A stretch of 64,000 nt of DNA, from assembly GCF_008087665.1 (NCBI RefSeq), contig NZ_CP042912.1, positions 5,456,001-5,520,000 on the forward strand. Reading direction: 5' to 3'. The notes under the pieces are model-generated. The model worked only from the letters and a program-made list of their open reading frames with translations, had not been told where the DNA came from and did not search any database. Positions within the stretch are counted from its first letter, which is position 1. Each line of letters starts with the position of its first letter. Shown in pieces: positions 1 through 64,000 of the stretch. The position numbers were made by a program, and so were the translations under genes. This DNA comes from Mariniblastus fucicola. Lineage in GTDB: Bacteria > Planctomycetota > Planctomycetia > Pirellulales > Pirellulaceae.

Positions 1-860
1 CCCACACGTTGCGATGCCGCTGATGCGTTGCGGCATAAAGGATGTCCGGGTTCTTCGGATCCATCACGACATCAGTCACACCCGTGTATTCGCCTTTCGA
101 CAGAACCAAATCCCAGCTGTCGCCGCCGTCTTCGGACCGATACAGCCCACGTTCTCCGCCGGGCGACCACAGCGGTCCTTGCGACGCAGCGAACACGACA
201 TTGGAATCGCGTGGATCGACAAGGATTTTGCTGATGTGCTCGGACTTTTCCAGCCCTTTTGACTTCCACGATTTACCCGAATCATGGCTAACGTAAACTC
301 CGTCACCAAATCCGATATGACGTCCGCCGTTGTTTTCTCCTGTGCCGACCCAAACGGTATTGCTTGAGTTTGGATCAACCGTCACGCAGCCGATCGAATA
401 CGATTTCTGTCCGTCGAAAATTGGCTTGAATGTTGTTCCTGCGTTGGTTGTTTTCCAAACGCCACCCGAGGCAACGGCAACGTACCACGTGTTCGGATTC
501 TTTTGGTCGATGGCGATGTCGCCGATACGCCCCGACATGAAAGCGGGTCCAACGCTGCGGAATTTAAGGGCTCCTGCGAGCATTCCTGTGTCGAGTGGCT
601 TTTCCTTTTTCGATTTGGCGTCTTTGTCGCCTTTTCCATTTTCTGCTTCGCCGTCTTTGTCCTCATCAGTTTTGTCGGACTTTTTGTCGTCGGCTTTGGC
701 TTTGGCTTTCTTCGGCTTCTTCTTTTGCTTGGTCTCTTTCGAGTCGTCTTGTTTTGTCTTGGCCGCAACAGGTTTTGATTTCTTGCTCTTTTTCTTTTCT
801 TCCTGAGCAACGAGTGGTGTCGCGAGGCAGAGAAGCAGAATCAGGATCAGACGAATCATG
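1..860 (-). CDS. VPS10/BNR-propeller exported protein, 3' part missing
   Basis: The visible 286 residues are the N-terminus of a larger protein that runs off the left edge of the window. The start ATG is at 858-860. A signal peptide (MIRLILILLLCLATPLVAQ) is followed by a highly charged Lys/Asp/Glu-rich low-complexity stretch of about 60 residues. A beta-propeller then begins with repeated Asp-box-like units such as GGVWKTTNAGTTF, GVYVSHDSGKSWK and GLYRSEDGGDSWD. These units are typical of sialidase/VPS10 (sortilin-like) photosystem-stability-factor-like propellers, which planctomycetes encode in large numbers as secreted proteins. The propeller fold is clear; substrate and function cannot be told. 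The charged linker between the signal peptide and the propeller is the only oddity. Confidence 0.8.
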
Positions 861-1145
861 GCGTTAGCTCAATCGGTGAAAATTCTAAGTTCAAACTATC
901 TATAGCCCGAGTTTGCGTCATGAGAGTTCTTTCGTCAAACAGAAAACACGTTGTGCGAATTGAATGACTGAATTAGCTGGCCGATCGGTCACAATTGCCG
1001 CAACCCAAACGGGGTGTCACGGTTCAGTTACGGATGGGCTGTTAGCGATTAAACAAAGGCTGGGTTAAAATGAACCTCGCTGGTGAAAATCATCTGACTT
1101 AGCTCAGCAAAATTACCGAACTCATTGCCCTCGTCAGGTTCTCGC

Positions 1146-4100
1146 ATGCTTCTGTCCCAGATTTTCAGTTTGGCATTTGCCGCCGCAACAACGCTCTTAC
1201 AAAGCGGCGGCGACACAACCATTCACACGTTCGAGCGGCAACAGCTTTCAGATATCTATTTCTCCGAAGGAGCCGACGCTGCCGACATCAATGGCGATGG
1301 CATTACGGACGTTGTTTACGGTCCCTACTGGTTTGCCGGTCCGGACTTCAAAACCCAACGCGAGATTTACAAACCCGTGCCGCAGAATCGCGACCAGTAC
1401 GCGGACAATTTTTTTAGCTGGCTCTACGATTTTAACGGCGACGGACGCAAAGATGTTTTCGTCGTCGGATTTCCAGGCACGCCTGCCTATGTCTACGAGA
1501 ATCCTGGCAAAGGAGGTTTCGGCGAGCACTGGCCCAAGCACGAAGTTTTCGATTGGGTTTCGAACGAGTCGCCTCAACTGATCAACATCGTCGGCGACGA
1601 AAGGCCGGAACTGGTTTGCACCCGCGACGGCTTTTTCGGTTTCGCGACGATCGATTGGGAGCAGCCTTTCGAAACCTGGGAGTTCCATCGAATCTCCGGC
1701 CGCATCACGGCAGGCAAATTCGGACACGGTTTGGGAATCGGAGACGTCAACGGCGACGGACGGATGGACTTGATCCATTCGAGGGGCTGGTTCGAGCAAC
1801 CGCTGACGCACGAACTGACATCAATGTGGATCGCGCACGATGTGAAGCTCAGCGAGGGCTACGGCGGCGCGGAAATGTACGCTTACGATGTCGACGGCGA
1901 CGGCGACAACGACATCATCACCAGCCACAACGCTCATGATTTTGGACTGGGTTGGTACGAGCAAATTCCTGGTGATAAAAAAGAAGAGCCGAATTTCAAG
2001 CACCACCTGATCATGGGCGAACATCCGTCGGAGAACAAATACGGCGTCGTCTTCAGCGAACCGCACTCGCTCGCGCTGGCGGACATGGACGGCGATGGCC
2101 TTAAAGATATCGTCACCGGAAAAACGTATTGGTCGCATCATCGCAAAAGCCCGATGTGGGACACGGGCGCTGTCGTCTACTGGTTCAAACTGACTCGCGG
2201 AGACGACGGGGTCGATTGGGTGCCGCATAGAATCGACGGAAAGGCGGGTATCGGGCGACAGGTCTCGATCGTCGACATCAACGATGACAAGCTTCCCGAC
2301 GTCGTGCTTGGAGGAATGGTCGGAGCTCACGTATTGACGCACCGGACCAGAGACGTCAGCACAGAAGAATATGCCAAGTCTCAACCGAAAATCTATGACG
2401 GTCCGAAACTCCCCCGGGTCGATGGCGCGAGAGCGCTTCGCGGGCCCGTGTCCAAAAAAGATCTCGACACCGGTTTGGCGGCCAACGCGATCGAAGGCGA
2501 AACTCTCATCGGCAAGGCAACCGCGGGACAGGTCAAACCGCAGGACATGGCAGGTTTCGGACCGGATTGGAGCCATCGTTCGCATCTTTGGTGGATCGGC
2601 GCCAAGCCCTCCGACAGGCTCGGACTCAGCTTGCCGGAGTTCACTGGCACGGTAGACATCGACGTTGTACTGACATGTGCTCGCGACTACGGCATCGTGC
2701 AATTGTCGCTCGACGACCAACCGCTCGGTCCACCGATCGATCTGTTCGATCCCAACGTGATTACCACTGGCGTGCTCTCCTTCGACAACGTCACTGTCAA
2801 AGGCAAAAACCACAAATTGAACGTGCAGATTCTGGGCGCGAACCCGAAAGCTGCAAAGGCATACATGTTCGCGATCGACTTTCTACGAATCAAAACAGCA
2901 GACGGAAAATTTGTCGCTGGAAAACAAGTCGACGTACCGAAAGTCATCAAGGCGAAAACCGTTGATGGCCGCGAATTGAATTTGGACTTCGAAACCGGCA
3001 CTTTGGCGGACTGGACGGCCGAAGGCAACGCCTGGAAAGGCCAACCAATCAAAGGCGACACCGTATCGCCGCGACGGTCCGACATGGCCAGCAACCATCA
3101 TGGCGATTTCTGGATCGGAGGTTTCGAAAAATCGGGGGACAAACCGAAAGGCATACTGACTTCGGAGCCATTTGTCGTCAGTCATCGATTCGCTTCATTC
3201 CTGACCAACGGCGGAGACAGTTCCGACACCCGTGTGGAACTGATCCGTAAAGCGACCGGCGAGGCGTTCTATACGATGACCGGAAACCAAAGCGAATCAA
3301 TGCGGCAAGTCATCGTTGATTTGCGACCCTATCTGGGGCAGGAGATCATGATTCGTCTTGTAGACAACCATGATGGCCACTGGGGACATTTGAACTTTGA
3401 CCACTTCCGTTTCCACGCGAAACAGCCCGGAAGCATCACGCCCCAAAGCGTTGGACTGACCAACGACGAGTATCCTCATGCCGGAATTTCGGCGGAGAAA
3501 GCCGCCGCGGCGATGAAGCTGCCGGAAGGTTTTTCCGTCACCGTGGGCGCAACCGAACCGCAAGTCCAACAGCCGATTGCGATGGCGATCGACGATCGAG
3601 GCCGCGTCTGGATTGCAGAGGCTTACGAATATCCGATCCGCGCAAAGGGCGACAAAGGGCGCGACCGAATTCTGATCTTCGAGGACACCGATGGAAACGG
3701 TTCGCTGGACAAACGCACTGTCTTTCACGAAGGCCTGAACCTTGTCAGCGGCCTGGAAGTTGGCTTCGGCGGCGTATGGGTCGGAGCGGCTCCTTACTTG
3801 ATGTTCATTCCCGATCGCAACGGCGACGATGTCCCCGATGCGGAGCCCGAAATTTTGCTCGACGGCTGGGGCTACGAAGATACTCACGAAACGCTAAACG
3901 CTTTCATTTGGGGTCCAGACGGCTGGCTTTATGGCTGCCACGGCGTGTTCACGCATTCGAAAGTCGGTAAGCCGGGAACTCCAGACGCCGATCGCGTGCC
4001 GCTGAATTGCTCGGTGTGGCGTTACCATCCGCTACAGCATGAATTTGAAATCTTCGCTCACGGAACCAGTAATCCCTGGGGTGTCGACTTCAACGATCAC

Positions 4101-6929
4101 GGCCAGGCATTCATCACGGCTTGCGTGATTCCACATCTGTATCACATCATCGACGGAGCCCGCTATCAACGTCAGGGCGGTCGTCATTTTAATTCACATA
4201 CTTATCGTGACATCACAACGATCGCGGACCACCTGCATTATCTCGGCGCGACGCCGCATAGCGGCAACAGCAAGTCGGATGCCGCCGGCGGAGGACATGC
4301 TCACGCGGGAGCCATGATTTACCTTGGCGGGAAATGGCCCAAAGAGTATCGCAACCAGATCTTCATGAACAATATCCATGGTCAGCGACTGAACGTTGAC
4401 GTGCTCACCCCAAACGGATCTGGCTACATCGGCAGCCACAGTCCGGACTTTCTGTTGACCGGCGACCAGGCGTCCCAGATTCTGAATTTACGTTACGGTC
4501 CCGATGGTGATGCCTGGATGATCGACTGGTACGACATGCAAGCCTGCCATCGCCGTGAGTCGGAACTGCACGATCGAACCAACGGCCGCATCTACAAAAT
4601 CCAGTACGGCGAATCGAATCCTTCCGAGTTGAAAAAGAAGTCGCTTGCGTCGCGAAGTGATCTGGAGCTGGCGAAGCTGGTCCTGCAAAACAACGACTGG
4701 TACGTCCGTCATTCACGCCGGAACCTGCAGGAACGTTCTGCGAAAAAGGCGATCGCAACGGATGCGATTTCGTTTCTTGCCGACACGCTCGCCAACAATG
4801 CCGACGACACTCGCCGGCTTCGCGCCGCATGGGCTTTGAGCGCGATCAGAAAACTTACCGCCGCAGACATCGAGAAAATGTTTGCGGACTCAAGCCCTTA
4901 CGTTCGCGGCTGGGCCGTTCAATTGGCAATGCAGCAGATGCCGAACTCAGGGGAAGCGTTCGTTTCGCGTTTCGTCGAACTGGCCAGATCCGATGATTCT
5001 CAAGTCGTCCGATTGTATTTGGCTTCCGCGGCGCAGAAATTACCGACAAACATGCGTTGGGAATTGCTAGAGGCACTTACCAGCCATCGAAGCGACGCGA
5101 ACGATCACAACTTACCGCTGATGTACTGGTATGCGGCTGAACCATTGGCTGACGAAGACACCGGTCGCGCGTTGGCGCTGGCGATGTCGGCTGGCGAGCA
5201 CATTCCGCTGTTGCGAGAGTTCATGCTGCGTCGCATCGGCAGTGGCGGCACGGAAACAGCCATGACGGCGCTGGTCGAAGGACTTGGAGACGCCGATTCA
5301 CCAAAGCTCCAGCTCGTATTCCTCAGCGCGATCCGCAAGGCTTTGACAGGTCAACGACAAGTCACTGCACCGAAAGGTTGGAGCAAAGTTTCCGACGAAT
5401 TGCTCAGCAGCAGTGACACCGAAGTGCAACTCCAAGCCACAGCTCTCGGCGTAACATTTGGCGATGAAGGAGCCTTTGCTGCGATGCGTTCGCAGATCAA
5501 AGATGCTTCCAGGGACTTGAAGGCGCGCCAGGTCGCACTGAGCTCTTTGCTTGACGCTGGCGATCCCGGACTGGTCTCAACTCTGATTTCGCTTCTCGAC
5601 AGCAATGCAGCTTTGCGAGCTGATGCGATCCGGGGATTGGCTCAGTACAACGACCCGAGAGTCGCCCCTTCGCTGCTGGCCGCGTATTCGAAACTGACTC
5701 CTGACCAGCGACGTTTGGCTCTGGGGACACTATGCTCACGAGCCACAACTGGGACGGCATTGCTGAAAGCGATCGAAGCCAAACAGATTGCCGGCACGGA
5801 CCTGACGGCTGATCTGGTTCGCCAGTTGCAGTTTCTGAAAAACGAAAACGTCAACGCGTTGCTTGGAACAGTCTGGGGCACGGCACGCGAATCGGCGGGC
5901 GATAAACTGAAACAGATCGAAGACCTGAAATCGCTTGTCGCGGCCACCAATCATCCGCCCGCGGATCTGCAACTGGGCCGATCCATCTATGCGAAAACCT
6001 GCATGAAGTGCCACGTACTTTACGGCGTCGGTTACAAAGTCGGCCCGGATTTAACGGGTTCGAATCGTTCGAATATCGACTATCTGTTGAGCAACATCGT
6101 TGATCCGAGTTCGGTGATGGCGAAAGAGTACCAGCCAACGATTCTGGCAACCGACGATGGTCGTGTGCTCAACGGGCTGGTCAAAGCCGAAGACGAAAAC
6201 AGCATCACGCTTCGCACGGCAGACAGTGAAGTCGTGGTTCCGAAAGATGAAATTGAGGAACGCGGCACCAGCGAGCTTTCGATGATGCCAGCCGACCAAC
6301 TGGTTCAGTTCAGCCCGCATCAGATTCGTTCCCTGATCGCCTACCTGCAAGGCAAACAGCAGACGGCGATTCTGGCTAGCGAAGAAAATGCTTCCACGCT
6401 ATTCAACGGCCAGAACCTGACTGGTTGGAGCGGCACCGAGGGACTGTGGTCCGTGGAAGACGGCGAGTTGGTCGGACGCACCGAAGGACTCAATCGTAAC
6501 GAATGGCTGGTCAGCGATTTATCGGTTGAGAACTTCCGGCTGTCCCTGGAAGTCAAGCTGGTTAACGACGAGGGCAACAGCGGCATCCAGTTTCGCAGCA
6601 AGGCTCACGACGGCGAAGTCAGCGGCTACCAGGCAGACATCGGCAAAGGTTGGTGGGGCAAGCTCTACGAAGAACATGGCCGGGCTTTGCTGTGGGACAA
6701 ATCCGGCGAGGCTCATGTTAAACCGGGCCAGTGGAATCGCTATGAGATCGTTGCCGACGGCCACCACATCCTCACGAAGATCAACGGCCAGGAATGCGTG
6801 AACCTGAAAGACCCCGACGGTGCCAACCGTGGCATCATCGCATTGCAACTTCACAGTGGCGGCAAAACCGAGGTCCGATTCAGGAACTTCAAGCTGGAAG
6901 TTTTGCCGACAAGTGAAAACGAAGAATAG
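1146..6929 (+). CDS. Giant secreted FG-GAP / PVC-type dehydrogenase / HEAT / cytochrome c / DUF1080 protein
   Basis: A 1927-residue exported multidomain protein. I chose ATG 1146 over the in-frame TTG at 1125 because it begins a clean signal peptide (MLLSQIFSLAFAAATTLLQS). In order it has: FG-GAP/VCBS repeats to about residue 430 (calcium-type loops such as DINGDGITD, DFNGDGRKD and DVNGDGRMD); two beta-sandwich-like regions (about 450-770); a PVC-type membrane-bound dehydrogenase propeller (about 785-1160, starting at LPEGFSVTVGATEPQVQQP); HEAT-like helical repeats (about 1170-1580); a Planctomycete/Verrucomicrobium-type haem-binding domain with CMKCH near residue 1619; and a C-terminal DUF1080 (3-keto-disaccharide hydrolase/concanavalin-like) domain from about residue 1748. 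Such proteins are thought to oxidise sugars or alcohols and pass electrons to the attached c-type haem. Substrate unknown. Confidence 0.85.
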   Translation: MLLSQIFSLAFAAATTLLQSGGDTTIHTFERQQLSDIYFSEGADAADINGDGITDVVYGPYWFAGPDFKTQREIYKPVPQNRDQYADNFFSWLYDFNGDGRKDVFVVGFPGTPAYVYENPGKGGFGEHWPKHEVFDWVSNESPQLINIVGDERPELVCTRDGFFGFATIDWEQPFETWEFHRISGRITAGKFGHGLGIGDVNGDGRMDLIHSRGWFEQPLTHELTSMWIAHDVKLSEGYGGAEMYAYDVDGDGDNDIITSHNAHDFGLGWYEQIPGDKKEEPNFKHHLIMGEHPSENKYGVVFSEPHSLALADMDGDGLKDIVTGKTYWSHHRKSPMWDTGAVVYWFKLTRGDDGVDWVPHRIDGKAGIGRQVSIVDINDDKLPDVVLGGMVGAHVLTHRTRDVSTEEYAKSQPKIYDGPKLPRVDGARALRGPVSKKDLDTGLAANAIEGETLIGKATAGQVKPQDMAGFGPDWSHRSHLWWIGAKPSDRLGLSLPEFTGTVDIDVVLTCARDYGIVQLSLDDQPLGPPIDLFDPNVITTGVLSFDNVTVKGKNHKLNVQILGANPKAAKAYMFAIDFLRIKTADGKFVAGKQVDVPKVIKAKTVDGRELNLDFETGTLADWTAEGNAWKGQPIKGDTVSPRRSDMASNHHGDFWIGGFEKSGDKPKGILTSEPFVVSHRFASFLTNGGDSSDTRVELIRKATGEAFYTMTGNQSESMRQVIVDLRPYLGQEIMIRLVDNHDGHWGHLNFDHFRFHAKQPGSITPQSVGLTNDEYPHAGISAEKAAAAMKLPEGFSVTVGATEPQVQQPIAMAIDDRGRVWIAEAYEYPIRAKGDKGRDRILIFEDTDGNGSLDKRTVFHEGLNLVSGLEVGFGGVWVGAAPYLMFIPDRNGDDVPDAEPEILLDGWGYEDTHETLNAFIWGPDGWLYGCHGVFTHSKVGKPGTPDADRVPLNCSVWRYHPLQHEFEIFAHGTSNPWGVDFNDHGQAFITACVIPHLYHIIDGARYQRQGGRHFNSHTYRDITTIADHLHYLGATPHSGNSKSDAAGGGHAHAGAMIYLGGKWPKEYRNQIFMNNIHGQRLNVDVLTPNGSGYIGSHSPDFLLTGDQASQILNLRYGPDGDAWMIDWYDMQACHRRESELHDRTNGRIYKIQYGESNPSELKKKSLASRSDLELAKLVLQNNDWYVRHSRRNLQERSAKKAIATDAISFLADTLANNADDTRRLRAAWALSAIRKLTAADIEKMFADSSPYVRGWAVQLAMQQMPNSGEAFVSRFVELARSDDSQVVRLYLASAAQKLPTNMRWELLEALTSHRSDANDHNLPLMYWYAAEPLADEDTGRALALAMSAGEHIPLLREFMLRRIGSGGTETAMTALVEGLGDADSPKLQLVFLSAIRKALTGQRQVTAPKGWSKVSDELLSSSDTEVQLQATALGVTFGDEGAFAAMRSQIKDASRDLKARQVALSSLLDAGDPGLVSTLISLLDSNAALRADAIRGLAQYNDPRVAPSLLAAYSKLTPDQRRLALGTLCSRATTGTALLKAIEAKQIAGTDLTADLVRQLQFLKNENVNALLGTVWGTARESAGDKLKQIEDLKSLVAATNHPPADLQLGRSIYAKTCMKCHVLYGVGYKVGPDLTGSNRSNIDYLLSNIVDPSSVMAKEYQPTILATDDGRVLNGLVKAEDENSITLRTADSEVVVPKDEIEERGTSELSMMPADQLVQFSPHQIRSLIAYLQGKQQTAILASEENASTLFNGQNLTGWSGTEGLWSVEDGELVGRTEGLNRNEWLVSDLSVENFRLSLEVKLVNDEGNSGIQFRSKAHDGEVSGYQADIGKGWWGKLYEEHGRALLWDKSGEAHVKPGQWNRYEIVADGHHILTKINGQECVNLKDPDGANRGIIALQLHSGGKTEVRFRNFKLEVLPTSENEE

Positions 6930-6973
6930 GATTGCGGCTGGGCACAGGTGAACAGCTTTGTCCAATTACGGCA

Positions 6974-9931
6974 TTATCGAATCTTCAGTGTTCGATCCGT
7001 TTCTGCGCCGAATCCTTTGACAACGATAACGTCTTCCTCAAGTCGGATGTTCGCGAACGTGGTTTCTTCGTTTTCCACCATTCCCTTGAGCGTCAGATAG
7101 TGGATGCCATTTTTCTGCGCGTAGTTCCCGTTGTGGTTATGCCCGTTGATGTAGGCTTTCACGCACTGATGTGGCTCGATCAATGACATGACCTCCTCAG
7201 CATTCCAAAGGTCATGGCCTTCATCGACAGGCCAGACCGGGAAGTGGCAATACAGAATCACGTTTTCCTTCGCGGCGTCGGCGGCAACCAGTTGTTGCTC
7301 CAGCCACCGCATCTGCGATTCACCAATGGCTCCGTTCCAGTTCGGTTTTTGGTCCCAACCATTGGCTTTGATCGCAGCCTGCGATTGGGCGTACTCGGGC
7401 GTGTCCTTCGCCCAGCCGTGATGAGAGATATCGTTTCCGTCGAGCGCGATGAATCGCCAATTCTGGTAGCGAAAAAAGTAGTAACGCGAATCCAGCCCCA
7501 GAGTCGCGGCGACTTCCGCTTTCTTCTGGTCCGCCACATCGAAGTCATGATTGCCCAGAACATGATGCAACGGAATCTTCAGCTCACGCGTGATCGGATT
7601 GAGCCTGGCAAAGCTCTCGAACTTCGCATCGATGAAATCGCCAAGGTGCACCATGTAGCTCAGACCCTCGGTCTTATTGCAATGGTCAACGCAGGCTTGT
7701 AAGTGCTTTGGCCCGTTGCGATAGACGCGTTTTCCTCGCGTGGGCTGGTCGCAATACTGACAGTCCGCAGCGGCGCAAAACGTCAGCGACGGCAACTCTT
7801 TTGCGCTCACGGCGGTGTCGTCTGCGGCATTGACGGCTTTATCCATTCCGATGGCTTTGTCCGTTTCATCGATCGAACGGGGACCGGGAGGCAAGTGCTC
7901 AAGCAGGTAGCGAGTGATCAACATCCGCACGTGAACGACGGTTCCGACTCCTTCGCTCAAGCCATGGTCGCGGTTGGGGTAAACCATGTAGTCGAACTGC
8001 TTGCCAAGTTCGATCAGACGGTCCACGAGGCCTTCGATGATCTGAATGTGAGTATTCGTTTCTCCGGATCCGGTGACGATCAGCAGTTTTCCTTTCAGGC
8101 CTTCGGCAAAATTGAGTGGCGCTGATTTTTTGTAGCCATCGGGATTCGCCTCCCGGGTGTTCATGTAGATTTCCTGGAACCAGGCGTTGTACAAGTGCGG
8201 TTGCGGTTTCGGAACGACCGCGATTCCAACGTGATAGTCGTCGGGCTTTCGGAATAAAGCGTTGAGCGTGTTTGAACCGCCGCCGCTCCAACCCCAAATG
8301 CCGACCCGGGAAAGATCCACGTACGGTCGTGTGCGAGCCAGTTCCTTCAGTGCCGCCGCCTGATCCTCTGTCGACAATGGCCCGAGACTTCCAGCAATCG
8401 AGCGACGCCAGGCGGCTCCTTTGGGTGCCGGCGTGCCGCGGTTATCGATCGAAACCACGATGTAGCCAAGGTCAGCAATCACACGGTGAAAGTGATTTTG
8501 TGCGGCTCCCCACTGGTTCAGCACTGTTTGCAAGTGAGGTTCGCCGTAGACGTAAACGAAGACAGGATACTTTTTCGTTTCGTCGAAATCCGTTGGCTTG
8601 ATCATCCACGCGTCCGCAACCACGCCGTCGTCAATTGGCAGCTGAATGAACTCTGCAGGACGTGAGAAAACGGTCTTCGCTCGCTCCCGAAGTTCTCGGT
8701 TGTCTTCCAGGTTTTTGACAACGCGGTGGCCGGCCAGTTCAACCAACTCCGTTACCGGAGGTGTGTCGAGCGTCGAGAAAGTATGAAACGCCCACTTGGC
8801 ATCGGGAGAAAAATCATAGGCGTGCGTCCCAGGCTGGTCTTTCGGTGTAACGCGTTGTAATCCCCCCGATCGATCCAGCGGCACGCGATGCAGATATCGC
8901 TCGGTCGCGTTTTCAGGAGAAGCGTAAAAGTAGTACCAACCGCCGTCTTCGTCGACGACTGCTTTTTCGATAATGTCGTAATCGCCAGGCGTTAGCAGCT
9001 GGGAAGTTTCGCCATCGCGAGAGTACCGCCACGCGTGACGCCAGCCGTCTTTTTCGCTGATCACGATGAAGGTTTGTCCATCCTCAATCCACGTCAGCCC
9101 CGAATTCCTCGCCTGGCTGGCCACAACCCACGCTGGATCGGTTTCGTGAAAGATCCGCTTCAGTTCTCCATCGGTTGAAGCCAGAAAGAATTCACGTTTG
9201 TCGCGAAATCGGCTGAGCCGTTCGACAAGCAATTCGTTTGAATTCGGAGCCCACTCGACGGTCCCCAGGTAGAATCCTTCCTCAGGCGAATCGAGCGGTA
9301 ACCAACGTTGATTCTGGCCATTGACGTCAACAATTCCGACTCGCAATGTCGTAATTTTTTCACCGACGCGTGCGAACTGTTGCTCGCGGACTCCCGGATA
9401 AGACGGGTCGTCCGGGACAAGCATCGATCGCTTTCGAACCTTGCTGTTGTCGGCTTCGGTGAAAGCAATGAACTTTCCATCCGGGCTCCACTTTGGGTTT
9501 CGAAACGACACGGCGCGATCGGTATCCTTTTCGAGCAACAATGTACTTTCGCCGCTGCCCAGATCTTCAACCGAAAGGCCATCGCCTCGAACCTCCAGTT
9601 TGAGTTTTCCATCCGGAGAAACCAATCTTCCGCGTGACGGTTTTCCGCGACCTAACGGCTTCGCTTCAGTCTCTTCCCCGGTGCGAACGTCGTAGTGAAC
9701 AGTTACCCGCTCGCCCGTTTCAGAATCTCTTTGCCGAACCGAGTACCCCTTACTGTCGGGCCACCAGTTTGCAGAAAATCCCTTAGCCCGAAACTCACCC
9801 GTTTCATAGACCGCCTTGAGCCGCGCCTCCGTCGTGCCGTTTGTCCACGACGTTGGCATCTGTTGTGCGTGGGAACTGCTGACCGCGAACTGGCTTGTCA
9901 GAAGCAGGAATACAAAAAGAAACGTTCGCAT
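6974..9931 (-). CDS. S9 (dipeptidyl-peptidase IV-like) peptidase fused to a metallophosphoesterase
   Basis: A 985-residue exported fusion. ATG 9931 gives a good signal peptide (MRTFLFVFLLLTSQFAVSSSHA); a TTG lies three codons upstream. Residues about 25-470 form the DPP-IV beta-propeller. About 480-695 is the alpha/beta-hydrolase domain, with the nucleophile in GWSGGGSN (about residue 548) and the catalytic His in NRDHGLSEG. After a short linker, residues about 715-985 form a calcineurin-like phosphoesterase with HLGDFID, GNHDF, YCHFP and GHNHNG metal-ligand motifs. The reading frame is continuous, so this is a true fusion rather than two genes. The likely role is periplasmic or surface dipeptide release together with phosphoester hydrolysis. 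The pairing of activities is unusual and the phosphoesterase substrate is unknown. Confidence 0.88.
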   Translation of the reverse strand: MRTFLFVFLLLTSQFAVSSSHAQQMPTSWTNGTTEARLKAVYETGEFRAKGFSANWWPDSKGYSVRQRDSETGERVTVHYDVRTGEETEAKPLGRGKPSRGRLVSPDGKLKLEVRGDGLSVEDLGSGESTLLLEKDTDRAVSFRNPKWSPDGKFIAFTEADNSKVRKRSMLVPDDPSYPGVREQQFARVGEKITTLRVGIVDVNGQNQRWLPLDSPEEGFYLGTVEWAPNSNELLVERLSRFRDKREFFLASTDGELKRIFHETDPAWVVASQARNSGLTWIEDGQTFIVISEKDGWRHAWRYSRDGETSQLLTPGDYDIIEKAVVDEDGGWYYFYASPENATERYLHRVPLDRSGGLQRVTPKDQPGTHAYDFSPDAKWAFHTFSTLDTPPVTELVELAGHRVVKNLEDNRELRERAKTVFSRPAEFIQLPIDDGVVADAWMIKPTDFDETKKYPVFVYVYGEPHLQTVLNQWGAAQNHFHRVIADLGYIVVSIDNRGTPAPKGAAWRRSIAGSLGPLSTEDQAAALKELARTRPYVDLSRVGIWGWSGGGSNTLNALFRKPDDYHVGIAVVPKPQPHLYNAWFQEIYMNTREANPDGYKKSAPLNFAEGLKGKLLIVTGSGETNTHIQIIEGLVDRLIELGKQFDYMVYPNRDHGLSEGVGTVVHVRMLITRYLLEHLPPGPRSIDETDKAIGMDKAVNAADDTAVSAKELPSLTFCAAADCQYCDQPTRGKRVYRNGPKHLQACVDHCNKTEGLSYMVHLGDFIDAKFESFARLNPITRELKIPLHHVLGNHDFDVADQKKAEVAATLGLDSRYYFFRYQNWRFIALDGNDISHHGWAKDTPEYAQSQAAIKANGWDQKPNWNGAIGESQMRWLEQQLVAADAAKENVILYCHFPVWPVDEGHDLWNAEEVMSLIEPHQCVKAYINGHNHNGNYAQKNGIHYLTLKGMVENEETTFANIRLEEDVIVVKGFGAETDRTLKIR

Positions 9932-10109
9932 AAAGTTCAAGCTCCGGGAGTCTGTTCAGGATCATGTTCATCGCACACGTCTTCTAACCAGCGAAGCGTG
10001 AATCAGTTCTCGACTTTTATGACCCAAGCCTCGCTTCCGACAGAAAACATCGGTCACCCCAAAGCCGCATCGTGCGAACAGAGCCCAGATTCAATGGGAT
10101 TTGGCCAAG

Positions 10110-11228
10110 CTAAACCAATACACGCGACGGCTCAAACGGAGTCAGATCAATCAGCGTTGGCTTGCCTTCGATCAAGTCCGACATCGCGACGGCGGATCCG
10201 GTTGAGTGTTGAAGGCCGAGCTTGAAATGTCCCGCAGAAACAAACGCGTTCTCAAAGTTTGGCAAAAGCCCCATGTAGGGAAACGCATCGTGAGTTCCCG
10301 GTCGCAAACCAGCCCATTTTTTAACGATCCGATCAGGCGTCAACTCGGGAATCAATCGTTGGGCTTCGAGTGAGAGCAAGTCCATGGCTTCGATCGTGGT
10401 CGATTCGTCGAAACCAACTTCTTCGATTGTCGCACCGACCAAGACATGGCCATCGTCGCGAGGAACGACGTAGCGAGTGCCTTCATTGAGAATCGGAATC
10501 GCCAGCGGTTCATCCAGTCGATACAGAATCATCTGTCCGCGAACGGGAACCATCTGTATGCCTTCGGCCAACGACAAAAGGACTTGTTGAGTCCATGCTC
10601 CGCAGGCAAACAGGCAAACGTCAAATTCGATTCGCTCGTCGCGATCAACAACGATCGCGTCCAACCTATTCGACGACATTTCGTAATTTAAGACCGAACT
10701 CTCCGGCAGCATTCTGACCGCAGCTTTCTCGCACGCAGCCACCAGCGCTTTGATATGCCACGGGTTGCAGATTTGGGCTTCCTGCGGCAAAACGGCGGCA
10801 AGGAATTTATCCGAGCCAGCCAAATGCGAAAGTGACGCAATTCGTTTCACGAACGATTCACGATTCAACGATTCAGCCTCGATGTTTCGCTCATTCCAGT
10901 ATCCCAACGAACCCGCCAGGGTCGCGATCTCACCGGGCGTTCTGGCAACGTAAAGACCGCCGCACTTTCGGTAGCCGTTGTCGATGCCGGTTTCGTCCCG
11001 CAAGCGTCGCGACCATTGCTCATGCAGATCGTTACTGGCGGCTTCTAGTTTTTCGATCGGGTGAATCGCAGTCTCCGCATTGCCTGGCAGCAAAATTCCC
11101 GCGCCAGCCCATGAAGCCTTGCGACCAAATCGACCCTGATCGACCAGTGTGATTTCGTGGCCACGCGAACTCAATTCCCAGGCAGCGGAAAGTCCAATCA
11201 CGCCGCCGCCGATGATGGCGATTTTCAT
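10110..11228 (-). CDS. thiO: Glycine oxidase ThiO-like FAD-dependent oxidoreductase
   Basis: 372 residues, the usual size for the DAO/ThiO family. The N-terminal Rossmann motif GGGVIGLSAAWELSSRG binds FAD. WAGAGILLPG, the C-terminal region GLRPGTHDAFPYMG and the end of the protein (GHFKLGLQHSTGSAV) match ThiO. ThiO oxidises glycine to an imine used to build the thiazole ring of thiamine. The start ATG at 11228 overlaps the stop of the upstream DUF2064 gene by four bases, so the two are translationally coupled. No other thiamine gene is nearby. The oxidase family is secure; the exact substrate (glycine or another D/secondary amino acid) is inferred from family resemblance. Confidence 0.8.
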   Translation of the reverse strand: MKIAIIGGGVIGLSAAWELSSRGHEITLVDQGRFGRKASWAGAGILLPGNAETAIHPIEKLEAASNDLHEQWSRRLRDETGIDNGYRKCGGLYVARTPGEIATLAGSLGYWNERNIEAESLNRESFVKRIASLSHLAGSDKFLAAVLPQEAQICNPWHIKALVAACEKAAVRMLPESSVLNYEMSSNRLDAIVVDRDERIEFDVCLFACGAWTQQVLLSLAEGIQMVPVRGQMILYRLDEPLAIPILNEGTRYVVPRDDGHVLVGATIEEVGFDESTTIEAMDLLSLEAQRLIPELTPDRIVKKWAGLRPGTHDAFPYMGLLPNFENAFVSAGHFKLGLQHSTGSAVAMSDLIEGKPTLIDLTPFEPSRVLV

Positions 11229-11956
11229 AGCGATGCCTTTTGCATAACAGCCTGAACGCGGTCGAGGAAAATGGCCGTGTCGGAGTCGCTGCGATCGAGC
11301 AATGTCAGCTCCTGATTCAAATCGTCTTCGTTGTCGATGTCGTTGAGTTTCGGCAACAACGCAACCGACAGGCTTTCACGCTGGCAAATTTCCAGTGACT
11401 GCTGCAGCACCTGTTCGGTGCTCCACTGAATATTCCTGAAGATGGCTTCTGACATCACGCTCAAACCAACCAGGTAGTATCCGCCATCGGCACTTGGCCC
11501 GAACACTACATCGTTTTCAGCCAGCAGCTCAAACGCCCCGGCAACCATCCCTGAATCCAGTCGCGGCATGTCGGAACCAATCACGACAACGCGTGCTCCG
11601 TCACCGCAGGCATCGAATTGTTGCTGGAAAAAATGACTCATCCGCGAGCCCAAATCGCTTTCCACCTGAGCCACAAGATCCCACGCATCAGCGACCTGGA
11701 GGCTGGCGAGCAGCTCGTAGAAGCGAATCTTTGTGACGTCCGTAGCAGGACTGTAGGCCACGCTGCGCAAACTGCCAGCGGCGGCAAACCGGTTGAGATG
11801 TAACGTGAGCAACTCCAGATAGATCGCGACAGCGGCCTCATCGCCAAGTGTCGCGGCAAGCCTGGTTTTGACTTTGCCGGGATCCCAGGCTTTGGCGAAC
11901 AGCCCTAAAGTACGGCTTTGGGATGGAACGGGAGAATCGGTTGTAGGGTCAGCCAC
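11225..11956 (-). CDS. DUF2064 / TIGR04282-like nucleotidyl/glycosyltransferase-fold protein
   Basis: 243 residues beginning at GTG 11956; no closer ATG keeps the N-terminal motif. The features FAKAWDPGKVKTRLA, VVVIGSDMPRLDSGMV and FGPSADGGYYLVGL are the hallmark motifs of the DUF2064 GT-A-fold family. It is often labelled TIGR04282 arsenosugar-biosynthesis glycosyltransferase and is related to MobA/CofC-type nucleotidyltransferases. It is the first gene of a two-gene operon with thiO (ATGA overlap). The donor and acceptor sugar are not evident, and the arsenosugar label should be treated as family naming only. Confidence 0.75.
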   Translation of the reverse strand: MADPTTDSPVPSQSRTLGLFAKAWDPGKVKTRLAATLGDEAAVAIYLELLTLHLNRFAAAGSLRSVAYSPATDVTKIRFYELLASLQVADAWDLVAQVESDLGSRMSHFFQQQFDACGDGARVVVIGSDMPRLDSGMVAGAFELLAENDVVFGPSADGGYYLVGLSVMSEAIFRNIQWSTEQVLQQSLEICQRESLSVALLPKLNDIDNEDDLNQELTLLDRSDSDTAIFLDRVQAVMQKASL

Positions 11957-12083
11957 TGAAAGTCGTCTTGATGAGTTTGTGCACTACGGGTGAAAACTGC
12001 CGCGTTCCTATTAGAATGGTCCTACGATGATATGACGCCGGACACCGATCTGGCAACCTTTGCTGCGTAAGGCACGAGTCAAC

Positions 12084-13406
12084 ATGGCGGGACAGAGCGC
12101 CAAAAACCTACTGAAACTTCTTGAGAAAAGCGGAATCGCTGACAAGGACGACCTGAAGGAATCGTTGGGTTCGCTCTCTGCCATCAAGGACGGCGAAGCT
12201 GTCGGCACCGATGAACTGACGGCTCATCTGATCGAGTCCGGCGTCATCACGTCGTGGCACGCAGAGAAACTCCTGGCCGGCAAATACAAAGGCTTCTTCC
12301 TCGACAAGTACAAGTTGCTTGGCCATCTCGGCACCGGCGGCATGAGCAGCGTTTACCTGGCTGAATCGAAAAACACTCGGCAAAAGCGTGCGATCAAAGT
12401 TCTGCCGAAAAAGAAAGTCTCCGACAAAAGCTACCTCGATCGGTTCTATCGTGAAGGCAAAGCTGCCGCCAGTTTGGACCATCCGAATATCGTTCGCGTT
12501 TACGACATTAACAACTCGGGCGACACGCACTACATGGTGATGGAGTACGTCCAGGGTGCCGACCTGTACGAAACCGTTCGAGACAACGGTCCGATGCCGA
12601 TCGATGATGCCGTCGATGCGATCATCCAGTCTGCCGAAGGACTGCTGCACGCTCACGAAAAAGAGATGGTGCACCGTGATGTGAAGCCCGCGAACCTGTT
12701 GCGAACGGAAAGCGGCTCCATCAAAATTCTTGACTTGGGATTGGCACTGTTCAACACGGAAGGCGAAGAGTCTCTAACAGTCCTGTACAACGAAAAAGTC
12801 ATGGGCACGGCGGACTACCTTTCTCCCGAACAGGCAGTGAACTCGCACGAGGTTGACCACCGCGCGGACATCTACAGCCTTGGTTGCACGTTGTATTTCC
12901 TGTTGACCGGCAGGCCTCCCTTCGACAAAGGCACGCTGGCGCAACGAATTGCAATGCACCAAACAAAAGAACCCGACAGCATCCTTGAAAGTCGCGAAGA
13001 TTGCCCACAGGGTTTGGTCGACATCTGCACCAAAATGATGCGGAAAAATCCTGACGACCGTTTTGCTGACTGCAACGAAGTCATGCTCGCGCTGAGGCAG
13101 TTTCGCGATTCGCCGGACACGTTCAAACTTGACCTGCCTCCGCCCACTCCGGTCGCACGCCAGGAATCTGCCTCAAAAGAAACTGATACCGAACCGGTCG
13201 CTGAACAGGCACGAGGAGAATACGCGATCGAGACCATGTCTGCTTCGGGATCGGGAATCGCTCGACCTGTACGCCCAGTGAAGGCCCCTTCCATTCGCAA
13301 ACGACGTCGCAAGCCCACACCGAAGTGGCTGGTTCCGGCATTGATTATCGGGATGATCCTTGGTCTGGTCGCCGTCCTGGTTTTGGTCGCCCGGATGGTT
13401 GGTTAG
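12084..13406 (+). CDS. Membrane-anchored Ser/Thr protein kinase
   Basis: 440 residues from ATG 12084; an in-frame TTG at 12060 is the alternative. Residues 1-70 form a small helical pre-domain common in planctomycete kinases (about SGVITSWHAEKLLAGKYKGF). A Hanks-type kinase domain follows: the glycine loop GTGGMSSVYLAE (about residue 85), the Lys in AIKVLPKKK, the catalytic HRDVKPANLL (about 196), a metal-binding DLG in place of DFG, and MGTADYLSPEQ. A Pro/Thr-rich basic linker leads to a single C-terminal membrane helix (about 414-436), so the kinase is cytoplasmic with only a few residues outside. All catalytic residues are present. Its targets are not indicated by the neighbours. Confidence 0.88.
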   Translation: MAGQSAKNLLKLLEKSGIADKDDLKESLGSLSAIKDGEAVGTDELTAHLIESGVITSWHAEKLLAGKYKGFFLDKYKLLGHLGTGGMSSVYLAESKNTRQKRAIKVLPKKKVSDKSYLDRFYREGKAAASLDHPNIVRVYDINNSGDTHYMVMEYVQGADLYETVRDNGPMPIDDAVDAIIQSAEGLLHAHEKEMVHRDVKPANLLRTESGSIKILDLGLALFNTEGEESLTVLYNEKVMGTADYLSPEQAVNSHEVDHRADIYSLGCTLYFLLTGRPPFDKGTLAQRIAMHQTKEPDSILESREDCPQGLVDICTKMMRKNPDDRFADCNEVMLALRQFRDSPDTFKLDLPPPTPVARQESASKETDTEPVAEQARGEYAIETMSASGSGIARPVRPVKAPSIRKRRRKPTPKWLVPALIIGMILGLVAVLVLVARMVG

Positions 13407-13438
13407 GCTGAAGAAACACCGACCAGGTGGCATTCGTT

Positions 13439-14245
13439 CTACCAGGGAATCTCATAAGACAGCTCGGCCATCGCCGGGCCGCAGACTTCCTCGAAAACCG
13501 ACCTCTGATCTTCTGTCCAGGACTTCCACGCACGGCTTCGCGATTCAGCCCCCTCTTTGGTTTGCGGAGAAACCGCGTCTTCGACCGTGTTCCGACTGAC
13601 GAAGTTTTCACGCACAAATTTTTCGCACGCGTCGGATCGCTCAAGACCAAAGCGTTTCTGAACGCGGCCGAAAACTTCCTGACATGAATCCTCCTGCAGC
13701 AACAATTCATGTCGCACGAGAAACAGGCGATCCTTGAGCTCAGCATGTTGCCCGAACCAGCGAATGATATCGATCGAATGTGCCCACGCGATGCAGTGCG
13801 TTCGAAAATCGCCTGCTTTGCTGATGTGAGCATGCTTCAGCCGAGATGCGACGACTTCGAGGCCATTGCGAACGATGTTCAACAGCCTGAAATTGGGCAA
13901 GAACAAAGGCAACGAATCAAACATATCATCGCGCAACGAGGTGAAAGTCGAAAGCGCCTTGATCTCGCCGGCTCCATCGAGCAAACTTTGAGGAAACAGC
14001 ATCCGGTACGACGTTTCGCGAAATCCGTTCAGAAACTCTTCTGGCGCGACTGACATTTGACGGGTTCGCGAGGGATCATTCAGCGTCTGACCGACCACCG
14101 CCATGACATCTCTCAGCCACACGTTCTCGCGATTGTTCGACAGCACTTGCGGGTGGGATCCGATTGCACGTGTCAAGATTGTCGTCCCGGACCGAGCCTG
14201 GCCGGACACAAGAATTAGCGGCAAATCCTTCAAACGATCGTGCAT
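13439..14245 (-). CDS. Sulfotransferase family protein
   Basis: 268 residues. The N-terminal ILVSGQARSGTTILTRAIG is the 5'-phosphosulfate-binding loop of PAPS-dependent sulfotransferases, and LLNIVRNGLEVVASRLKH fits the 3'-phosphate-binding motif. Sulfotransferases of this kind transfer sulfate to carbohydrates, lipids or proteins; planctomycetes have many. The gene is convergent with the Ser/Thr kinase and divergent from the di-haem-motif protein, so it is probably transcribed alone. The acceptor cannot be told. Confidence 0.75.
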   Translation of the reverse strand: MHDRLKDLPLILVSGQARSGTTILTRAIGSHPQVLSNNRENVWLRDVMAVVGQTLNDPSRTRQMSVAPEEFLNGFRETSYRMLFPQSLLDGAGEIKALSTFTSLRDDMFDSLPLFLPNFRLLNIVRNGLEVVASRLKHAHISKAGDFRTHCIAWAHSIDIIRWFGQHAELKDRLFLVRHELLLQEDSCQEVFGRVQKRFGLERSDACEKFVRENFVSRNTVEDAVSPQTKEGAESRSRAWKSWTEDQRSVFEEVCGPAMAELSYEIPW

Positions 14246-14310
14246 TGTGTAGTAAAATCAAAGTGCTACGGACAAAGTAACTGCACGCCCATCATTTCCG
14301 GATTTTCAAA

Positions 14311-16212
14311 ATGAAACAAGCCAATCTTCAACAAGTCCCGGTCCGGTGGCTCCTGCTGATCCTGATGGTTGCCGTTTTGTCGCCTGGAATTGGGGAAACG
14401 ATGGCTCAGGAACTGTCGGCGAAAGAAAAGAAAAATGTTGAACAGGTGAAAGCGTTAATCACCAAGGCCGGTTTGGAATTCAAAGAGAACAAATTCAAGG
14501 CCAGTGCCAGGTTGATCGCCAACGTTCAGAAAAAACTGGCCCGATTCGCCAAAAGCGCTGACGGCGAGTACCGAGAACTGCTCGAAGCCCAACATGATCG
14601 CATGGCCAAGGCACACAAGATGCTGGTCGACAAAAACCAGAAGCTTGACGAAGTCGTTCCACTGCCCAAATCGAAATCGATGTCGGATAAGGCCGCAAAG
14701 GAGGCTGGTGAAGATGACGCCAACGAAGTGAGCTTTGTCAGTACCGTCGCACCGATTTTGAACGCGAAATGTGGACGCTGTCATGTGGCCCGAGCCCGCG
14801 GCCAGTTCAGTGCCCGCGACTACAACGCGTTGATGGATAGCACCACCGTCACCGAAGGTTCGCCCGACGTGAGCCATTTGATCGAAGTCATTGAGGACGG
14901 CAGTATGCCCAAGGGCGGTCTGGTGGTTACGGAATCGGAACTGGCGTCGCTTAAAGGGTGGATCGCAGCAGGTGCCAAGTTTGACGGCGATGACAAAACC
15001 AAATCGATTGCCGAAATGGGTGGCGGAGCAGGGCAGGGGAGTGCTCCAGCGGGAAATCGCCGCAACGCGATGGCTGCAACCAGCAAACCCACGGGAAAAG
15101 AAACGGTTTCCTTTGGCGTGCATGTGGCTCCAGTGTTGCTGGAACATTGCGGACGTTGCCACATGGCTCGCAATCCACGCGGAAACTTTAATATGGCTCA
15201 ATTCCGAACATTCATTCGCGGCGGCGATAGCGGCGCACCCGTTCAACCTGGAAGCAGCGCCAACAGCACGCTGATCAAACGCCTGCGTGGCGAAGGCGGC
15301 GACGTGATGCCTCCGGCCGGAAAACTGGACGACGCCGTGATCGACAACATCGCCAAGTGGATCGACGAAGGTGCTCGCTTCGATCCTGCGGACGCGAACC
15401 TGACCATGCAGGCGGTCGCGTCAAAGGGCAAATCGGAATCGCTGGATCATGAGGAACTGATCGAGTTCCGCAAAAAGGAAGGCGACCGAATTTGGAAGCT
15501 GGTGATGTCGGACATTGAACCTCAACGGAAAGATTCCGAAGCATTCCAACTGATGGGCACGCCAACGGAAGAAGGGCTGGATGCGATTGCCAAAGAAGCC
15601 GATTCACTTGCCGATCAAATCATGAAACAGCTAGGCACCGATTCGCGGCAGCACTTTGTTCGCGGCAAAGGAAACATCTTTGTCGTCACACGACGCTACG
15701 ATTTTGGTGAGTTCGGAAAGATGCTGTTGCGTCGTGAGTTTCCCCGCAAGCTACAGGCCTATTGGAACCACAACGGAACGATCGCCTACAGTGCGATCCT
15801 GAAGTCGCCCGACAAAAACGTCGACGATGTTCGTGTTGTGCTAACGCGGCAACTGGCTTCAATGCACGTCGCGGATCTGGCTCCCGGAATTCCGCGTTGG
15901 TTCGCCGACGGGATGGGATTTCGCGTCGCCGCCGAGATGCACAAAAAGGATCCTGTCGTTCAAGCCTGGGAACAGGACGCGGTCGCCGCTGCGAAGTCGA
16001 TGAACAAGATCGATGACTTTCTTCGCAACCGAATGGACGAAGACAAATCAGGGCTGGTAAGCTTCCTGTTCGTTGGGCGACTGAAGTCTGACCGAGGTCG
16101 CTTCAAAAAGTTGATGAACGGGCTCAAAGCGGGTGAAAGCTTCGACGCCGTGTTCGAGAAAACTTACGGAGCAACTCCTGAAAAGTTATTCCAGGGTTAC
16201 CAGGGCGGATAG
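14311..16212 (+). CDS. Exported protein with two planctomycete cytochrome C domains and a degenerate gluzincin-like C-terminus
   Basis: 633 residues with a signal peptide ending near ETMAQ. A helical Lys-rich segment (to about 125) precedes two tandem planctomycete-type cytochrome C domains, each with a haem-binding motif: CGRCHVARARGQF (about 155) and CGRCHMARNPRGNF (about 280). Each is followed by the SxxSxLIxxxxxGxMP-type segment. The C-terminal 240 residues resemble DUF1570/peptidase-MA-like proteins, including PGIPRWFADGMGFRVAAEMH. Where a zinc HExxH should sit, the sequence reads RQLASMHVADL, so the peptidase part looks inactive. Function unknown; electron transfer or cell-surface scaffolding is plausible. 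Confidence 0.7.
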   Translation: MKQANLQQVPVRWLLLILMVAVLSPGIGETMAQELSAKEKKNVEQVKALITKAGLEFKENKFKASARLIANVQKKLARFAKSADGEYRELLEAQHDRMAKAHKMLVDKNQKLDEVVPLPKSKSMSDKAAKEAGEDDANEVSFVSTVAPILNAKCGRCHVARARGQFSARDYNALMDSTTVTEGSPDVSHLIEVIEDGSMPKGGLVVTESELASLKGWIAAGAKFDGDDKTKSIAEMGGGAGQGSAPAGNRRNAMAATSKPTGKETVSFGVHVAPVLLEHCGRCHMARNPRGNFNMAQFRTFIRGGDSGAPVQPGSSANSTLIKRLRGEGGDVMPPAGKLDDAVIDNIAKWIDEGARFDPADANLTMQAVASKGKSESLDHEELIEFRKKEGDRIWKLVMSDIEPQRKDSEAFQLMGTPTEEGLDAIAKEADSLADQIMKQLGTDSRQHFVRGKGNIFVVTRRYDFGEFGKMLLRREFPRKLQAYWNHNGTIAYSAILKSPDKNVDDVRVVLTRQLASMHVADLAPGIPRWFADGMGFRVAAEMHKKDPVVQAWEQDAVAAAKSMNKIDDFLRNRMDEDKSGLVSFLFVGRLKSDRGRFKKLMNGLKAGESFDAVFEKTYGATPEKLFQGYQGG

Positions 16213-16232
16213 AGCCCGCGACAACCCGCTGC

Positions 16233-17174
16233 CTATCGGGATTTCTGGCCCGCCATGGTCAGCTGATCAGTGATGTACTGCCCGGCGGTCTCCCGCACCG
16301 ACGTCGCGATATTGACGTTGCCCCGGCATTCAGGTCGAAAGCGGCGATCGAGCACCAGGACTCCGCGAGTCAGCGTTCCATCGACCTCGACGTCGGCACC
16401 GATCGACTCGAACTCGAATAGCTGCGGCTCAAGGAACGACAATGCTCCGACCGCATCATTGAGAATCACTTGCTCCAGTCCCAACTGCTGGCGACAGGCT
16501 CGGATCGTGTAAGGCATGATGCGACCTAGAAGGTCACCAACCCGCGAGCCACCCTTGGGCATGTCGCCAAGGATCCCCAAATCGAATTTGACTTCGCTGG
16601 TGACTTCCAACGGCAGCAGCATTTTCGCAGCACGTGACTGCAGCACTTCTCTGGCACCCTCGGGGTCAAAATAAAAGTTGAACTCGGCACAGGCCGTGAT
16701 GTTTCCGCTCGCGTTAAGGCTACCGCCAGTCATCACCAGCTTGTCGACCATCGCCGGCAGCTGAGGATCTCGTCGAAACGCACGCGCGACATTCGTCAAC
16801 GGGCCCAGGCAGAGGATCGAAACTTCATCCGGATTGGAGCGTACGGTATCGACGATCAACTTTTCGGCTGAGCGGGCGTTCTGCGGCACCGACACCTCAA
16901 AATTGGCGTTTCCAAGTCCGTCGTCGCCGTACAGAAACCGCGAATCGACCGCCGGAGCATTCTCGTTGGGCGTTGCCAGCCCGACACGTGGATAGCGATC
17001 CGGATCCAACAGCGTCAATACGGCCTGCAGGTTCTCGTTGGCCTGATCAGCCCCAACGCAACCTTCGGTAGCCGTGATCGCGAGCACTTCGTACCGATCA
17101 TCAAACAGCAACATGCACAGCGCGACGACATCGTCGGTTCCCATGTCGCAATCAACGATAACTTTTCTTGGCAC
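16233..17174 (-). CDS. Inosine-uridine preferring nucleoside hydrolase family protein
   Basis: 313 residues from GTG 17174. The N-terminal VIVDCDMGTDDVVAL is the calcium-coordinating DxDxGxDD signature of the nucleoside hydrolase family. LCLGPLTNVARAF and MTGGSLNASGNITACAEFNFYFDPEGA are further family motifs around the active site. These enzymes split the N-glycosidic bond of purine or pyrimidine nucleosides for salvage. The base preference is not determinable. No signal peptide is seen, so it should be cytoplasmic. It is divergent from trpD across a gap of about 250 bases. Confidence 0.85.
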   Translation of the reverse strand: MPRKVIVDCDMGTDDVVALCMLLFDDRYEVLAITATEGCVGADQANENLQAVLTLLDPDRYPRVGLATPNENAPAVDSRFLYGDDGLGNANFEVSVPQNARSAEKLIVDTVRSNPDEVSILCLGPLTNVARAFRRDPQLPAMVDKLVMTGGSLNASGNITACAEFNFYFDPEGAREVLQSRAAKMLLPLEVTSEVKFDLGILGDMPKGGSRVGDLLGRIMPYTIRACRQQLGLEQVILNDAVGALSFLEPQLFEFESIGADVEVDGTLTRGVLVLDRRFRPECRGNVNIATSVRETAGQYITDQLTMAGQKSR

Positions 17175-17426
17175 GGTATTTTGGCTCTTGGAGAGGACAA
17201 GGAAGGAGAATTAGGGGCGGGCAAACCGATTGTAGGACCGGTCCACGACGCCAACAAGAGAAATCCGAATTGCAGGGCAGAATCCGAGGGCTCAGTCTGT
17301 TAAAATCGGACGATTACGGTAGCCCGGTCTTCCGGACCTACATTCCCAGCCCAATGTTGATTTGCTGACTGAGCTCAACTCAAACTCACGTTTCCAACTC
17401 AACCACCCAACACTCTGGAGCCCCAA

Positions 17427-18440
17427 TTGATTCGCGAAGCTACACAACAGGTCAACAGCGGAGAGTCGCTGACGCAGGAACAGATGACCGGAGTCGTAGA
17501 CGATATCATGCAAGGGAATTGCAAAGCGTCAGAAATTTCAGCCCTGCTCGTGGCGCTCCACGAGAAAGGTGAGTCCGTCGAAGAGCTTGCTGGCGCGGCG
17601 ATGGCGATGCGCAAGCACATGACTCCCATTCGCACCAAACGCGAAAGCCTGATCGATACCTGTGGAACGGGTGGCGCGATGTCCGGCACCTTCAACGTCA
17701 GCACCGCTGCGGCGATTGTGGCTGCTTCTGCAGGAGCTTCGGTTGCCAAACATGGAAACAAGAAATCGACCAGCAAAACTGGCTCTGCCGACGTCCTGAA
17801 GGTGCTCGGCGTCAACATCGAGTGCTCGATCGAGACCGTGGAAAAGTGCCTCGACCTGCTGGGGCTGTGCTTCTGTTTCGCCCCACTGTTTCACCCCTCA
17901 GTCAAGCACGTGACGAATGTGCGCAAGAAGCTAAAACATCCCACGATTTTCAACTTGCTGGGACCGCTCTGCAATCCTGCTGGTGCTCAGTATCAAGTGC
18001 TTGGCGCGGGCCGGAGTGAAACCCGGGAAACGCTGGCTAAAGCCCTTGCTTTGCTGGGAACTGAACGGTCGATCGTCGTGCACTCGCGAGACGGGTTGGG
18101 CGAGATTTCGACAGGAGGCATCACGGACGTTTCCGAGATCATCGGTACTCAAGTTCGCACCGCCGAACTGACTCCCAAGGATTTTGGGATGGAAGAAAGC
18201 AGCGTTGTGATGCTGAAGGTCAACAATCCCGTTGAGAGCGCTGACGCCATCCGTCGAATCCTTGACGGACACGCCGGTCCTCGGCGAGATATCGTAGTGA
18301 TGAATGCCGCAGCAGCCCTGTGGGTCGCCGGTATCTGTGATGGACTGTCGATCGCAGTGGAGCGATGCCAAACGGCGATCGACAACGGCCAGGCAAAACA
18401 GATGCTTGCCGAGTTGGCGGAACTGACCAACAAAGGTTAG
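17427..18440 (+). CDS. trpD: Anthranilate phosphoribosyltransferase
   Basis: 337 residues, the normal TrpD length. It transfers phosphoribosyl from PRPP to anthranilate, the second committed step of tryptophan synthesis. Seen motifs: DTCGTGG (PRPP/pyrophosphate loop), the KHGNKKSTSKTGSADVLKVLG segment, and NLLGPLCNPA. The start is TTG 17427, supported by a Shine-Dalgarno TGGAG at 17416-17420 and by the fit of the N-terminal helix; no ATG suits. No other trp gene is adjacent; the next gene downstream is a SUI1/YciH protein about 110 bases away. Confidence 0.92.
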   Translation: MIREATQQVNSGESLTQEQMTGVVDDIMQGNCKASEISALLVALHEKGESVEELAGAAMAMRKHMTPIRTKRESLIDTCGTGGAMSGTFNVSTAAAIVAASAGASVAKHGNKKSTSKTGSADVLKVLGVNIECSIETVEKCLDLLGLCFCFAPLFHPSVKHVTNVRKKLKHPTIFNLLGPLCNPAGAQYQVLGAGRSETRETLAKALALLGTERSIVVHSRDGLGEISTGGITDVSEIIGTQVRTAELTPKDFGMEESSVVMLKVNNPVESADAIRRILDGHAGPRRDIVVMNAAAALWVAGICDGLSIAVERCQTAIDNGQAKQMLAELAELTNKG

Positions 18441-18549
18441 TCCTGCTTAATCCTGCTGCGTTTGGTCGATTCACGACTTCGCATTTTAAGGCCCGCATTC
18501 CGACATCAATCCAACGCCAGCATTCCGCACTCGAAATCAACTTCCAATC

Positions 18550-18897
18550 ATGCGACTTTTTGAAGGAACCCAGTGGGACGTTCCTCCTCGCTGCGATCGC
18601 TGTGAGGAACTGGAGTCGGACTGCAAATGCCCTCCGCTTCCTCCGCCAGCCAACGTGGTGGATCCGTCGAATCAGAAGCTGAAGATCCGGGTGGAAAAGC
18701 GCAAACGGGGTAAGATCGTCACGGTGATCGTTGGCTTGGCGAATGATGATGCTCGGAGTGGATTGTTAAAAGAGCTCAAGAATCTGGTCGGCTCGGGCGG
18801 CACGATTCGGGACGAAGATCTGGAGATTCAGGGCGATCACGCCGACACGCTTGCAAAATCACTGCTCGAACGCGGGTATCAAGTACGTCAAAAGTAA
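18550..18897 (+). CDS. SUI1/YciH family translation-initiation-like protein
   Basis: 115 residues. The C-terminal 70 residues are a SUI1 (eIF1) fold: KIRVEKRKRGKIVTVIVGL, GLLKELKNLVGSGGTIRDE, then a GDHADTLAKSLLERGYQV ending. Bacterial members (YciH) affect fidelity of start-codon selection. The N-terminus is Cys-rich (RCDRCEELESDCKC), a CxxC plus CxC arrangement that could hold a zinc ion. It follows trpD on the same strand by about 110 bases and may share its transcript. Confidence 0.85.
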   Translation: MRLFEGTQWDVPPRCDRCEELESDCKCPPLPPPANVVDPSNQKLKIRVEKRKRGKIVTVIVGLANDDARSGLLKELKNLVGSGGTIRDEDLEIQGDHADTLAKSLLERGYQVRQK

Positions 18898-19052
18898 GCG
18901 TTTTCCCCGTCGAAAACTTTCGGTTCGATTTGGTCGGTTAGCTGTCCGCTCAACTTCCGGGTCAAGCGTTTGATGGCGGCAACCGATAACCGAACAAGGG
19001 CAAGTGTCGGGGAGCTCGAAACCCTTCACCCATTCCTCACAATCCGCTTATC

Positions 19053-19081
19053 TTGACACCTCAAAAATAGCGCACTACATT
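19053..19081 (+). promoter_or_regulatory. Sigma-70 type promoter of the ferredoxin gene
   Basis: A perfect -35 box TTGACA (19053-19058) and a -10 box TACATT (19076-19081) are separated by exactly 17 bases. The start codon of the ferredoxin gene lies 48 bases past the -10 box, with a GGAG-type ribosome site just upstream of it. This is the best-formed promoter I found in the window. Confidence 0.75.
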
Positions 19082-19128
19082 TCTTGAGATGGCTCTTTCG
19101 GGCCAATGCTTGACATACTGGAGATAGA

Positions 19129-19410
19129 ATGACACACGTAGTTACCCAACCTTGCGACGGATGCCGTTACACCGATTGCGTCGTGGTTTGCCCCGTCGAA
19201 TGTTTCTACGAAGGGCCAACGATGCTCTACATTCATCCCGACGAGTGCATTGACTGTGAGGCCTGTGTTCCGGAATGCCCTGTCGAAGCCATTTTCCACG
19301 AAGATGATGTTCCCGAGGAATGGCAGAGCTTTGTCCAGCTCAATGCTGAAAAGTGCGAAGACGCTGAGAACATTACTGAGCGACAAGAGCCGCTAAAGAA
19401 AGACGACTAA
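19129..19410 (+). CDS. fdxA: 7Fe (3Fe-4S/4Fe-4S) ferredoxin
   Basis: 93 residues. The cysteine pattern C9, C17, C50 (3Fe-4S) and C21, C40, C43, C46 (4Fe-4S) is exactly that of the Azotobacter FdI/FdxA class, although the tail after residue 55 is short and acidic. It is a small soluble electron carrier. ATG 19129 is preceded by TGGAGATAGA. It has its own promoter (19053-19081) and a rho-independent terminator (19441-19472), so it is a single-gene transcript. Confidence 0.93.
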
Positions 19411-19440
19411 GCCTTTGGCGAAAGTTTTGAAACACGACGA

Positions 19441-19472
19441 AACGGCAGGGGTCATCCTTGCCGTTTTTTTTC
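19441..19472 (+). terminator. Rho-independent terminator after the ferredoxin gene
   Basis: AACGGCAGGG and CCTTGCCGTT form a ten-pair stem with one G-T wobble and a short loop, immediately followed by a run of eight T (19464-19471). It lies 30 bases after the ferredoxin stop and ahead of the convergent ABC ATPase gene. Confidence 0.85.
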
Positions 19473-19504
19473 GTAAAACAGCACACGGCAGAGGCCTGTG
19501 GCAC

Positions 19505-20173
19505 CTAGACGAACTTGCCCTTCTCAAGCCTTATCGTTCGCGAAAAATCGCCGGCCAGTTTCCCGCTGTGCGTCACGCAAATCAAAATCGAATTGCTCTC
19601 CTGTTGAACTTCTAGCAACAGCGATCCGAGTGAGTCAGCGTTGGCGGCGTCGAGTGATCCCGTCGGCTCATCCGCCAAAAGTAGAACGGGCTCGCAGATC
19701 AACGCTCGGGCGACGGCAACTCGCTGTTGCTCACCGCCGGACAGCAGCCCTGGCTTGTGCGTCATGCGATCGGCAAGCCCCACCGATTCCAACAGGCTTT
19801 TCGCTCGATCTATCATCGCCGAATCGGGCTTCCCGGTTGCCAGAGTCGGAACCAGAACATTGTCGAGCGCCGAAAGCTGAGGCAGCAGATGATGCTGCTG
19901 AAAGACAAAGCCAACGTTTGCGTTCCGGTGACTGGCGAGTTCCCCTTCGTTCAGCTCGGAAACGTTCTTCCCCAACAGTTCGACCGTCCCGGAGGTCGCC
20001 TGATCCAGCGAGCCAATGATATGCAGAAACGTGCTCTTTCCACTACCGCTTTCGCCAACGATGGCGACGTTCTGCCCACGGTCCAGTTCCAGTGAAACTC
20101 CATCGAGAATCCGCAGCGTTTGAGCAGGGGTCTGGAATTCCTTGACAATATTCGACGCGACGAAATCAGCCAT
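19505..20173 (-). CDS. ABC transporter ATP-binding protein, LolD/MacB-like
   Basis: 222 residues from ATG 20173; a GTG at 20185 in frame would add four residues. All ATPase motifs are intact: Walker A GESGSGKST, Q-loop FVFQQHHLLP, signature LSGGEQQRVAVARAL, Walker B LLLADEPTGSLD and the switch His in CVTHS. The sequence is closest to the LolD/MacB/FtsE group that powers lipoprotein release or macrolide-type exporters. The start overlaps the end of the upstream prenyltransferase-repeat gene by eight bases. No permease gene is adjacent, so its membrane partner must be elsewhere. Confidence 0.85.
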   Translation of the reverse strand: MADFVASNIVKEFQTPAQTLRILDGVSLELDRGQNVAIVGESGSGKSTFLHIIGSLDQATSGTVELLGKNVSELNEGELASHRNANVGFVFQQHHLLPQLSALDNVLVPTLATGKPDSAMIDRAKSLLESVGLADRMTHKPGLLSGGEQQRVAVARALICEPVLLLADEPTGSLDAANADSLGSLLLEVQQESNSILICVTHSGKLAGDFSRTIRLEKGKFV

Positions 20174-21134
20174 TGGCTTGATCACCTTTTCCGAGGTTCA
20201 GAAGGGCCAAACATCCGAGGCCGTAGAATGAGTACTCAACATCATGAGCATCGTCCCAAGCTGCCGCCTGGAAGCCACCCTCGGGCAATTGTAACGAATT
20301 GACGAACTTGCGGAGCAGTGAAACGTCCAGCTCGTCAAACGATTCCAGGTCCAGCAACGTCAGCCCTCCAGTGAACGAGCTCAACAGGTCCGCGATCGGG
20401 ATCCGAGTGTTGGCTCGCAGGCCGCCTTCGTCTGTTTGCATCTCGCAGAGAAAATCCAGCGTGAGCTCTTTGGTGTCGTGATCCATTTGCGGCAGATCGG
20501 GTTCGTGCTCGCGCAAAATATTCAGTGTCGCCACGGCTGCGGCCGATGGGTTTGTGCCCGCTCGCTTGCTGGCCCGGATCTCACGCCAACCGCCTTCCGG
20601 GTCGCGGCGCGATTCCAAAAACTCGACGACTGATTTTGCGTCGGGAGTTTCCTTTTCCAACAGCTCCAAAACCAGAACGACAAGGAACGTGTGATAGGTG
20701 CTTCCCGCATGGCCTTCAGGAGCTTTGGCGTAGCCTCCGTCTTCGCGTCGCAATGTGTGCAGAAATTCAGCCACATTGTCTCGCCATTCCGGATCGGAAT
20801 CCTGAAAGATATCGATGCCGGCAGAGACCTTCAGCAAGTTGGCAGCGTAAAACAGCGAGAAGAAATCAACGATCGTCTGATGGCCTGCCATTTGTCCGCG
20901 GAGAAAGTCAGCGGCTTTTTCAGCGACTGGTCCGTACAGTTGCCCCAAAATTGAAAGGCCTCGCAGCGCGAACGAGGTGTAGTAGAGGTCGCTGCCGCCC
21001 ATCCGGCCTCCAAATCCACCGTCTTCTTTTTGAGCCCGCAGAAAATAGCCGGCGTGAAGCTCACGAGTTTCTTCCGGCAGGTTTCCCAGCCCGGTCGCGA
21101 GGCGGACAGTGAGATTTTGGAGGTAGGAAGACAT
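20166..21134 (-). CDS. Prenyltransferase/squalene-oxidase repeat protein
   Basis: 322 residues made of alpha-alpha-barrel repeats of the protein prenyltransferase beta-subunit/terpene cyclase clan: GYFLRAQKEDGGFGG, EFLHTLRREDGGYAK, EFLESRRDPEGGWRE, DFLCEMQTDEGGLRA and FVNSLQLPEGGFQ. It is the size of a geranylgeranyltransferase beta subunit. In planctomycetes such proteins are common and of unknown function. It has no signal peptide. It is translationally coupled to the downstream ABC ATPase, which hints at a shared process but does not define it. Confidence 0.75.
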   Translation of the reverse strand: MSSYLQNLTVRLATGLGNLPEETRELHAGYFLRAQKEDGGFGGRMGGSDLYYTSFALRGLSILGQLYGPVAEKAADFLRGQMAGHQTIVDFFSLFYAANLLKVSAGIDIFQDSDPEWRDNVAEFLHTLRREDGGYAKAPEGHAGSTYHTFLVVLVLELLEKETPDAKSVVEFLESRRDPEGGWREIRASKRAGTNPSAAAVATLNILREHEPDLPQMDHDTKELTLDFLCEMQTDEGGLRANTRIPIADLLSSFTGGLTLLDLESFDELDVSLLRKFVNSLQLPEGGFQAAAWDDAHDVEYSFYGLGCLALLNLGKGDQANG

Positions 21135-21270
21135 TGATTAATTTCGCGAGGGTCGTGTTGTCGGCTTTCAACCGCAGCATGTTGTAGCGATGGCGTACAG
21201 GCGTTGAGGAGGGCAGGCTCAATTGCCGGAAGTCATCCATGCCACACGGTGACACGCCAGTTGCGCACAA

Positions 21271-21696
21271 CTATTTGTCTTTTAGGTACGGTCGTACCTT
21301 TTCAATAAACCCGTTCGGAATCTCAACGGACTCCGGTTTCTTTCCATGTTCGAACTTGCAACAAACGACAGTGATACTGCCGTCGGCCACGGGCACCTCA
21401 TCGCGTGTGAACTGAAAATCGTAGGTGATGCTTTTGGTGCCGATTCGAGCCACGCTGACCTCGACGTCGATCATCTCTTCAAACTTGATTGCCTGACGAT
21501 AGTTGCAGTTCGCGTTGACGCGTGGCCAACTGATTTCCTGGCCATCAACGGTACAGATCACGCCCAGATCGACGCTACGCAGGAACGCGTGCTCAGCCTG
21601 CTCCATATAGGCGAAGAAGTTTGAGAAGTGCACGATCCCCGCCATGTCCGTGTCACGGAATTCGATGCGTCGCGAGTGTTTGAAAGTCTGGGGCAT
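21271..21696 (-). CDS. Acyl-CoA thioesterase, hotdog fold (YbgC/FadM-like)
   Basis: 141 residues, the standard single-hotdog length. The N-terminal region EFRDTDMAGIVHFSNFFAYME carries the active-site Asp and the helix of the 4-hydroxybenzoyl-CoA thioesterase family. It should hydrolyse acyl-CoA to free acid and CoA in the cytoplasm. It follows the ATP synthase operon after a 250-base gap on the same strand. The chain length of its substrate cannot be read from sequence. Confidence 0.8.
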   Translation of the reverse strand: MPQTFKHSRRIEFRDTDMAGIVHFSNFFAYMEQAEHAFLRSVDLGVICTVDGQEISWPRVNANCNYRQAIKFEEMIDVEVSVARIGTKSITYDFQFTRDEVPVADGSITVVCCKFEHGKKPESVEIPNGFIEKVRPYLKDK

Positions 21697-21946
21697 GTAC
21701 CAAGCCTGATCCGATCGTTGAGTTGTCAGGCGAAATTATAGACGATCCAGGATTGTTGCACGCACCCAAATGGCTCAACAGCTTTTTGTTGTGGCTGCCG
21801 CGAGGGCAGCAGACCGTTGCGAAAGACAAGCCGAAAGCCTGTCGCTGGAGTTGGGCACGCTTTTACGGAACGCGATCGAGCGATACGGATCGAGCGATGA
21901 AGAACCAGCATCAGGACGCCAGAATTGGCAACAACTTCGTCTACTG

Positions 21947-22342
21947 CTAGGCTTTCTCAGCAACGCGGATTTTCGCGCGGGCCTGGCTGACGGCTTTCTG
22001 TTTAACATCGGCCAATGTCACGTTCTGGGACGAAAGCTCGTTGGCAGCGTCGAGAGCTGCTTTCGCTTCTGCGACGTCGATATCGCCGGCAGGTGTGCTC
22101 GAGCCCGTCAACACGGACACGACGTTGTCCTCGACCTGAACGAAGCCACCGTCAACGTAGAAACTCTGAGTCGTGCCGCCGTCCTTGACTCGCAACTCGC
22201 CCGGTCCCAGGCGACCAATCATGGGAGCGTGGTTGGCTGAAACGCCGGACTCGCCATCAAACATCGGCAACACAACAAAATCAGCTTCCTGATCAAGCGT
22301 GGTGGTCTCTGGCGTTACGATGACGATTTTCAGTTTGGACAT
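21947..22342 (-). CDS. atpC: F-type ATP synthase epsilon subunit
   Basis: 131 residues, last gene of the atp operon. The beta-sandwich part (IVTPETTTLDQEADFVVLP, GESGVSANHAPMIGRLGPG) is well kept. The C-terminal helical part (about residues 88-131) is present, so an inhibitory conformation is possible. Epsilon belongs to the central stalk. It is separated from atpD by a 99-base spacer that contains a large inverted repeat. Confidence 0.93.
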   Translation of the reverse strand: MSKLKIVIVTPETTTLDQEADFVVLPMFDGESGVSANHAPMIGRLGPGELRVKDGGTTQSFYVDGGFVQVEDNVVSVLTGSSTPAGDIDVAEAKAALDAANELSSQNVTLADVKQKAVSQARAKIRVAEKA

Positions 22343-22363
22343 GGCGACAAGTTAAAAGTTTTC

Positions 22364-22426
22364 AGGGTACAGTTTTCAGTTCTCATGGGCAAAATCGACA
22401 TGGGCTGTGCCCTGCAACTGTACCCT
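22364..22426. repeat. Inverted repeat in the atpD-atpC spacer
   Basis: AGGGTACAGTT (22364-22374) and AACTGTACCCT (22416-22426) are perfect 11-base inverted copies enclosing 41 bases. Inside, GGGC-TGT-GCCC (22403-22413) can form a second small hairpin. There is no U run on the operon strand, so this is not a simple terminator. It may set mRNA stability or partial termination before atpC. Confidence 0.6.
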
Positions 22427-22441
22427 TTCAACTGAAGGCGG

Positions 22442-23911
<1,470 letters not shown>

Positions 23912-23951
23912 TTAACTGATCAAATCAAAATGTTAAAAGTTGAATTGAATA

Positions 23952-24004
23952 CGAGGTCGGAATTCGAATTGGGAATTGAAATGTGCATCCCCACTCCGGC
24001 CTCG
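23952..24004. repeat. Inverted repeat in the atpG-atpD spacer
   Basis: CGAGGTCGGA (23952-23961) pairs with TCCGGCCTCG (23995-24004), with one G-T wobble on one strand, across a 33-base AT-rich loop that itself has repeated GAATT words. It lies in the 136-base spacer between atpG and atpD and overlaps the first bases before the atpG stop. Confidence 0.5.
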
Positions 24005-24011
24005 AATTGTT

Positions 24012-24905
24012 TTATCCTTCAAGTGCCTCGACACCGCCGATGACTTCCATGATCTCGCCAGTAATCTGCGACTGACGGGCACGGTTGTAAGTTCGCGACA
24101 GGTCCTTGATCATGTCGTTCGCCGCTTCGGTCGCACTCTTCATCGCGATCATCCGCGCCACTTGTTCACTCACAGCGGCATCCAAAAAGCACTTGAAAAG
24201 CTTGATTCGGAAACTCGAAGGAACAACTTCCTCAAGAATGCTTTCTGCCGAAGGAACAAATTCGTACAGCGACGTGGCTTTGTCAGCAGCTTCCGGGTCG
24301 ACCGGAGTATCGGCACCTTCAATCTTGCCCAACGGCAACAGCGTCTCGGTTACGATTTCCTGCCGAGCCACCGAATGGAACTTGGTGTAAGTCACATCCA
24401 GGCGATGCAGATTGCCCGTGGAATATTCCTGCAAGTACCGGTTCGCGATCAATTCCACGTCCGCAAACAATGGCTGGTCGTCGAACTGCGTGAATGATTC
24501 ATCTGGCTCAATCTCACGGAATTTGAATCCGTTGAGACCACGCTTGCCGCTAACTTCAAGAGTCAGGTTGGAGACCTCTTCCATTAAAGCTTCGCGAGTT
24601 TTCAAGCCAAGTCGCAATGCGTTGCTGTTGTAGCCACCACACAGACCACGGTTCCCGGTCAGAACCAACAACGTCGCGTTGTCGGTCTTTTCCGGAGCCT
24701 CAAGCAGCGGGTGGGAAACTTCCAAACCGGCTCGGGCAAGATCAGAAACGACCGAAGTAATTCGCTTGGTGTAGTCGCTGGCCGCGGTCGCACGATCCAT
24801 AGCCTTTTTGAACCGCGCCGTCGCGATCAATTCCATCGTTCGCGTAATCTTCTTGATATTGCGAATGGACTTGCGTCGTTTGTCGAGTGCTCTGGCGTTG
24901 GCCAT
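24012..24905 (-). CDS. atpG: F-type ATP synthase gamma subunit
   Basis: 297 residues, normal length. The N-terminal coiled-coil helix (MANARALDKRRKSIRNIKKITRTM) and the C-terminal RTYNRARQSQITGEIMEVIGGVEAL are the canonical rotor-helix sequences of gamma. LTGNRGLCGGYNSN is the conserved central motif. It forms the central rotor shaft inside the alpha3beta3 ring. Confidence 0.97.
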   Translation of the reverse strand: MANARALDKRRKSIRNIKKITRTMELIATARFKKAMDRATAASDYTKRITSVVSDLARAGLEVSHPLLEAPEKTDNATLLVLTGNRGLCGGYNSNALRLGLKTREALMEEVSNLTLEVSGKRGLNGFKFREIEPDESFTQFDDQPLFADVELIANRYLQEYSTGNLHRLDVTYTKFHSVARQEIVTETLLPLGKIEGADTPVDPEAADKATSLYEFVPSAESILEEVVPSSFRIKLFKCFLDAAVSEQVARMIAMKSATEAANDMIKDLSRTYNRARQSQITGEIMEVIGGVEALEG

Positions 24906-24949
24906 GACTTATTGCGGAATGGGGAATGTGGATTAACGAACCAGGAGGA

Positions 24950-24972
24950 CACAGGCCCGAAGCCTATGCCAC
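24950..24972. repeat. Copy of a dispersed short palindromic element
   Basis: On the minus strand this reads GTGGCATAGGCTTCGGGCCTGTG with imperfect dyad symmetry (AGGCTTC/GGGCCT). It lies in the atpA-atpG spacer. Close relatives lie at 30297-30319 and 59129-59158, and a more diverged one at 19482-19504, all between genes. Confidence 0.55.
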
Positions 24973-24976
24973 GTTA

Positions 24977-26503
24977 CTACTTGAACGACTTGTTGAAGTC
25001 ATCGATCGCTTCAGAAACGGCTTTGGTCGTTTCGTCGTCCTTCTTCTTCATCGCGGAACCAACGTCCTTGTTCTTGTCGAGCAAGTCCCAGACGTCTTTC
25101 TTTTTGGTTTGCATGAACTCAAGGAACTCGCTTTCCCAACGACGAACTTCGCTGATCGGAACTTCATCGAGGTAGCCATTGGTACCGGCGTAGATGACCA
25201 TGATCTGGTCGACCACGTTGAGCGGCTTGTACTGAGCCTGCTTCAACAACTCAACCATGCGATAACCGCGATCAAGTTTGGATTGCGTCGCCGGATCCAG
25301 GTCGGTTCCAAGCTGGGCGAAGGCTTCCAATTCGCGGAATGAAGCGAGGTCAAGACGCAAGCTACCGGCAACGTTTTTCATTGCCTTCACCTGAGCCGCA
25401 CCACCTACACGCGAAACCGAAATACCGGCGTTCATCGCGGGGCGAACACCCGAGAAGAACAGGTCGGGCTGCAAGTAGATCTGTCCGTCGGTGATCGAAA
25501 TCACATTGGTTGGAATGTAAGCCGAAACTTCACCTTCCTGCGTTTCAATGATCGGGAAAGAAGTGATCGAACCGCCGCCAAGTTCTTCGCTAAGCTTCAC
25601 CGATCGCTCGAGCAAACGGGAGTGACAGTAGAAAACGTCACCAGGGTAGGCTTCGCGGCCCGGAGGACGACGCATCAGAAGCGACAACTCGCGATAGGCA
25701 ACCGCCTGTTTCGAAAGGTCATCATAAACGATCAGGCAGTGACCGCTGTTGTACATAAAGTGTTCCGCCATCGCCGTTCCCGCGTACGGGGCAATGTATT
25801 GCAGCGGAGCAGGTGAGCTGGCACCGGAAACGATAACCGTCGTGTAATCCATCGCGCCGTGTTCTGTCAGCTCTTTGATCACGCCGGCAACCGACGAGTC
25901 CTTCTGACCAACAGCGATGTAAAAACACTTAACGCCAGAGCCTTTTTGGTTGATGATCGCATCGATACCAACCGCGGTCTTACCAGTCTTACGGTCACCA
26001 ATGATCAATTCGCGCTGACCACGGCCAACCGGTGTCATCGCGTCGACGGCCTTGAGACCTGTCTGCATTGGCTCGGTCACAGGCTGGCGTTCAGCAACAC
26101 CGGCAGCAATGATTTCAACCGGGCGAGTTTCAGAACTGTTGACTGGCCCTTTGCCATCGAGTGGATTCCCGAGAGGGTCAAGAACGCGACCGACAACAGC
26201 ATCGCCAACCGGTACCGACAGCAGCGTGCCGAGCGATTTGACTTCGTCGCCTTCGTTAATTTTCAGGTAGTCACCAAGAATGATGATACCGACGGAGTTT
26301 TCTTCGAGGTTGAAAGCCAGGCCGATGATGCCGCCCGGAAACTCAACCATCTCACCAGCGGCAACATTCGTCAGTCCGTGGACTCGGGCAATACCGTCAC
26401 CCACTTCGAGAACCGTTCCGACTTCTCGCACATCGATTTCGCTCTCAAAGTTTGCGATCTCTTGCTGGATCACTGAAGCGATTTCGTCCGCACTAATTTT
26501 CAT
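24977..26503 (-). CDS. atpA: F-type ATP synthase alpha subunit
   Basis: 508 residues, normal length. The non-catalytic nucleotide-binding subunit of F1. Walker A GDRKTGKT, the DELSE-type N-terminal region with [26 protein letters not shown], and [32 protein letters not shown] are all intact. ATG 26503. Confidence 0.98.
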
Positions 26504-26559
26504 TGTTATCCTCGGGTTTCGTCGCGACGACTTCTAGCCGTCCGCTGCTTGTATCTTTA

Positions 26560-26602
26560 ACGGCTAAGCCGCCGTGCCTGTTAAGCACGGGCTCAAAGCC
26601 GT
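26560..26602. repeat. Nested inverted repeats in the atpH-atpA spacer
   Basis: An outer pair ACGGCT (26560-26565)/AGCCGT (26597-26602) encloses an inner hairpin CCGTGC (26572-26577)/GCACGG (26585-26590) with a seven-base loop. It lies in the 108-base spacer between atpH and atpA. No U run follows. Confidence 0.5.
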
Positions 26603-26611
26603 ACCACGCAT

Positions 26612-27229
26612 CTATGTCGTAATGAACTTGTCCAACTTCTCGCGAAAGGCATCGACTGCCTTTTTGACTGCTTTGGCGCGAACCTGCTGCAGTTGATTCA
26701 CCACGCTGCCGTCGTAAACCGTGTCACCGACCCGCACGACCATACCGCCGACGATATCGGGATCCACAACGCACACGAGCGTGACTTCTTTGCCAAGGAT
26801 GCCCGAAAGCTTTTTGGCAACGCTATCCTGAACCGAAGTTTCGATTTCACTGGCGGTCGTCAATGTGGCTTTCACCCGACCCGCCATTTCGTCGTGAGCT
26901 TTCACCGTCGAGCTATGAATCGAATTCAAACAATCAAAGCGATCACGCTGGGCAACCATCTTCAAAAAGTTCAACAACCCGTCGCTACACTTGCCCTTGA
27001 AGGCTTTGTCCAGCATCGAAGTCTTGTCCGCCGCATCGATTCGAGGCGACTCCATCGCGAGGCGAAACTTGGGCAGTTCATTGAACACGCCAACGACTTC
27101 GCCGAGCTCCTCAACCATTGCGTCAAGCTTCCCGGATTCTTTGGCGAACCCAAGAAAGGCTTTTGCGTAGACATCTCCCAGCTGCTGCTGGTCAGTGTCA
27201 AAAACGGTTGGTTGCTGAGTATCATCCAT
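26612..27229 (-). CDS. atpH: F-type ATP synthase delta subunit
   Basis: 205 residues from ATG 27229 (a TTG at 27241 would add four). Matches the OSCP/delta family: QLGDVYAKAFLGFAKESGKLD at the N-terminus, and LVCVVDPDIVGGMVVRVGDTVYDGSVVNQL near the C-terminus. It connects the peripheral stalk to the top of F1. It is 24 bases downstream of atpF. Confidence 0.93.
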   Translation of the reverse strand: MDDTQQPTVFDTDQQQLGDVYAKAFLGFAKESGKLDAMVEELGEVVGVFNELPKFRLAMESPRIDAADKTSMLDKAFKGKCSDGLLNFLKMVAQRDRFDCLNSIHSSTVKAHDEMAGRVKATLTTASEIETSVQDSVAKKLSGILGKEVTLVCVVDPDIVGGMVVRVGDTVYDGSVVNQLQQVRAKAVKKAVDAFREKLDKFITT

Positions 27230-27253
27230 CACAGGGCTCAATCGGATCCAGAC

Positions 27254-27802
27254 TTACGAACCAAAACGCTTAAGCGATTCTTCGATCAACTTGGCGTGAT
27301 CGTCTTTTTTCAAAGACCGCCCGACAATACTGCCAGCCAGATCAACCGCCGAAGTCGCACTCGATTCAGCCAACTCCTGAACCGCAGCACTCTTCGCAGA
27401 CTCAATATCAGCGATCGCACGGTCACGAGTCTTCACAGCTTCCTCGTTTGCTTCAGCAAGAATCCGCTCTTTGGCAGCCACTGCATCCTGACGGGCTTCA
27501 GCCAGAACGGCTGCGGCTTCGTCATGAGCACCAGCAAGCTTGTCCTCGTACTGTTTCAGCTTCGAGTCAGCTTCTTCTTTGGATTTCACCGCCGACTCGA
27601 TACTGTCCGAGATGGATTTCTCGCGAGCATCAAGGCCTTCCATGATCGGCTTCCAGGCATATTTTGTCAGCACAGCCAACAAACCAAGAAACACGATCAG
27701 CGTAAACAGACCCAAGTCAACCGGAAATGACAGAGCATTCGGCTTGCCGTGGCCCGCCTCTGCCAGGAGAGGCAGCTGAGCAAAAGCAAAATTGAGGAAC
27801 AT
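27254..27802 (-). CDS. atpF: F-type ATP synthase b subunit
   Basis: 182 residues. One N-terminal membrane helix (LGLFTLIVFLGLLAVLTKYAWKP, about 30-52) followed by a long charged helix rich in Ala/Glu/Lys (about 55-165) that dimerises as the peripheral stalk. A short hydrophobic extra N-terminus (MFLNFAFAQLPLLAEAGHG) comes before the membrane helix and resembles a signal-like or periplasmic extension. Only one b gene is present, so a homodimer is expected. Confidence 0.93.
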   Translation of the reverse strand: MFLNFAFAQLPLLAEAGHGKPNALSFPVDLGLFTLIVFLGLLAVLTKYAWKPIMEGLDAREKSISDSIESAVKSKEEADSKLKQYEDKLAGAHDEAAAVLAEARQDAVAAKERILAEANEEAVKTRDRAIADIESAKSAAVQELAESSATSAVDLAGSIVGRSLKKDDHAKLIEESLKRFGS

Positions 27803-27859
27803 GACAGTTCACCGGGAGGTAAATCGAAGTAAAAAACAAACGGGAAGTTTGCCGAAGCG

Positions 27860-28171
27860 TTACCCGCCGTTGATCAAGCAAACGATCAGTGCGAAGAATG
27901 CAGCACCTTCAATCAGAGCCGCAGCAATAATCATTGCAGTCTGAACGCTACCAGCAACTTCCGGCTGACGAGCCATGCTTTCGCAAGCCGCAGCGCCGAT
28001 TTTGCCAATACCAAGACCTGCACCGATCAATGCAAGGCCGGCACCAACAGCAGCGAAACCAGCGATGCTCGTTTGCGCAACGACTCCCGCAGTTCCTGGT
28101 CCTTGAGCCATTGCTGGCGAGCACATCAATCCGAAAACACAGAATGCGAGAAGCATCAACCATTTAGACAT
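27860..28171 (-). CDS. atpE: F-type ATP synthase c subunit with N-terminal signal-like extension
   Basis: 103 residues, about 25 longer than most c subunits. The extra N-terminus (MSKWLMLLAFCVFGLMCSPAMAQ) looks like a cleavable signal peptide, followed by GPGTAGVVAQTS and the two ring helices. The ion-binding carboxylate is the Glu in AALIEGAAFFALIV. The Ser/Thr next to it that marks sodium-binding c rings is missing (Gly-Ala instead), so protons are the likely ion. GKIGAAACESMARQPE is the polar loop. A GGAG ribosome site lies about ten bases before the start. Confidence 0.95.
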   Translation of the reverse strand: MSKWLMLLAFCVFGLMCSPAMAQGPGTAGVVAQTSIAGFAAVGAGLALIGAGLGIGKIGAAACESMARQPEVAGSVQTAMIIAAALIEGAAFFALIVCLINGG

Positions 28172-28260
28172 TTGAGAAATCTCCGTCAGTTTTTATGAAC
28201 AACAGTTCGGTTCAAAATTAGTTTGGAACAGCCTTGGGCTGACAATCAGTAGTAATTCAA

Positions 28261-29274
28261 TTAGTGAGCGTGTTGGGCAGATCCGATAAACAGCGACGCA
28301 AGAAACGTAAACACGTAGGCTTGCAAAAACGCCACGAACAACTCCAACAAACTCAACGCTATCGCAGCCAAAACAGCAATCGGCGACACTACTGAAAACA
28401 GCAATGTCGAACCCGAAACGACCCCGATAAACGCAAGGAAAATCGCCAACACAAGATGGCCAGCAAACATATTCGCGAACAGGCGAATCGCCAGCACGCC
28501 ATGCTTCACAAGGAAGCCAAATATTTCGATAACAAACATCAGCGGAACGAGCAGCTTATCCAGCCCCGCCGGAAGATCCATGTGTGGAACCTGAGCCTTC
28601 AGGAACCCAACCACACCCATCTTTTGCATTCCGGAACCAGCCGTCACGACCAGCGTTGCCAAAGCAAGAGCGGCGGTTACCGCCAGCGAACCTGTCGCAC
28701 TTCCGACGAACGGAATCATTCCCAGCAAGTTGCAGCCAAGAATGAAGAAGAACAGCGTCAACAAGAAAGGCAAAAATCGGCGATAGTCATGCTCGCCGAT
28801 CGTCGGCTTGGCAACCTCGTCGCGGATAAAGACAACAAACGTTTCCAACAAATTCCAGATTCGGCCCTTCGGGCGGTCACCAGATCGCAGCTTTCCGGCC
28901 AACCAGATAAACAGACCCGCACAGATCAAAGCCACCACAAGCTCATTGAGCATAAACTTGCTCATCTTGCCGTAGCCTTTAGGCAGCAAAGTCAGATTTG
29001 GGACAGCGACTTCGCTGGTGATATGCCCCTCCTCATCTGTATGCTTGCCAATGAACTCAGGCAACTCATACGCGTAACTATCCTGCACATGATGAAACAG
29101 GTGAGCAGGGTCAAGGAACACATCCTGACCATCCTGCAACGTGTACTCACCCGGGTCTTTCGCCACGGCATGAGCATCACGACCTTCGCCAGTGTGCGCG
29201 GCATCAGCCACTTCATGATCGTGATCATGATCGTCGGCTTTTTCGTCCTGTTTTTCGTCTTCAATTAAACGCAC
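28261..29274 (-). CDS. atpB: F-type ATP synthase a subunit
   Basis: I chose GTG 29274 (337 residues), because a GAGGA ribosome site sits four bases upstream, and longer reading from 29337 would run inside the upstream gene. The first about 60 residues are acidic and His-rich (ADDHDHDHEVADAAH). The membrane part has the usual helices; the essential Arg lies in VLAIRLFANMFAGHLVL, and FILGCNLLGMIP is the conserved early helix. It forms the proton half-channels against the c ring. The acidic His-rich tail would face the periplasmic or paryphoplasmic side. Confidence 0.95.
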   Translation of the reverse strand: MRLIEDEKQDEKADDHDHDHEVADAAHTGEGRDAHAVAKDPGEYTLQDGQDVFLDPAHLFHHVQDSYAYELPEFIGKHTDEEGHITSEVAVPNLTLLPKGYGKMSKFMLNELVVALICAGLFIWLAGKLRSGDRPKGRIWNLLETFVVFIRDEVAKPTIGEHDYRRFLPFLLTLFFFILGCNLLGMIPFVGSATGSLAVTAALALATLVVTAGSGMQKMGVVGFLKAQVPHMDLPAGLDKLLVPLMFVIEIFGFLVKHGVLAIRLFANMFAGHLVLAIFLAFIGVVSGSTLLFSVVSPIAVLAAIALSLLELFVAFLQAYVFTFLASLFIGSAQHAH

Positions 29275-29281
29275 TGCGTCC

Positions 29282-29761
29282 TCATCCGGCCTGTCGATTG
29301 ATCTGCGGAAAACCCAAACGCGAAACTTCCAGAGCAAGACTCACCACGAGCCCCACCGCGTACAACACCCCAACACATAGCGCCACGGAATTGAGCCGCG
29401 TAGCATAGTTAACGGCCACCAAAACGACGAGTAGCGGCAACCCTGTGCGACAGAATGTCGCTAAGCCAACCCGGCTCATTGCAGCGTGATCGCCTTGCGG
29501 GTACTCACTGAACACAACGCCCAGCATCATCGCAACCCAGACAACTGACGCGATGCCCCAAACAGCAGCCACTGAAATCGGCCCAAAGGCCAACCCAAAG
29601 CTTTGCAGAGCCAGCAACGCCCCTGTCGCGACCGCGATCGCCAGCGTCACCAAAGCAGCTCGCACCAGCAAACCGGCAACTCCATCGCGAAACACGATCG
29701 AACCTTCTCCGGAGCGATGCTCGGATTCGGCGACGGCAGGGATGGTGGTGGTTTCCGGCAT
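29282..29761 (-). CDS. AtpI-like small membrane protein of the atp operon
   Basis: 159 residues with four hydrophobic segments (about 28-52, 58-80, 98-118, 122-145) and a polar N-terminus. It sits between atpZ and atpB, the place of atpI in most F-type operons, and ends eight bases before the atpB start. AtpI proteins help c-ring assembly or magnesium supply. Sequence similarity to AtpI is only by position and shape, so the name is tentative. Confidence 0.6.
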   Translation of the reverse strand: MPETTTIPAVAESEHRSGEGSIVFRDGVAGLLVRAALVTLAIAVATGALLALQSFGLAFGPISVAAVWGIASVVWVAMMLGVVFSEYPQGDHAAMSRVGLATFCRTGLPLLVVLVAVNYATRLNSVALCVGVLYAVGLVVSLALEVSRLGFPQINRQAG

Positions 29762-29776
29762 GGACCGTAAAGATCG

Positions 29777-30061
29777 CTACTTGGTTGATTTGAATTTTTC
29801 TGAAGCCAACTTTGCGTCGCGTTCGAGCGAGCGTAACAGTTTGCGGAACTGCACCGCAGCTGCCGCCATCCCAAAAAACAGGCTCACGACAGTGAACACA
29901 AAACCGGTTTCCAGCCACTGGTCAAGGTAGTAGCCAGCGACAACCGGAACTGCGAAACAAAGGCTGACTGAAATGATCTGCGACACTTTATCCATCGCTT
30001 TGACGTGCGACGAACGGGTGTCAGTGGAAGGCTCTTCAGGTGGCGTTTTATCGCGTGTCAT
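29777..30061 (-). CDS. atpZ: AtpZ/AtpI family protein
   Basis: 94 residues from ATG 30061; an in-frame TTG at 30109 is possible. Two membrane helices (ISVSLCFAVPVVAGYYLDQW and GFVFTVVSLFFGMAAAAVQF) joined by a short loop with the GYYLDxW motif of the AtpZ/AtpI family. It is the first gene of the ATP synthase operon, where the family is thought to support assembly. Confidence 0.75.
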   Translation of the reverse strand: MTRDKTPPEEPSTDTRSSHVKAMDKVSQIISVSLCFAVPVVAGYYLDQWLETGFVFTVVSLFFGMAAAAVQFRKLLRSLERDAKLASEKFKSTK

Positions 30062-30498
30062 TCGCTCATTCGCCGGAAAAACCAACCGTTCTCTCGAATC
30101 GCTCGACAATCTATCTGACCCTCGATTGGCCTACAACCAGCCGTTCTGGACTTTGGGAAAAATTTCACAAAGTTCTGCCGCATTATTTGACATATTCGCT
30201 GCTACGATGGTTCGCGAGCCGTTATGTTTTTGCGTCCATCGCGCGGCCGATCTCTGGCGTTCCGAAATGCCTATTTCGTCTCGTCGCAGCAAAAGCTGAC
30301 ATAGGCTTGCAGCCTGTGGTCACGATGCAGCAAGAATGTGGCGTAAACTTCCAGCTGTGTCCGGCGTCGCACTCGGTCGTCGCCTTATTTCTCGCTGACC
30401 GAAAACGATCTGCCGTTACGCAACGATGTTCGTTGCCAACAAATCCCGCACATCACATTCCATTCAATCCACCAGTGCAATCGATTGCACTCACAGCC
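30062..30498. other. Divergent intergenic region between the atp operon and the pseudouridine synthase
   Basis: This 437-base gap must hold the promoter of the atp operon (minus strand) and of the pseudouridine synthase gene (plus strand). I see no convincing -35/-10 pair. A TTGACA-like word at about 30186-30192 has no matching -10. A copy of the dispersed palindromic element lies at 30297-30319. The pseudouridine synthase frame stays open through it, but the encoded sequence is not protein-like. Confidence 0.5.
30297..30319. repeat. Copy of a dispersed short palindromic element
   Basis: TGACATAGGCTTGCAGCCTG followed by TGG. AGGCTT-GC-AGCCT is a good dyad. It matches the copy at 24950-24972 (other strand) at most positions of the 21-base core. 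Confidence 0.55.
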
Positions 30499-31629
30499 AT
30501 GGCCAAGAAGCGTTCAAAATCATCCTCCGCCGATCGCGGCAAAAAGAAAGCGGCCTCGCGCCGCGGCGGCACGCGGTCCAACAGCCCGTGGGCCAAGGCC
30601 AGCAAGAAAGCGGCCTCGAAGAAAAAATCTGGCGTCAGCTCTGCCGGTAAAAAAAAGACGACTCGCAAAAAGACGACTCGCCGCAAATCCGACGATTCGA
30701 CTCAGCGGCTACAGCGCGTGATGGCCGCAGCCGGGATCGGAAGCCGCCGCGAATGCGAAACGATCATCGAAGAGGGCAGGGTGGAAGTCGACGGTCAGAC
30801 AGTCGTTACGCTGGGGACCAAAGTCGATCCCACAAAACAGAAAATCAAAGTCGACGGCAACGAGCTGAAGCAGGAGCGTCTGCAGTACTTCATTCTCAAC
30901 AAACCGACCGGCGTGCTTTCGACCAGCAACGATCCTTCGGGCCGGATGCGAGTCATCGATTTGATCATGACCAGAAATCGCGTCTACAACGTCGGGCGAC
31001 TGGATCAATCAAGCGAAGGCCTGATTCTGGTTACCAACGATGGAGAGCTTGCGAACCGATTGACTCATCCACGTTACGGCGTCGAAAAGAAATACCACGT
31101 TCAGGTGACTGGTCAGCCTGACGCCGCGGATCTGAAAACGCTGACCGATGGCGTGTACCTGGCTGAAGGTAAAGCCAAAGCGACATCCGCGAAGTTCATT
31201 CGCAAGGGCAAAGAAAGCAGCTGGATCGAGATCACGTTGATGGAAGGTCGCAACCGCGAGATCCGTCGCTTGCTGGCGAAGATCGGCCACAAGGTGCGAA
31301 CGCTCAAACGAGTTTCGATTGGCCCGCTCAAAATGAAAGACCTGCCATCGGGTGCCCATCGCGAACTGACGCCGGGCGAGCTGAAGGCGTTGAAGAAGGC
31401 CTGCTCTGGCAAGCCGGTGCAACGAAAAAAGTCGATCGGATCAAGGACTCGTGGACTCGACGAAGTCCAGGAAGAAAAACAGGCTCGCCGCGAAGCGAGA
31501 CAGAAAAAGAAACCATCGACCAGGAAGAAAGCCAAGACTCGCAAAGTCACTGGCTCGGGCGCTCGCGGTGCTGCTCGGCCGACCAAAGGCTGGCGCACCG
31601 AAAAGACCAACCGCAAGAAGCGACGCTAG
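30499..31629 (+). CDS. 23S rRNA pseudouridine synthase, RsuA/RluB family, with basic tails
   Basis: 376 residues from ATG 30499. An S4 RNA-binding domain (QRVMAAAGIGSRRECETIIEEGRVEVDG) precedes the catalytic domain, with the active Asp in VGRLDQSSEGLILVTNDG and the family motif MEGRNREIRRLL. It isomerises a uridine in 23S rRNA helix 80 or a similar site. Both ends are extended by about 70 and 80 residues very rich in Lys, Arg, Ser and Thr, which could give extra RNA affinity. RluB is the best guess within the family. Confidence 0.85.
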   Translation: MAKKRSKSSSADRGKKKAASRRGGTRSNSPWAKASKKAASKKKSGVSSAGKKKTTRKKTTRRKSDDSTQRLQRVMAAAGIGSRRECETIIEEGRVEVDGQTVVTLGTKVDPTKQKIKVDGNELKQERLQYFILNKPTGVLSTSNDPSGRMRVIDLIMTRNRVYNVGRLDQSSEGLILVTNDGELANRLTHPRYGVEKKYHVQVTGQPDAADLKTLTDGVYLAEGKAKATSAKFIRKGKESSWIEITLMEGRNREIRRLLAKIGHKVRTLKRVSIGPLKMKDLPSGAHRELTPGELKALKKACSGKPVQRKKSIGSRTRGLDEVQEEKQARREARQKKKPSTRKKAKTRKVTGSGARGAARPTKGWRTEKTNRKKRR

Positions 31630-31713
31630 GCCCGAAAGCTGGCTTCCCCCGTTTTTACTACGCGCCCCGGTTGATTGGCTTATAATCTGAAAAACGATTT
31701 AGCCGAGCTAACC

Positions 31714-32328
31714 ATGGCAAAAATGAAGAAGCCGAAATCTGTCGAGGACTACATTGCGTCTCAGGAAAAGTGGGACGCCGAGCTAACCAAGCTTCGGGAA
31801 ACGATGCTCTCGACGGGGCTGGAGGAAACGATCAAATGGTCGATTCCGGTATACGTGCACAACGGCAAGAACGTTGTTGGTATTGCGGGATTCAAGAACC
31901 ACTTCGGCGTGTGGTTCTACGAAGGCGCAGAACTCCCTGACCCTCAAGACGTTCTCACCAACGCACAGGAGGGCAAGACTCAGTCGATGCGTCATTGGAA
32001 GATGGCCTCGGCCAAGGACATCAAAGTCCGCGCCCTCAAGGCCTACGTGAAAGAAGCGATGAAAGTCGCAGCGACGAAGAAAGTGACAACCGGGAAGAGG
32101 AAGAAGAACGCGATCACTTTCGAGATGCCACCGGAACTCGCCGCCGTGCTGAAGAAAGACCGAAAGGCGGCTGCCGCGTTTGGCAAACTTTCTCCCGGCA
32201 AGCAGCGAGACTATGCCGAGCACATTTCTACGGCCAAACGTGAGGCGACGAAGCTGACACGACTGGAGAAGATCCTGCCCATGATCCGTGACGGTGTCGG
32301 CCTGCACGACAAGTATCGCAATTGCTAA
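31714..32328 (+). CDS. DUF1801 / YdeI-OmdA domain protein
   Basis: 204 residues from ATG 31714 (a TATAAT word lies at 31681-31686, 28 bases upstream). The first half is a DUF1801 domain (ETIKWSIPVYVHNGKNVVGIAGFKNHFGVWF). The second half has the FEMPPELAAVLKKDRKAAAAFGKLSPGKQRDYAEHISTAKREATKLTRLEK pattern of YdeI/OmpD-associated proteins. The family is widespread and of unknown biochemical role. It is cytoplasmic, with no evident operon partner. Confidence 0.75.
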   Translation: MAKMKKPKSVEDYIASQEKWDAELTKLRETMLSTGLEETIKWSIPVYVHNGKNVVGIAGFKNHFGVWFYEGAELPDPQDVLTNAQEGKTQSMRHWKMASAKDIKVRALKAYVKEAMKVAATKKVTTGKRKKNAITFEMPPELAAVLKKDRKAAAAFGKLSPGKQRDYAEHISTAKREATKLTRLEKILPMIRDGVGLHDKYRNC

Positions 32329-32472
32329 CGGCCTTTTGCATTCAACTGGGATGTGACCGTACCGAACGTGCGATCATTCATCACACAACCCTAACGAGAC
32401 TTTAACGTCGGACTTGCGAAAGCCTTCACAAAGGCTCCGTATAACCCGCGTTTTTATTCTTACGGGGAGTTG

Positions 32473-33372
32473 ATGAGCATGAGCAGCAGACGCAATAAAG
32501 GATTTACATTGGTTGAGCTTTTGGTGGTGATTGCCATCATTGGAATTTTGATCGGCATGCTGCTTCCGGCCGTACAGCAGGTACGCGAAGCCGCCCGGCG
32601 CACCGACAGCATGAACCGGTTGCGGCAAATCACTCTGGCGACTCACAGCTACGAGTCCAGCCACATGGAGTTTCCACCATCCGTCGTAACGGTGGGCGGA
32701 CAGTCAAAAATTCGCGGTTCGATCTTCCTGCAGATCCTTCCTTACATCGAGCAACAGAACTTGCTCAATCAAACCATCGATACGGGCGACTACTACGGCG
32801 TCTATCGCGAGAAAGTCAGCTTCTACGCGAACCCTTGCGATGTCTCGCTTGGAGCCGGTGGCACGATCGAGCACACTCCGTGGGGAGAATACGGCTTGAT
32901 CGGCTACGGTGCAAACTATCAAGCACTTGGCCACATCCGAGGAACAACATCGGACGTTGACAAAATGTTGCGCGGCTTTGGCAACCTGACTGATGGCTCC
33001 TCCAACACGGTCTTTTTTGCCGAACGATACATGTCGATGCGCAACGCTGCGGCGGATTCAAACAACGACAACTGGTACTACAACATCTGGGCGTACGGCG
33101 AAGAATACTGGTACGAGTGGAATCCAGTTTTCGGAGCCTATCCCGAGGACACAGAGAACCCCGAAATCGCTCACCGGTTCCAGGTGCTGCCAACCGAAGG
33201 CAATGCCGATGCCACGGTTGACCCTTTGAAGGCACACGCCCCTCGAAGTTCCGGCATCCTGACGGCCTATGGCGACGGCAGTACTCACATGATTCAGGCA
33301 GGCGTCGCTGATGAAATCTGGTGGGCAGCTTTGACACCAGCAGGCGGGGAGGTGCTTGATGCTCGCCAGTAA
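32473..33372 (+). CDS. DUF1559 family type II pseudopilin-like protein
   Basis: 299 residues. The prepilin N-terminus is clear: a short basic leader, then the cleavage motif [21 protein letters not shown], followed by the planctomycete [13 protein letters not shown] segment and the DUF1559 globular domain with [10 protein letters not shown] and [14 protein letters not shown]. The C-terminal H-x9-DG-type ending is present as [23 protein letters not shown] 32473 follows GGGGAG closely; ATG 32479 has better spacing and is possible. It overlaps the next gene, a small lipoprotein, by 14 bases, the usual planctomycete pairing. Confidence 0.88.
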
Positions 33373-33853
33373 ACCAATCGGACAGCCGACGTTGGGTGTC
33401 GCGATGATCGGGCTGTTGCTGGGTGTATCGTGTTTTACTTTGGCGCTGTGCAGTGGCTGTAAAGAACCGCTGCCCGAAAAAGTCACGGGCTCGGTTACGT
33501 ACAAAGGCAAACCGGTTTTCCCGGCCAAGGTTATGCTCAAGCCGGCATCCGGCAATGGGCTGTCCGCGAACCTGACAAATGATGGGCAGTTTACGGTCCA
33601 CGGAATTGAACCGGGAAAGACTTATGACGTGGCGATCGAAGGCATCAAGCTAAAGGGCATTGCGAACGCCAAACCATCGAAGACTGGCAGTGGCTCCGAG
33701 CAACCGAAACGTCGGGAAGATAAAGTTCCCGAAAAGTTCCAACAGGCGAACATCGCATTCCCAAAGAAGTACGCATCGTTTGACACCTCCGGACTGACCA
33801 TCGACTGTTCGAACGGGCTGCCGAATTCTCCAGTTGTGCTGGAGTTGAACTGA
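33359..33853 (+). CDS. Small lipoprotein partner of the DUF1559 protein
   Basis: 164 residues. A hydrophobic N-terminus ends in a lipobox-like LALCSGC, then a beta-sandwich of the carboxypeptidase-regulatory type ([41 protein letters not shown]) and a basic middle. Such transthyretin-like lipoproteins regularly follow DUF1559 genes in planctomycetes. It likely sits on a membrane facing the periplasm. Function unknown. Confidence 0.75.
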
Positions 33854-33886
33854 GGGCAGGCTCGTGAAGAGTCAGCCAGCAAAATT

Positions 33887-33925
33887 GGACAACCGTTTGG
33901 CGAAATTGGCGAAAGACGGTTGTCC
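33887..33925 (+). terminator. Possible terminator hairpin after the DUF1559/lipoprotein pair
   Basis: GGACAACCGT (33887-33896) and ACGGTTGTCC (33916-33925) form a perfect ten-pair stem with a 19-base loop. It is followed only by GTTCTTGC, so the U run is weak. It lies between convergent genes, 35 bases after the lipoprotein stop. Confidence 0.45.
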
Positions 33926-34057
33926 GTTCTTGCATGAGCGTGATGGTGGGCGCCATGAGGTTCGTCGGTCATACAAGAAAGAAACAGCGCACGAAAAAAC
34001 CGCGTGCCAAAAATATCAGCGCGCGGTCGAATAATGTCTGGTTTACGAGCAGCTAAA

Positions 34058-34339
34058 CTAGCTGGCTGCTCCGGCGGCTTTCGCCTTTTTGATCATCAAC
34101 GAAAGACGTGATTTGTAACGTCCTGCTGTGTTGGCGTGAATGATGCCTTTGGCTCCGGCACGATCCAACTTCTTCGCTGCGAGCTTGAATTCCGTTTCCG
34201 CAGTCTCGATATCGCCAGCCGTTGCAGCGGCGCGGACCTTCTTCACTTGCGAACGCATCGCACTCTTGATTGCTTTATTGCGAGCCTGGCGAACTTTGTT
34301 TTGGCGAAGCCGCTTGCTGGCACTAGGGGAATTAGGCAT
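34058..34339 (-). CDS. rpsT: Small ribosomal subunit protein bS20
   Basis: 93 residues, typical. The Arg/Lys/Ala-rich helical protein begins MPNSPSASKRLRQNKVRQAR and contains KSAMRSQVKKVRAA and GIIHANTAGRYKSRLSLMI, all canonical for S20, which binds 16S rRNA during 30S assembly. It is divergent from hemD. Confidence 0.97.
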   Translation of the reverse strand: MPNSPSASKRLRQNKVRQARNKAIKSAMRSQVKKVRAAATAGDIETAETEFKLAAKKLDRAGAKGIIHANTAGRYKSRLSLMIKKAKAAGAAS

Positions 34340-34458
34340 CGAAGATTAGATTCTGTTAGTTAATTTCGTTGAATTCGGCTCACAAATATGTCGTCATTCG
34401 CCATTTTTGTCCACAGCTAAATTTCGGCAAAACCCCCGTTTCTTCCAACGAATCCACG

Positions 34459-35250
34459 ATGAGTGACCTTTCGACGCCAAAGCCCGATAAAAACAGGCCG
34501 CTCAGTGGCGTTCGCGTGCTAAACACGCGGCCGAGGCACGAGCCAGATCTGCTGGCAGAGGGCCTGCGAAGCCTCGGGGCTGAGGCCGTTTCGATGCCGC
34601 TGATCCGATTCCTGCCGGCTCCCGACGAGGCACGAATGGCACAGATCGCCTCGCGTTTGAGCGAGTTTTCGCTGATGGCGATCCTTAGCCGCCGAGCAGC
34701 AACTGCCTCCCACGAGCAATTCCTGAAAAACGCTCCTTCAGTCCCGCCGCTTGTCGCCATGGGCATCGGGACGCAAAAGGCTCTGTCGGCGTTTGGCTAT
34801 CGAGTCGACCTGCTGCCAGACGATTCCAATAGCGAGTCGATGGCAAAGCTGTTGATCGAAGAGTTTCGCTCCCGAGGATGCTCCAAACCGATTCTGATCC
34901 TGCGTGCCAATCGTGGAAGCAATTTTTTGCCGACGGCGCTTCGCGAGGCTCAGATACCGTTCGAGGAGTTGGCCGTGTACCAGAGCGTCGATGTCACCGA
35001 AGTCGATCCTGCGGTGCTGGCCAGCCTTTCCGCCGGCGAATTCGACTGGCTAACGGTGACAAGTTCTTCGATCGCGCGAAACGCGGCGAAACTGTTTGAC
35101 GGGCGACTGGGTTCCACCAAAATCGCCTCAATCAGCCCAACCACAACGCGGGCTGCGACAGAGAGCGGACTGGTCGTCGCAGCCGAAGCCCTCAAGTACG
35201 ACGTCGATGGATTGCTCGCCGCGATCGTGGCTTTTCATTCGCAACAGTGA
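34459..35250 (+). CDS. hemD: Uroporphyrinogen-III synthase
   Basis: 263 residues from ATG 34459; the upstream in-frame extension to 34369 lies in the rpsT promoter area and is not protein-like. Two Rossmann-like halves: VRVLNTRPRHEPDLLAEGLRSLG with AVSMPLIRF, and PILILRANRGSNFLPTALRE with FEELAVYQS, ending in DWLTVTSSSIARNAAKLF and ASISPTTTRAATESGL. It cyclises hydroxymethylbilane with inversion of ring D in tetrapyrrole synthesis. Its stop overlaps a possible GTG start of the next gene. Confidence 0.85.
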   Translation: MSDLSTPKPDKNRPLSGVRVLNTRPRHEPDLLAEGLRSLGAEAVSMPLIRFLPAPDEARMAQIASRLSEFSLMAILSRRAATASHEQFLKNAPSVPPLVAMGIGTQKALSAFGYRVDLLPDDSNSESMAKLLIEEFRSRGCSKPILILRANRGSNFLPTALREAQIPFEELAVYQSVDVTEVDPAVLASLSAGEFDWLTVTSSSIARNAAKLFDGRLGSTKIASISPTTTRAATESGLVVAAEALKYDVDGLLAAIVAFHSQQ

Positions 35251-35261
35251 GTTTTCGTGTC

Positions 35262-35780
35262 ATGAATTCAGAAAACGTTTCGGATGAGTTTTGCCGGTTG
35301 TCGATTGATCTGCTCGAACAGGCAATGATCAAGATCCGCCACTGCCTGGCTCAGCTAGACGATGAGCAAATCTGGTCGCGTCCTGAGCCCTCGCTCAACA
35401 GCATCGGCAATCTCTGCCTCCACATCGCAGGTAATCTTCGCCAGTGGGGCATTGTGCCGTTCACCGATGTTTCCGATCAACGAGACCGCGGAAAAGAGTT
35501 CGCAGACGCGCCAAAAACTGGAGCCAGCGAAATTCTCAGCGACCTGGAAAATGTTGTCTGCGAATCGAAAGCGATCTGGCTGACACTGGAGGCAAACGTG
35601 CTTTTGCAGCGAACGACGATTCAGGGATTCGAGGTCACAAAAATGCAAGCGATCTCGCACACCTCCAGCCACTTCGTCGGGCACACGCACCAGATCATCA
35701 TGCTGACCAGATGGCTATTGGGGGAAGCCTATCGATTCCAATGGACGCCCGAATCAGGAAGCGAAAACGTGCCGCTCTGA
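35262..35780 (+). CDS. DinB-like (DUF1572) putative metal-dependent enzyme
   Basis: 172 residues from ATG 35262; GTG 35247, overlapping the hemD stop, is an alternative. A four-helix-bundle DinB/YfiT fold is suggested by the three metal-ligand His places: LCLHIAGNLRQW, then the two in HTSSHFVGHTHQI. Planctomycetes have many such proteins, with links to bacillithiol or mycothiol-type transferases and damage induction in other phyla. No role can be fixed here beyond the fold. Confidence 0.7.
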   Translation: MNSENVSDEFCRLSIDLLEQAMIKIRHCLAQLDDEQIWSRPEPSLNSIGNLCLHIAGNLRQWGIVPFTDVSDQRDRGKEFADAPKTGASEILSDLENVVCESKAIWLTLEANVLLQRTTIQGFEVTKMQAISHTSSHFVGHTHQIIMLTRWLLGEAYRFQWTPESGSENVPL

Positions 35781-35877
35781 TTGGAACGTTCCGCCCGCGG
35801 CAACGTTTACCCATGGATAGCCAAAGGCTTCGCCGCGGTCGATTCAAGCAAGACTTTGGACTAACAGCGCCGGAACA

Positions 35878-36918
35878 TCATCGCTGGAAGATCGGCAAAT
35901 AGCCGTAATCCAGCTGCAAAATTATCAGATTGATGCTGGTCGGATACACCTGTCCCATATCAGCCGAAACCCAGCTACCATCGTCTTTTTGTTTTCGCAG
36001 CAGACGTTTGTAGATTTGATCGCGAAACGGATCCCACACCGACGGGCCTTGGCGGTAGACGACCTGTGAGTAATACAGATAGGTATAGTGCCACCAGCTC
36101 TCCATCTTTTTGGAACCGACGTCATGCATGTGCTTTTTGCAGTAAGCCCACATCGGTGCAATGTGCTTGCTTTGATAATCGCCGGCATTGAAAAGCGCTG
36201 CCAACGCAGCAGCCGTGATTGCGGGTCGTGAGTCACCGCCGCGGGAACCGATCGAGTACTTGATTCCGCCATCTGAATTCTGGCATTTGTAGATGTATCG
36301 CTTGGCTTTCTCGATCGCCAGCTTGGGCACCACGATCCCGGCATTGCGACACCCGCGTAACCCCTGCACCTGAGTGATCGTCGTTGAACCTTCATCGAAG
36401 TTGTCTCCGCTAACGTAACCCCAACCGCCGTCCTTGGTTTGGGCGTTGACGCTGAACTTGACAGCCCGCTCGAGAACGTCGACAAGTTCTTCGCGTCGAT
36501 CGATGTCTTCTTCTTCACCGAGCACCTGCGAAAGAAAGAGCATCGCGAATCCGTGGCCGTACGTGTAGCGTTGCTCGGAAGTGGCCCCAATCAGGCCGTT
36601 GCGGCGACATTTGCTTAGCAGAAAATCGACGCAGTAGCGGATCGCTTTGGCGTACGGGCCTTGCGTCGTTGTCGAGCCGCTGCAAATCAGGGCAGTTCCG
36701 GCCAGGGAGGTGATTGCTGTCTGGTGGCTCTCGTCAGCCCAGCCTCCAACGCGGCTCTGTTTGCTGACCAGAAACTCAAGCCCGCGGTCGATCGCCAGCT
36801 GGACTTTGTCAGCCGCAGGAAAGCAGGCTGCAGTTGCGTGCTTCGATGGAAGCAAAGATGAAACCCTGACAGCGACGGAAGAAGCGAGCCCAATCTTGAG
36901 TATCGCTCGCCGGTCCAT
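35878..36918 (-). CDS. Exported prenyltransferase/terpene-cyclase repeat protein
   Basis: 346 residues from ATG 36918, which gives a Tat-like start (MDRRAILKIGLASSVAVR). The rest is alpha-alpha-barrel repeats of the squalene-hopene-cyclase/prenyltransferase clan (GLEFLVSKQSRVGGWAD, AVKFSVNAQTKDGGWGY, YIYKCQNSDGGIKYS, LLRKQKDDGSWVSADMGQVYPTSINLIIL). The DxDD catalytic motif of hopene cyclases is not seen, so enzymatic cyclisation is doubtful. It follows a tiny two-helix membrane protein by 20 bases, probably as an operon. Confidence 0.75.
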   Translation of the reverse strand: MDRRAILKIGLASSVAVRVSSLLPSKHATAACFPAADKVQLAIDRGLEFLVSKQSRVGGWADESHQTAITSLAGTALICSGSTTTQGPYAKAIRYCVDFLLSKCRRNGLIGATSEQRYTYGHGFAMLFLSQVLGEEEDIDRREELVDVLERAVKFSVNAQTKDGGWGYVSGDNFDEGSTTITQVQGLRGCRNAGIVVPKLAIEKAKRYIYKCQNSDGGIKYSIGSRGGDSRPAITAAALAALFNAGDYQSKHIAPMWAYCKKHMHDVGSKKMESWWHYTYLYYSQVVYRQGPSVWDPFRDQIYKRLLRKQKDDGSWVSADMGQVYPTSINLIILQLDYGYLPIFQR

Positions 36919-36938
36919 CGATTCGGTTCCTTGTGTTT

Positions 36939-37145
36939 CTACACTTGCTGTCGGAACGTTGTCCAGCTCATCGCGGCCAACACACCCGACACGATAACAA
37001 AGACGATGTCGATGATCATCCCCGGGGCGTATTTGAAAGGCGCCAGCTTTGTCTGTCCGCTCAGTCCCAAGATCAAATCGGCGGCGAACATGATAAAGAT
37101 GACCACGGCAATGGAGAGTGCAATGATGCAAAGGCCTTTCTGCAC
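36939..37145 (-). CDS. Small two-helix membrane protein
   Basis: 68 residues from GTG 37145, supported by an AAGGA ribosome site six bases before it. Two hydrophobic helices (about 5-27 and 42-62) separated by GLSGQTKLAPFKYAPG. It lies 20 bases before the terpene-cyclase-repeat gene and is likely co-transcribed. I do not recognise the family; it may be a membrane anchor or helper. Confidence 0.6.
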   Translation of the reverse strand: MQKGLCIIALSIAVVIFIMFAADLILGLSGQTKLAPFKYAPGMIIDIVFVIVSGVLAAMSWTTFRQQV

Positions 37146-37381
37146 AGTTTTTCCTTCGTCGAGTGGACAATTTGGGTTGGTGAAAGCCGGGAAAGGGTAC
37201 CAGAATTGACGAGTCGCCGCTGCAACTGGTTCCTGGGAATCCCGTTTCGACAGTATAATTGCGATAAATCGGGTGTCACCACGCCAAATTTCACTTTGTT
37301 TCGCCGTTACCGAACGTAGGGGCGGAGCTTGGCGGTTATCCTGGATGCACCGCCAAAATTCGGAATTCCCGGGGTCCTATC

Positions 37382-37873
37382 TTGAAACTTGCCGTCTACA
37401 CAGGGTCGTTCGATCCCATCACGCTTGGACATCTCAACGTCATCGAGCGGTCCAGCCGAATCTCTGACAAGCTGATCGTCGGCATCGGAGTCAACGTCGA
37501 AAAGCAGGGCCTGTTCAATCCCGACGAACGCATCGACCTGGCCGAACGGGTCACCAGTCACCTGGACAACGTCGAAGTCCGTGCCTTCGAAGGGCTGGCC
37601 GTGGACTTTGTCGAAAGCGTCGGGGCGAAAGTCATGATTCGTGGCGTTCGTCCGATGACCGACACCGCGGGTGAGTTCACGATGATGATGGCGAACCGAA
37701 AACTGAACCCGAATCTGGAAACCGTTTTTCTGATGGCGGACGGGCAGTTCGCCCACGTGTCCAGTTCTTTGATCAAGCAACTGACTCCTTTGGCAACGGA
37801 CCAACAATTGGCTGAGTTTGTGCCAGTGCCCATCATCGCCGAATTGAGAAGTAAGCTTGCCAGCCGGGAGTGA
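37382..37873 (+). CDS. coaD: Pantetheine-phosphate adenylyltransferase
   Basis: 163 residues, typical. TTG 37382 is the only start that gives the canonical N-terminus KLAVYTGSFDPITLGHLNVIERS, which contains the GxHxG-type nucleotide loop; VMIRGVRPMTDTAGEFTMM and FAHVSSSLIKQL are further CoaD motifs. It adenylates 4'-phosphopantetheine in coenzyme A synthesis. A TATAAT word at about 37254-37259 may be its -10 box, with a poor -35. Confidence 0.95.
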   Translation: MKLAVYTGSFDPITLGHLNVIERSSRISDKLIVGIGVNVEKQGLFNPDERIDLAERVTSHLDNVEVRAFEGLAVDFVESVGAKVMIRGVRPMTDTAGEFTMMMANRKLNPNLETVFLMADGQFAHVSSSLIKQLTPLATDQQLAEFVPVPIIAELRSKLASRE

Positions 37874-37950
37874 GCCAGGCTAAAAATAGAGCCTCACCTC
37901 TTTGCCCTCGCTTCTTGTTGCTTTTGTTTCAACGTCTCAAAGGAGTCGGC

Positions 37951-39780
37951 ATGCCCAGGCACCGCAATTTTCAATTTCAGTACGCTTCGTGCGAGCCCCG
38001 CCAATTGCTCGCAACCATCTCGCTCAACGGAAGCGAACTTTTGCTCGGCGGCGATTCTACCGCAGACGTTGCTTCGATTTCGGTTTCCGGCAATCAGGTT
38101 TCGGCGTCGCTAACCGGAGCCCAAACGATGTCGTTCGATGTTGCCGATGTCGAGTCCATTCGTTTTGTCGGTCTTGGCGGCGACGATCGATTCACTAACA
38201 ACACTTCGATCCCTTCCTTCGCATTTGGTCAGGACGGCGACGACGTTCTGATTGGCGGCAGCGGCAACGATCGCCTGATCGGCGGTTCTGGAAACGACAT
38301 GCTGACCGGGAACGATGGGGATGACGAAATTCGCGGCGGCGCCGACGGAACCAAGGTCATCGAAGGCGGGGCAGGAGACGACCGGCTTTTCGGTGGAACC
38401 GGTACTAACACGATTCGTGGCGAAGATGGAAACGACACGATCTACGGAGGCGACTCGATCGATTCGGTGTACGGCGGCAACGGCGATGACTTGCTTTATC
38501 CCGGACACGGCAACAACTATGTCGAAGGCGGGGCAGGGGACGACCGGGTTACGTCGGGACGCGATATCGACGAAGTCTTCGGAGGCAACGGTGACGATCT
38601 GCTATTCACCGGAGAGGGCGACGACGTCGTCGACGGCGGTGCGGGCGATGACTGGATTGGAACCAACGACGGCAACGATGTCATCATGGGCGGAACCGGA
38701 GCAGATCGGCTTCGTGGCGGCGACGGCGATGATCGGATCGAAGCTGGAGCAGGCGTTTCTGCCGGAAAGTTTAACGTCCAATCTCTGCGCGGCGGCGAAG
38801 GCGATGACGTGATTGTCGGTAGCGATCAGGTCGACTTCACTTACGGAGACGGTGGCGATGATGAAATTACGCTGCTTGGCGGTGACGACACGGCCTTCGG
38901 CGGCGCCGGGGACGACACGATCAAGTTGGGAAACGGATTCGACAAAGCTGAAGGCGGCGACGGCGAGGACAGGATCGAAGGCGGCGCTGGCAACGACGAA
39001 CTCAACGGCGGTGCCGACGATGACCGATTGATCGGAGGAACGGGCGTCGATACCGCGGTCTATATCTTTAATCAGTCGCGTTATCGAATCGCCGGTAGCG
39101 ACCTGTTCGTTCGCGACATGGTCGGCACTGATGGCACGGACGATGTCGATCAGATTGAGGAACTCGCTTTCGCGAGCGGAATCATTGCGGCGGAATCCCA
39201 AATCGAAGAAGTTGTTGCCGTCCAGCCGATTATCGTTTCCAACTCCAATGGCTCCAACACGGCCGAGTACTTCGGAACCGCGGCACAGGAAGCCGAAATC
39301 AAGACATGGATCAATGACATCTGGTATCAGGCTCGCATTCAGGTGAATTGGCGAACTCCGAACACCTGGAACAATACGTTTGCCAACGTCGGCAGCGGCG
39401 GGACTCGTCCTTTCAACGACGCGTTCGAAATTTTTGACCGGGGAGACGCGGCAGGAGTCGGCAACACAAATTCACTCAACATCATGATGTATTTTGTGGA
39501 AATCGTACCAGGCAGCGCGAACCTGAATGAAAACACAACAAACGGCGTTTCGGTCGACGGTAGTAATGGTGTCACTTTTCAAGTTGGCGACAACTTGCCT
39601 GGCTTCGATGACGGACGCATGGCAATCGCTCGTGTTGCATCGCATGAAATCGCCCACAACCTTGGACTGGAGCACGTTTCGGGCAATGGCACGAACCTTA
39701 TGAACTTTCCGAACATCACCAACGACCGAATCACAAATGCTCAAGCAGCACAGTTGATCTCAAGTAGATTCTCGCGATAG
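37951..39780 (+). CDS. RTX calcium-binding repeat protein with C-terminal matrixin-like metalloprotease
   Basis: 609 residues from ATG 37951, with AAGGAG five bases upstream. The N-terminus carries YASCEPRQLLATISL, the planctomycete EPRxLLA surface-protein motif. Residues about 85-380 are some 20 GGxGxDxxx nonapeptide repeats forming a calcium beta-roll. The last 140 residues have a zinc-metalloprotease signature ASHEIAHNLGLEHVSG (HExxHxxxxxH), with a following NLMNFPNI Met-turn. This predicts a secreted, calcium-stabilised peptidase. No type I secretion genes lie nearby. The catalytic motif is at the C-terminal end, the reverse of serralysins. Confidence 0.85.
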   Translation: MPRHRNFQFQYASCEPRQLLATISLNGSELLLGGDSTADVASISVSGNQVSASLTGAQTMSFDVADVESIRFVGLGGDDRFTNNTSIPSFAFGQDGDDVLIGGSGNDRLIGGSGNDMLTGNDGDDEIRGGADGTKVIEGGAGDDRLFGGTGTNTIRGEDGNDTIYGGDSIDSVYGGNGDDLLYPGHGNNYVEGGAGDDRVTSGRDIDEVFGGNGDDLLFTGEGDDVVDGGAGDDWIGTNDGNDVIMGGTGADRLRGGDGDDRIEAGAGVSAGKFNVQSLRGGEGDDVIVGSDQVDFTYGDGGDDEITLLGGDDTAFGGAGDDTIKLGNGFDKAEGGDGEDRIEGGAGNDELNGGADDDRLIGGTGVDTAVYIFNQSRYRIAGSDLFVRDMVGTDGTDDVDQIEELAFASGIIAAESQIEEVVAVQPIIVSNSNGSNTAEYFGTAAQEAEIKTWINDIWYQARIQVNWRTPNTWNNTFANVGSGGTRPFNDAFEIFDRGDAAGVGNTNSLNIMMYFVEIVPGSANLNENTTNGVSVDGSNGVTFQVGDNLPGFDDGRMAIARVASHEIAHNLGLEHVSGNGTNLMNFPNITNDRITNAQAAQLISSRFSR

Positions 39781-39807
39781 GCCGGCAGCCTGCAAAGCTG
39801 CATTGGG

Positions 39808-41199
39808 TTATGCATCCAGCGTGGCTTTGCTGTTGCCAAATTCTTCGGCTTCGACGCCAAGTCGCTGCAACATGGTCAGGTACAGATTCGAAAGCGGCGC
39901 CTCTTCGTGCTGCATTTCGCTTCGCCACCCTTTGTCTGTCGAGATGCCTGCGTTTTCCTGATGATCTGCGTCGCCGGTTCCAAACTGCCGGTACTGGCCG
40001 TGGCTGAATCCGAGATTGGATCCACCGGAAAGAATCAACGGGTAATTGCGCGAAAGATGAAATGAACTCGATGCCGAACCATAAAACGCCAGCGTATTGT
40101 CCAGCATCGACCCGCTGCCATCGATTTCCGGGGTTGCTTTCAGGCGAGTCAAAAATCGGGCATACTCTTCGGCCAGAAATCGGCAGTACTTTCCAAAGTT
40201 TTCCCAACCTCCAGGCTTTTTGGTTTCATGTGAAAGCTGGTGCGTCTGGCGGAAGCCAATGGCTCTGGCAAGGTAGTCGCTCACACCGACACCATTCTCA
40301 CGACCAAGTTGATAGGTCACGACCCGCGTTGAATCTGTTTTGAACGCAAGAAAAATCAGCTCGAACATTGTTCGCAAATAGTTGCGCGGATCTTCCGGGT
40401 TTACTTCCAGATTCAGGTGGTCCACATTGACGACCGGCAGCGGAACTTCCAGCCACTGCTTTGCCTTTTCAACTCGAAGTTCCGTTTCACGCACTGACTG
40501 AAGATAGTCATCCAAAGTCTTCTGATCCTGATTGGAGAGCCGCGCGCGAAGCGACCTGGCATCGCCCATTAAATCATCAAGAGCCGACTTGCTTAGTGCC
40601 AGACGTCTTGCCGCCTCTTTGTCGTTCTTGACAAACAGACTGTCAAAAATTCTCTTCGGCCTGTTCTCCGCAGGAATCGGGCGACCATTGCGATTGAACG
40701 ACATCGTTTGAGCACCGCGTGGCGATCCTGTGCCTCCGTCGGTCGACAACACCAGCGACGAATATCGCGTGTGCTGGCCTACATGCTGTGCATACGCCTG
40801 ATCCAGCGAAATGCTGTTCTGGTAGTCACCTGAACCGCCGGTGTTGGCTCCTGTCAAAAACTGATCTGCATTGGAGTGACCATGAACATCGCGAGCAAAA
40901 GGGTGAGACAGTCCGCTAAAAACCGTCAAGTCATCCCTGAGCGGCTCAAGCGGATCGAGGCATTTCGTGAATTTGAAATCCTTGCCCGAGCCATGAGGAA
41001 ACCAGCTCCAGTCCTTGAAAGCCGGATCTTCTTTAAGCGGCATGGGAACGCCGTCGGGCATGTAGAAGCAGGCGAGACGCTTCGGAGCTTCCGGTTGCTT
41101 CGGCGATACACCTGCCAGCGAATAAGTTTCGAACCACGGTAGCGCCAACGCAAATCCGCTCGTCCCACGAATGAAAGATCTTCGATTGATTCGATGCAT
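39808..41199 (-). CDS. DUF1552 Tat-exported protein
   Basis: 463 residues. The N-terminus MHRINRRSFIRGTSGFALALP is a twin-arginine-type signal. The body matches DUF1552 (RLACFYMPDGVPMP, LTVFSGLSHPFARDVHGHSNADQFLTG, SLDQAYAQHVG, LPVVNVDHLNLEVNPED). DUF1552 and DUF1501 share the alkaline-phosphatase-like clan; a catalytic role is unproven. It is the downstream partner of a DUF1592-type protein with 128 bases between them, a fixed pairing in planctomycetes. Confidence 0.88.
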   Translation of the reverse strand: MHRINRRSFIRGTSGFALALPWFETYSLAGVSPKQPEAPKRLACFYMPDGVPMPLKEDPAFKDWSWFPHGSGKDFKFTKCLDPLEPLRDDLTVFSGLSHPFARDVHGHSNADQFLTGANTGGSGDYQNSISLDQAYAQHVGQHTRYSSLVLSTDGGTGSPRGAQTMSFNRNGRPIPAENRPKRIFDSLFVKNDKEAARRLALSKSALDDLMGDARSLRARLSNQDQKTLDDYLQSVRETELRVEKAKQWLEVPLPVVNVDHLNLEVNPEDPRNYLRTMFELIFLAFKTDSTRVVTYQLGRENGVGVSDYLARAIGFRQTHQLSHETKKPGGWENFGKYCRFLAEEYARFLTRLKATPEIDGSGSMLDNTLAFYGSASSSFHLSRNYPLILSGGSNLGFSHGQYRQFGTGDADHQENAGISTDKGWRSEMQHEEAPLSNLYLTMLQRLGVEAEEFGNSKATLDA

Positions 41200-41327
41200 G
41201 TTGTTGCTTTCAAGAATAACTTCTGGTTCGTTAAGAGCTGAATTGGCGGTGCCGCCCTTTAAACACTGGACGTGAGCACGGCACTCAGCATTCGACTCTT
41301 CGCAAATTTATCGTTCAGCTTTGGCGG

Positions 41328-44063
41328 TCACTGGTTTGCGCGGAAAAGGTCGCTGGTCACGGCGAGTCGAATCAGAGCCTTCAGGCCATCACCGCTTTTT
41401 CTCAAGTCAGAAGCAATGGACTCAATGGAAGAACGATCAGAAAAACCCAGCGGACGACCCAGGCCGTACGAGACCATTTTGCTTACCATCGCCGTCACAA
41501 ATTGATCCTGTCGATTCTCAAGCAGGTATCGTTTGAGACCGTCGACGCCGTCCAGCTCTTCCTGATTGAACAGTTTGCTTGACGCATCTACCGGCTTTTC
41601 ACCGATCGTTTCCCGCCAGCGTCCGACCGCGTCGTAGTTTTCAAAAGCAATCCCCCACGGATCGATCCGTGCATGGCAAGACTTGCACGCGACGTCACTG
41701 CGATGATCTTCCAGACGTTCCTTGAGAGTCATTTTCAGGACCTCCGGATCAGCCAGATCGATCTCGGGGACAGCCGGAGGAGGTGGTGGAGGGGGGTCGT
41801 GCAGGATTTTGTCCAACAGCCAGATGCCTCGCTTGAGCGGATTGGAATCTTTCCCGTCCGAGTTCATGGCCAGCAGACCGGCCTGTGTCAAAAGTCCGCC
41901 ACGCTGTTGTTCAGGGCCAAAGCGAACTCTCTGAAACTCGTTGCCCGAAATTCCCTCGATGTCGTAATGTCTGGCAAGCCTCTGATTGGCAAACGTGTAG
42001 TCCGCGTGAAGGAAATCGATAATGCTTTTGTTCTCACCAAGAACATGGCGAAACATCTCGATAGGCTCACGCTTCATGGCGTCGATTGCTGCCGCATCAA
42101 CATCGCCATAGGTTTTCCTGTCAACGTCCAGATAGTCAAGCAGTCCCAGGCCCAACCACTGACGTACGAAGTGTTTCGAGAACCTTTCGCTTTTCGGATC
42201 AGCCAACATACGATCGACCTGTTGAAGCAGGACATGTTCTTCGGCCAGCTCACCACTTGCCGCCAGATCCATCAACTCCCTGTCTGGAATGCTGCACCAG
42301 AGAAACATCGATAGTTTTGAAGCAAGTTCGAATCGACTGGGTTGGCTGGATTGGCTGAGTTGGCTGAGTTGGCTGGGCTGTTCGGTAGCATCGGGCAACC
42401 CGACGTAGATAAAATTCGGCGATGAGAGCACCGTCGCGAGGACTTCAACCATCGCTTCCTGATTGTCATCGCAGGTCGGAAGGATCGCCTGAAACAGCTC
42501 AAGCTTTCGATTCACTTCTTCGTCTGTCACAGAGCGGCGCCAGGCGCGAGACATGAAAGGCTCAAGAATACGTTTGGCCGCTGCTACGACATTTCCCGTT
42601 TCGATGTCTTCCGGGAAAATCCCCAAATGGGAATTCGGCGGCCACTGTGCGTACCAGGGAGCAACCACTTCGATGGCTTCAACCTCAATCGAACCGGCCC
42701 ACCAGTATCCTGTCTGATTCCTGAGGATGACATATTCAGTCGGGTTTGGCTGTGCTCCCATCCTGGAGCTGCGATAGGCATTCCGTGGGACTTCGCCCAA
42801 ATGAATGTCCCATTCATACCAGGTTGAATCTTCGTTGGCGACAGTGCGGGCCGAACCCACCGGAAAGTTGGTGTGCGAGTTGTTGCTGGGCTGAAAACCG
42901 AAGTTGACTCGCAGTTCCGGCAGCGCCGATTCCCCCGCCGGAGTATTGTCATGCGGAACGCGTTTGGCTTTGACTCGCAACTTCATCGTTCCTGAAGCCG
43001 GCAGGTAATTGCCAAGGTCGAAATTGTGGCGGGCGTTTGGTGGAATGATCAGGGCATATTCGCTTGCTGCATCCTCGATCGGTTCCTGAACCTCTTTCTC
43101 TTCAGGTTTCAAACTGTAGCGAGCACCGTGATAGCGGTAGCTGGTGAGCAATCGATCTCCATTCGCATTCAGCAAATGGGTATTGCTGTTGCGGGCCTTG
43201 AAATGTTTCTGGTGAAGCTTGGCCAGCTGTTCTTTTGCGTCTTCAGGTTTTGTGTTTCGCGTTTCATGCGTGGCCTCGAGTTTTTGTTTCGCTTCTTCGT
43301 AGTCGCGAATCATCAGATCGGCCACGTCATCCATCGAGATTCGATACTGGATCGGTTTCGGCCGTTCGCCACGAACCGTTGCCTTGACCAGCGCTTTCCG
43401 GGCGAGCTCACGGTAGATCCCGAGTTGGGTCGTAGATATTTGCAGCATGTCCGCGCTGTTGAGAAAGCCATCTGGTGAAGGAGTTTCAGGTGGCAGGTCT
43501 CGACCAAAGTCGTAAGGCAGTCCCAGCAAATCCTGCAAGGCGTATGAATACTCGTATCGCGTCATGCGCCGAAACGAGGAGTGTTTTTTCTGACTACGAC
43601 GAACGTTGGAAGCGACCTGAATCTCCATTGAAAGCCAATCGATGATTTTCGCACGTTCAATATCACTCAACTGGACTTCGGCATCTGCCGGAGGCATTTC
43701 TGCATTGCTCAGAACTTTCTGAACTTCCGTCCACCACTTCTCGTCGTCTCCCGCCACGAGATCTGGGTTAAGCTGATCGGTGCGAAAGTCAGCTTCCTGT
43801 TCTTCTTCACCGTGGCATGATTCGCATGCGTTCTGCAGAAGAGGCTCAATCGATTTCCGGTAAGTCTTCAGATCGGTAGCTTTGCGAACCGAGGGAGTCG
43901 CGTTGCTGACTGGCTTACCCTTGAATCGAGACCGTAACGCGCCAGATTGTTTGGCATCTGCAAGCGAGTGAGAAGTTGGAGATGTCGGTTTTTCCTGAGC
44001 CAGCGATGCTGCAGACAACATGAAGTATGCGAGTAAAAGCAAGACGCTGGATTTAAATTTCAT
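41328..44063 (-). CDS. DUF1592/DUF1588/DUF1595/DUF1585 protein with haem motifs
   Basis: About 911 residues from ATG 44063, giving a signal peptide (MKFKSSVLLLLAYFMLSAASLAQ); ATG 44117 would add 18 residues with another hydrophobic run. An N-terminal planctomycete cytochrome motif CESCH (about residue 78) is followed by DUF1587 (RMTRYEYSYALQDLLGL), a carbohydrate-binding-like module, DUF1595, DUF1592 (LSMFLWCSIPDRELMDLAASG), DUF1588 (RGGLLTQAGLLAMNSDG...KRGIWLLDKILHDPPPPPPP) and DUF1585. A second motif CKSCHARIDPWG lies near residue 800. It is exported and probably acts with the DUF1552 protein. Reaction unknown. Confidence 0.88.
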   Translation of the reverse strand: MKFKSSVLLLLAYFMLSAASLAQEKPTSPTSHSLADAKQSGALRSRFKGKPVSNATPSVRKATDLKTYRKSIEPLLQNACESCHGEEEQEADFRTDQLNPDLVAGDDEKWWTEVQKVLSNAEMPPADAEVQLSDIERAKIIDWLSMEIQVASNVRRSQKKHSSFRRMTRYEYSYALQDLLGLPYDFGRDLPPETPSPDGFLNSADMLQISTTQLGIYRELARKALVKATVRGERPKPIQYRISMDDVADLMIRDYEEAKQKLEATHETRNTKPEDAKEQLAKLHQKHFKARNSNTHLLNANGDRLLTSYRYHGARYSLKPEEKEVQEPIEDAASEYALIIPPNARHNFDLGNYLPASGTMKLRVKAKRVPHDNTPAGESALPELRVNFGFQPSNNSHTNFPVGSARTVANEDSTWYEWDIHLGEVPRNAYRSSRMGAQPNPTEYVILRNQTGYWWAGSIEVEAIEVVAPWYAQWPPNSHLGIFPEDIETGNVVAAAKRILEPFMSRAWRRSVTDEEVNRKLELFQAILPTCDDNQEAMVEVLATVLSSPNFIYVGLPDATEQPSQLSQLSQSSQPSRFELASKLSMFLWCSIPDRELMDLAASGELAEEHVLLQQVDRMLADPKSERFSKHFVRQWLGLGLLDYLDVDRKTYGDVDAAAIDAMKREPIEMFRHVLGENKSIIDFLHADYTFANQRLARHYDIEGISGNEFQRVRFGPEQQRGGLLTQAGLLAMNSDGKDSNPLKRGIWLLDKILHDPPPPPPPAVPEIDLADPEVLKMTLKERLEDHRSDVACKSCHARIDPWGIAFENYDAVGRWRETIGEKPVDASSKLFNQEELDGVDGLKRYLLENRQDQFVTAMVSKMVSYGLGRPLGFSDRSSIESIASDLRKSGDGLKALIRLAVTSDLFRANQ

Positions 44064-44223
44064 CAGGTGCAGGATCAGGAGAAGGCTCGTATGAATGTGT
44101 CTCAGTACAGCGAACATTAAAACGACAACTGAAGGTCGCTAAATATTGGACCATTCCGCTCGATATCAGGATTTTTCTGCAAATTCACCCACTCATGGTG
44201 TTTCTGTCCACAGGACGCCAAAC

Positions 44224-44262
44224 AAAAAACCCTTGCTGATGAACAGGCCATCAGCAAGGGTT
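44224..44262 (-). terminator. Strong rho-independent terminator, minus strand
   Basis: AACCCTTGCTGATG (44228-44241) and CATCAGCAAGGGTT (44249-44262) form a perfect 14-pair stem with a seven-base loop. On the minus strand it is followed by a T run (A run at 44224-44229 on the plus strand). It is about 400 bases downstream of the clpX stop, too far to be a simple end of that gene. Confidence 0.8.
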
Positions 44263-44397
44263 ATTGGTAACGTCGACTCGTGCAGTTGTGGTACCGTCAA
44301 GCTGCCTTTGTCATTTGGTATCGGACGATTTCAAATTGCATAAACGAGGTGCATGTCAAAAAGTGTTGCAATCGAAATCAAACTCTCCTCATTGGAT

Positions 44398-44420
44398 CGC
44401 AGGTTCGAATCTGCTCTCCA
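44398..44420 (+). other. tRNA 3'-end-like fragment
   Basis: CGCAGGTTCGAATCTGCTCTCCA resembles a tRNA T-arm plus acceptor end. It would be a perfect five-pair T stem with a TTCGAAT loop if one C were inserted after the loop. No D-arm, anticodon arm or pairing 5' acceptor strand is found upstream, so it is at most a remnant. Confidence 0.3.
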
Positions 44421-44659
44421 GTTTTGAAATGTGGTCGGTTGATGGTGGTCGGAAGTCAATCGCGAAGAACCCATCGCGTCTGGCGACGGACATGACTGTT
44501 AAACCACTGCCAACATGCTGGATTGGAGTCCTTCGAAAGGCGGACGGTTTTAAACCGGCGAGGCCAATCGATGCTCTTCTCCTTCACTTTCACACATCTC
44601 GGTTCGGTGTCCGCAACGTTTTAATGATTGCGAACTCCCTGTGAAAAGCGGGCAGCAAG

Positions 44660-45940
44660 CTACGCACTTTTCGATTCGGGCATTTTGAAAGCTTCCGGAT
44701 TGATGCCCGCGGCAACCATCTTCTCATCGACAACGAACGTGGTGCCTTTCGGCTGGTCAGGGAGGTCGTACATGATGTCAAGCATGACCTGTTCGATAAT
44801 CGAGCGAAGACCGCGTGCTCCGGTTTCTTTCTCCATGGCCCGGTGAGCCATCATCTGCAACGCTTCATCGGTGAAGTTGAGATTGCAGCCTTCCATTTCA
44901 AAAAGGCTTTGGTATTGACGTACAAGTGCGTTCTTGGGTTCAGTCATCACCTGGATCAAACCAGCTTCGTTCAGTGGAGCAAGCGCTGTCGTAACAGGCA
45001 AGCGTCCCACCAACTCGGGGATCAACCCGTATTCCAGAATGTCATCGCTGGTCACCTGCGGCAGGATCTCAGCCATGTCGCCGTCCTCGCGGACGCCGCT
45101 TCCGGAACCAAAACCAATCGTTCTTTCACCCAATCGTTTGCGGATGATTTCATCAATGCCAACAAAGGTTCCACCACAGATGAACAGAATGTTACTGGTG
45201 TCAATCTGGATGTACTGCTGCTCTGGATGTTTCCTGCCACCTTGCGGTGGCACGTTGGCTACGGTGCCTTCGATCATTTTCAAAAGCGCCTGTTGAACGC
45301 CTTCTCCTGAAACGTCCCGAGTGATCGAAACGTTGTTGCTTGTCTTGCCAATCTTGTCGATCTCGTCGATGTAGATGACTCCACGTTGTGCAGCTTCGAT
45401 GTCAAAATCGGCAGCATGAAGCAACTTCAGTAGCAGGTTTTCAACGTCTTCGCCGACATAGCCGGCTTCTGTAAGCGTCGTCGCATCACCGATGGCAAAC
45501 GGAACATTGAGGGTGCGAGCAAGTGTTCTGGCCAACAACGTTTTGCCCGAACCCGTAGGTCCGACCAGCATGATGTTGGACTTGTCGATCTCAACGTCTC
45601 CGCCTTCCCAGTCAAGAGACAGACGCTTGTAGTGGTTGTGCACGGCAACCGCCAAAACCTTTTTCGCAGCAGGTTGGCCGATGACGTACTCATCCATTCG
45701 CTCGACGACTTCACGCGGTGTAAGAATCCTGTTGAAGAGCTGTTTGCCAGGAGTCCGGCGACGTTGTTCCTGTTCCAGAATGCTCTGGCACAGTTCGATA
45801 CATTCGCCGCAGATATACACGTCGCCAGGTCCCTCAACGAGAGGCCCAACATCGCGATAGTTCTTCCTGCAAAATGAACAGTGCGCGTTTTTCTTGGTAG
45901 TGCCACTTCGGCGACTACTGGTGCCGTTATCAGCGGGCAT
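44660..45940 (-). CDS. clpX: ATP-dependent Clp protease ATP-binding subunit ClpX
   Basis: 426 residues from ATG 45940, backed by a strong AAGGAG ribosome site. A zinc-binding domain with C21, C24, C44 and C47 is followed by the AAA+ module: Walker [13 protein letters not shown], Walker [11 protein letters not shown], the pore loop GYVGEDVEN, and [12 protein letters not shown] with the ClpP-contact IGFG loop. It unfolds tagged substrates for ClpP. No clpP gene is adjacent. Confidence 0.97.
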
Positions 45941-46246
45941 TTTCACTCCTTGGTTTTTTACAACCAACCGTTGTTAATCCAGTTGTTTGCTCGAACATCA
46001 CTCGTCGAAACGGATCGGCGTGTGACGGTGCTTCCTTGCCCGCTAACCTTCGAGCTGTAAGAGTTGTTGTCAGCATTTCTGCTGGCACTTCTTCATCCTG
46101 TGAAAGTCGCCTGTTGTGACTTTCACAAGCCGAATCTTCCGCAGAACAGACAATCACAAACCGCGTTGCCCGTCCCTTCGGAATAAATTCACCCGTGGTA
46201 CGGGGCAAGGCAGGATGGGGTTCAGCCAGTTTTACGATTCTGTCGA
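45941..46246. other. Upstream region of clpX
   Basis: About 305 bases with no gene. It should hold the clpX promoter unless clpX is read through from 46642. The only structure I see is a nine-pair hairpin, GTGAAAGTC (46100-46108)/GACTTTCAC (46118-46126) with a nine-base loop and no U run on either strand. Confidence 0.5.
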
Positions 46247-46642
46247 TTACCCTTCTTCAACCGCGTCAGATTCTTCTTCGTCATCACCGGATTCGTCTGC
46301 TTTTTTGAGTGCAGCTTTGCGGATTGCGGCCTTTGCAGCTTCTGAAAGAGCATCGACGCCTCCCTCCAGGCCTTCGGTGGGTTCTTTCGCATCGACCTCC
46401 GGCAACGGAACCAGCCCGGCTACTTTCTTGTACTCGTCGGCGCCAATCACACCTTCGTCACGCATCTTGCGGAACGTTCCGAGATGGTCTTCTGTTCCCG
46501 TTCCGCCGATCGCCATGTTGCGAACCGCCTGAATGACGTAGTAAGCAACCAGAATCAGCGCAACCAAAATACTCGGATAGATAATCCAGGTCGCGCCCTC
46601 AATCTGCAGCACACCGTTCCACCAATCCCTCAGACTCTCCAT
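46247..46642 (-). CDS. Small membrane protein with SHOCT-like motif
   Basis: 131 residues. One membrane helix (about 19-40, YPSILVALILVAYYVIQAV), then a short segment LGTFRKMRDEGVIGADEYKKVAGLV that looks like the SHOCT oligomerisation motif, and a very acidic Ala/Asp/Glu C-terminus. I do not recognise a function. It lies upstream of clpX on the same strand, about 300 bases away. Confidence 0.65.
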   Translation of the reverse strand: MESLRDWWNGVLQIEGATWIIYPSILVALILVAYYVIQAVRNMAIGGTGTEDHLGTFRKMRDEGVIGADEYKKVAGLVPLPEVDAKEPTEGLEGGVDALSEAAKAAIRKAALKKADESGDDEEESDAVEEG

Positions 46643-46865
46643 CAGCCAGCAACTCTCAATCTAGTCCAGTTTGTAAGGTCTTTTTTACGCCGCCTCATTA
46701 TATCCCAAACCACCTTCACGTTTTAGCTACCTGTTTCAATCCGACGACATGGGGCTGCCCCGGCAACTGCCAAATTCAAGCGATCAGGACGCTCGATGGA
46801 CTCCGAATCGTGAGTTTTCCGATAGGAAACAAGTCAGGACTACCTCTCTGGATGAATCCGCGGCC

Positions 46866-49085
46866 ATGCCACGACACTCTGAAAACCTGAAAACACACTC
46901 CGCTCTCGCCGGACTCGATCAAGCCTGCCGGTTCGCGATCATCGCGACCGCGATCATGCTGATGGCGTGGTGCGAAAAGGGATTCTCTCAAAGCGAATCG
47001 TTTGAACCGCTTCAACGAACGATCAAAGTTCTGTCGACAAATCTGGACGGATTTGGAATCCCATTCAAAGTCGACGACAGCAACGGGCAGTTCATTGAAG
47101 TCCAGCTCTATATATCTCGCGACCGCGGCAACACTTGGTCGTTCCATTCTCGCCAGCCGACTTCCGGACGTGAGTTTCCGTTTACTGCCGACGGGGACGG
47201 CGAGTACTGGTTTGCCATCAAGACGCTTGATCGCGATCGCAGGTTGTTGCCGGACGGGGACACCAGAGCCGAGCTGAAAATCATCGTTGACTCGTCACGC
47301 CCCAAGCTTGAATTCCAAATCGATGCGGACGCTGCGGGCCGAGTTGTCTGCCGCTGGCAGGCGAGCGACGAAGGCCTCAACGCGTCGTCGCTGAAGATCG
47401 AGTACCGCGCATCGGCAGGTGAATTCTCGCCGGGCAGCGAGATCGATGATTCCTGGACGTCTGTTCCGGTTCAGTTGAAACAGAATATTCAAAGTCAGTC
47501 ATGGACGGACCAGCTTGCGTGGTGGCCTGACACGTCGGCGGAACAACTGGAGGTAAGAATTCAGGTTGCGGACATGGCCGGAAACATAACTTCGGCCAGC
47601 CGTTACGTCGCGGTGAAAACGACATCGTGGCGAAGAAACTCGACCGGTTCGACGCTTGGCGAAGCCCGACCGCCAGCCGACAGCAGCTCGTCGAATGCAC
47701 AACGAACCAGCAGCTCGGATGGCTCGGCTTCGTGGCAACCGAAGCTGCGACCGTTCGCCAACACGCCGGAGCAAGCGTCGACCAACACGACTCCCGCCCA
47801 ACGACAAAACGCCACACAGCAAACCGCGCAAGCTTCTGACAACCGTTGGAGAATCAACGAGACCGCGTCGCGTACAACAACTCAACCAGTGACGGCTCGC
47901 GTCGCATCGGCTCAATTGCCGCCAGGCGTCGAACTGGTCGATCCACCGGAACCGCTGGACTGGAACGAACCGGCTCCCGCACACGAATTTTCAGGACGAA
48001 CTGAGCTTTCCGCGAGCCCAGGAAATTCGATCGCCTGGGAAAGCGAAGTCCAGCGGCATGAATCTTCAGAGCGGTCCTACTCGGGTTCGACCATGTCGCC
48101 GGCCCCAGGTGTGGCTCCTGCTCCATCCCCATTGTCGCCTCGGTCAACCGACTCGATTCCTTCGAATCCGGCAACGTCGGTCCGCAGCGGAAAGAACATC
48201 ATCCATGAGTCGACCACGTCGTGGCCCAACAATCAGTGGAACGGACCGACTGCTGCCAAGGTCCAGCCAAACAGTGAATTGGCTCCTCGAACTGGAAACC
48301 TGATGCCGATTCCGCGCCCCAATCGAGACGGCTTTACCGAACGTCCGAACTTCTCGAACGCGGCGTTTCGAAAGCAGGAGCCCACCTCAATTATCGAAAC
48401 GACTCAGCAGCTTCCCAATCAGCAACGCCTGAACCAGGAAGCAATGCCTGAGTCTTCCAACACACAAATTATCAGCACCAAGCGATTTCAGTTGAACTAC
48501 GACATCAATGCCATCGATCCTTCAGGCGTCGGCCAGATAGATCTGTGGATGACTCGAGATCGCGGCCGCACGTGGAAGCTGTGGGGCCAGGATCCTGACA
48601 ACGTCAGCCCGTTCCCGGTCGAGGTTGTGGAAGAAGGCATTTATGGGTTTCGCATTGTCGTCCGATCGAAAGACGGTCTGGCAGGACGCGGCCCGATGAG
48701 AGGCGAAGAGGCCGACATGTGGGTGCAAGTCGACGTGACGGCTCCGCTGGTAAAGATTACGTCGGTACCGTACGGACGCGGCGAGGAAGCCGGCCAACTG
48801 GTCATCAATTACGCTGTGACCGATTCGAATCTGACGCTTCGGCCGAACCGGCTCTTGTGGAGCACCAATCCGGATGGCCCTTGGACAACGATCGAGGAGA
48901 ATCTTCGCAACGACGGGCGGCTGTTGTGGAAACCGCGGCGAAATGTGCCACAACGGATCTTTCTGCGTTTGGAATCAGCAGATCGCGCTGGCAACGTCGG
49001 TGTGCACAATCTTGAACAGGCCATCGACATCTCTGGCCTGATTCCTCGTGGCACCATCTTCGGCGTCGTTCCTGTCGGCGAGTAA
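46866..49085 (+). CDS. Large exported protein with duplicated BNR/Ig-like domains and Ser/Pro-rich linker
   Basis: About 739 residues from ATG 46866; ATG 46749 is also open. A hydrophobic segment near residues 22-42 fits a signal sequence. The N-terminal domain pair (about 50-260) and the C-terminal domain pair (about 535-735) are related: compare YISRDRGNTWSFHSR with LWMTRDRGRTWKLWG, and GEYWFAIKTLDRD with GIYGFRIVVRSKDG. They are joined by about 260 residues of low-complexity Ser/Thr/Pro/Asn/Gln sequence. No cysteine-rich or catalytic motif is seen. It is probably a surface or periplasmic structural protein; function unknown. Confidence 0.7.
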   Translation: MPRHSENLKTHSALAGLDQACRFAIIATAIMLMAWCEKGFSQSESFEPLQRTIKVLSTNLDGFGIPFKVDDSNGQFIEVQLYISRDRGNTWSFHSRQPTSGREFPFTADGDGEYWFAIKTLDRDRRLLPDGDTRAELKIIVDSSRPKLEFQIDADAAGRVVCRWQASDEGLNASSLKIEYRASAGEFSPGSEIDDSWTSVPVQLKQNIQSQSWTDQLAWWPDTSAEQLEVRIQVADMAGNITSASRYVAVKTTSWRRNSTGSTLGEARPPADSSSSNAQRTSSSDGSASWQPKLRPFANTPEQASTNTTPAQRQNATQQTAQASDNRWRINETASRTTTQPVTARVASAQLPPGVELVDPPEPLDWNEPAPAHEFSGRTELSASPGNSIAWESEVQRHESSERSYSGSTMSPAPGVAPAPSPLSPRSTDSIPSNPATSVRSGKNIIHESTTSWPNNQWNGPTAAKVQPNSELAPRTGNLMPIPRPNRDGFTERPNFSNAAFRKQEPTSIIETTQQLPNQQRLNQEAMPESSNTQIISTKRFQLNYDINAIDPSGVGQIDLWMTRDRGRTWKLWGQDPDNVSPFPVEVVEEGIYGFRIVVRSKDGLAGRGPMRGEEADMWVQVDVTAPLVKITSVPYGRGEEAGQLVINYAVTDSNLTLRPNRLLWSTNPDGPWTTIEENLRNDGRLLWKPRRNVPQRIFLRLESADRAGNVGVHNLEQAIDISGLIPRGTIFGVVPVGE

Positions 49086-49526
49086 GTTCAACGGGTTCGC
49101 AGCGATCATTGTTGGACCTCGCGCAAGGCAAGCCGACGCGACGTCGGATTGCCCTCAAGAGTCGTCGCTCTGTACCAGGTTTAATTTCAGAACTGCAAAT
49201 CCGGATGTAAACCTACCCGAATAACCGGCGCATCCGGCAAAGCTGCCAATACTCGTGTCCACCAGGGCCATTGCTCACAATTTTCAACCAAAGACCACGG
49301 TGTACCGCTTTGGAAAACATACTCTTTTAACGAAGTCGAACCTGACTGGTTAGAACGAGAAGCGAATTGCACGATGCCAATGCACGGCCGTCTGTGGAAA
49401 TCGCTTTCAAACCAACCGTTTCCGACACTGTCTCTGGAAACACCCACTTATCCGAGAAGCAATCATGGTGATTTCAATTGAGCCGTTCGGCTCAATGAGA
49501 TTTTCCAACAGCCCTCCAACATTGCC
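49086..49526. other. Intergenic region before the Flp pilin gene
   Basis: About 440 bases. A minus-strand frame of 86 codons (49187-49447) is open and reads partly like protein (WSLVENCEQWPWWTRVLAAL), but lacks a ribosome site or recognisable family; it may be a decayed gene. A short hairpin lies at 49477-49496, just before the pilin start. Confidence 0.4.
49477..49496 (+). promoter_or_regulatory. Leader hairpin before the Flp pilin gene
   Basis: ATTGAGCC-GTTC-GGCTCAAT is a perfect eight-pair stem with a four-base loop, ending 30 bases before the pilin start codon. No T run follows, so it may stabilise the pilin mRNA or act in its control rather than terminate. Confidence 0.45.
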
Positions 49527-49718
49527 ATGCAACAATTGACGAAACAGAAGATCGCAAGATTCCTAAGCGACGAGTCCGGTCCAACCGCGGTCGAATACGC
49601 CGTCATGTTGGCGTTGATCCTTGCTGTGTGTATCGCCGCGTTCGCGACCATGGGTTCGGCAAGCGCAAACCTGTGGACCGACAACACGACTCAAATTGAC
49701 ACCTTCATGAACAACTAG
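49527..49718 (+). CDS. Flp/Fap type IVb pilin
   Basis: 63 residues. The N-terminal leader with FLSDESGPTAVEYAVMLALILAV is the Flp prepilin signature: cleavage after Gly, then a hydrophobic helix with the conserved Glu-Tyr pair. Flp pilins form tad-type adhesive pili. No tad assembly genes lie in the window, so the machinery is elsewhere. The next gene starts six bases later. Confidence 0.9.
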   Translation: MQQLTKQKIARFLSDESGPTAVEYAVMLALILAVCIAAFATMGSASANLWTDNTTQIDTFMNN

Positions 49719-49724
49719 CGGATC

Positions 49725-50228
49725 ATGAATTCATCGCCGATAGTTGATTGCGGTTGCGGGAAATCAATATCGATCCCAACCGGGTACTCCCACAGCTTTT
49801 GCAGTGATTGCGATAGCTTTTGGTTTCCGAGCAGCATGGAAAGCTCCGAGGACGCGATTGTCCCCCAAGATCGTGTGACCCCATTCACTTGCCCGAGATG
49901 CAGCGTTGACCTGGAAGTCGGCACGATTGGAAGAACTGAGGTTTGCTTTTGCTCAAAGTGCCGAGGGTTCGTGATCGATTCCGAATCACTTGGTGGCGTC
50001 ATCCAAATGCGGCGTTCCGCCTACCGCGGGCCAGAAGACAGCCCCGTTCCTGTCAACTTCAACGAGCTCGACTTGCACAGCACCTGTCCCGCCTGTTTTT
50101 CGACGATGGAAGCCCATCATTATTGCGGTCCTGGCAACATCGTTCTTGATACTTGCATGAAGTGTAAACTGGCGTGGCTCGACCACGGCGAGCTTTCCAA
50201 AATCACACGGGCGCCCGGCAGAAGATAA
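49725..50228 (+). CDS. Zinc-ribbon (TFIIB-type) protein
   Basis: 167 residues with three CxxC-rich modules: CGCGKS...FCSDCDSF, FTCPRCSVDLEVG...CFCSKCRGFVID, and STCPACFSTMEAHHYCG...LDTCMKCKLAWLDHGEL. The last two match the zf-TFIIB (DUF2309-like) small zinc-ribbon pattern in which a CxxC pair is followed by a W/F-x-D/E segment. It starts six bases after the Flp pilin stop. Role unknown. Confidence 0.7.
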   Translation: MNSSPIVDCGCGKSISIPTGYSHSFCSDCDSFWFPSSMESSEDAIVPQDRVTPFTCPRCSVDLEVGTIGRTEVCFCSKCRGFVIDSESLGGVIQMRRSAYRGPEDSPVPVNFNELDLHSTCPACFSTMEAHHYCGPGNIVLDTCMKCKLAWLDHGELSKITRAPGRR

Positions 50229-50283
50229 TGCCAAAATGCAATTAAGTTTGGCGACGACTCGCGGCACCGAACTTCTGCTGCAA

Positions 50284-51144
50284 CTACTTTTTCGCGTCGG
50301 GCTTTTTGTCTGATTTTTCTCCGAGCTTCGCTTCTTTCTGTTTAAGTGACTCTTCACGCTGCTGCAACGCTTTTTCTTTTTCCTGCAGTGCTTTCTCTTT
50401 TTCGGCCAACGCTTTTTCCCTTGCCGCCAATTGCTCTTCTTTGGAGACAGGCTGCTTTTCCTTGGCGTCTTTCTTTGGCTCTTTCTTCTGTTCTTTTTTG
50501 GGCTCTTCAAACACCGGCAGCTTACTTTCGCCGACGACATTCAAGCCTTCGATTTGTCCTTCAAGTGCCTTCATTCCGGCATCAGTGACTTTGCTTTTCC
50601 AAACATAAACCTTTTTCAGTTTCTTGAGTCCGTACAGATGTTTGAGCCCTTCGTCAGTCACGGACGTCGCATAAAGATTCAGGTATTCAAGATCTTTGAG
50701 GCCTTTCAGGTGAGCCAACCCGGAGTCGCCGATTCCTGTTTTCTCAAGATGCAGCTTTTTCAAATTCAAACCGGTGAGTGCTTTGAGCCCCTCGTTGGTG
50801 ACGCCAGTATTGGCAAGGTTCAGCCACACAACGTTCTCGACGGCGGCAAGGTCTTTGATGTGTTCGTCCGCGATCGATTTTCCGGCAAGGTAAAAACTCA
50901 CCTCGCGAGTTGGATCAGCGGCAGAGATTTGCATGACCCGGCCTCCCGCCGCTTCGATTTTGCGTATCGCTTCGGCTTCACGACGAGAGCTTTCTTCTTG
51001 CTCTTGGGCACAAGCTGTTGCGAAATCAATTGATCCCAATCCAACGCCGCACAACAGCAGCGGCAAAAGAAACAGACTGCAGCTTCGAGAAGTGAACTTC
51101 TGCGATGGAGCGAACTTCTGTGGAGCAATGTTTTTTGTAGTCAT
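50284..51144 (-). CDS. Exported leucine-rich-repeat protein with coiled-coil tail
   Basis: 286 residues from ATG 51144. The signal peptide is long, with a basic start and LFLLPLLLCGVGLGSIDFATA. Five or so 24-residue leucine-rich repeats (VWLNLANTGVTNEGLKALTG, KKLHLEKTGIGDSGLAHLKG, EYLNLYATSVTDEGLKHLYG, KKVYVWKSKVTDAGMKALEG) form a protein-binding surface. The C-terminal 85 residues are a Lys/Glu/Gln coiled coil with heptad-like AAREKALAEKEKALQEKEK. It is a typical planctomycete exported LRR protein. Function unknown. Confidence 0.78.
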   Translation of the reverse strand: MTTKNIAPQKFAPSQKFTSRSCSLFLLPLLLCGVGLGSIDFATACAQEQEESSRREAEAIRKIEAAGGRVMQISAADPTREVSFYLAGKSIADEHIKDLAAVENVVWLNLANTGVTNEGLKALTGLNLKKLHLEKTGIGDSGLAHLKGLKDLEYLNLYATSVTDEGLKHLYGLKKLKKVYVWKSKVTDAGMKALEGQIEGLNVVGESKLPVFEEPKKEQKKEPKKDAKEKQPVSKEEQLAAREKALAEKEKALQEKEKALQQREESLKQKEAKLGEKSDKKPDAKK

Positions 51145-51288
51145 CGGTGGCACCCGGTTTGTCTTTGAACTCACTGAACTGCCGGTTTTAGCCAATCCAT
51201 CCGAGACTCTCAAGCAGATTCAGATACAATTCTGATTCAGCGGCTCAACCGACTGGCTCGCACGGCGAAACCTGACAAGACTTTTACC

Positions 51289-52353
51289 ATGACCAAACTT
51301 TTTCTTTCAATCGCGGCGTTACTGTTTGCTTCGTGGTTTGTCGCGAATTCGCCCGACGACCCGGTTGCCGCGGAAATTGGCAGCGTCAAATGGAATCGCG
51401 ATTACCAGTCGGCAAAGAAGATCGCAGCGGAATCCGAAACGCCGCTGATGCTGTTGTTTCAGGAAGTTCCCGGCTGACAAACTTGCGTCGATTTTGGCCG
51501 TGGGCCAATGACGAATCCGCTGCTGGTCGAAGCTGCCGAAGAGCTGTTTGTTCCGGTGTTGATTTACAACAACCATAAAGGCTCTGACGAAAAACTGCTC
51601 AAGCATTTCGAAGAACCGGCTTGGAACAATCCGGTAGTCCGCTACCTCGACGCAAAAGAACAGGATCTGATACCGCGAAAGGAACTGGTGCTCACGACAG
51701 CCGAAACGGCGAGCCGGATGGCTGATTCGCTTCGCAAAGCCAGGAATGAAATCCCCGCCTGGCTAACGGCACTCGCGGTTCCTACTCGCGCCAAAAGCCT
51801 GGAACAGGCAACGTTTTCGATGTACTGATTCTGGGAAGGAGAAGCCCAGTTGGGCTCAATTGATGGCGTCTACGCAACGGCCGCGGCATGGCGTGATGGC
51901 GTGGAAGTCGTTTCGCTACTTTTCGATCCGGACGAAGTTGCCTATCGAACGCTGGTCGAAAAAGCCAAGCAGTTCAAATGCACGTCCAAAGTTTTCGCTC
52001 ATTCGAAATCACAGCTTGAAGTCGCGAACGAACTCGTGGGTGACAAAGCCGTTATGGCGAACGAATCTCAGAAGCCACGTTTTGCCAAAGCCTCAGACCA
52101 AAAGTATTACCTGGCGAATTCGCCGCTGAAGAGCCTTCCGATGTGTGGTTGCCAGATGACGAAACTGAATGCCGCGATGGGTTTGGGACAGCCGGTCGAT
52201 GCGTTGCTAAGTCCGCGCCAGAAAGTGCTGGCGAAGCGAATTCTGCGACGGCTGGAATCGGACCCAGATTCGCTGGACGGATTCATTTCGCCATCGGACG
52301 ACAACGAACTTGGCGACTATTCAACGAAACTCGAAGCGGCACTTTCGAAATAA
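51289..52353 (+). CDS. Double-selenocysteine thioredoxin/MsrA-like selenoprotein (two in-frame UGA)
   Basis: 354 codons read through two TGA codons at 51475-51477 (residue 63) and 51826-51828 (residue 180). All three open segments lie in one frame. A signal peptide (MTKLFLSIAALLFASWFVA) is followed by a thioredoxin-like domain with LMLLFQEVPG-U-QTCVDFG, where Sec63 and Cys66 make a UxxC redox pair. The second TGA sits in FSMY-U-FWEGEAQLGSIDGV, the MsrA active-site motif GCFWGxE, and EVVSLLFDPDEVAYRTLVE continues an MsrA-like domain. A C-terminal CGCQ motif could resolve the selenenyl intermediate. The match to the VPGUxxT thioredoxin-like (seleno)protein family that I recall from genome annotation is strong. 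Each TGA is followed by a SECIS-like hairpin. Likely an exported thiol/selenol oxidoreductase; activity unproven. Confidence 0.88.
51478..51513 (+). promoter_or_regulatory. SECIS-like hairpin after the first UGA
   Basis: TTGGCC (51494-51499) pairs with GGCCAA (51503-51508) around a GTG loop (51500-51502). A lower stem CGTC (51486-51489)/GACG (51510-51513) is separated by a small internal loop. The apical loop begins with G and starts 23 bases after the TGA. This meets the published bacterial SECIS consensus: a G among the first two loop bases, and 16-37 bases from UGA to loop. Confidence 0.72.
51829..51858 (+). promoter_or_regulatory. SECIS-like hairpin after the second UGA
   Basis: AGCCC (51843-51847) pairs with GGGCT (51852-51856) around an AGTT loop (51848-51851) whose second base is G. 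The loop starts 20 bases after the TGA at 51826-51828, inside the window expected for a bacterial SECIS. The stem is shorter than the first one. A competing hairpin, CTGGG/CCCAG (51831-51849), is possible. Confidence 0.62.
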
Positions 52354-52399
52354 GTCCGTCGGCAATCGATTGGCTTCAAGAGATTGCGTCGCGTTTTCG

Positions 52400-53173
52400 C
52401 TAACGCCGCACCGAATCGTCCGTTCGTTCAAACAGCCCCTGAAGGTAGTCGGGCTCGATTGACGGAAGATGATCGGTAATTTTGTGTTCGTGGTCGTGAT
52501 CGTCACCGACGCCGTGATTGTAGAACCCGTTGTCGCGACAACAGTCCATCAACGTGCCATCGTTCGCGATCAACAACGCCAACAGCCCGACTTTCGTGTA
52601 GGTAGAAATGTTTGCAAAGGAATCCTTTCCAAAGAACTTCAGCGCCGTTCCCCAGCTCTTTTTCAGTCGCCGACCCATCATGTCGACCGAGTAGAGTTCA
52701 TCGAGCAACAGGTGCAAAATAAACCCAAGGAAAACAGACCAGGCTTTAAAAAGTCGAATCCCTGTCTCTGGCGAAAAGCAAACGAGGTAAGTCGCCATCG
52801 CCGCAACTGCTGCGGCCGGAATGCTGTGCCACATCCCGCGGTGTTTCGTAAATCGTTTGAACAACTCGCCAAGCCCGAACCTTATCACGACATAGGAAAC
52901 GCCGGCCACGAACACCATCTGTTCAGCAGTGAACCCCAGTTCCTGAAATCGGAACATCATTAACATCGGGACCAGCACTGACACAAAGCACAGCATTTCC
53001 CGCTGAGGAATCCCGCTCTTGCTATCGAGGTCCGGAAGCATCCCGGCCACACTGCACAGCGCACCGGCGATCATGCAGTGTCCCAGCGGAACGTCAAACT
53101 TGAGATGAGCCACTCCGCCGTAGCCGATACCAAGAATCGTGCTGGCGGTGATGTGGGTCTTGAAATCGGCCAT
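52400..53173 (-). CDS. YdjM/DUF457-like membrane-bound metal-dependent hydrolase
   Basis: 257 residues from ATG 53173. The family pattern is clear: THITASTILGIGYGG at the N-terminus, GMLPDLDSKSG and KHRGMWHSIPAA with the metal-ligand Asp and His, then LHLLLDELYSVD. Several membrane helices lie between these motifs. In other bacteria this family includes LexA-regulated YdjM and related inner-membrane hydrolases of unknown substrate. A His/Asp-rich stretch (HGVGDDHDHEHK) is near the C-terminus. Confidence 0.8.
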   Translation of the reverse strand: MADFKTHITASTILGIGYGGVAHLKFDVPLGHCMIAGALCSVAGMLPDLDSKSGIPQREMLCFVSVLVPMLMMFRFQELGFTAEQMVFVAGVSYVVIRFGLGELFKRFTKHRGMWHSIPAAAVAAMATYLVCFSPETGIRLFKAWSVFLGFILHLLLDELYSVDMMGRRLKKSWGTALKFFGKDSFANISTYTKVGLLALLIANDGTLMDCCRDNGFYNHGVGDDHDHEHKITDHLPSIEPDYLQGLFERTDDSVRR

Positions 53174-53404
53174 GAAAAACAAACTCCTTTTTGTTCTGGC
53201 CGCATTCTATCCGCAGGGCAGGGCAGTCACAGCGCGAACCTACGATGAAAGTTCGACGCTAGCAAAATCGCGGCTCGTGACTGAACCTTTTTCTCTTGAG
53301 CCTCGTTCTGGAATACGATTAAATACGCCGCCGGAATCCAGAACGTTTCGGCGACCTACCTTTCGTCGCAGCGGCGACACTACAAACACCTCAGGGAGAA
53401 GCGG

Positions 53405-54466
53405 ATGTCAGTCTATGACATTGCCATGATCATTGTCTTTTTAGGCGCCATCTGGTTTGGATACTGGAAAGGGCTCGCCTGGCAAGTCGCTTCTGTGGCA
53501 GCGATCTTTTTGAGCTACTTCGTCGCCGTCACGTTTCCTGACGCGCTCGTCCCCTACATTTCAGCCGAACCACCTTTCAACCGGTTCGCTGCAATGCTGA
53601 TCCTGTTTATTGGTACTTCGCTGATCGTCTGGACAATTTTTGCGTCCGTCAGCAAGTCGCTGAAGAAGATGGAACTCAAAGGCTTCGATCGCCAGGCGGG
53701 AGCACTTCTCGGCGCGTTCAAAGGCGCTTTGCTGTGCATGGTCATCACCATGTTCTCCGTTTCACTGCTGGGCGAGCAAGCACGCGATGCGATTCATCAA
53801 TCCAAAACGGGTTACTACGTGGTTCGTGGAATCGATCAGCTGTCTGGCTTTGCTCCAGCAGAACTGGCGCAATTCATTCATCCCTACGTGACAAAATTCC
53901 AGGAGAACATCGTCGACGAAAATGGAAACTTGCCGCAACAAAATCCGATTTTCAATGGCGAGTCACAACAAGTGAACGACCAGACGCAATTTGGAAATCC
54001 CGATGGCGGATACCAACAGACGCCCGCCGGCGACTACCCTCAGTGGCAAACCCAAGCCAGCCCTGCAGGATACCAGCGACCTGCAACAACGCCGCAAAAC
54101 GGTCAGCCGCAAACCCAGCCGTGGCAAGGTAGCTATCAAAGCGGAACGTTCGGCAGTCCTGTTCCGCAAAACAACAATGGCTATCAGCAAGGAAACTTCG
54201 GGACTCAGGGTCAGCCGCAAACTCAGTGGCAGCAGCCCAAAAACAGCCAGCAGTTCCAGAGTCCGACGCAGTGGCAGCCTCCGGCTCAAACTTCACCAAC
54301 GCAGCAGAATCCAAACGGCTGGAGCACCCAGTTCCCAAACATCACCGAAGGCCAGAACGGCTGGCCGAACGTGCAGTTTAACGTCAACAGCAAGGAACTT
54401 CTCGAACGCGGCGCCGGAGCAGCACTCGACGCGGGCAAGCAATGGCTTGAGAACCAGCGACAATAG
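53405..54466 (+). CDS. CvpA family membrane protein with Gln/Pro-rich tail
   Basis: 353 residues. Residues 1-165 are a CvpA/colicin V production-like membrane domain with four helices (YDIAMIIVFLGAIWFGYWKG, VASVAAIFLSYFVAVTF, FAAMLILFIGTSLIVWTIF, GALLCMVITMFSVSLLG). The next 150 residues are a low-complexity Gln/Asn/Pro/Gly/Tyr tail, ending in an amphipathic Ala-rich helix. CvpA-type proteins support envelope integrity or secretion. The disordered tail is unusual for the family and may be a phase-separating or adhesive region. Confidence 0.8.
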   Translation: MSVYDIAMIIVFLGAIWFGYWKGLAWQVASVAAIFLSYFVAVTFPDALVPYISAEPPFNRFAAMLILFIGTSLIVWTIFASVSKSLKKMELKGFDRQAGALLGAFKGALLCMVITMFSVSLLGEQARDAIHQSKTGYYVVRGIDQLSGFAPAELAQFIHPYVTKFQENIVDENGNLPQQNPIFNGESQQVNDQTQFGNPDGGYQQTPAGDYPQWQTQASPAGYQRPATTPQNGQPQTQPWQGSYQSGTFGSPVPQNNNGYQQGNFGTQGQPQTQWQQPKNSQQFQSPTQWQPPAQTSPTQQNPNGWSTQFPNITEGQNGWPNVQFNVNSKELLERGAGAALDAGKQWLENQRQ

Positions 54467-54580
54467 CCAGCAATCGTTAGGCCGCAAACCGCCGACGTCG
54501 AGCGATGCCAGCCCTCGACTTGAGTTCTTGCCAAGCTTGAGCTCCTGCCCAAACGCTTTCGGAATCAACACACCGGTAGC

Positions 54581-56011
54581 ATGAACGAAGTTCCCATCAG
54601 CGAGTTGCCTCCCAAGCCGTGGACGATCCGGTACGTGCTGTTGTTATTGTCCGCGTCCGCTCAGCTCATCACGCTGATAATCACCTGGCCGTTGTGGAAC
54701 GTTCGCACCGAAGTCCCCCATCTTCCAGTGTTCGACCTTGGGATTCCCCAACTGCCTTTCGCATGGGTATTGGTTGGATCCCTGGCGATCGTTCCGTTCC
54801 GACCGAAGCTTGGCGTTTGGCTGCACTTCGCGCTGATGCTAACGGCTTGCCTGTTTGATCAGATGCGGGCACAACCTCAATTCCTTGCGATTTGGATTCT
54901 GATGTTCGCCACGCTGAAACATTCGTCGCAGAATTATGCTCGTTGGTTTCTAAGTTCGCTTTGGATTTGGGCGGGACTGCACAAAGCACTATCGCCAGAG
55001 TGGAATACTTTTCGCGCCTTCAAAATGACCCGGAACATCGGACTTGATGCCGAAGAATGGTACGTGACCGTGGCGATCGCGGTCGCGGTGACTGAGATTA
55101 TTGTGGGCCTGTTGGCGTGGTGGAAACCCAAATGGGGAGCCATCGGTTGCGTGATGCTGCACGTGGGAATCGTGATTTACCTCTCGCCTCTGTTCATGAA
55201 CTGGAACTTCAGCGTGATCCCCTGGAACCTTGCCACCGCCGTGGTGGGGTGCTGGATTCTTTGGACGTGTGATTTCAAACCGACGGGTCGGCATCGATGG
55301 GCTTTTGGTGCCTTCATGATTGCGCCCACACTATTCTTTGTTGGCTGGTGGGATCACGGATACGCACATGTACTGTACTCGGGAATGATGCCCCAGGGTC
55401 TGGCGACGCGAAACGACGGTTCGCTTGAAAAGACGGTTGGCTGGGGAGCGTTGGCGGTGCCGTTCCCGAAAGAACGTAGAACGCTCCGACAGCGATTCGA
55501 GGCGGATTCCGAAGTGGGCGAAGTGCTCCACATATTTGATCCTCGGCCAGCCTTGCCAGATTTGCATTTCAAAAAGCTGGCGACTGGCGTGGAACAGATC
55601 AGCCGGGACGAGTTCTTTGCCGGTACTGAATCGGTTCCAGGAGTCGAACTTGATTCTGAACGACACATCTTTCTGTTGGCTCTGGCTGGGGCAAAAATGC
55701 GGAAGCGTGAGAAAGGAGCGATGATCACCGGCATCATCTTCGAAGCTCCCTACTTTAAATCCGAGCAGCTTCAGCATCTTCGTTTCCTGCCAAATCTCGA
55801 AGAGGTTCAGCTTTCCAATACGTCTGTCGGAGACGCTGACATGAAATGGTTGGTGGATCTTCCGAAGCTCGAAGCCATCGGACTCAACCAGACCGCGATC
55901 AGCGACCGTGGTGTGGATATTTTGTGCGAGTCCGATACGTTGGAAGAGATTCAGGTCGATGACACGAACGTATCCGACGAGGCGATGCAGCGATTCCTGG
56001 ATTCGCGTTAG
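54581..56011 (+). CDS. Multipass membrane protein with C-terminal leucine-rich repeats
   Basis: 476 residues. About eight membrane segments in residues 18-260, in an arrangement that recalls the HTTM/DoxX-like families (a WIWAGLHKALSPEW segment after a helix). A soluble part follows, ending in LRR-like repeats (LRFLPNLEEVQLSNTSVGDADMKWL, KLEAIGLNQTAISDRGVDIL, LEEIQVDDTNVSDEAMQRF). The family is not certain. The combination suggests a membrane protein with an interaction domain. Confidence 0.6.
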   Translation: MNEVPISELPPKPWTIRYVLLLLSASAQLITLIITWPLWNVRTEVPHLPVFDLGIPQLPFAWVLVGSLAIVPFRPKLGVWLHFALMLTACLFDQMRAQPQFLAIWILMFATLKHSSQNYARWFLSSLWIWAGLHKALSPEWNTFRAFKMTRNIGLDAEEWYVTVAIAVAVTEIIVGLLAWWKPKWGAIGCVMLHVGIVIYLSPLFMNWNFSVIPWNLATAVVGCWILWTCDFKPTGRHRWAFGAFMIAPTLFFVGWWDHGYAHVLYSGMMPQGLATRNDGSLEKTVGWGALAVPFPKERRTLRQRFEADSEVGEVLHIFDPRPALPDLHFKKLATGVEQISRDEFFAGTESVPGVELDSERHIFLLALAGAKMRKREKGAMITGIIFEAPYFKSEQLQHLRFLPNLEEVQLSNTSVGDADMKWLVDLPKLEAIGLNQTAISDRGVDILCESDTLEEIQVDDTNVSDEAMQRFLDSR

Positions 56012-56070
56012 ACTTTTCACTTCAGGTATCGATCGTCCGCAAACTGGCATCCGTTTGAGCCGGCTTCGGC

Positions 56071-56085
56071 TATAATCGAAGCATG
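56071..56085 (+). promoter_or_regulatory. -10 box next to the serine dehydratase start (possible leaderless mRNA)
   Basis: A perfect TATAAT (56071-56076) lies six bases before ATG 56083. Transcription would start at or next to the A of the start codon, giving a leaderless mRNA; no ribosome site is seen. The -35 region is poor, so the call is moderate. Confidence 0.45.
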
Positions 56086-57666
56086 ATAGTAAGCATATTC
56101 AATGACGTTATCGGCCCGGTGATGCGTGGCCCTTCCAGTTCGCACTGCGCCGCGGCGCTCCGCATCGGCCGGCTGGCCCGCGACCTCATGGGAGGCCAGT
56201 TCAGTCACGTCAAAGTCGAATTCGACAACAGCGGTTCCCTGCCAGCCACTCACACCAGCCAGGGCTCGGACATGGGTTTGTTCGGAGGCTTGTTGGGCTG
56301 GAATGCCGACGACGAAAGGCTCCCGGGCTCAGACCAGACGATCAAGGAATCGGGGATCGAGCTCGATTTCATCTACGGCGACTATGGCGATGAACACCCG
56401 AACACCTATCGACTGACGCTCTCGAATTCGGCCATCGAACATTCGATAATCGCGATCTCAACCGGTGGTGGAATCTTCGAAGTGCTCTCGATCGACGGCG
56501 TGCCGATCACACTTTTTGGCGACTATTTCGAAACGCTGGTTTGGATTGAAAACGATTCGCAGATCGATACTGAATCGCTGGAAAGCGGACTTGGGGCCGA
56601 CTTTGTAAAGCTGAATCAGTCGGAATCGACGACGATCTTGCAGATTCAGTCGCAGCAACCGTTGACGAAGGACCAGCTTCAAAGCATCGCCGGGATCACA
56701 CACGTCGCACATCTGGATCCTGTCCTGCCGGTGGGATCACGCCGCGGACTGACCGTGCCGTTTCAAACATGTGCTGAGATGCTTGATCGCTGTGAGTCAG
56801 GCAAATCGCTCTGGCAGTTGGCGGTCGAGTACGAAATGGATCGCGGTGGTTTAACGGAAGGTCAAGTCATCGAAAAGATGTGCGAGATCGTTTCGATTCT
56901 GCGAACCAGTATCCAACAGGGGCTTGCCGGAACCGAGTATGCCGATCGAGTACTCGGTTTTCAATCGGGCGGATTTGCGGAAGCGATGGAAGCAGGGAAA
57001 CTGATCGACGGCGGAGTGTTGAACAAGATCGTGCTGTACACCACAGCATTGATGGAAGTCAAAAGCAGCATGGGCGTGATCGTCGCGGCTCCGACAGCCG
57101 GAGCCTGTGCAGCCCTTCCGGCAACATGCCTGGCGGTCGGCGAATCGCTCAACCTGACCGACGAACAGATCGCGAAAGGCATGTTGGCGGCGGGCATCAT
57201 CGGCGTCTTCATTGCGACTCACTGGAGCTTTGCGGCAGAAGTCGGCGGCTGTCAGGCTGAAGGCGGATCTGCAGCGTCAATGGCAGCAGCAGCTCTGGTC
57301 ACGTTTCAAAATGGAACGCCCAAACAGGCGACCGGCGCGGCTTCGATGGCGATGCAAAACATGCTGGGGCTAATCTGTGATCCAGTCGCCAATCGCGTCG
57401 AAGTTCCGTGTCTGGGCAAGAATGTGATGGCGGCCAGCAACGCGGTTTCCTGCGCAAACATGGCGCTGTCAGGGTTCGACGCTGTCATTCCATTCGACGA
57501 AACGATCGCTGCCGCCAAACGTGTCGCCGAACGAATGCCGCGCGAGCATCGATGCACCGCGCTTGGGGGATTGGCGATCACGCCGACCTCCAAAGCCATC
57601 GAAAAACGGCTTGCCGGAGGTTGTGGATCAGGCTGCGGTTGCGCACCGGTTGGACTGTCGAAGTAA
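56083..57666 (+). CDS. sda: L-serine ammonia-lyase (iron-sulfur-dependent, single-chain)
   Basis: 527 residues. The beta (ACT-like) domain at the N-terminus (SIFNDVIGPVMRGPSSSHCAAA) is fused to the alpha catalytic domain, as in single-chain SdaA-type enzymes. The three cluster-ligand cysteines fit EVGGCQAEGG, GLICDPVANRVEVPC. It deaminates L-serine to pyruvate and ammonia. The C-terminus has an extra Cys-rich tail (GGCGSGCGCAPV). Confidence 0.92.
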   Translation: MIVSIFNDVIGPVMRGPSSSHCAAALRIGRLARDLMGGQFSHVKVEFDNSGSLPATHTSQGSDMGLFGGLLGWNADDERLPGSDQTIKESGIELDFIYGDYGDEHPNTYRLTLSNSAIEHSIIAISTGGGIFEVLSIDGVPITLFGDYFETLVWIENDSQIDTESLESGLGADFVKLNQSESTTILQIQSQQPLTKDQLQSIAGITHVAHLDPVLPVGSRRGLTVPFQTCAEMLDRCESGKSLWQLAVEYEMDRGGLTEGQVIEKMCEIVSILRTSIQQGLAGTEYADRVLGFQSGGFAEAMEAGKLIDGGVLNKIVLYTTALMEVKSSMGVIVAAPTAGACAALPATCLAVGESLNLTDEQIAKGMLAAGIIGVFIATHWSFAAEVGGCQAEGGSAASMAAAALVTFQNGTPKQATGAASMAMQNMLGLICDPVANRVEVPCLGKNVMAASNAVSCANMALSGFDAVIPFDETIAAAKRVAERMPREHRCTALGGLAITPTSKAIEKRLAGGCGSGCGCAPVGLSK

Positions 57667-57710
57667 GGTATCTCTCGCCGTTGACGTAGCAGAGTGATCT
57701 CGACCAACGG

Positions 57711-59108
57711 TCAGCTAATAATGTCTTTCAGAATATTCCCGTGCACATCCGTCAACCGGAAATCGCGACCGGCGTATCGATACGTTAGCTGAGTGTGATC
57801 AAGGCCAAGCAGATGCAAAATCGTGGCGTGCCAGTCGTGAATATGGCACTTGCCTTCGACCGCTTCGTAGCCATTTTCATCGGTCGCACCAAAGCTGAAA
57901 CCGCCTTTGACACCACCGCCGGCCATCCACGTCGTGAACCCTTTGTTATTGTGGTCGCGGCCGTTGCCGTTTTGTGCGTAGGGCGTTCGGCCGAACTCGC
58001 CGGCCCACACGACAAGCGTATCCTCAAGCAATCCACGCTGCTTCAGATCGGTCAGCAACCCGGCGATCGGCTTGTCGATCTGTTCGCAGAGTTCCGGAAT
58101 CTTTGAGTCCATTGAGAAATGCGTATCCCAGCCATTGTGGCTGATCTCGACAAATCGAACGCCTGACTCCGACATGCGGCGAGCCAGCAGACATTGACGA
58201 CCGAAGGCACTGGTCGCGCTTTCGTTGATGCCATACATATCCAGAGTGGCTTCGTCTTCACCCGAGACATCCATAATTTCCGGCATGGCACTTTGCATGC
58301 GAAACGCCAACTCGTAACTTTCGATCACGCCTTCGACGCCGGGCTGATGCTGATCCCGCTGCATCTTTTCCTGATTCAAACGTTGAATGAAATCCAACTG
58401 AGTGCGTTGCTGCTTCGTCGTCAGTCCGGAGTTCCTGATATCCGGGACTGTCGACGTACTCCCGCCTCGCCGCATCGCCCGACCGCCTCTTCCGCCCGAT
58501 CCACCGACTTTGGTTCCGGCGTAGACCGAAGGAATGAAGGCGCTGCCCATTTCCTGGGAGGCGCCCGCGGGCGAATTGATCGAAACAAACCCCGGCATGC
58601 TTTCGTTTTCCGTCCCCAGCCCGTACAACGTCCACGCGCCCAGGGAAGGGCGGACAAACTGCGTCGCACCGGTGTGCAGTTGAGTCATCGCCCGCGGGTG
58701 CACTGGAAGGTCCGTGTTCATGCCACGCAGCAGACATAGCTCGTCCGCCATCGAACCGATCTCCGGTAGCAGTTCGGAGATCCAAAGCCCGCTTTCGCCT
58801 CGTTGCTTGAACTCCCAGGGCGACTTGAGCAGCGAGCCGCGAAAAGCACCTGTTTTGCCATGGTTCTTGATCAGCTCAGGCTTGTAGTCGAACGTGTCGA
58901 GATGCGACGGGCCGCCACGCATGCACAGAAAGATGACGCGTTTCGCTTTGGCGGCAAAGTGCGGATCTTTCGGAGCCAGCGGATTGGTTGGCTTGTCGTC
59001 GAGACTTTCTCTTGCGGCCGCAGCCGTGGCCAGAGATGAGAACGCAAGATAGCCAAATCCGGACGACAACGTTTGCAGCATCTGTCGGCGTGAGAACATC
59101 GAGTTCAT
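57711..59108 (-). CDS. DUF1501 Tat-exported protein
   Basis: 465 residues. A twin-arginine signal (FSRRQMLQTLSSGFGYLAFSSLATAAAA) precedes the DUF1501 domain: RVIFLCMRGGPSHLDTFDYKPEL, LCLLRGMNTDLPVHP, WAGEFGRTPYAQNGNGRDHN and HDWHATILHLLGLDHTQLTYRYAGRDFRLTDVHG. It belongs to the alkaline-phosphatase/sulfatase clan but lacks proof of activity. It is immediately downstream of the DUF1549/DUF1553 partner, 55 bases after its stop. Confidence 0.92.
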   Translation of the reverse strand: MNSMFSRRQMLQTLSSGFGYLAFSSLATAAAARESLDDKPTNPLAPKDPHFAAKAKRVIFLCMRGGPSHLDTFDYKPELIKNHGKTGAFRGSLLKSPWEFKQRGESGLWISELLPEIGSMADELCLLRGMNTDLPVHPRAMTQLHTGATQFVRPSLGAWTLYGLGTENESMPGFVSINSPAGASQEMGSAFIPSVYAGTKVGGSGGRGGRAMRRGGSTSTVPDIRNSGLTTKQQRTQLDFIQRLNQEKMQRDQHQPGVEGVIESYELAFRMQSAMPEIMDVSGEDEATLDMYGINESATSAFGRQCLLARRMSESGVRFVEISHNGWDTHFSMDSKIPELCEQIDKPIAGLLTDLKQRGLLEDTLVVWAGEFGRTPYAQNGNGRDHNNKGFTTWMAGGGVKGGFSFGATDENGYEAVEGKCHIHDWHATILHLLGLDHTQLTYRYAGRDFRLTDVHGNILKDIIS

Positions 59109-59128
59109 GGGATTCCTCTTCGGTAGTC

Positions 59129-59158
59129 AGGTGCAATCGCGGGCTGGAAGCCTGTGCA
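59129..59158. repeat. Diverged copy of the dispersed palindromic element
   Basis: GTGCAATCGCGGGCTGGAAG followed by CCTGTGCAC. On the minus strand its core reads GTGCACAGGCTTCCAGCCCG, related to the copies at 24950-24972 and 30297-30319. It lies in the 55-base spacer between the DUF1549/DUF1553 gene and the DUF1501 gene. Confidence 0.5.
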
Positions 59159-59163
59159 CTGGT

Positions 59164-61791
59164 TTAGTTCAAAAAACGGAATTCGGCCGAAGCCAAGATC
59201 CCCTGACAAAGTGCAGTCAACTTTTTCAGTGCCGCACCACTATCACGTCGCCAGCGGCCGGTCGGGACTTCAAATTGTTCGTAAAAATCACGAGCAGCCG
59301 AAATTTCTGCGTCTGTCGCGTCACGACCGTAAGCTCGCAAAAACGCGCCGCGAACCTGATCACCGACGTTCTTGTGTTCCTCCATCAGACGCTTGGCGAA
59401 CAGCTCACTTTGCCGGATCACGAACTCGTTATTCAGAAAGTACAGCCCCTGATCTGGAGTGTTGGAGGCTTCCCGCTTGCCCACGATCATGGTGGATTCA
59501 GCAAAGTCGAACACCTCCAACGATCTCGCGATGTTGTCACGAACGACCGGAAGGTACACGCTTCGATAGTTGACTGGCTGGTCGAGGGTCGTGATCGCGC
59601 CACCGGCTCGATTGACCGCCCTCTCTGTCATGCTTGCCATCATGTTTTGCATTCGGCCACCACGGCGTGCAGAGCCACGCCGACTACTCATGCTGTTCAT
59701 TGCAGAACCAGAATTGGATTTGTCGGCGACCGAAAAAATTGTTCCATCGCGAACCAGGCCTTCACCGGCAGTCCCCGCCAATGAGCTGTAAGGACGTTGT
59801 TTGTCCAGTTCGCCGCTGACAGCCAGAATCGAATCACGCAGCGCTTCGGCTTCCAAACGACGCGGCTCAAATCGCCACAGCAACTCATTCGTCGGGTCGA
59901 CGTGAAAGGCTGATGAATTGAATTGGCTGGACGTTCTGTAAATGTGCGACGTTGCGATTTCGCGGACCAGAGTTTTCACACTCCAGCCCTCTTCAACAAA
60001 CCTGACCGCCAGCCAATCGAGCAATTCCGGATGCGTCGGCGCCTGACCGGTTGCGCCAAAGTTCTCCGGAGTCCGTACGATCGCTTGCCCCATCATGTGC
60101 TGCCAAATTCGGTTCACCATCACGCGAGCCGTCAGCGGATTGTCTGCACTGCCCATCCAGCGAGCCAACTCAAGACGACCGCTCGATTTCGGATTCAACT
60201 CAATCGGCTCCTCACAGAGGACTTGAGGAAAGCCACGGTCGACGACCTGTCCGGGCTGATCAAATTCGCCACGGCCAAGCAATCGCGTAACGACCGGCGT
60301 TTTGACTTTCTGAACTCCCATCGCGTAGGTCAACGGGTTTCCATTGGCATCATACGAATCAAGTTTCGCTTTCAACGCAGCCGACCGCGACGACGCACGA
60401 GCAACGCTGATAAAAGCCTGTTGCTGGTTATTGCCAGACGAACCGTTGCGACGCATCTGTTGCCGCGCCCGAGTGGCTTCACGAAACTCCGTCTGCGCCT
60501 CGGCCAGTTGATCTTTCAATTCCTGCAACTCTTTTCGCGAAAGCTTTTTGTCTTTCATTTTCGGATCGTCGATCGGCAACATGATCAAATTGCTTGGCCG
60601 TCGATTCTGCAGCGTGTCGATCGTGCCGTAGTGGGTCGAAGTATTCTCGAAAATCCCCGACATTGCGTAGTAGTCCGACTGCGGAATCGGATCAAACTTG
60701 TGGTCGTGGCAGCGGGCACAGGCGACTGACACACCAAGCACTGCACGGGAGGTGACGTCGACCTGCTCGTCGATCAGGTCCAGTCGGAATTGTCGGCCGT
60801 TCTGTTCGGCAAGCGTCTTTGGTCCGATCGCCAGAAAGCCCGTCGCAATGATGTTGTCCGCCCATTGCTCATCGTTTTTCGCTGGCAACAGGTCGCCCGC
60901 GATTTGCTCCTGCACAAACTGATCGTACGGCTTGTCTTCGTTGAACGAGTCAATCACATAGTCGCGATACCGCCAGGCATTGGGAAACGTCAGGTTGACC
61001 TCCCGACCGGTTGATTCACCGTAGCGTGCAACGTCCAGCCAGTGACGCCCCCATCGCTCGCCAAACTGATCGCTGTCGAGCAACTGATCGACGACTTTCC
61101 CGACCGCAGCCTCGGGATCGCGTTTGAAATTTTTCCGGAACCAGTCCACCTGCTGAGGAGTAGGCGGCAATCCAATCAGCCCGTAGGTCAAACGACGCAA
61201 AACCGTTTCCGCATCCGCATCATCGGCGGGCTGAAGCTCACTCGATTCGAGTTTCGCGAGCACGAACTGATCGATTTCACTATGAGCCCACGACTCGTTC
61301 TGCACCCGAGGAACAGATGGCTTGGTCGGTTTCTTAAAGGCCCAAAACTCGCGGCCTTTTTCCACGTCCGCGTCCGTGATTTCTGATTTGATATCGGCGA
61401 CTTTCATCACTCTCGGATCGGGTGCTCCCATCTCGATCCACGTGCGAAAATCCGCGATGACTTTTTCGGAAAGCATTTTTCCTGGCGGCATGTTGTAGTC
61501 TTCGTGATTGATCGACCCCCACAGCAGACTTTCGTCAAGCTCACCGGGTACGATCGCCGGACCACTGTCTCCGCCGAGCAGTAGAGCCTCTTTGGTGTCC
61601 ACCATCAGGCCGCCTTTGGTCGCGCCCGTTTTAGCGCTATGGCAGCCGTAGCATTCCTTGACCAACACCGGTCGAATCTTTACTTCGAAGAAATTGAGCT
61701 GTTCGCGTGAAAGCTCTTCCTGGCCGATGGCAGCCTGGGATGCGGCCATGAGCGTGGCGATGATCAGAAGGGGAAGCACGTGCTTGTTCAT
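59164..61791 (-). CDS. Planctomycete cytochrome C domain DUF1549/DUF1553 protein
   Basis: 875 residues with a signal peptide (MNKHVLPLLIIATLMAASQAAIG). The haem motif CYGCH (about residue 48) is followed by the planctomycete-type cytochrome segment GGLMVDTKEALLLGGDSGPAI; then DUF1549 (RLTYGLIGLPPTPQQVDWF, GRHWLDVARYGES) and DUF1553 (LARWMGSADNPLTARVMVNRIWQHMMGQAIVRTPENFG). It is exported and likely partners the DUF1501 protein. Reaction unknown; sugar or sulfated glycan use has been suggested for the system by others. Confidence 0.92.
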   Translation of the reverse strand: MNKHVLPLLIIATLMAASQAAIGQEELSREQLNFFEVKIRPVLVKECYGCHSAKTGATKGGLMVDTKEALLLGGDSGPAIVPGELDESLLWGSINHEDYNMPPGKMLSEKVIADFRTWIEMGAPDPRVMKVADIKSEITDADVEKGREFWAFKKPTKPSVPRVQNESWAHSEIDQFVLAKLESSELQPADDADAETVLRRLTYGLIGLPPTPQQVDWFRKNFKRDPEAAVGKVVDQLLDSDQFGERWGRHWLDVARYGESTGREVNLTFPNAWRYRDYVIDSFNEDKPYDQFVQEQIAGDLLPAKNDEQWADNIIATGFLAIGPKTLAEQNGRQFRLDLIDEQVDVTSRAVLGVSVACARCHDHKFDPIPQSDYYAMSGIFENTSTHYGTIDTLQNRRPSNLIMLPIDDPKMKDKKLSRKELQELKDQLAEAQTEFREATRARQQMRRNGSSGNNQQQAFISVARASSRSAALKAKLDSYDANGNPLTYAMGVQKVKTPVVTRLLGRGEFDQPGQVVDRGFPQVLCEEPIELNPKSSGRLELARWMGSADNPLTARVMVNRIWQHMMGQAIVRTPENFGATGQAPTHPELLDWLAVRFVEEGWSVKTLVREIATSHIYRTSSQFNSSAFHVDPTNELLWRFEPRRLEAEALRDSILAVSGELDKQRPYSSLAGTAGEGLVRDGTIFSVADKSNSGSAMNSMSSRRGSARRGGRMQNMMASMTERAVNRAGGAITTLDQPVNYRSVYLPVVRDNIARSLEVFDFAESTMIVGKREASNTPDQGLYFLNNEFVIRQSELFAKRLMEEHKNVGDQVRGAFLRAYGRDATDAEISAARDFYEQFEVPTGRWRRDSGAALKKLTALCQGILASAEFRFLN

Positions 61792-61931
61792 GTCTTCAAC
61801 CGATTGCTAATGTGGAACTTCAGTCTCCGCGGCCTGGCGTGCCGCAGCGAATTTCAAAATAAAAAGCCGCCCGCCCGGCGAGGTAGGGCAGGGCGACCAA
61901 AAAGTAATTGCTACGATTAGCGAACGATCGT

Positions 61932-62774
61932 TCAGGCTCCTTCGTCATCCATCGGAGGACGCGACGGCTTGACTGGCTTGGTCGCGTTTTCGTCGGCTGA
62001 CTTGTTGCGGCCAACCTGTCCGCCCTTGCCGCCCTTGCCGCGCATTCCGCCCTGTTTCATCTTTTCGAAAGCGGATTTGAGTTCGTCAGCAGTGATGGTG
62101 CCGCTTGAATCCGCGTCCAGTCGGTCGAAACGCTGCTTCAATCTTTCGGGAGCTTCGTCCAGCGAAATCGAGCCATCGTTGTTGGCGTCGGATCGTTCGA
62201 TCATTGCTGCAGGATCCATCATCTGTCCTCGGCGCTGTTGGTTTCCTTTGCCAGCTCCGTCCTTGCCCTTGCCGCCACGTCTTCCTTTTCCAGCACCCTC
62301 TTTACCTTTGCCGCCACGTCTTCCTTTGCCAGCGCCCTCTTTGCCTTTAGCGCCCTCGCCTCGATTCGCAAACGAAGCCTGAAACTCGTCTTTGGAAACG
62401 GACTCGTCGCCGTTGGAGTCGAGCTTCGCGAAACGATCCTTCAACCGATCAGGTGCTTCGTCCAGAGAAATCGATCCGCTCTTGTCAGCGTCGAGTCGCG
62501 TAAACAGCATCTCCATCATTTGGGCACTGCCACGACCTTCGCCTTGGCCACGTCGGCGGCCCTGACCTTGCTGCATTCCTTTACCCTGCTGGGCTCCGCG
62601 GCGACCTCGATTTCCACGACGGCCTTTTCCACGCTGGCCTTCGCCGGCCGGATTGTCTTCGAGCTGTTCTGGCACAGGTTTGATGTCAGTTTCAGTATCG
62701 TTTTGCTGTGCGTTCGCATCCGCTGCGATCCACATGGACACAGTCGCGATTGCGATGAAGGTGAATGTTCTCAT
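61932..62774 (-). CDS. EF-hand calcium-binding exported protein
   Basis: 280 residues from ATG 62774, with a GAGGA ribosome site upstream. A signal peptide (MRTFTFIAIATVSMWIAADANA) and four EF-hand loops: DADKSGSISLDE, DSNGDESVSKDE, DANNDGSISLDE, DADSSGTITADE. Between pairs 2 and 3 is a Gly/Lys/Arg-rich stretch with a tandem 13-residue repeat (GAGKGRRGGKGKE), encoded by 39-base DNA repeats. It heads the DUF1549/DUF1501 cluster on the minus strand and may be a calcium-dependent surface partner. Confidence 0.88.
   Translation of the reverse strand: MRTFTFIAIATVSMWIAADANAQQNDTETDIKPVPEQLEDNPAGEGQRGKGRRGNRGRRGAQQGKGMQQGQGRRRGQGEGRGSAQMMEMLFTRLDADKSGSISLDEAPDRLKDRFAKLDSNGDESVSKDEFQASFANRGEGAKGKEGAGKGRRGGKGKEGAGKGRRGGKGKDGAGKGNQQRRGQMMDPAAMIERSDANNDGSISLDEAPERLKQRFDRLDADSSGTITADELKSAFEKMKQGGMRGKGGKGGQVGRNKSADENATKPVKPSRPPMDDEGA
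62238..62349 (-). repeat. Coding tandem repeat (39-base unit) in the EF-hand gene
   Basis: Two full 39-base units, 62272-62310 and 62311-62349, and a partial third (about 62238-62271) encode GAGKGRRGGKGKE. They differ at a few positions only, a sign of recent duplication, and can be a site of copy-number change. Confidence 0.75.
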
Positions 62775-63005
62775 GGGAAATCCTCTATATTGTGAAAAAT
62801 GGTTGTGTTCAAAGTTGCGGGCCATTCGTCTGCCCATTCTCTTACACGCAACCATTGAAACTTCAGGACAGGGTTTGACAAGAAAATTCAAAAACGCTGT
62901 TTTCCCCGAAAATTACTGGCTTTTCATCGAGGCCAACCCAGGACAGGCCATGCGTGTCCAGCATTTTGTTTCGTCACGTGATAGCGATAGCAAGCAGAGA
63001 TATTT

Positions 63006-63635
63006 ATGACGCAAGAATTGCCCGAACAGTCCGAAATCATCAAGCAGCTTCAAAGCGGTCGCGAAGAAGCCCTGGCGGAGCTGTACTTGCTGGTTCGCGA
63101 AAGGCTTCGACGCGTTATCGATTTTCGCCTCGACTATCGGCTGGGCGGACGCGTTTCGCACTCGGATGTATTGCAGGAAACCTATGTCCGCGCGGCTCAG
63201 CGGATTGAGAGCTATCTGCAAAAGCCCGACATGCCATTTTTCGTTTGGCTGCGACTCGAGGCCAATCAGCGACTTCAGGAAATTCATCGCTTTCATTTTA
63301 GCGCGGAGAAACGTGACATTCGCCGCGAAGTCAAACTTCAGGGCAAACCGAAAGAGCAGGGCAATACTTCGGTGCAATTGGCGGCTCACATCGTCGCACA
63401 GATGACTTCTGCCAGCGGACTGTTTCAGAAAGCTCGCCAAATCGAAGCCCTGGAAAAGACTCTGTCTGAGATGAACGAAACCGATCGTGAGGTTATCGCA
63501 CTACGACACTTCGAAGAACTTTCTAACATCGAGACCGCTAAAGTTCTGGACATCGCGCCCGAAGCCGCAAGCAAACGATACATTCGGGCGCTCAAGCGGT
63601 TAAAAGAGATAATGCAACAGCACGCCGCGTTTTAG
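63006..63635 (+). CDS. ECF-type RNA polymerase sigma factor
   Basis: 209 residues. The region-2 helix is [22 protein letters not shown] with the [13 protein letters not shown] core-binding part; region 4 is [46 protein letters not shown], a helix-turn-helix. A 50-residue basic linker lies between. Planctomycetes have many such ECF sigma factors. The stop is followed in ten bases by a Ser/Thr kinase gene, the common partner. Confidence 0.88.
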
Positions 63636-63645
63636 GGGCTCTGAA

Positions 63646-64000
63646 TTGGGAAAGAACATCAGCAAAGATGAACTGCTGGACAAAATCGTCGAGGACTACA
63701 CTCGGCGTACGCGCGCTGGCAAGACTCCCGAGATCGCTGTTTACAAACGGAAGTACCCTGATCTGGCTGACGAGATCGATGACTTGCTGTCATCAGTCGC
63801 CATGATCGAAGGGCTCAAAGCCGAAACGAAAAGCCGCAGCGACGATGGCAACTCAAAACGCAACGCTGACCTGTCTGGGCTGAAACAGCTTGGCGACTAC
63901 GTCCTGATTCGCGAAGTCGGCCGTGGCGGCATGGGCGTCGTCTTTGAAGCCGTCCATCAGTCTCTTGGGCGGCGCGTCGCAATCAAGGTCATGCTTGAAC
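63646..64000 (+). CDS. Ser/Thr protein kinase (truncated by window end)
   Basis: 118 visible codons from TTG 63646, with an AGGGG ribosome site seven bases earlier. The N-terminal segment ([39 protein letters not shown]) is the planctomycete kinase pre-domain, followed by [33 protein letters not shown], the glycine loop and Lys of a Hanks kinase. The gene continues beyond the window. It is coupled to the sigma factor. Confidence 0.88.

Follow-up and report, generated by a model that had tools for sequence, protein, structure and literature searches.

Clostridium oremlandii reportedly makes tandem use of selenocysteine (Sec), as the title of a 2011 paper by Kim has it. The Sec-containing methionine sulfoxide reductase of this organism (CoMsrA) takes its electrons from glutaredoxin and not from thioredoxin, and an excerpt of its description gives Tyr47, Glu55 and Tyr90 as active-site residues (PMC4333827). 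A different arrangement is found in PilB of Neisseria, which unites thioredoxin-like, MsrA and MsrB domains and uses Cys; according to passages of PMC6210582, the exported thioredoxin-like domain lies ahead of MsrA and is re-reduced by DsbD, the MsrA domain shows intermolecular reduction in vitro, and the active site of N. meningitidis MsrA comprises Cys51, Glu94 and Tyr82 or Tyr134 (figure legend). A further family, NF041383, appears in Table 1 of a 2026 review as OS_HP5 with the motif VPGU and 1 Sec; PMC13188914 credits it to Zhang and Gladyshev 2007, and the corresponding entry of a 2022 review carries no motif. The 2026 table holds families with 2-3 Sec, none of them named there as a thioredoxin/MsrA fusion. 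Nor did a thioredoxin/MsrA fusion appear, by title or abstract start, among the papers listed in our searches; the NCBIfam text or the 2007 paper may mention a second site. The family is known, and what appears to be new in the gene described here is the altered MsrA active site together with a second Sec that has a hairpin of its own, although an earlier mention of the second Sec is possible.

The gene is located in a stretch of 64,000 nucleotides of the Mariniblastus fucicola genome (referred to as the window), and its features are listed in Table 1. The preliminary description had joined three open segments separated only by TGA into one frame, and this was confirmed: the sole interruptions are TGA at codons 63 and 180, TAA closes the frame, and with TGA read as Sec a single protein results. 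Residues 29-313 of this read-through protein, both TGAs included, score 387.4 bits against NF041383, well above the cut-off of 275, which confirms the family named in the preliminary description. The gene shares with OS_HP5 the score membership across nearly the whole model and the VPGU motif; it differs from the 1 Sec of the 2026 table by the second Sec in the MsrA-like half, present in 20 of 109 aligned rows in all. In the nearest relative (L002, 66% identity) TGA recurs at both codons, and pN/pS against it is 0.41, 0.35 and 0.29 for the three segments, which indicates purifying selection in all of them, with synonymous sites near saturation.

Table 1. Features of the double-TGA gene in the window
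Feature	Position	Strand	Basis and remarks
Whole gene, VPGUxxT family thioredoxin-like (seleno)protein type 2	51289..52353	+	354 aa, U63 and U180, stop TAA
Likely signal peptide or N-terminal anchor	51289..51345	+	hydropathy only; helix 7-17 at low confidence
Thioredoxin-like domain, about residues 28-154	51370..51750	+	VPGUQTC (UxxC); Thioredoxin_7 below cut-off, model, fold match
First in-frame TGA, U63	51475..51477	+	frame reading, aligned relatives
Hairpin core behind first TGA, candidate bacterial SECIS	51494..51508	+	UUGGCC-GUG-GGCCAA, loop 22 nt past TGA; register differs among relatives
MsrA-like domain and C-terminal helical part, about residues 169-354	51793..52350	+	model, fold and profile matches
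Second in-frame TGA, U180, column of MsrA catalytic Cys	51826..51828	+	frame reading, aligned relatives, profile alignment
SECIS-like hairpin behind second TGA	51841..51858	+	7-pair model, 5 pairs formed here, GUU loop, loop 19 nt past TGA
E206, column of MsrA general-acid Glu	51904..51906	+	Glu in 108/109
C231, column of MsrA active-site Tyr; proposed resolving Cys	51979..51981	+	Cys in 95/109

Relatives were collected from three sources. A set of 60 genomes gave matches in 19 (15 with a family member, 4 with weak matches only), and in the phylum 32 of 392 genomes scored above the family cut-off. Together these searches yielded 44 aligned members, of which 17 are Sec/Sec, 16 Sec/Cys and 11 Cys/Cys (site 63/site 180), with no Cys/Sec. 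A scan of named genomes contributed 80 loci among the matches listed, out of 551 relatives (63 Cys/Cys, 11 Sec/Cys, 5 Sec/Sec and 1 Gly/Cys). Less 12 duplicates and 3 short rows, the two sets make up 109 distinct rows; a copy of L001 (L046), two phylum matches above the cut-off and every weaker one lacking a locus had been removed before the counts, and L005, L008 and L014 were excluded from one alignment (A1). Because near-identical sequences are still contained, the counts of 67 Cys/Cys, 21 Sec/Cys, 20 Sec/Sec (this gene included) and 1 Gly/Cys are not independent. The core of L114 is identical to that of L006. Cys was expected opposite U63 and U180 in homologues, and it was found in 67 and 89 rows, respectively, the others being Sec (41) or Gly (1) at site 63 and Sec (20) at site 180. 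Both columns are thus Sec or Cys in 108/109 rows, in agreement with the claim of Sec codons at both active sites. The Cys/Sec state is absent among the 109 rows, and the second Sec occurs only where the first residue is Sec. The Gly row, L082, reads HGGAVC in place of VPG(U/C)xxC, either a real change or an assembly fault. Among the matches listed, the named rows belong to Planctomycetota, Bacteroidota, Myxococcota, Verrucomicrobiota, Thermodesulfobacteriota, Ignavibacteriota and one MAG labelled Alphaproteobacteria, and the Sec rows bearing a phylum name to Planctomycetota. A quick tree, with 40 of 106 inner branches poorly supported, requires a minimum of 14 changes at site 63 (L082 excluded) and 6 at site 180, where the second Sec, together with its own SECIS-like hairpin, would accordingly seem to have switched state at least 6 times.

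Regarding the machinery, the genome that carries the gene encodes tRNA-Sec (70.1 bits, anticodon TCA), SelB (355.7), SelA (555.4) and SelD (265.1), all above cut-off, as the preliminary description had led one to look for. SelA is above cut-off in 40 and SelB in 42 of the 44 member genomes. Neither reaches it in G278 (Cys/Cys) and G002 (Sec/Cys, 89% complete), G231 (Sec/Sec, 77% complete) has no SelA and a partial SelB, and G234 (Sec/Sec) has a SelA fragment of 263.5 bits; the Sec-bearing genomes without full SelA or SelB (G002, G231 and G234) are all incomplete. Since SelA is above cut-off in 10 of the 11 Cys/Cys genomes, the Cys residues there are not explained by loss of the machinery, and the presence of selA was rejected as an explanation of the Cys/Cys rows.

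Hairpins behind the two codons were assessed by simplified bacterial SECIS rules after Zhang and Gladyshev 2005, which are not those authors' program. By these rules a SECIS-like hairpin is present behind the first TGA by folding only and behind the second by folding and covariation. The median energy of the best hairpin at site 63 is -13.6 kcal/mol for TGA genes (n=41) versus -2.7 for Cys genes (n=67), and at site 180 -14.9 (n=20) versus -7.35 kcal/mol (n=88), compared with -2.1 at control positions (L082 excluded). A value of -9 kcal/mol is reached at site 63 by 37/41 TGA genes versus 17/67 Cys genes, and at site 180 by 20/20 versus 40/88. Two of the 41 TGA-63 genes have no qualifying hairpin, and at this site the best loop starts at several positions, with no single register among relatives. 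Cys-180 genes likewise lie below the controls in energy (p 1.7e-5), which together with the 40/88 means that part of the site-180 signal is due to coding. With relatedness removed, by pairs taken on well-supported branches, the trend between hairpin and Sec state mostly keeps its direction and is not significant in an under-powered comparison of 8 independent pairs at site 63 (median p 0.22) and only 4 at site 180 (median p 1).

With columns numbered from the TGA, the stem at site 180 pairs 16-22 with 27-33. Its loop contains GTT in 20/20 TGA genes versus 6/89 Cys genes, and all five inner pairs are formed in 17/20 versus 1/89. The contrast persists among rows sharing the GEA(QEKR)(LF)G peptide, where a mean of 4.9 of 5 inner pairs is formed in TGA genes (n=13) versus 2.7 in Cys genes (n=26). 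Over 18 distinct rows (L061, with N in the stretch, excluded) both-side changes occur in 4 of the 7 pairs, a number reached by 14 of 500 shuffles. The cells with both-side changes, which count related sequences and not events, number 14 versus a shuffled mean of 4.7 (reached in 0/500 shuffles), and controls slid along the alignment give 0 or 1. The stem is closed by C-G in 9 rows and by G-C in 8, and the codons of two adjacent residues differ along with this pair (Gln or Arg-Leu versus Glu-Phe), so that here an RNA constraint looks to have shaped the protein next to its active site; as the Glu-Phe rows fall in one clade, the flip may represent one or two events. Double changes arose separately in three further pairs. 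When the genome was scanned with a covariance model of the site-180 rows, this site alone was found, with 150 of 2869 first-look candidates scored and the site itself in the training set, and Rfam gave 2 chance matches far under gathering scores for window positions 51200-52400.

The protein had been taken for exported. Its N-terminus is hydrophobic, and a hydrophobic 12-residue window (Kyte-Doolittle) is found near the N-terminus in 37/43 members versus 4/43 in a control stretch taken from the mature part, with start codons chosen by script and some member N-termini therefore wrong. The protein is probably exported. An AlphaFold2 model from 41 aligned members, with Cys for Sec, has a pLDDT of 93.3 and a pTM of 0.88, a value that for two domains suggests a fixed domain arrangement. 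In Foldseek, chains of C. oremlandii MsrA take the first six places among the PDB matches of this model (E 4.3e-7 to 1.6e-6 over 202-209 columns, TM-score by target 0.56-0.59, identity 18-19%), the best at E 4.3e-7 with a TM-score of 0.57 by target and 18% identity; further MsrAs follow, E. coli MsrA with E 3.9e-5. The aligned length, together with a reading of L020, suggests that the helical tail of CoMsrA is common to this protein. Thioredoxin-fold matches are 3f9u (1.6e-4), DsbH (2.5e-4), DsbD gamma (4.4e-3) and Thermus thioredoxin (6.4e-3); they appear to belong to the first half, to which they were assigned by sequence, with 3f9u at profile positions 40-97. Pfam scores remain below gathering for both Thioredoxin_7 (PF13899, 25.0 bits versus 27) and PMSR (PF01625, 16.9 versus 23.7), the latter being reached by a few relatives. 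The protein thus combines a thioredoxin-like fold with a CxxC-type motif (UxxC) and an MsrA fold found by both structure and profile, as had been proposed; the MsrA role proposed with it holds only in part, both active-site Tyr being gone.

In a profile match of residues 173-249 to MsrAs of planctomycetes (probability 98.55, E 1.5e-15), U180 falls on the catalytic Cys, E206 on the Glu of GHAE and C231 on the Tyr of QYRS, and the PTY loop, which holds one active-site Tyr, is deleted. W182 is conserved in all 109 rows, E206 in 108, C66 in 106 and C231 in 95. The preliminary description had seen a GCFWGxE motif here, of which the catalytic position stands and the full GCFWG does not: the protein reads M-Y-U-F-W-E-G-E, without Gly before the catalytic residue and with the Gly after Trp displaced by one. 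Of the MsrA signature, Sec/Cys, F/Y-W and Glu are kept, the flanking Gly and both Tyr are not. C231 is missing in 14/109 rows, 3 of them Sec/Sec, and is therefore not essential everywhere; 11 of these rows lack C231 alone. Like CoMsrA, the protein has the MsrA fold and, it seems, the helical domain at the C-terminus; the catalytic residue is Sec in both, and the Glu is kept. The Tyr47 loop is missing, Cys mostly stands in place of Tyr90, and CoMsrA and its glutaredoxin are two proteins where here there is one, probably exported, chain. The residue numbers of CoMsrA and N. meningitidis MsrA were matched to the alignment columns by us, and the correspondences are to be read as presumptive. PilB resembles the protein in its exported thioredoxin-like domain ahead of MsrA, export being probable here; it differs in its use of Cys in place of Sec and in its MsrB domain, none being found among the profile matches of the present protein, which is thus not an MsrAB of the PilB type.

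Regarding function, UGA-63 and UGA-180, each followed closely by its hairpin, would be read as Sec by SelB and tRNA-Sec. U180, aided by E206, may then attack an oxidised substrate and become a selenenic acid, which C231, in the column of the lost MsrA Tyr, would resolve to an Se-S bond. Reduction of this bond would fall to U63/C66 in the thioredoxin-like domain, a pair that a DsbD-like membrane protein could re-reduce in turn; two DsbD-type membrane domains are encoded in the genome. That the first domain reduces the second, as had been suggested earlier, can reasonably be inferred. In this view the protein would unite in cis what C. oremlandii keeps apart as Sec-glutaredoxin and Sec-MsrA, perhaps with another substrate. 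A double-Sec protein with such an in-cis relay, whatever its substrate, we consider likely. The most far-reaching form of this reading, an exported relay from Sec-thioredoxin to a Sec-MsrA derivative whose pocket has been rebuilt by a resolving Cys at the Tyr position for a substrate other than methionine sulfoxide, is put forward as tentative.

Two in-frame TGAs could in themselves point to a pseudogene, a sequencing error or another meaning of TGA. The same TGA codons recur in other genomes, though, Cys stands at these columns elsewhere, and Sec machinery, a covarying hairpin and purifying selection behind both TGAs all speak against it; we regard such an origin as extremely improbable, and it was rejected on the recurrence of the TGAs and the purifying selection. 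Because both columns hold Sec or Cys, the machinery is present, selection is purifying, and the hairpins are stronger at TGA than at Cys, with covariation in that of site 180, the gene is very probably a genuine double selenoprotein of a planctomycete, a judgement that concerns the double Sec alone. A self-reducing exported methionine sulfoxide reductase resembling PilB departs from our best explanation in the substrate only and overlaps with the relay in general. The catalytic position, the Trp and the general-acid Glu are retained, the structure matched best belongs to a methionine sulfoxide reductase that has a helical tail, and PilB offers the same order of domains. Against this, one Tyr loop is deleted and the other Tyr column is mostly Cys, which makes methionine sulfoxide a doubtful substrate, GCFWG is not conserved and PMSR stays under its cut-off. 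The genome has, besides this protein, one intact Cys-type MsrA, which could take care of ordinary Met-oxide repair without it. We hold this reading to be rather unlikely, and calling the protein a methionine sulfoxide reductase was rejected as too strong.

Alternatively, U63, C66, U180 and C231 might hold a metal or metalloid by their selenols and thiols without electron cycling. C231 is missing from each of the 3 rows in which C66 is absent (Fisher p 0.0017), as such a site might lead one to expect, and the second half weakly matches copper/mercury binding domains (E 0.04-0.37). These matches are, however, far weaker than those to MsrA (best E 2.9e-10), the MsrA Glu is retained almost throughout, and the C66 losses amount to 2 tree changes only, so that we consider metal binding improbable. 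The protein lends itself, as a single natural chain, to asking why bacteria should place Sec at two points of one electron path, and three states occur naturally in its family, Cys/Cys, Sec/Cys and Sec/Sec.

Several related genes were noted in passing. The PGUxGC thioredoxin-like proteins of other planctomycetes (L183, L184 and L185) have a similar first domain with TGA in the site-63 column and, unlike this gene, no MsrA-like half in frame; by eye, L183 and L185 have lipoprotein-like N-termini and L184 a longer N-terminal part. Separate MsrA genes with one in-frame TGA occur in L020 and L182 and in G001, G002, G006, G008, G009, G012 and G016 (same genus). Two of these that were read are C. 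oremlandii-like, and M. fucicola itself showed a Cys MsrA only. In G003, G007, G008, G017 and G018 the MsrA match is split after model position 34 within one frame that stays open over 296-338 aa, which looks like an insertion of some 65 residues.

Both neighbours in the window are oriented opposite to the gene, a leucine-rich-repeat (LRR) protein divergently and YdjM convergently. The former (50284-51213, minus strand) is probably exported and has a charged tail. According to tblastn with the two window neighbours, the LRR gene adjoins the family gene in the near relatives L001-L005 and L076, whatever their Sec state, and was not found at the remaining loci examined. No shared partner gene was noticed by eye in 8 other loci, in which some neighbours lie on the same strand (e.g. 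L088). Further downstream in the window (53405-54466, plus strand) we noted a Colicin V production (CvpA) domain accompanied by a long tail rich in Gln and Pro.
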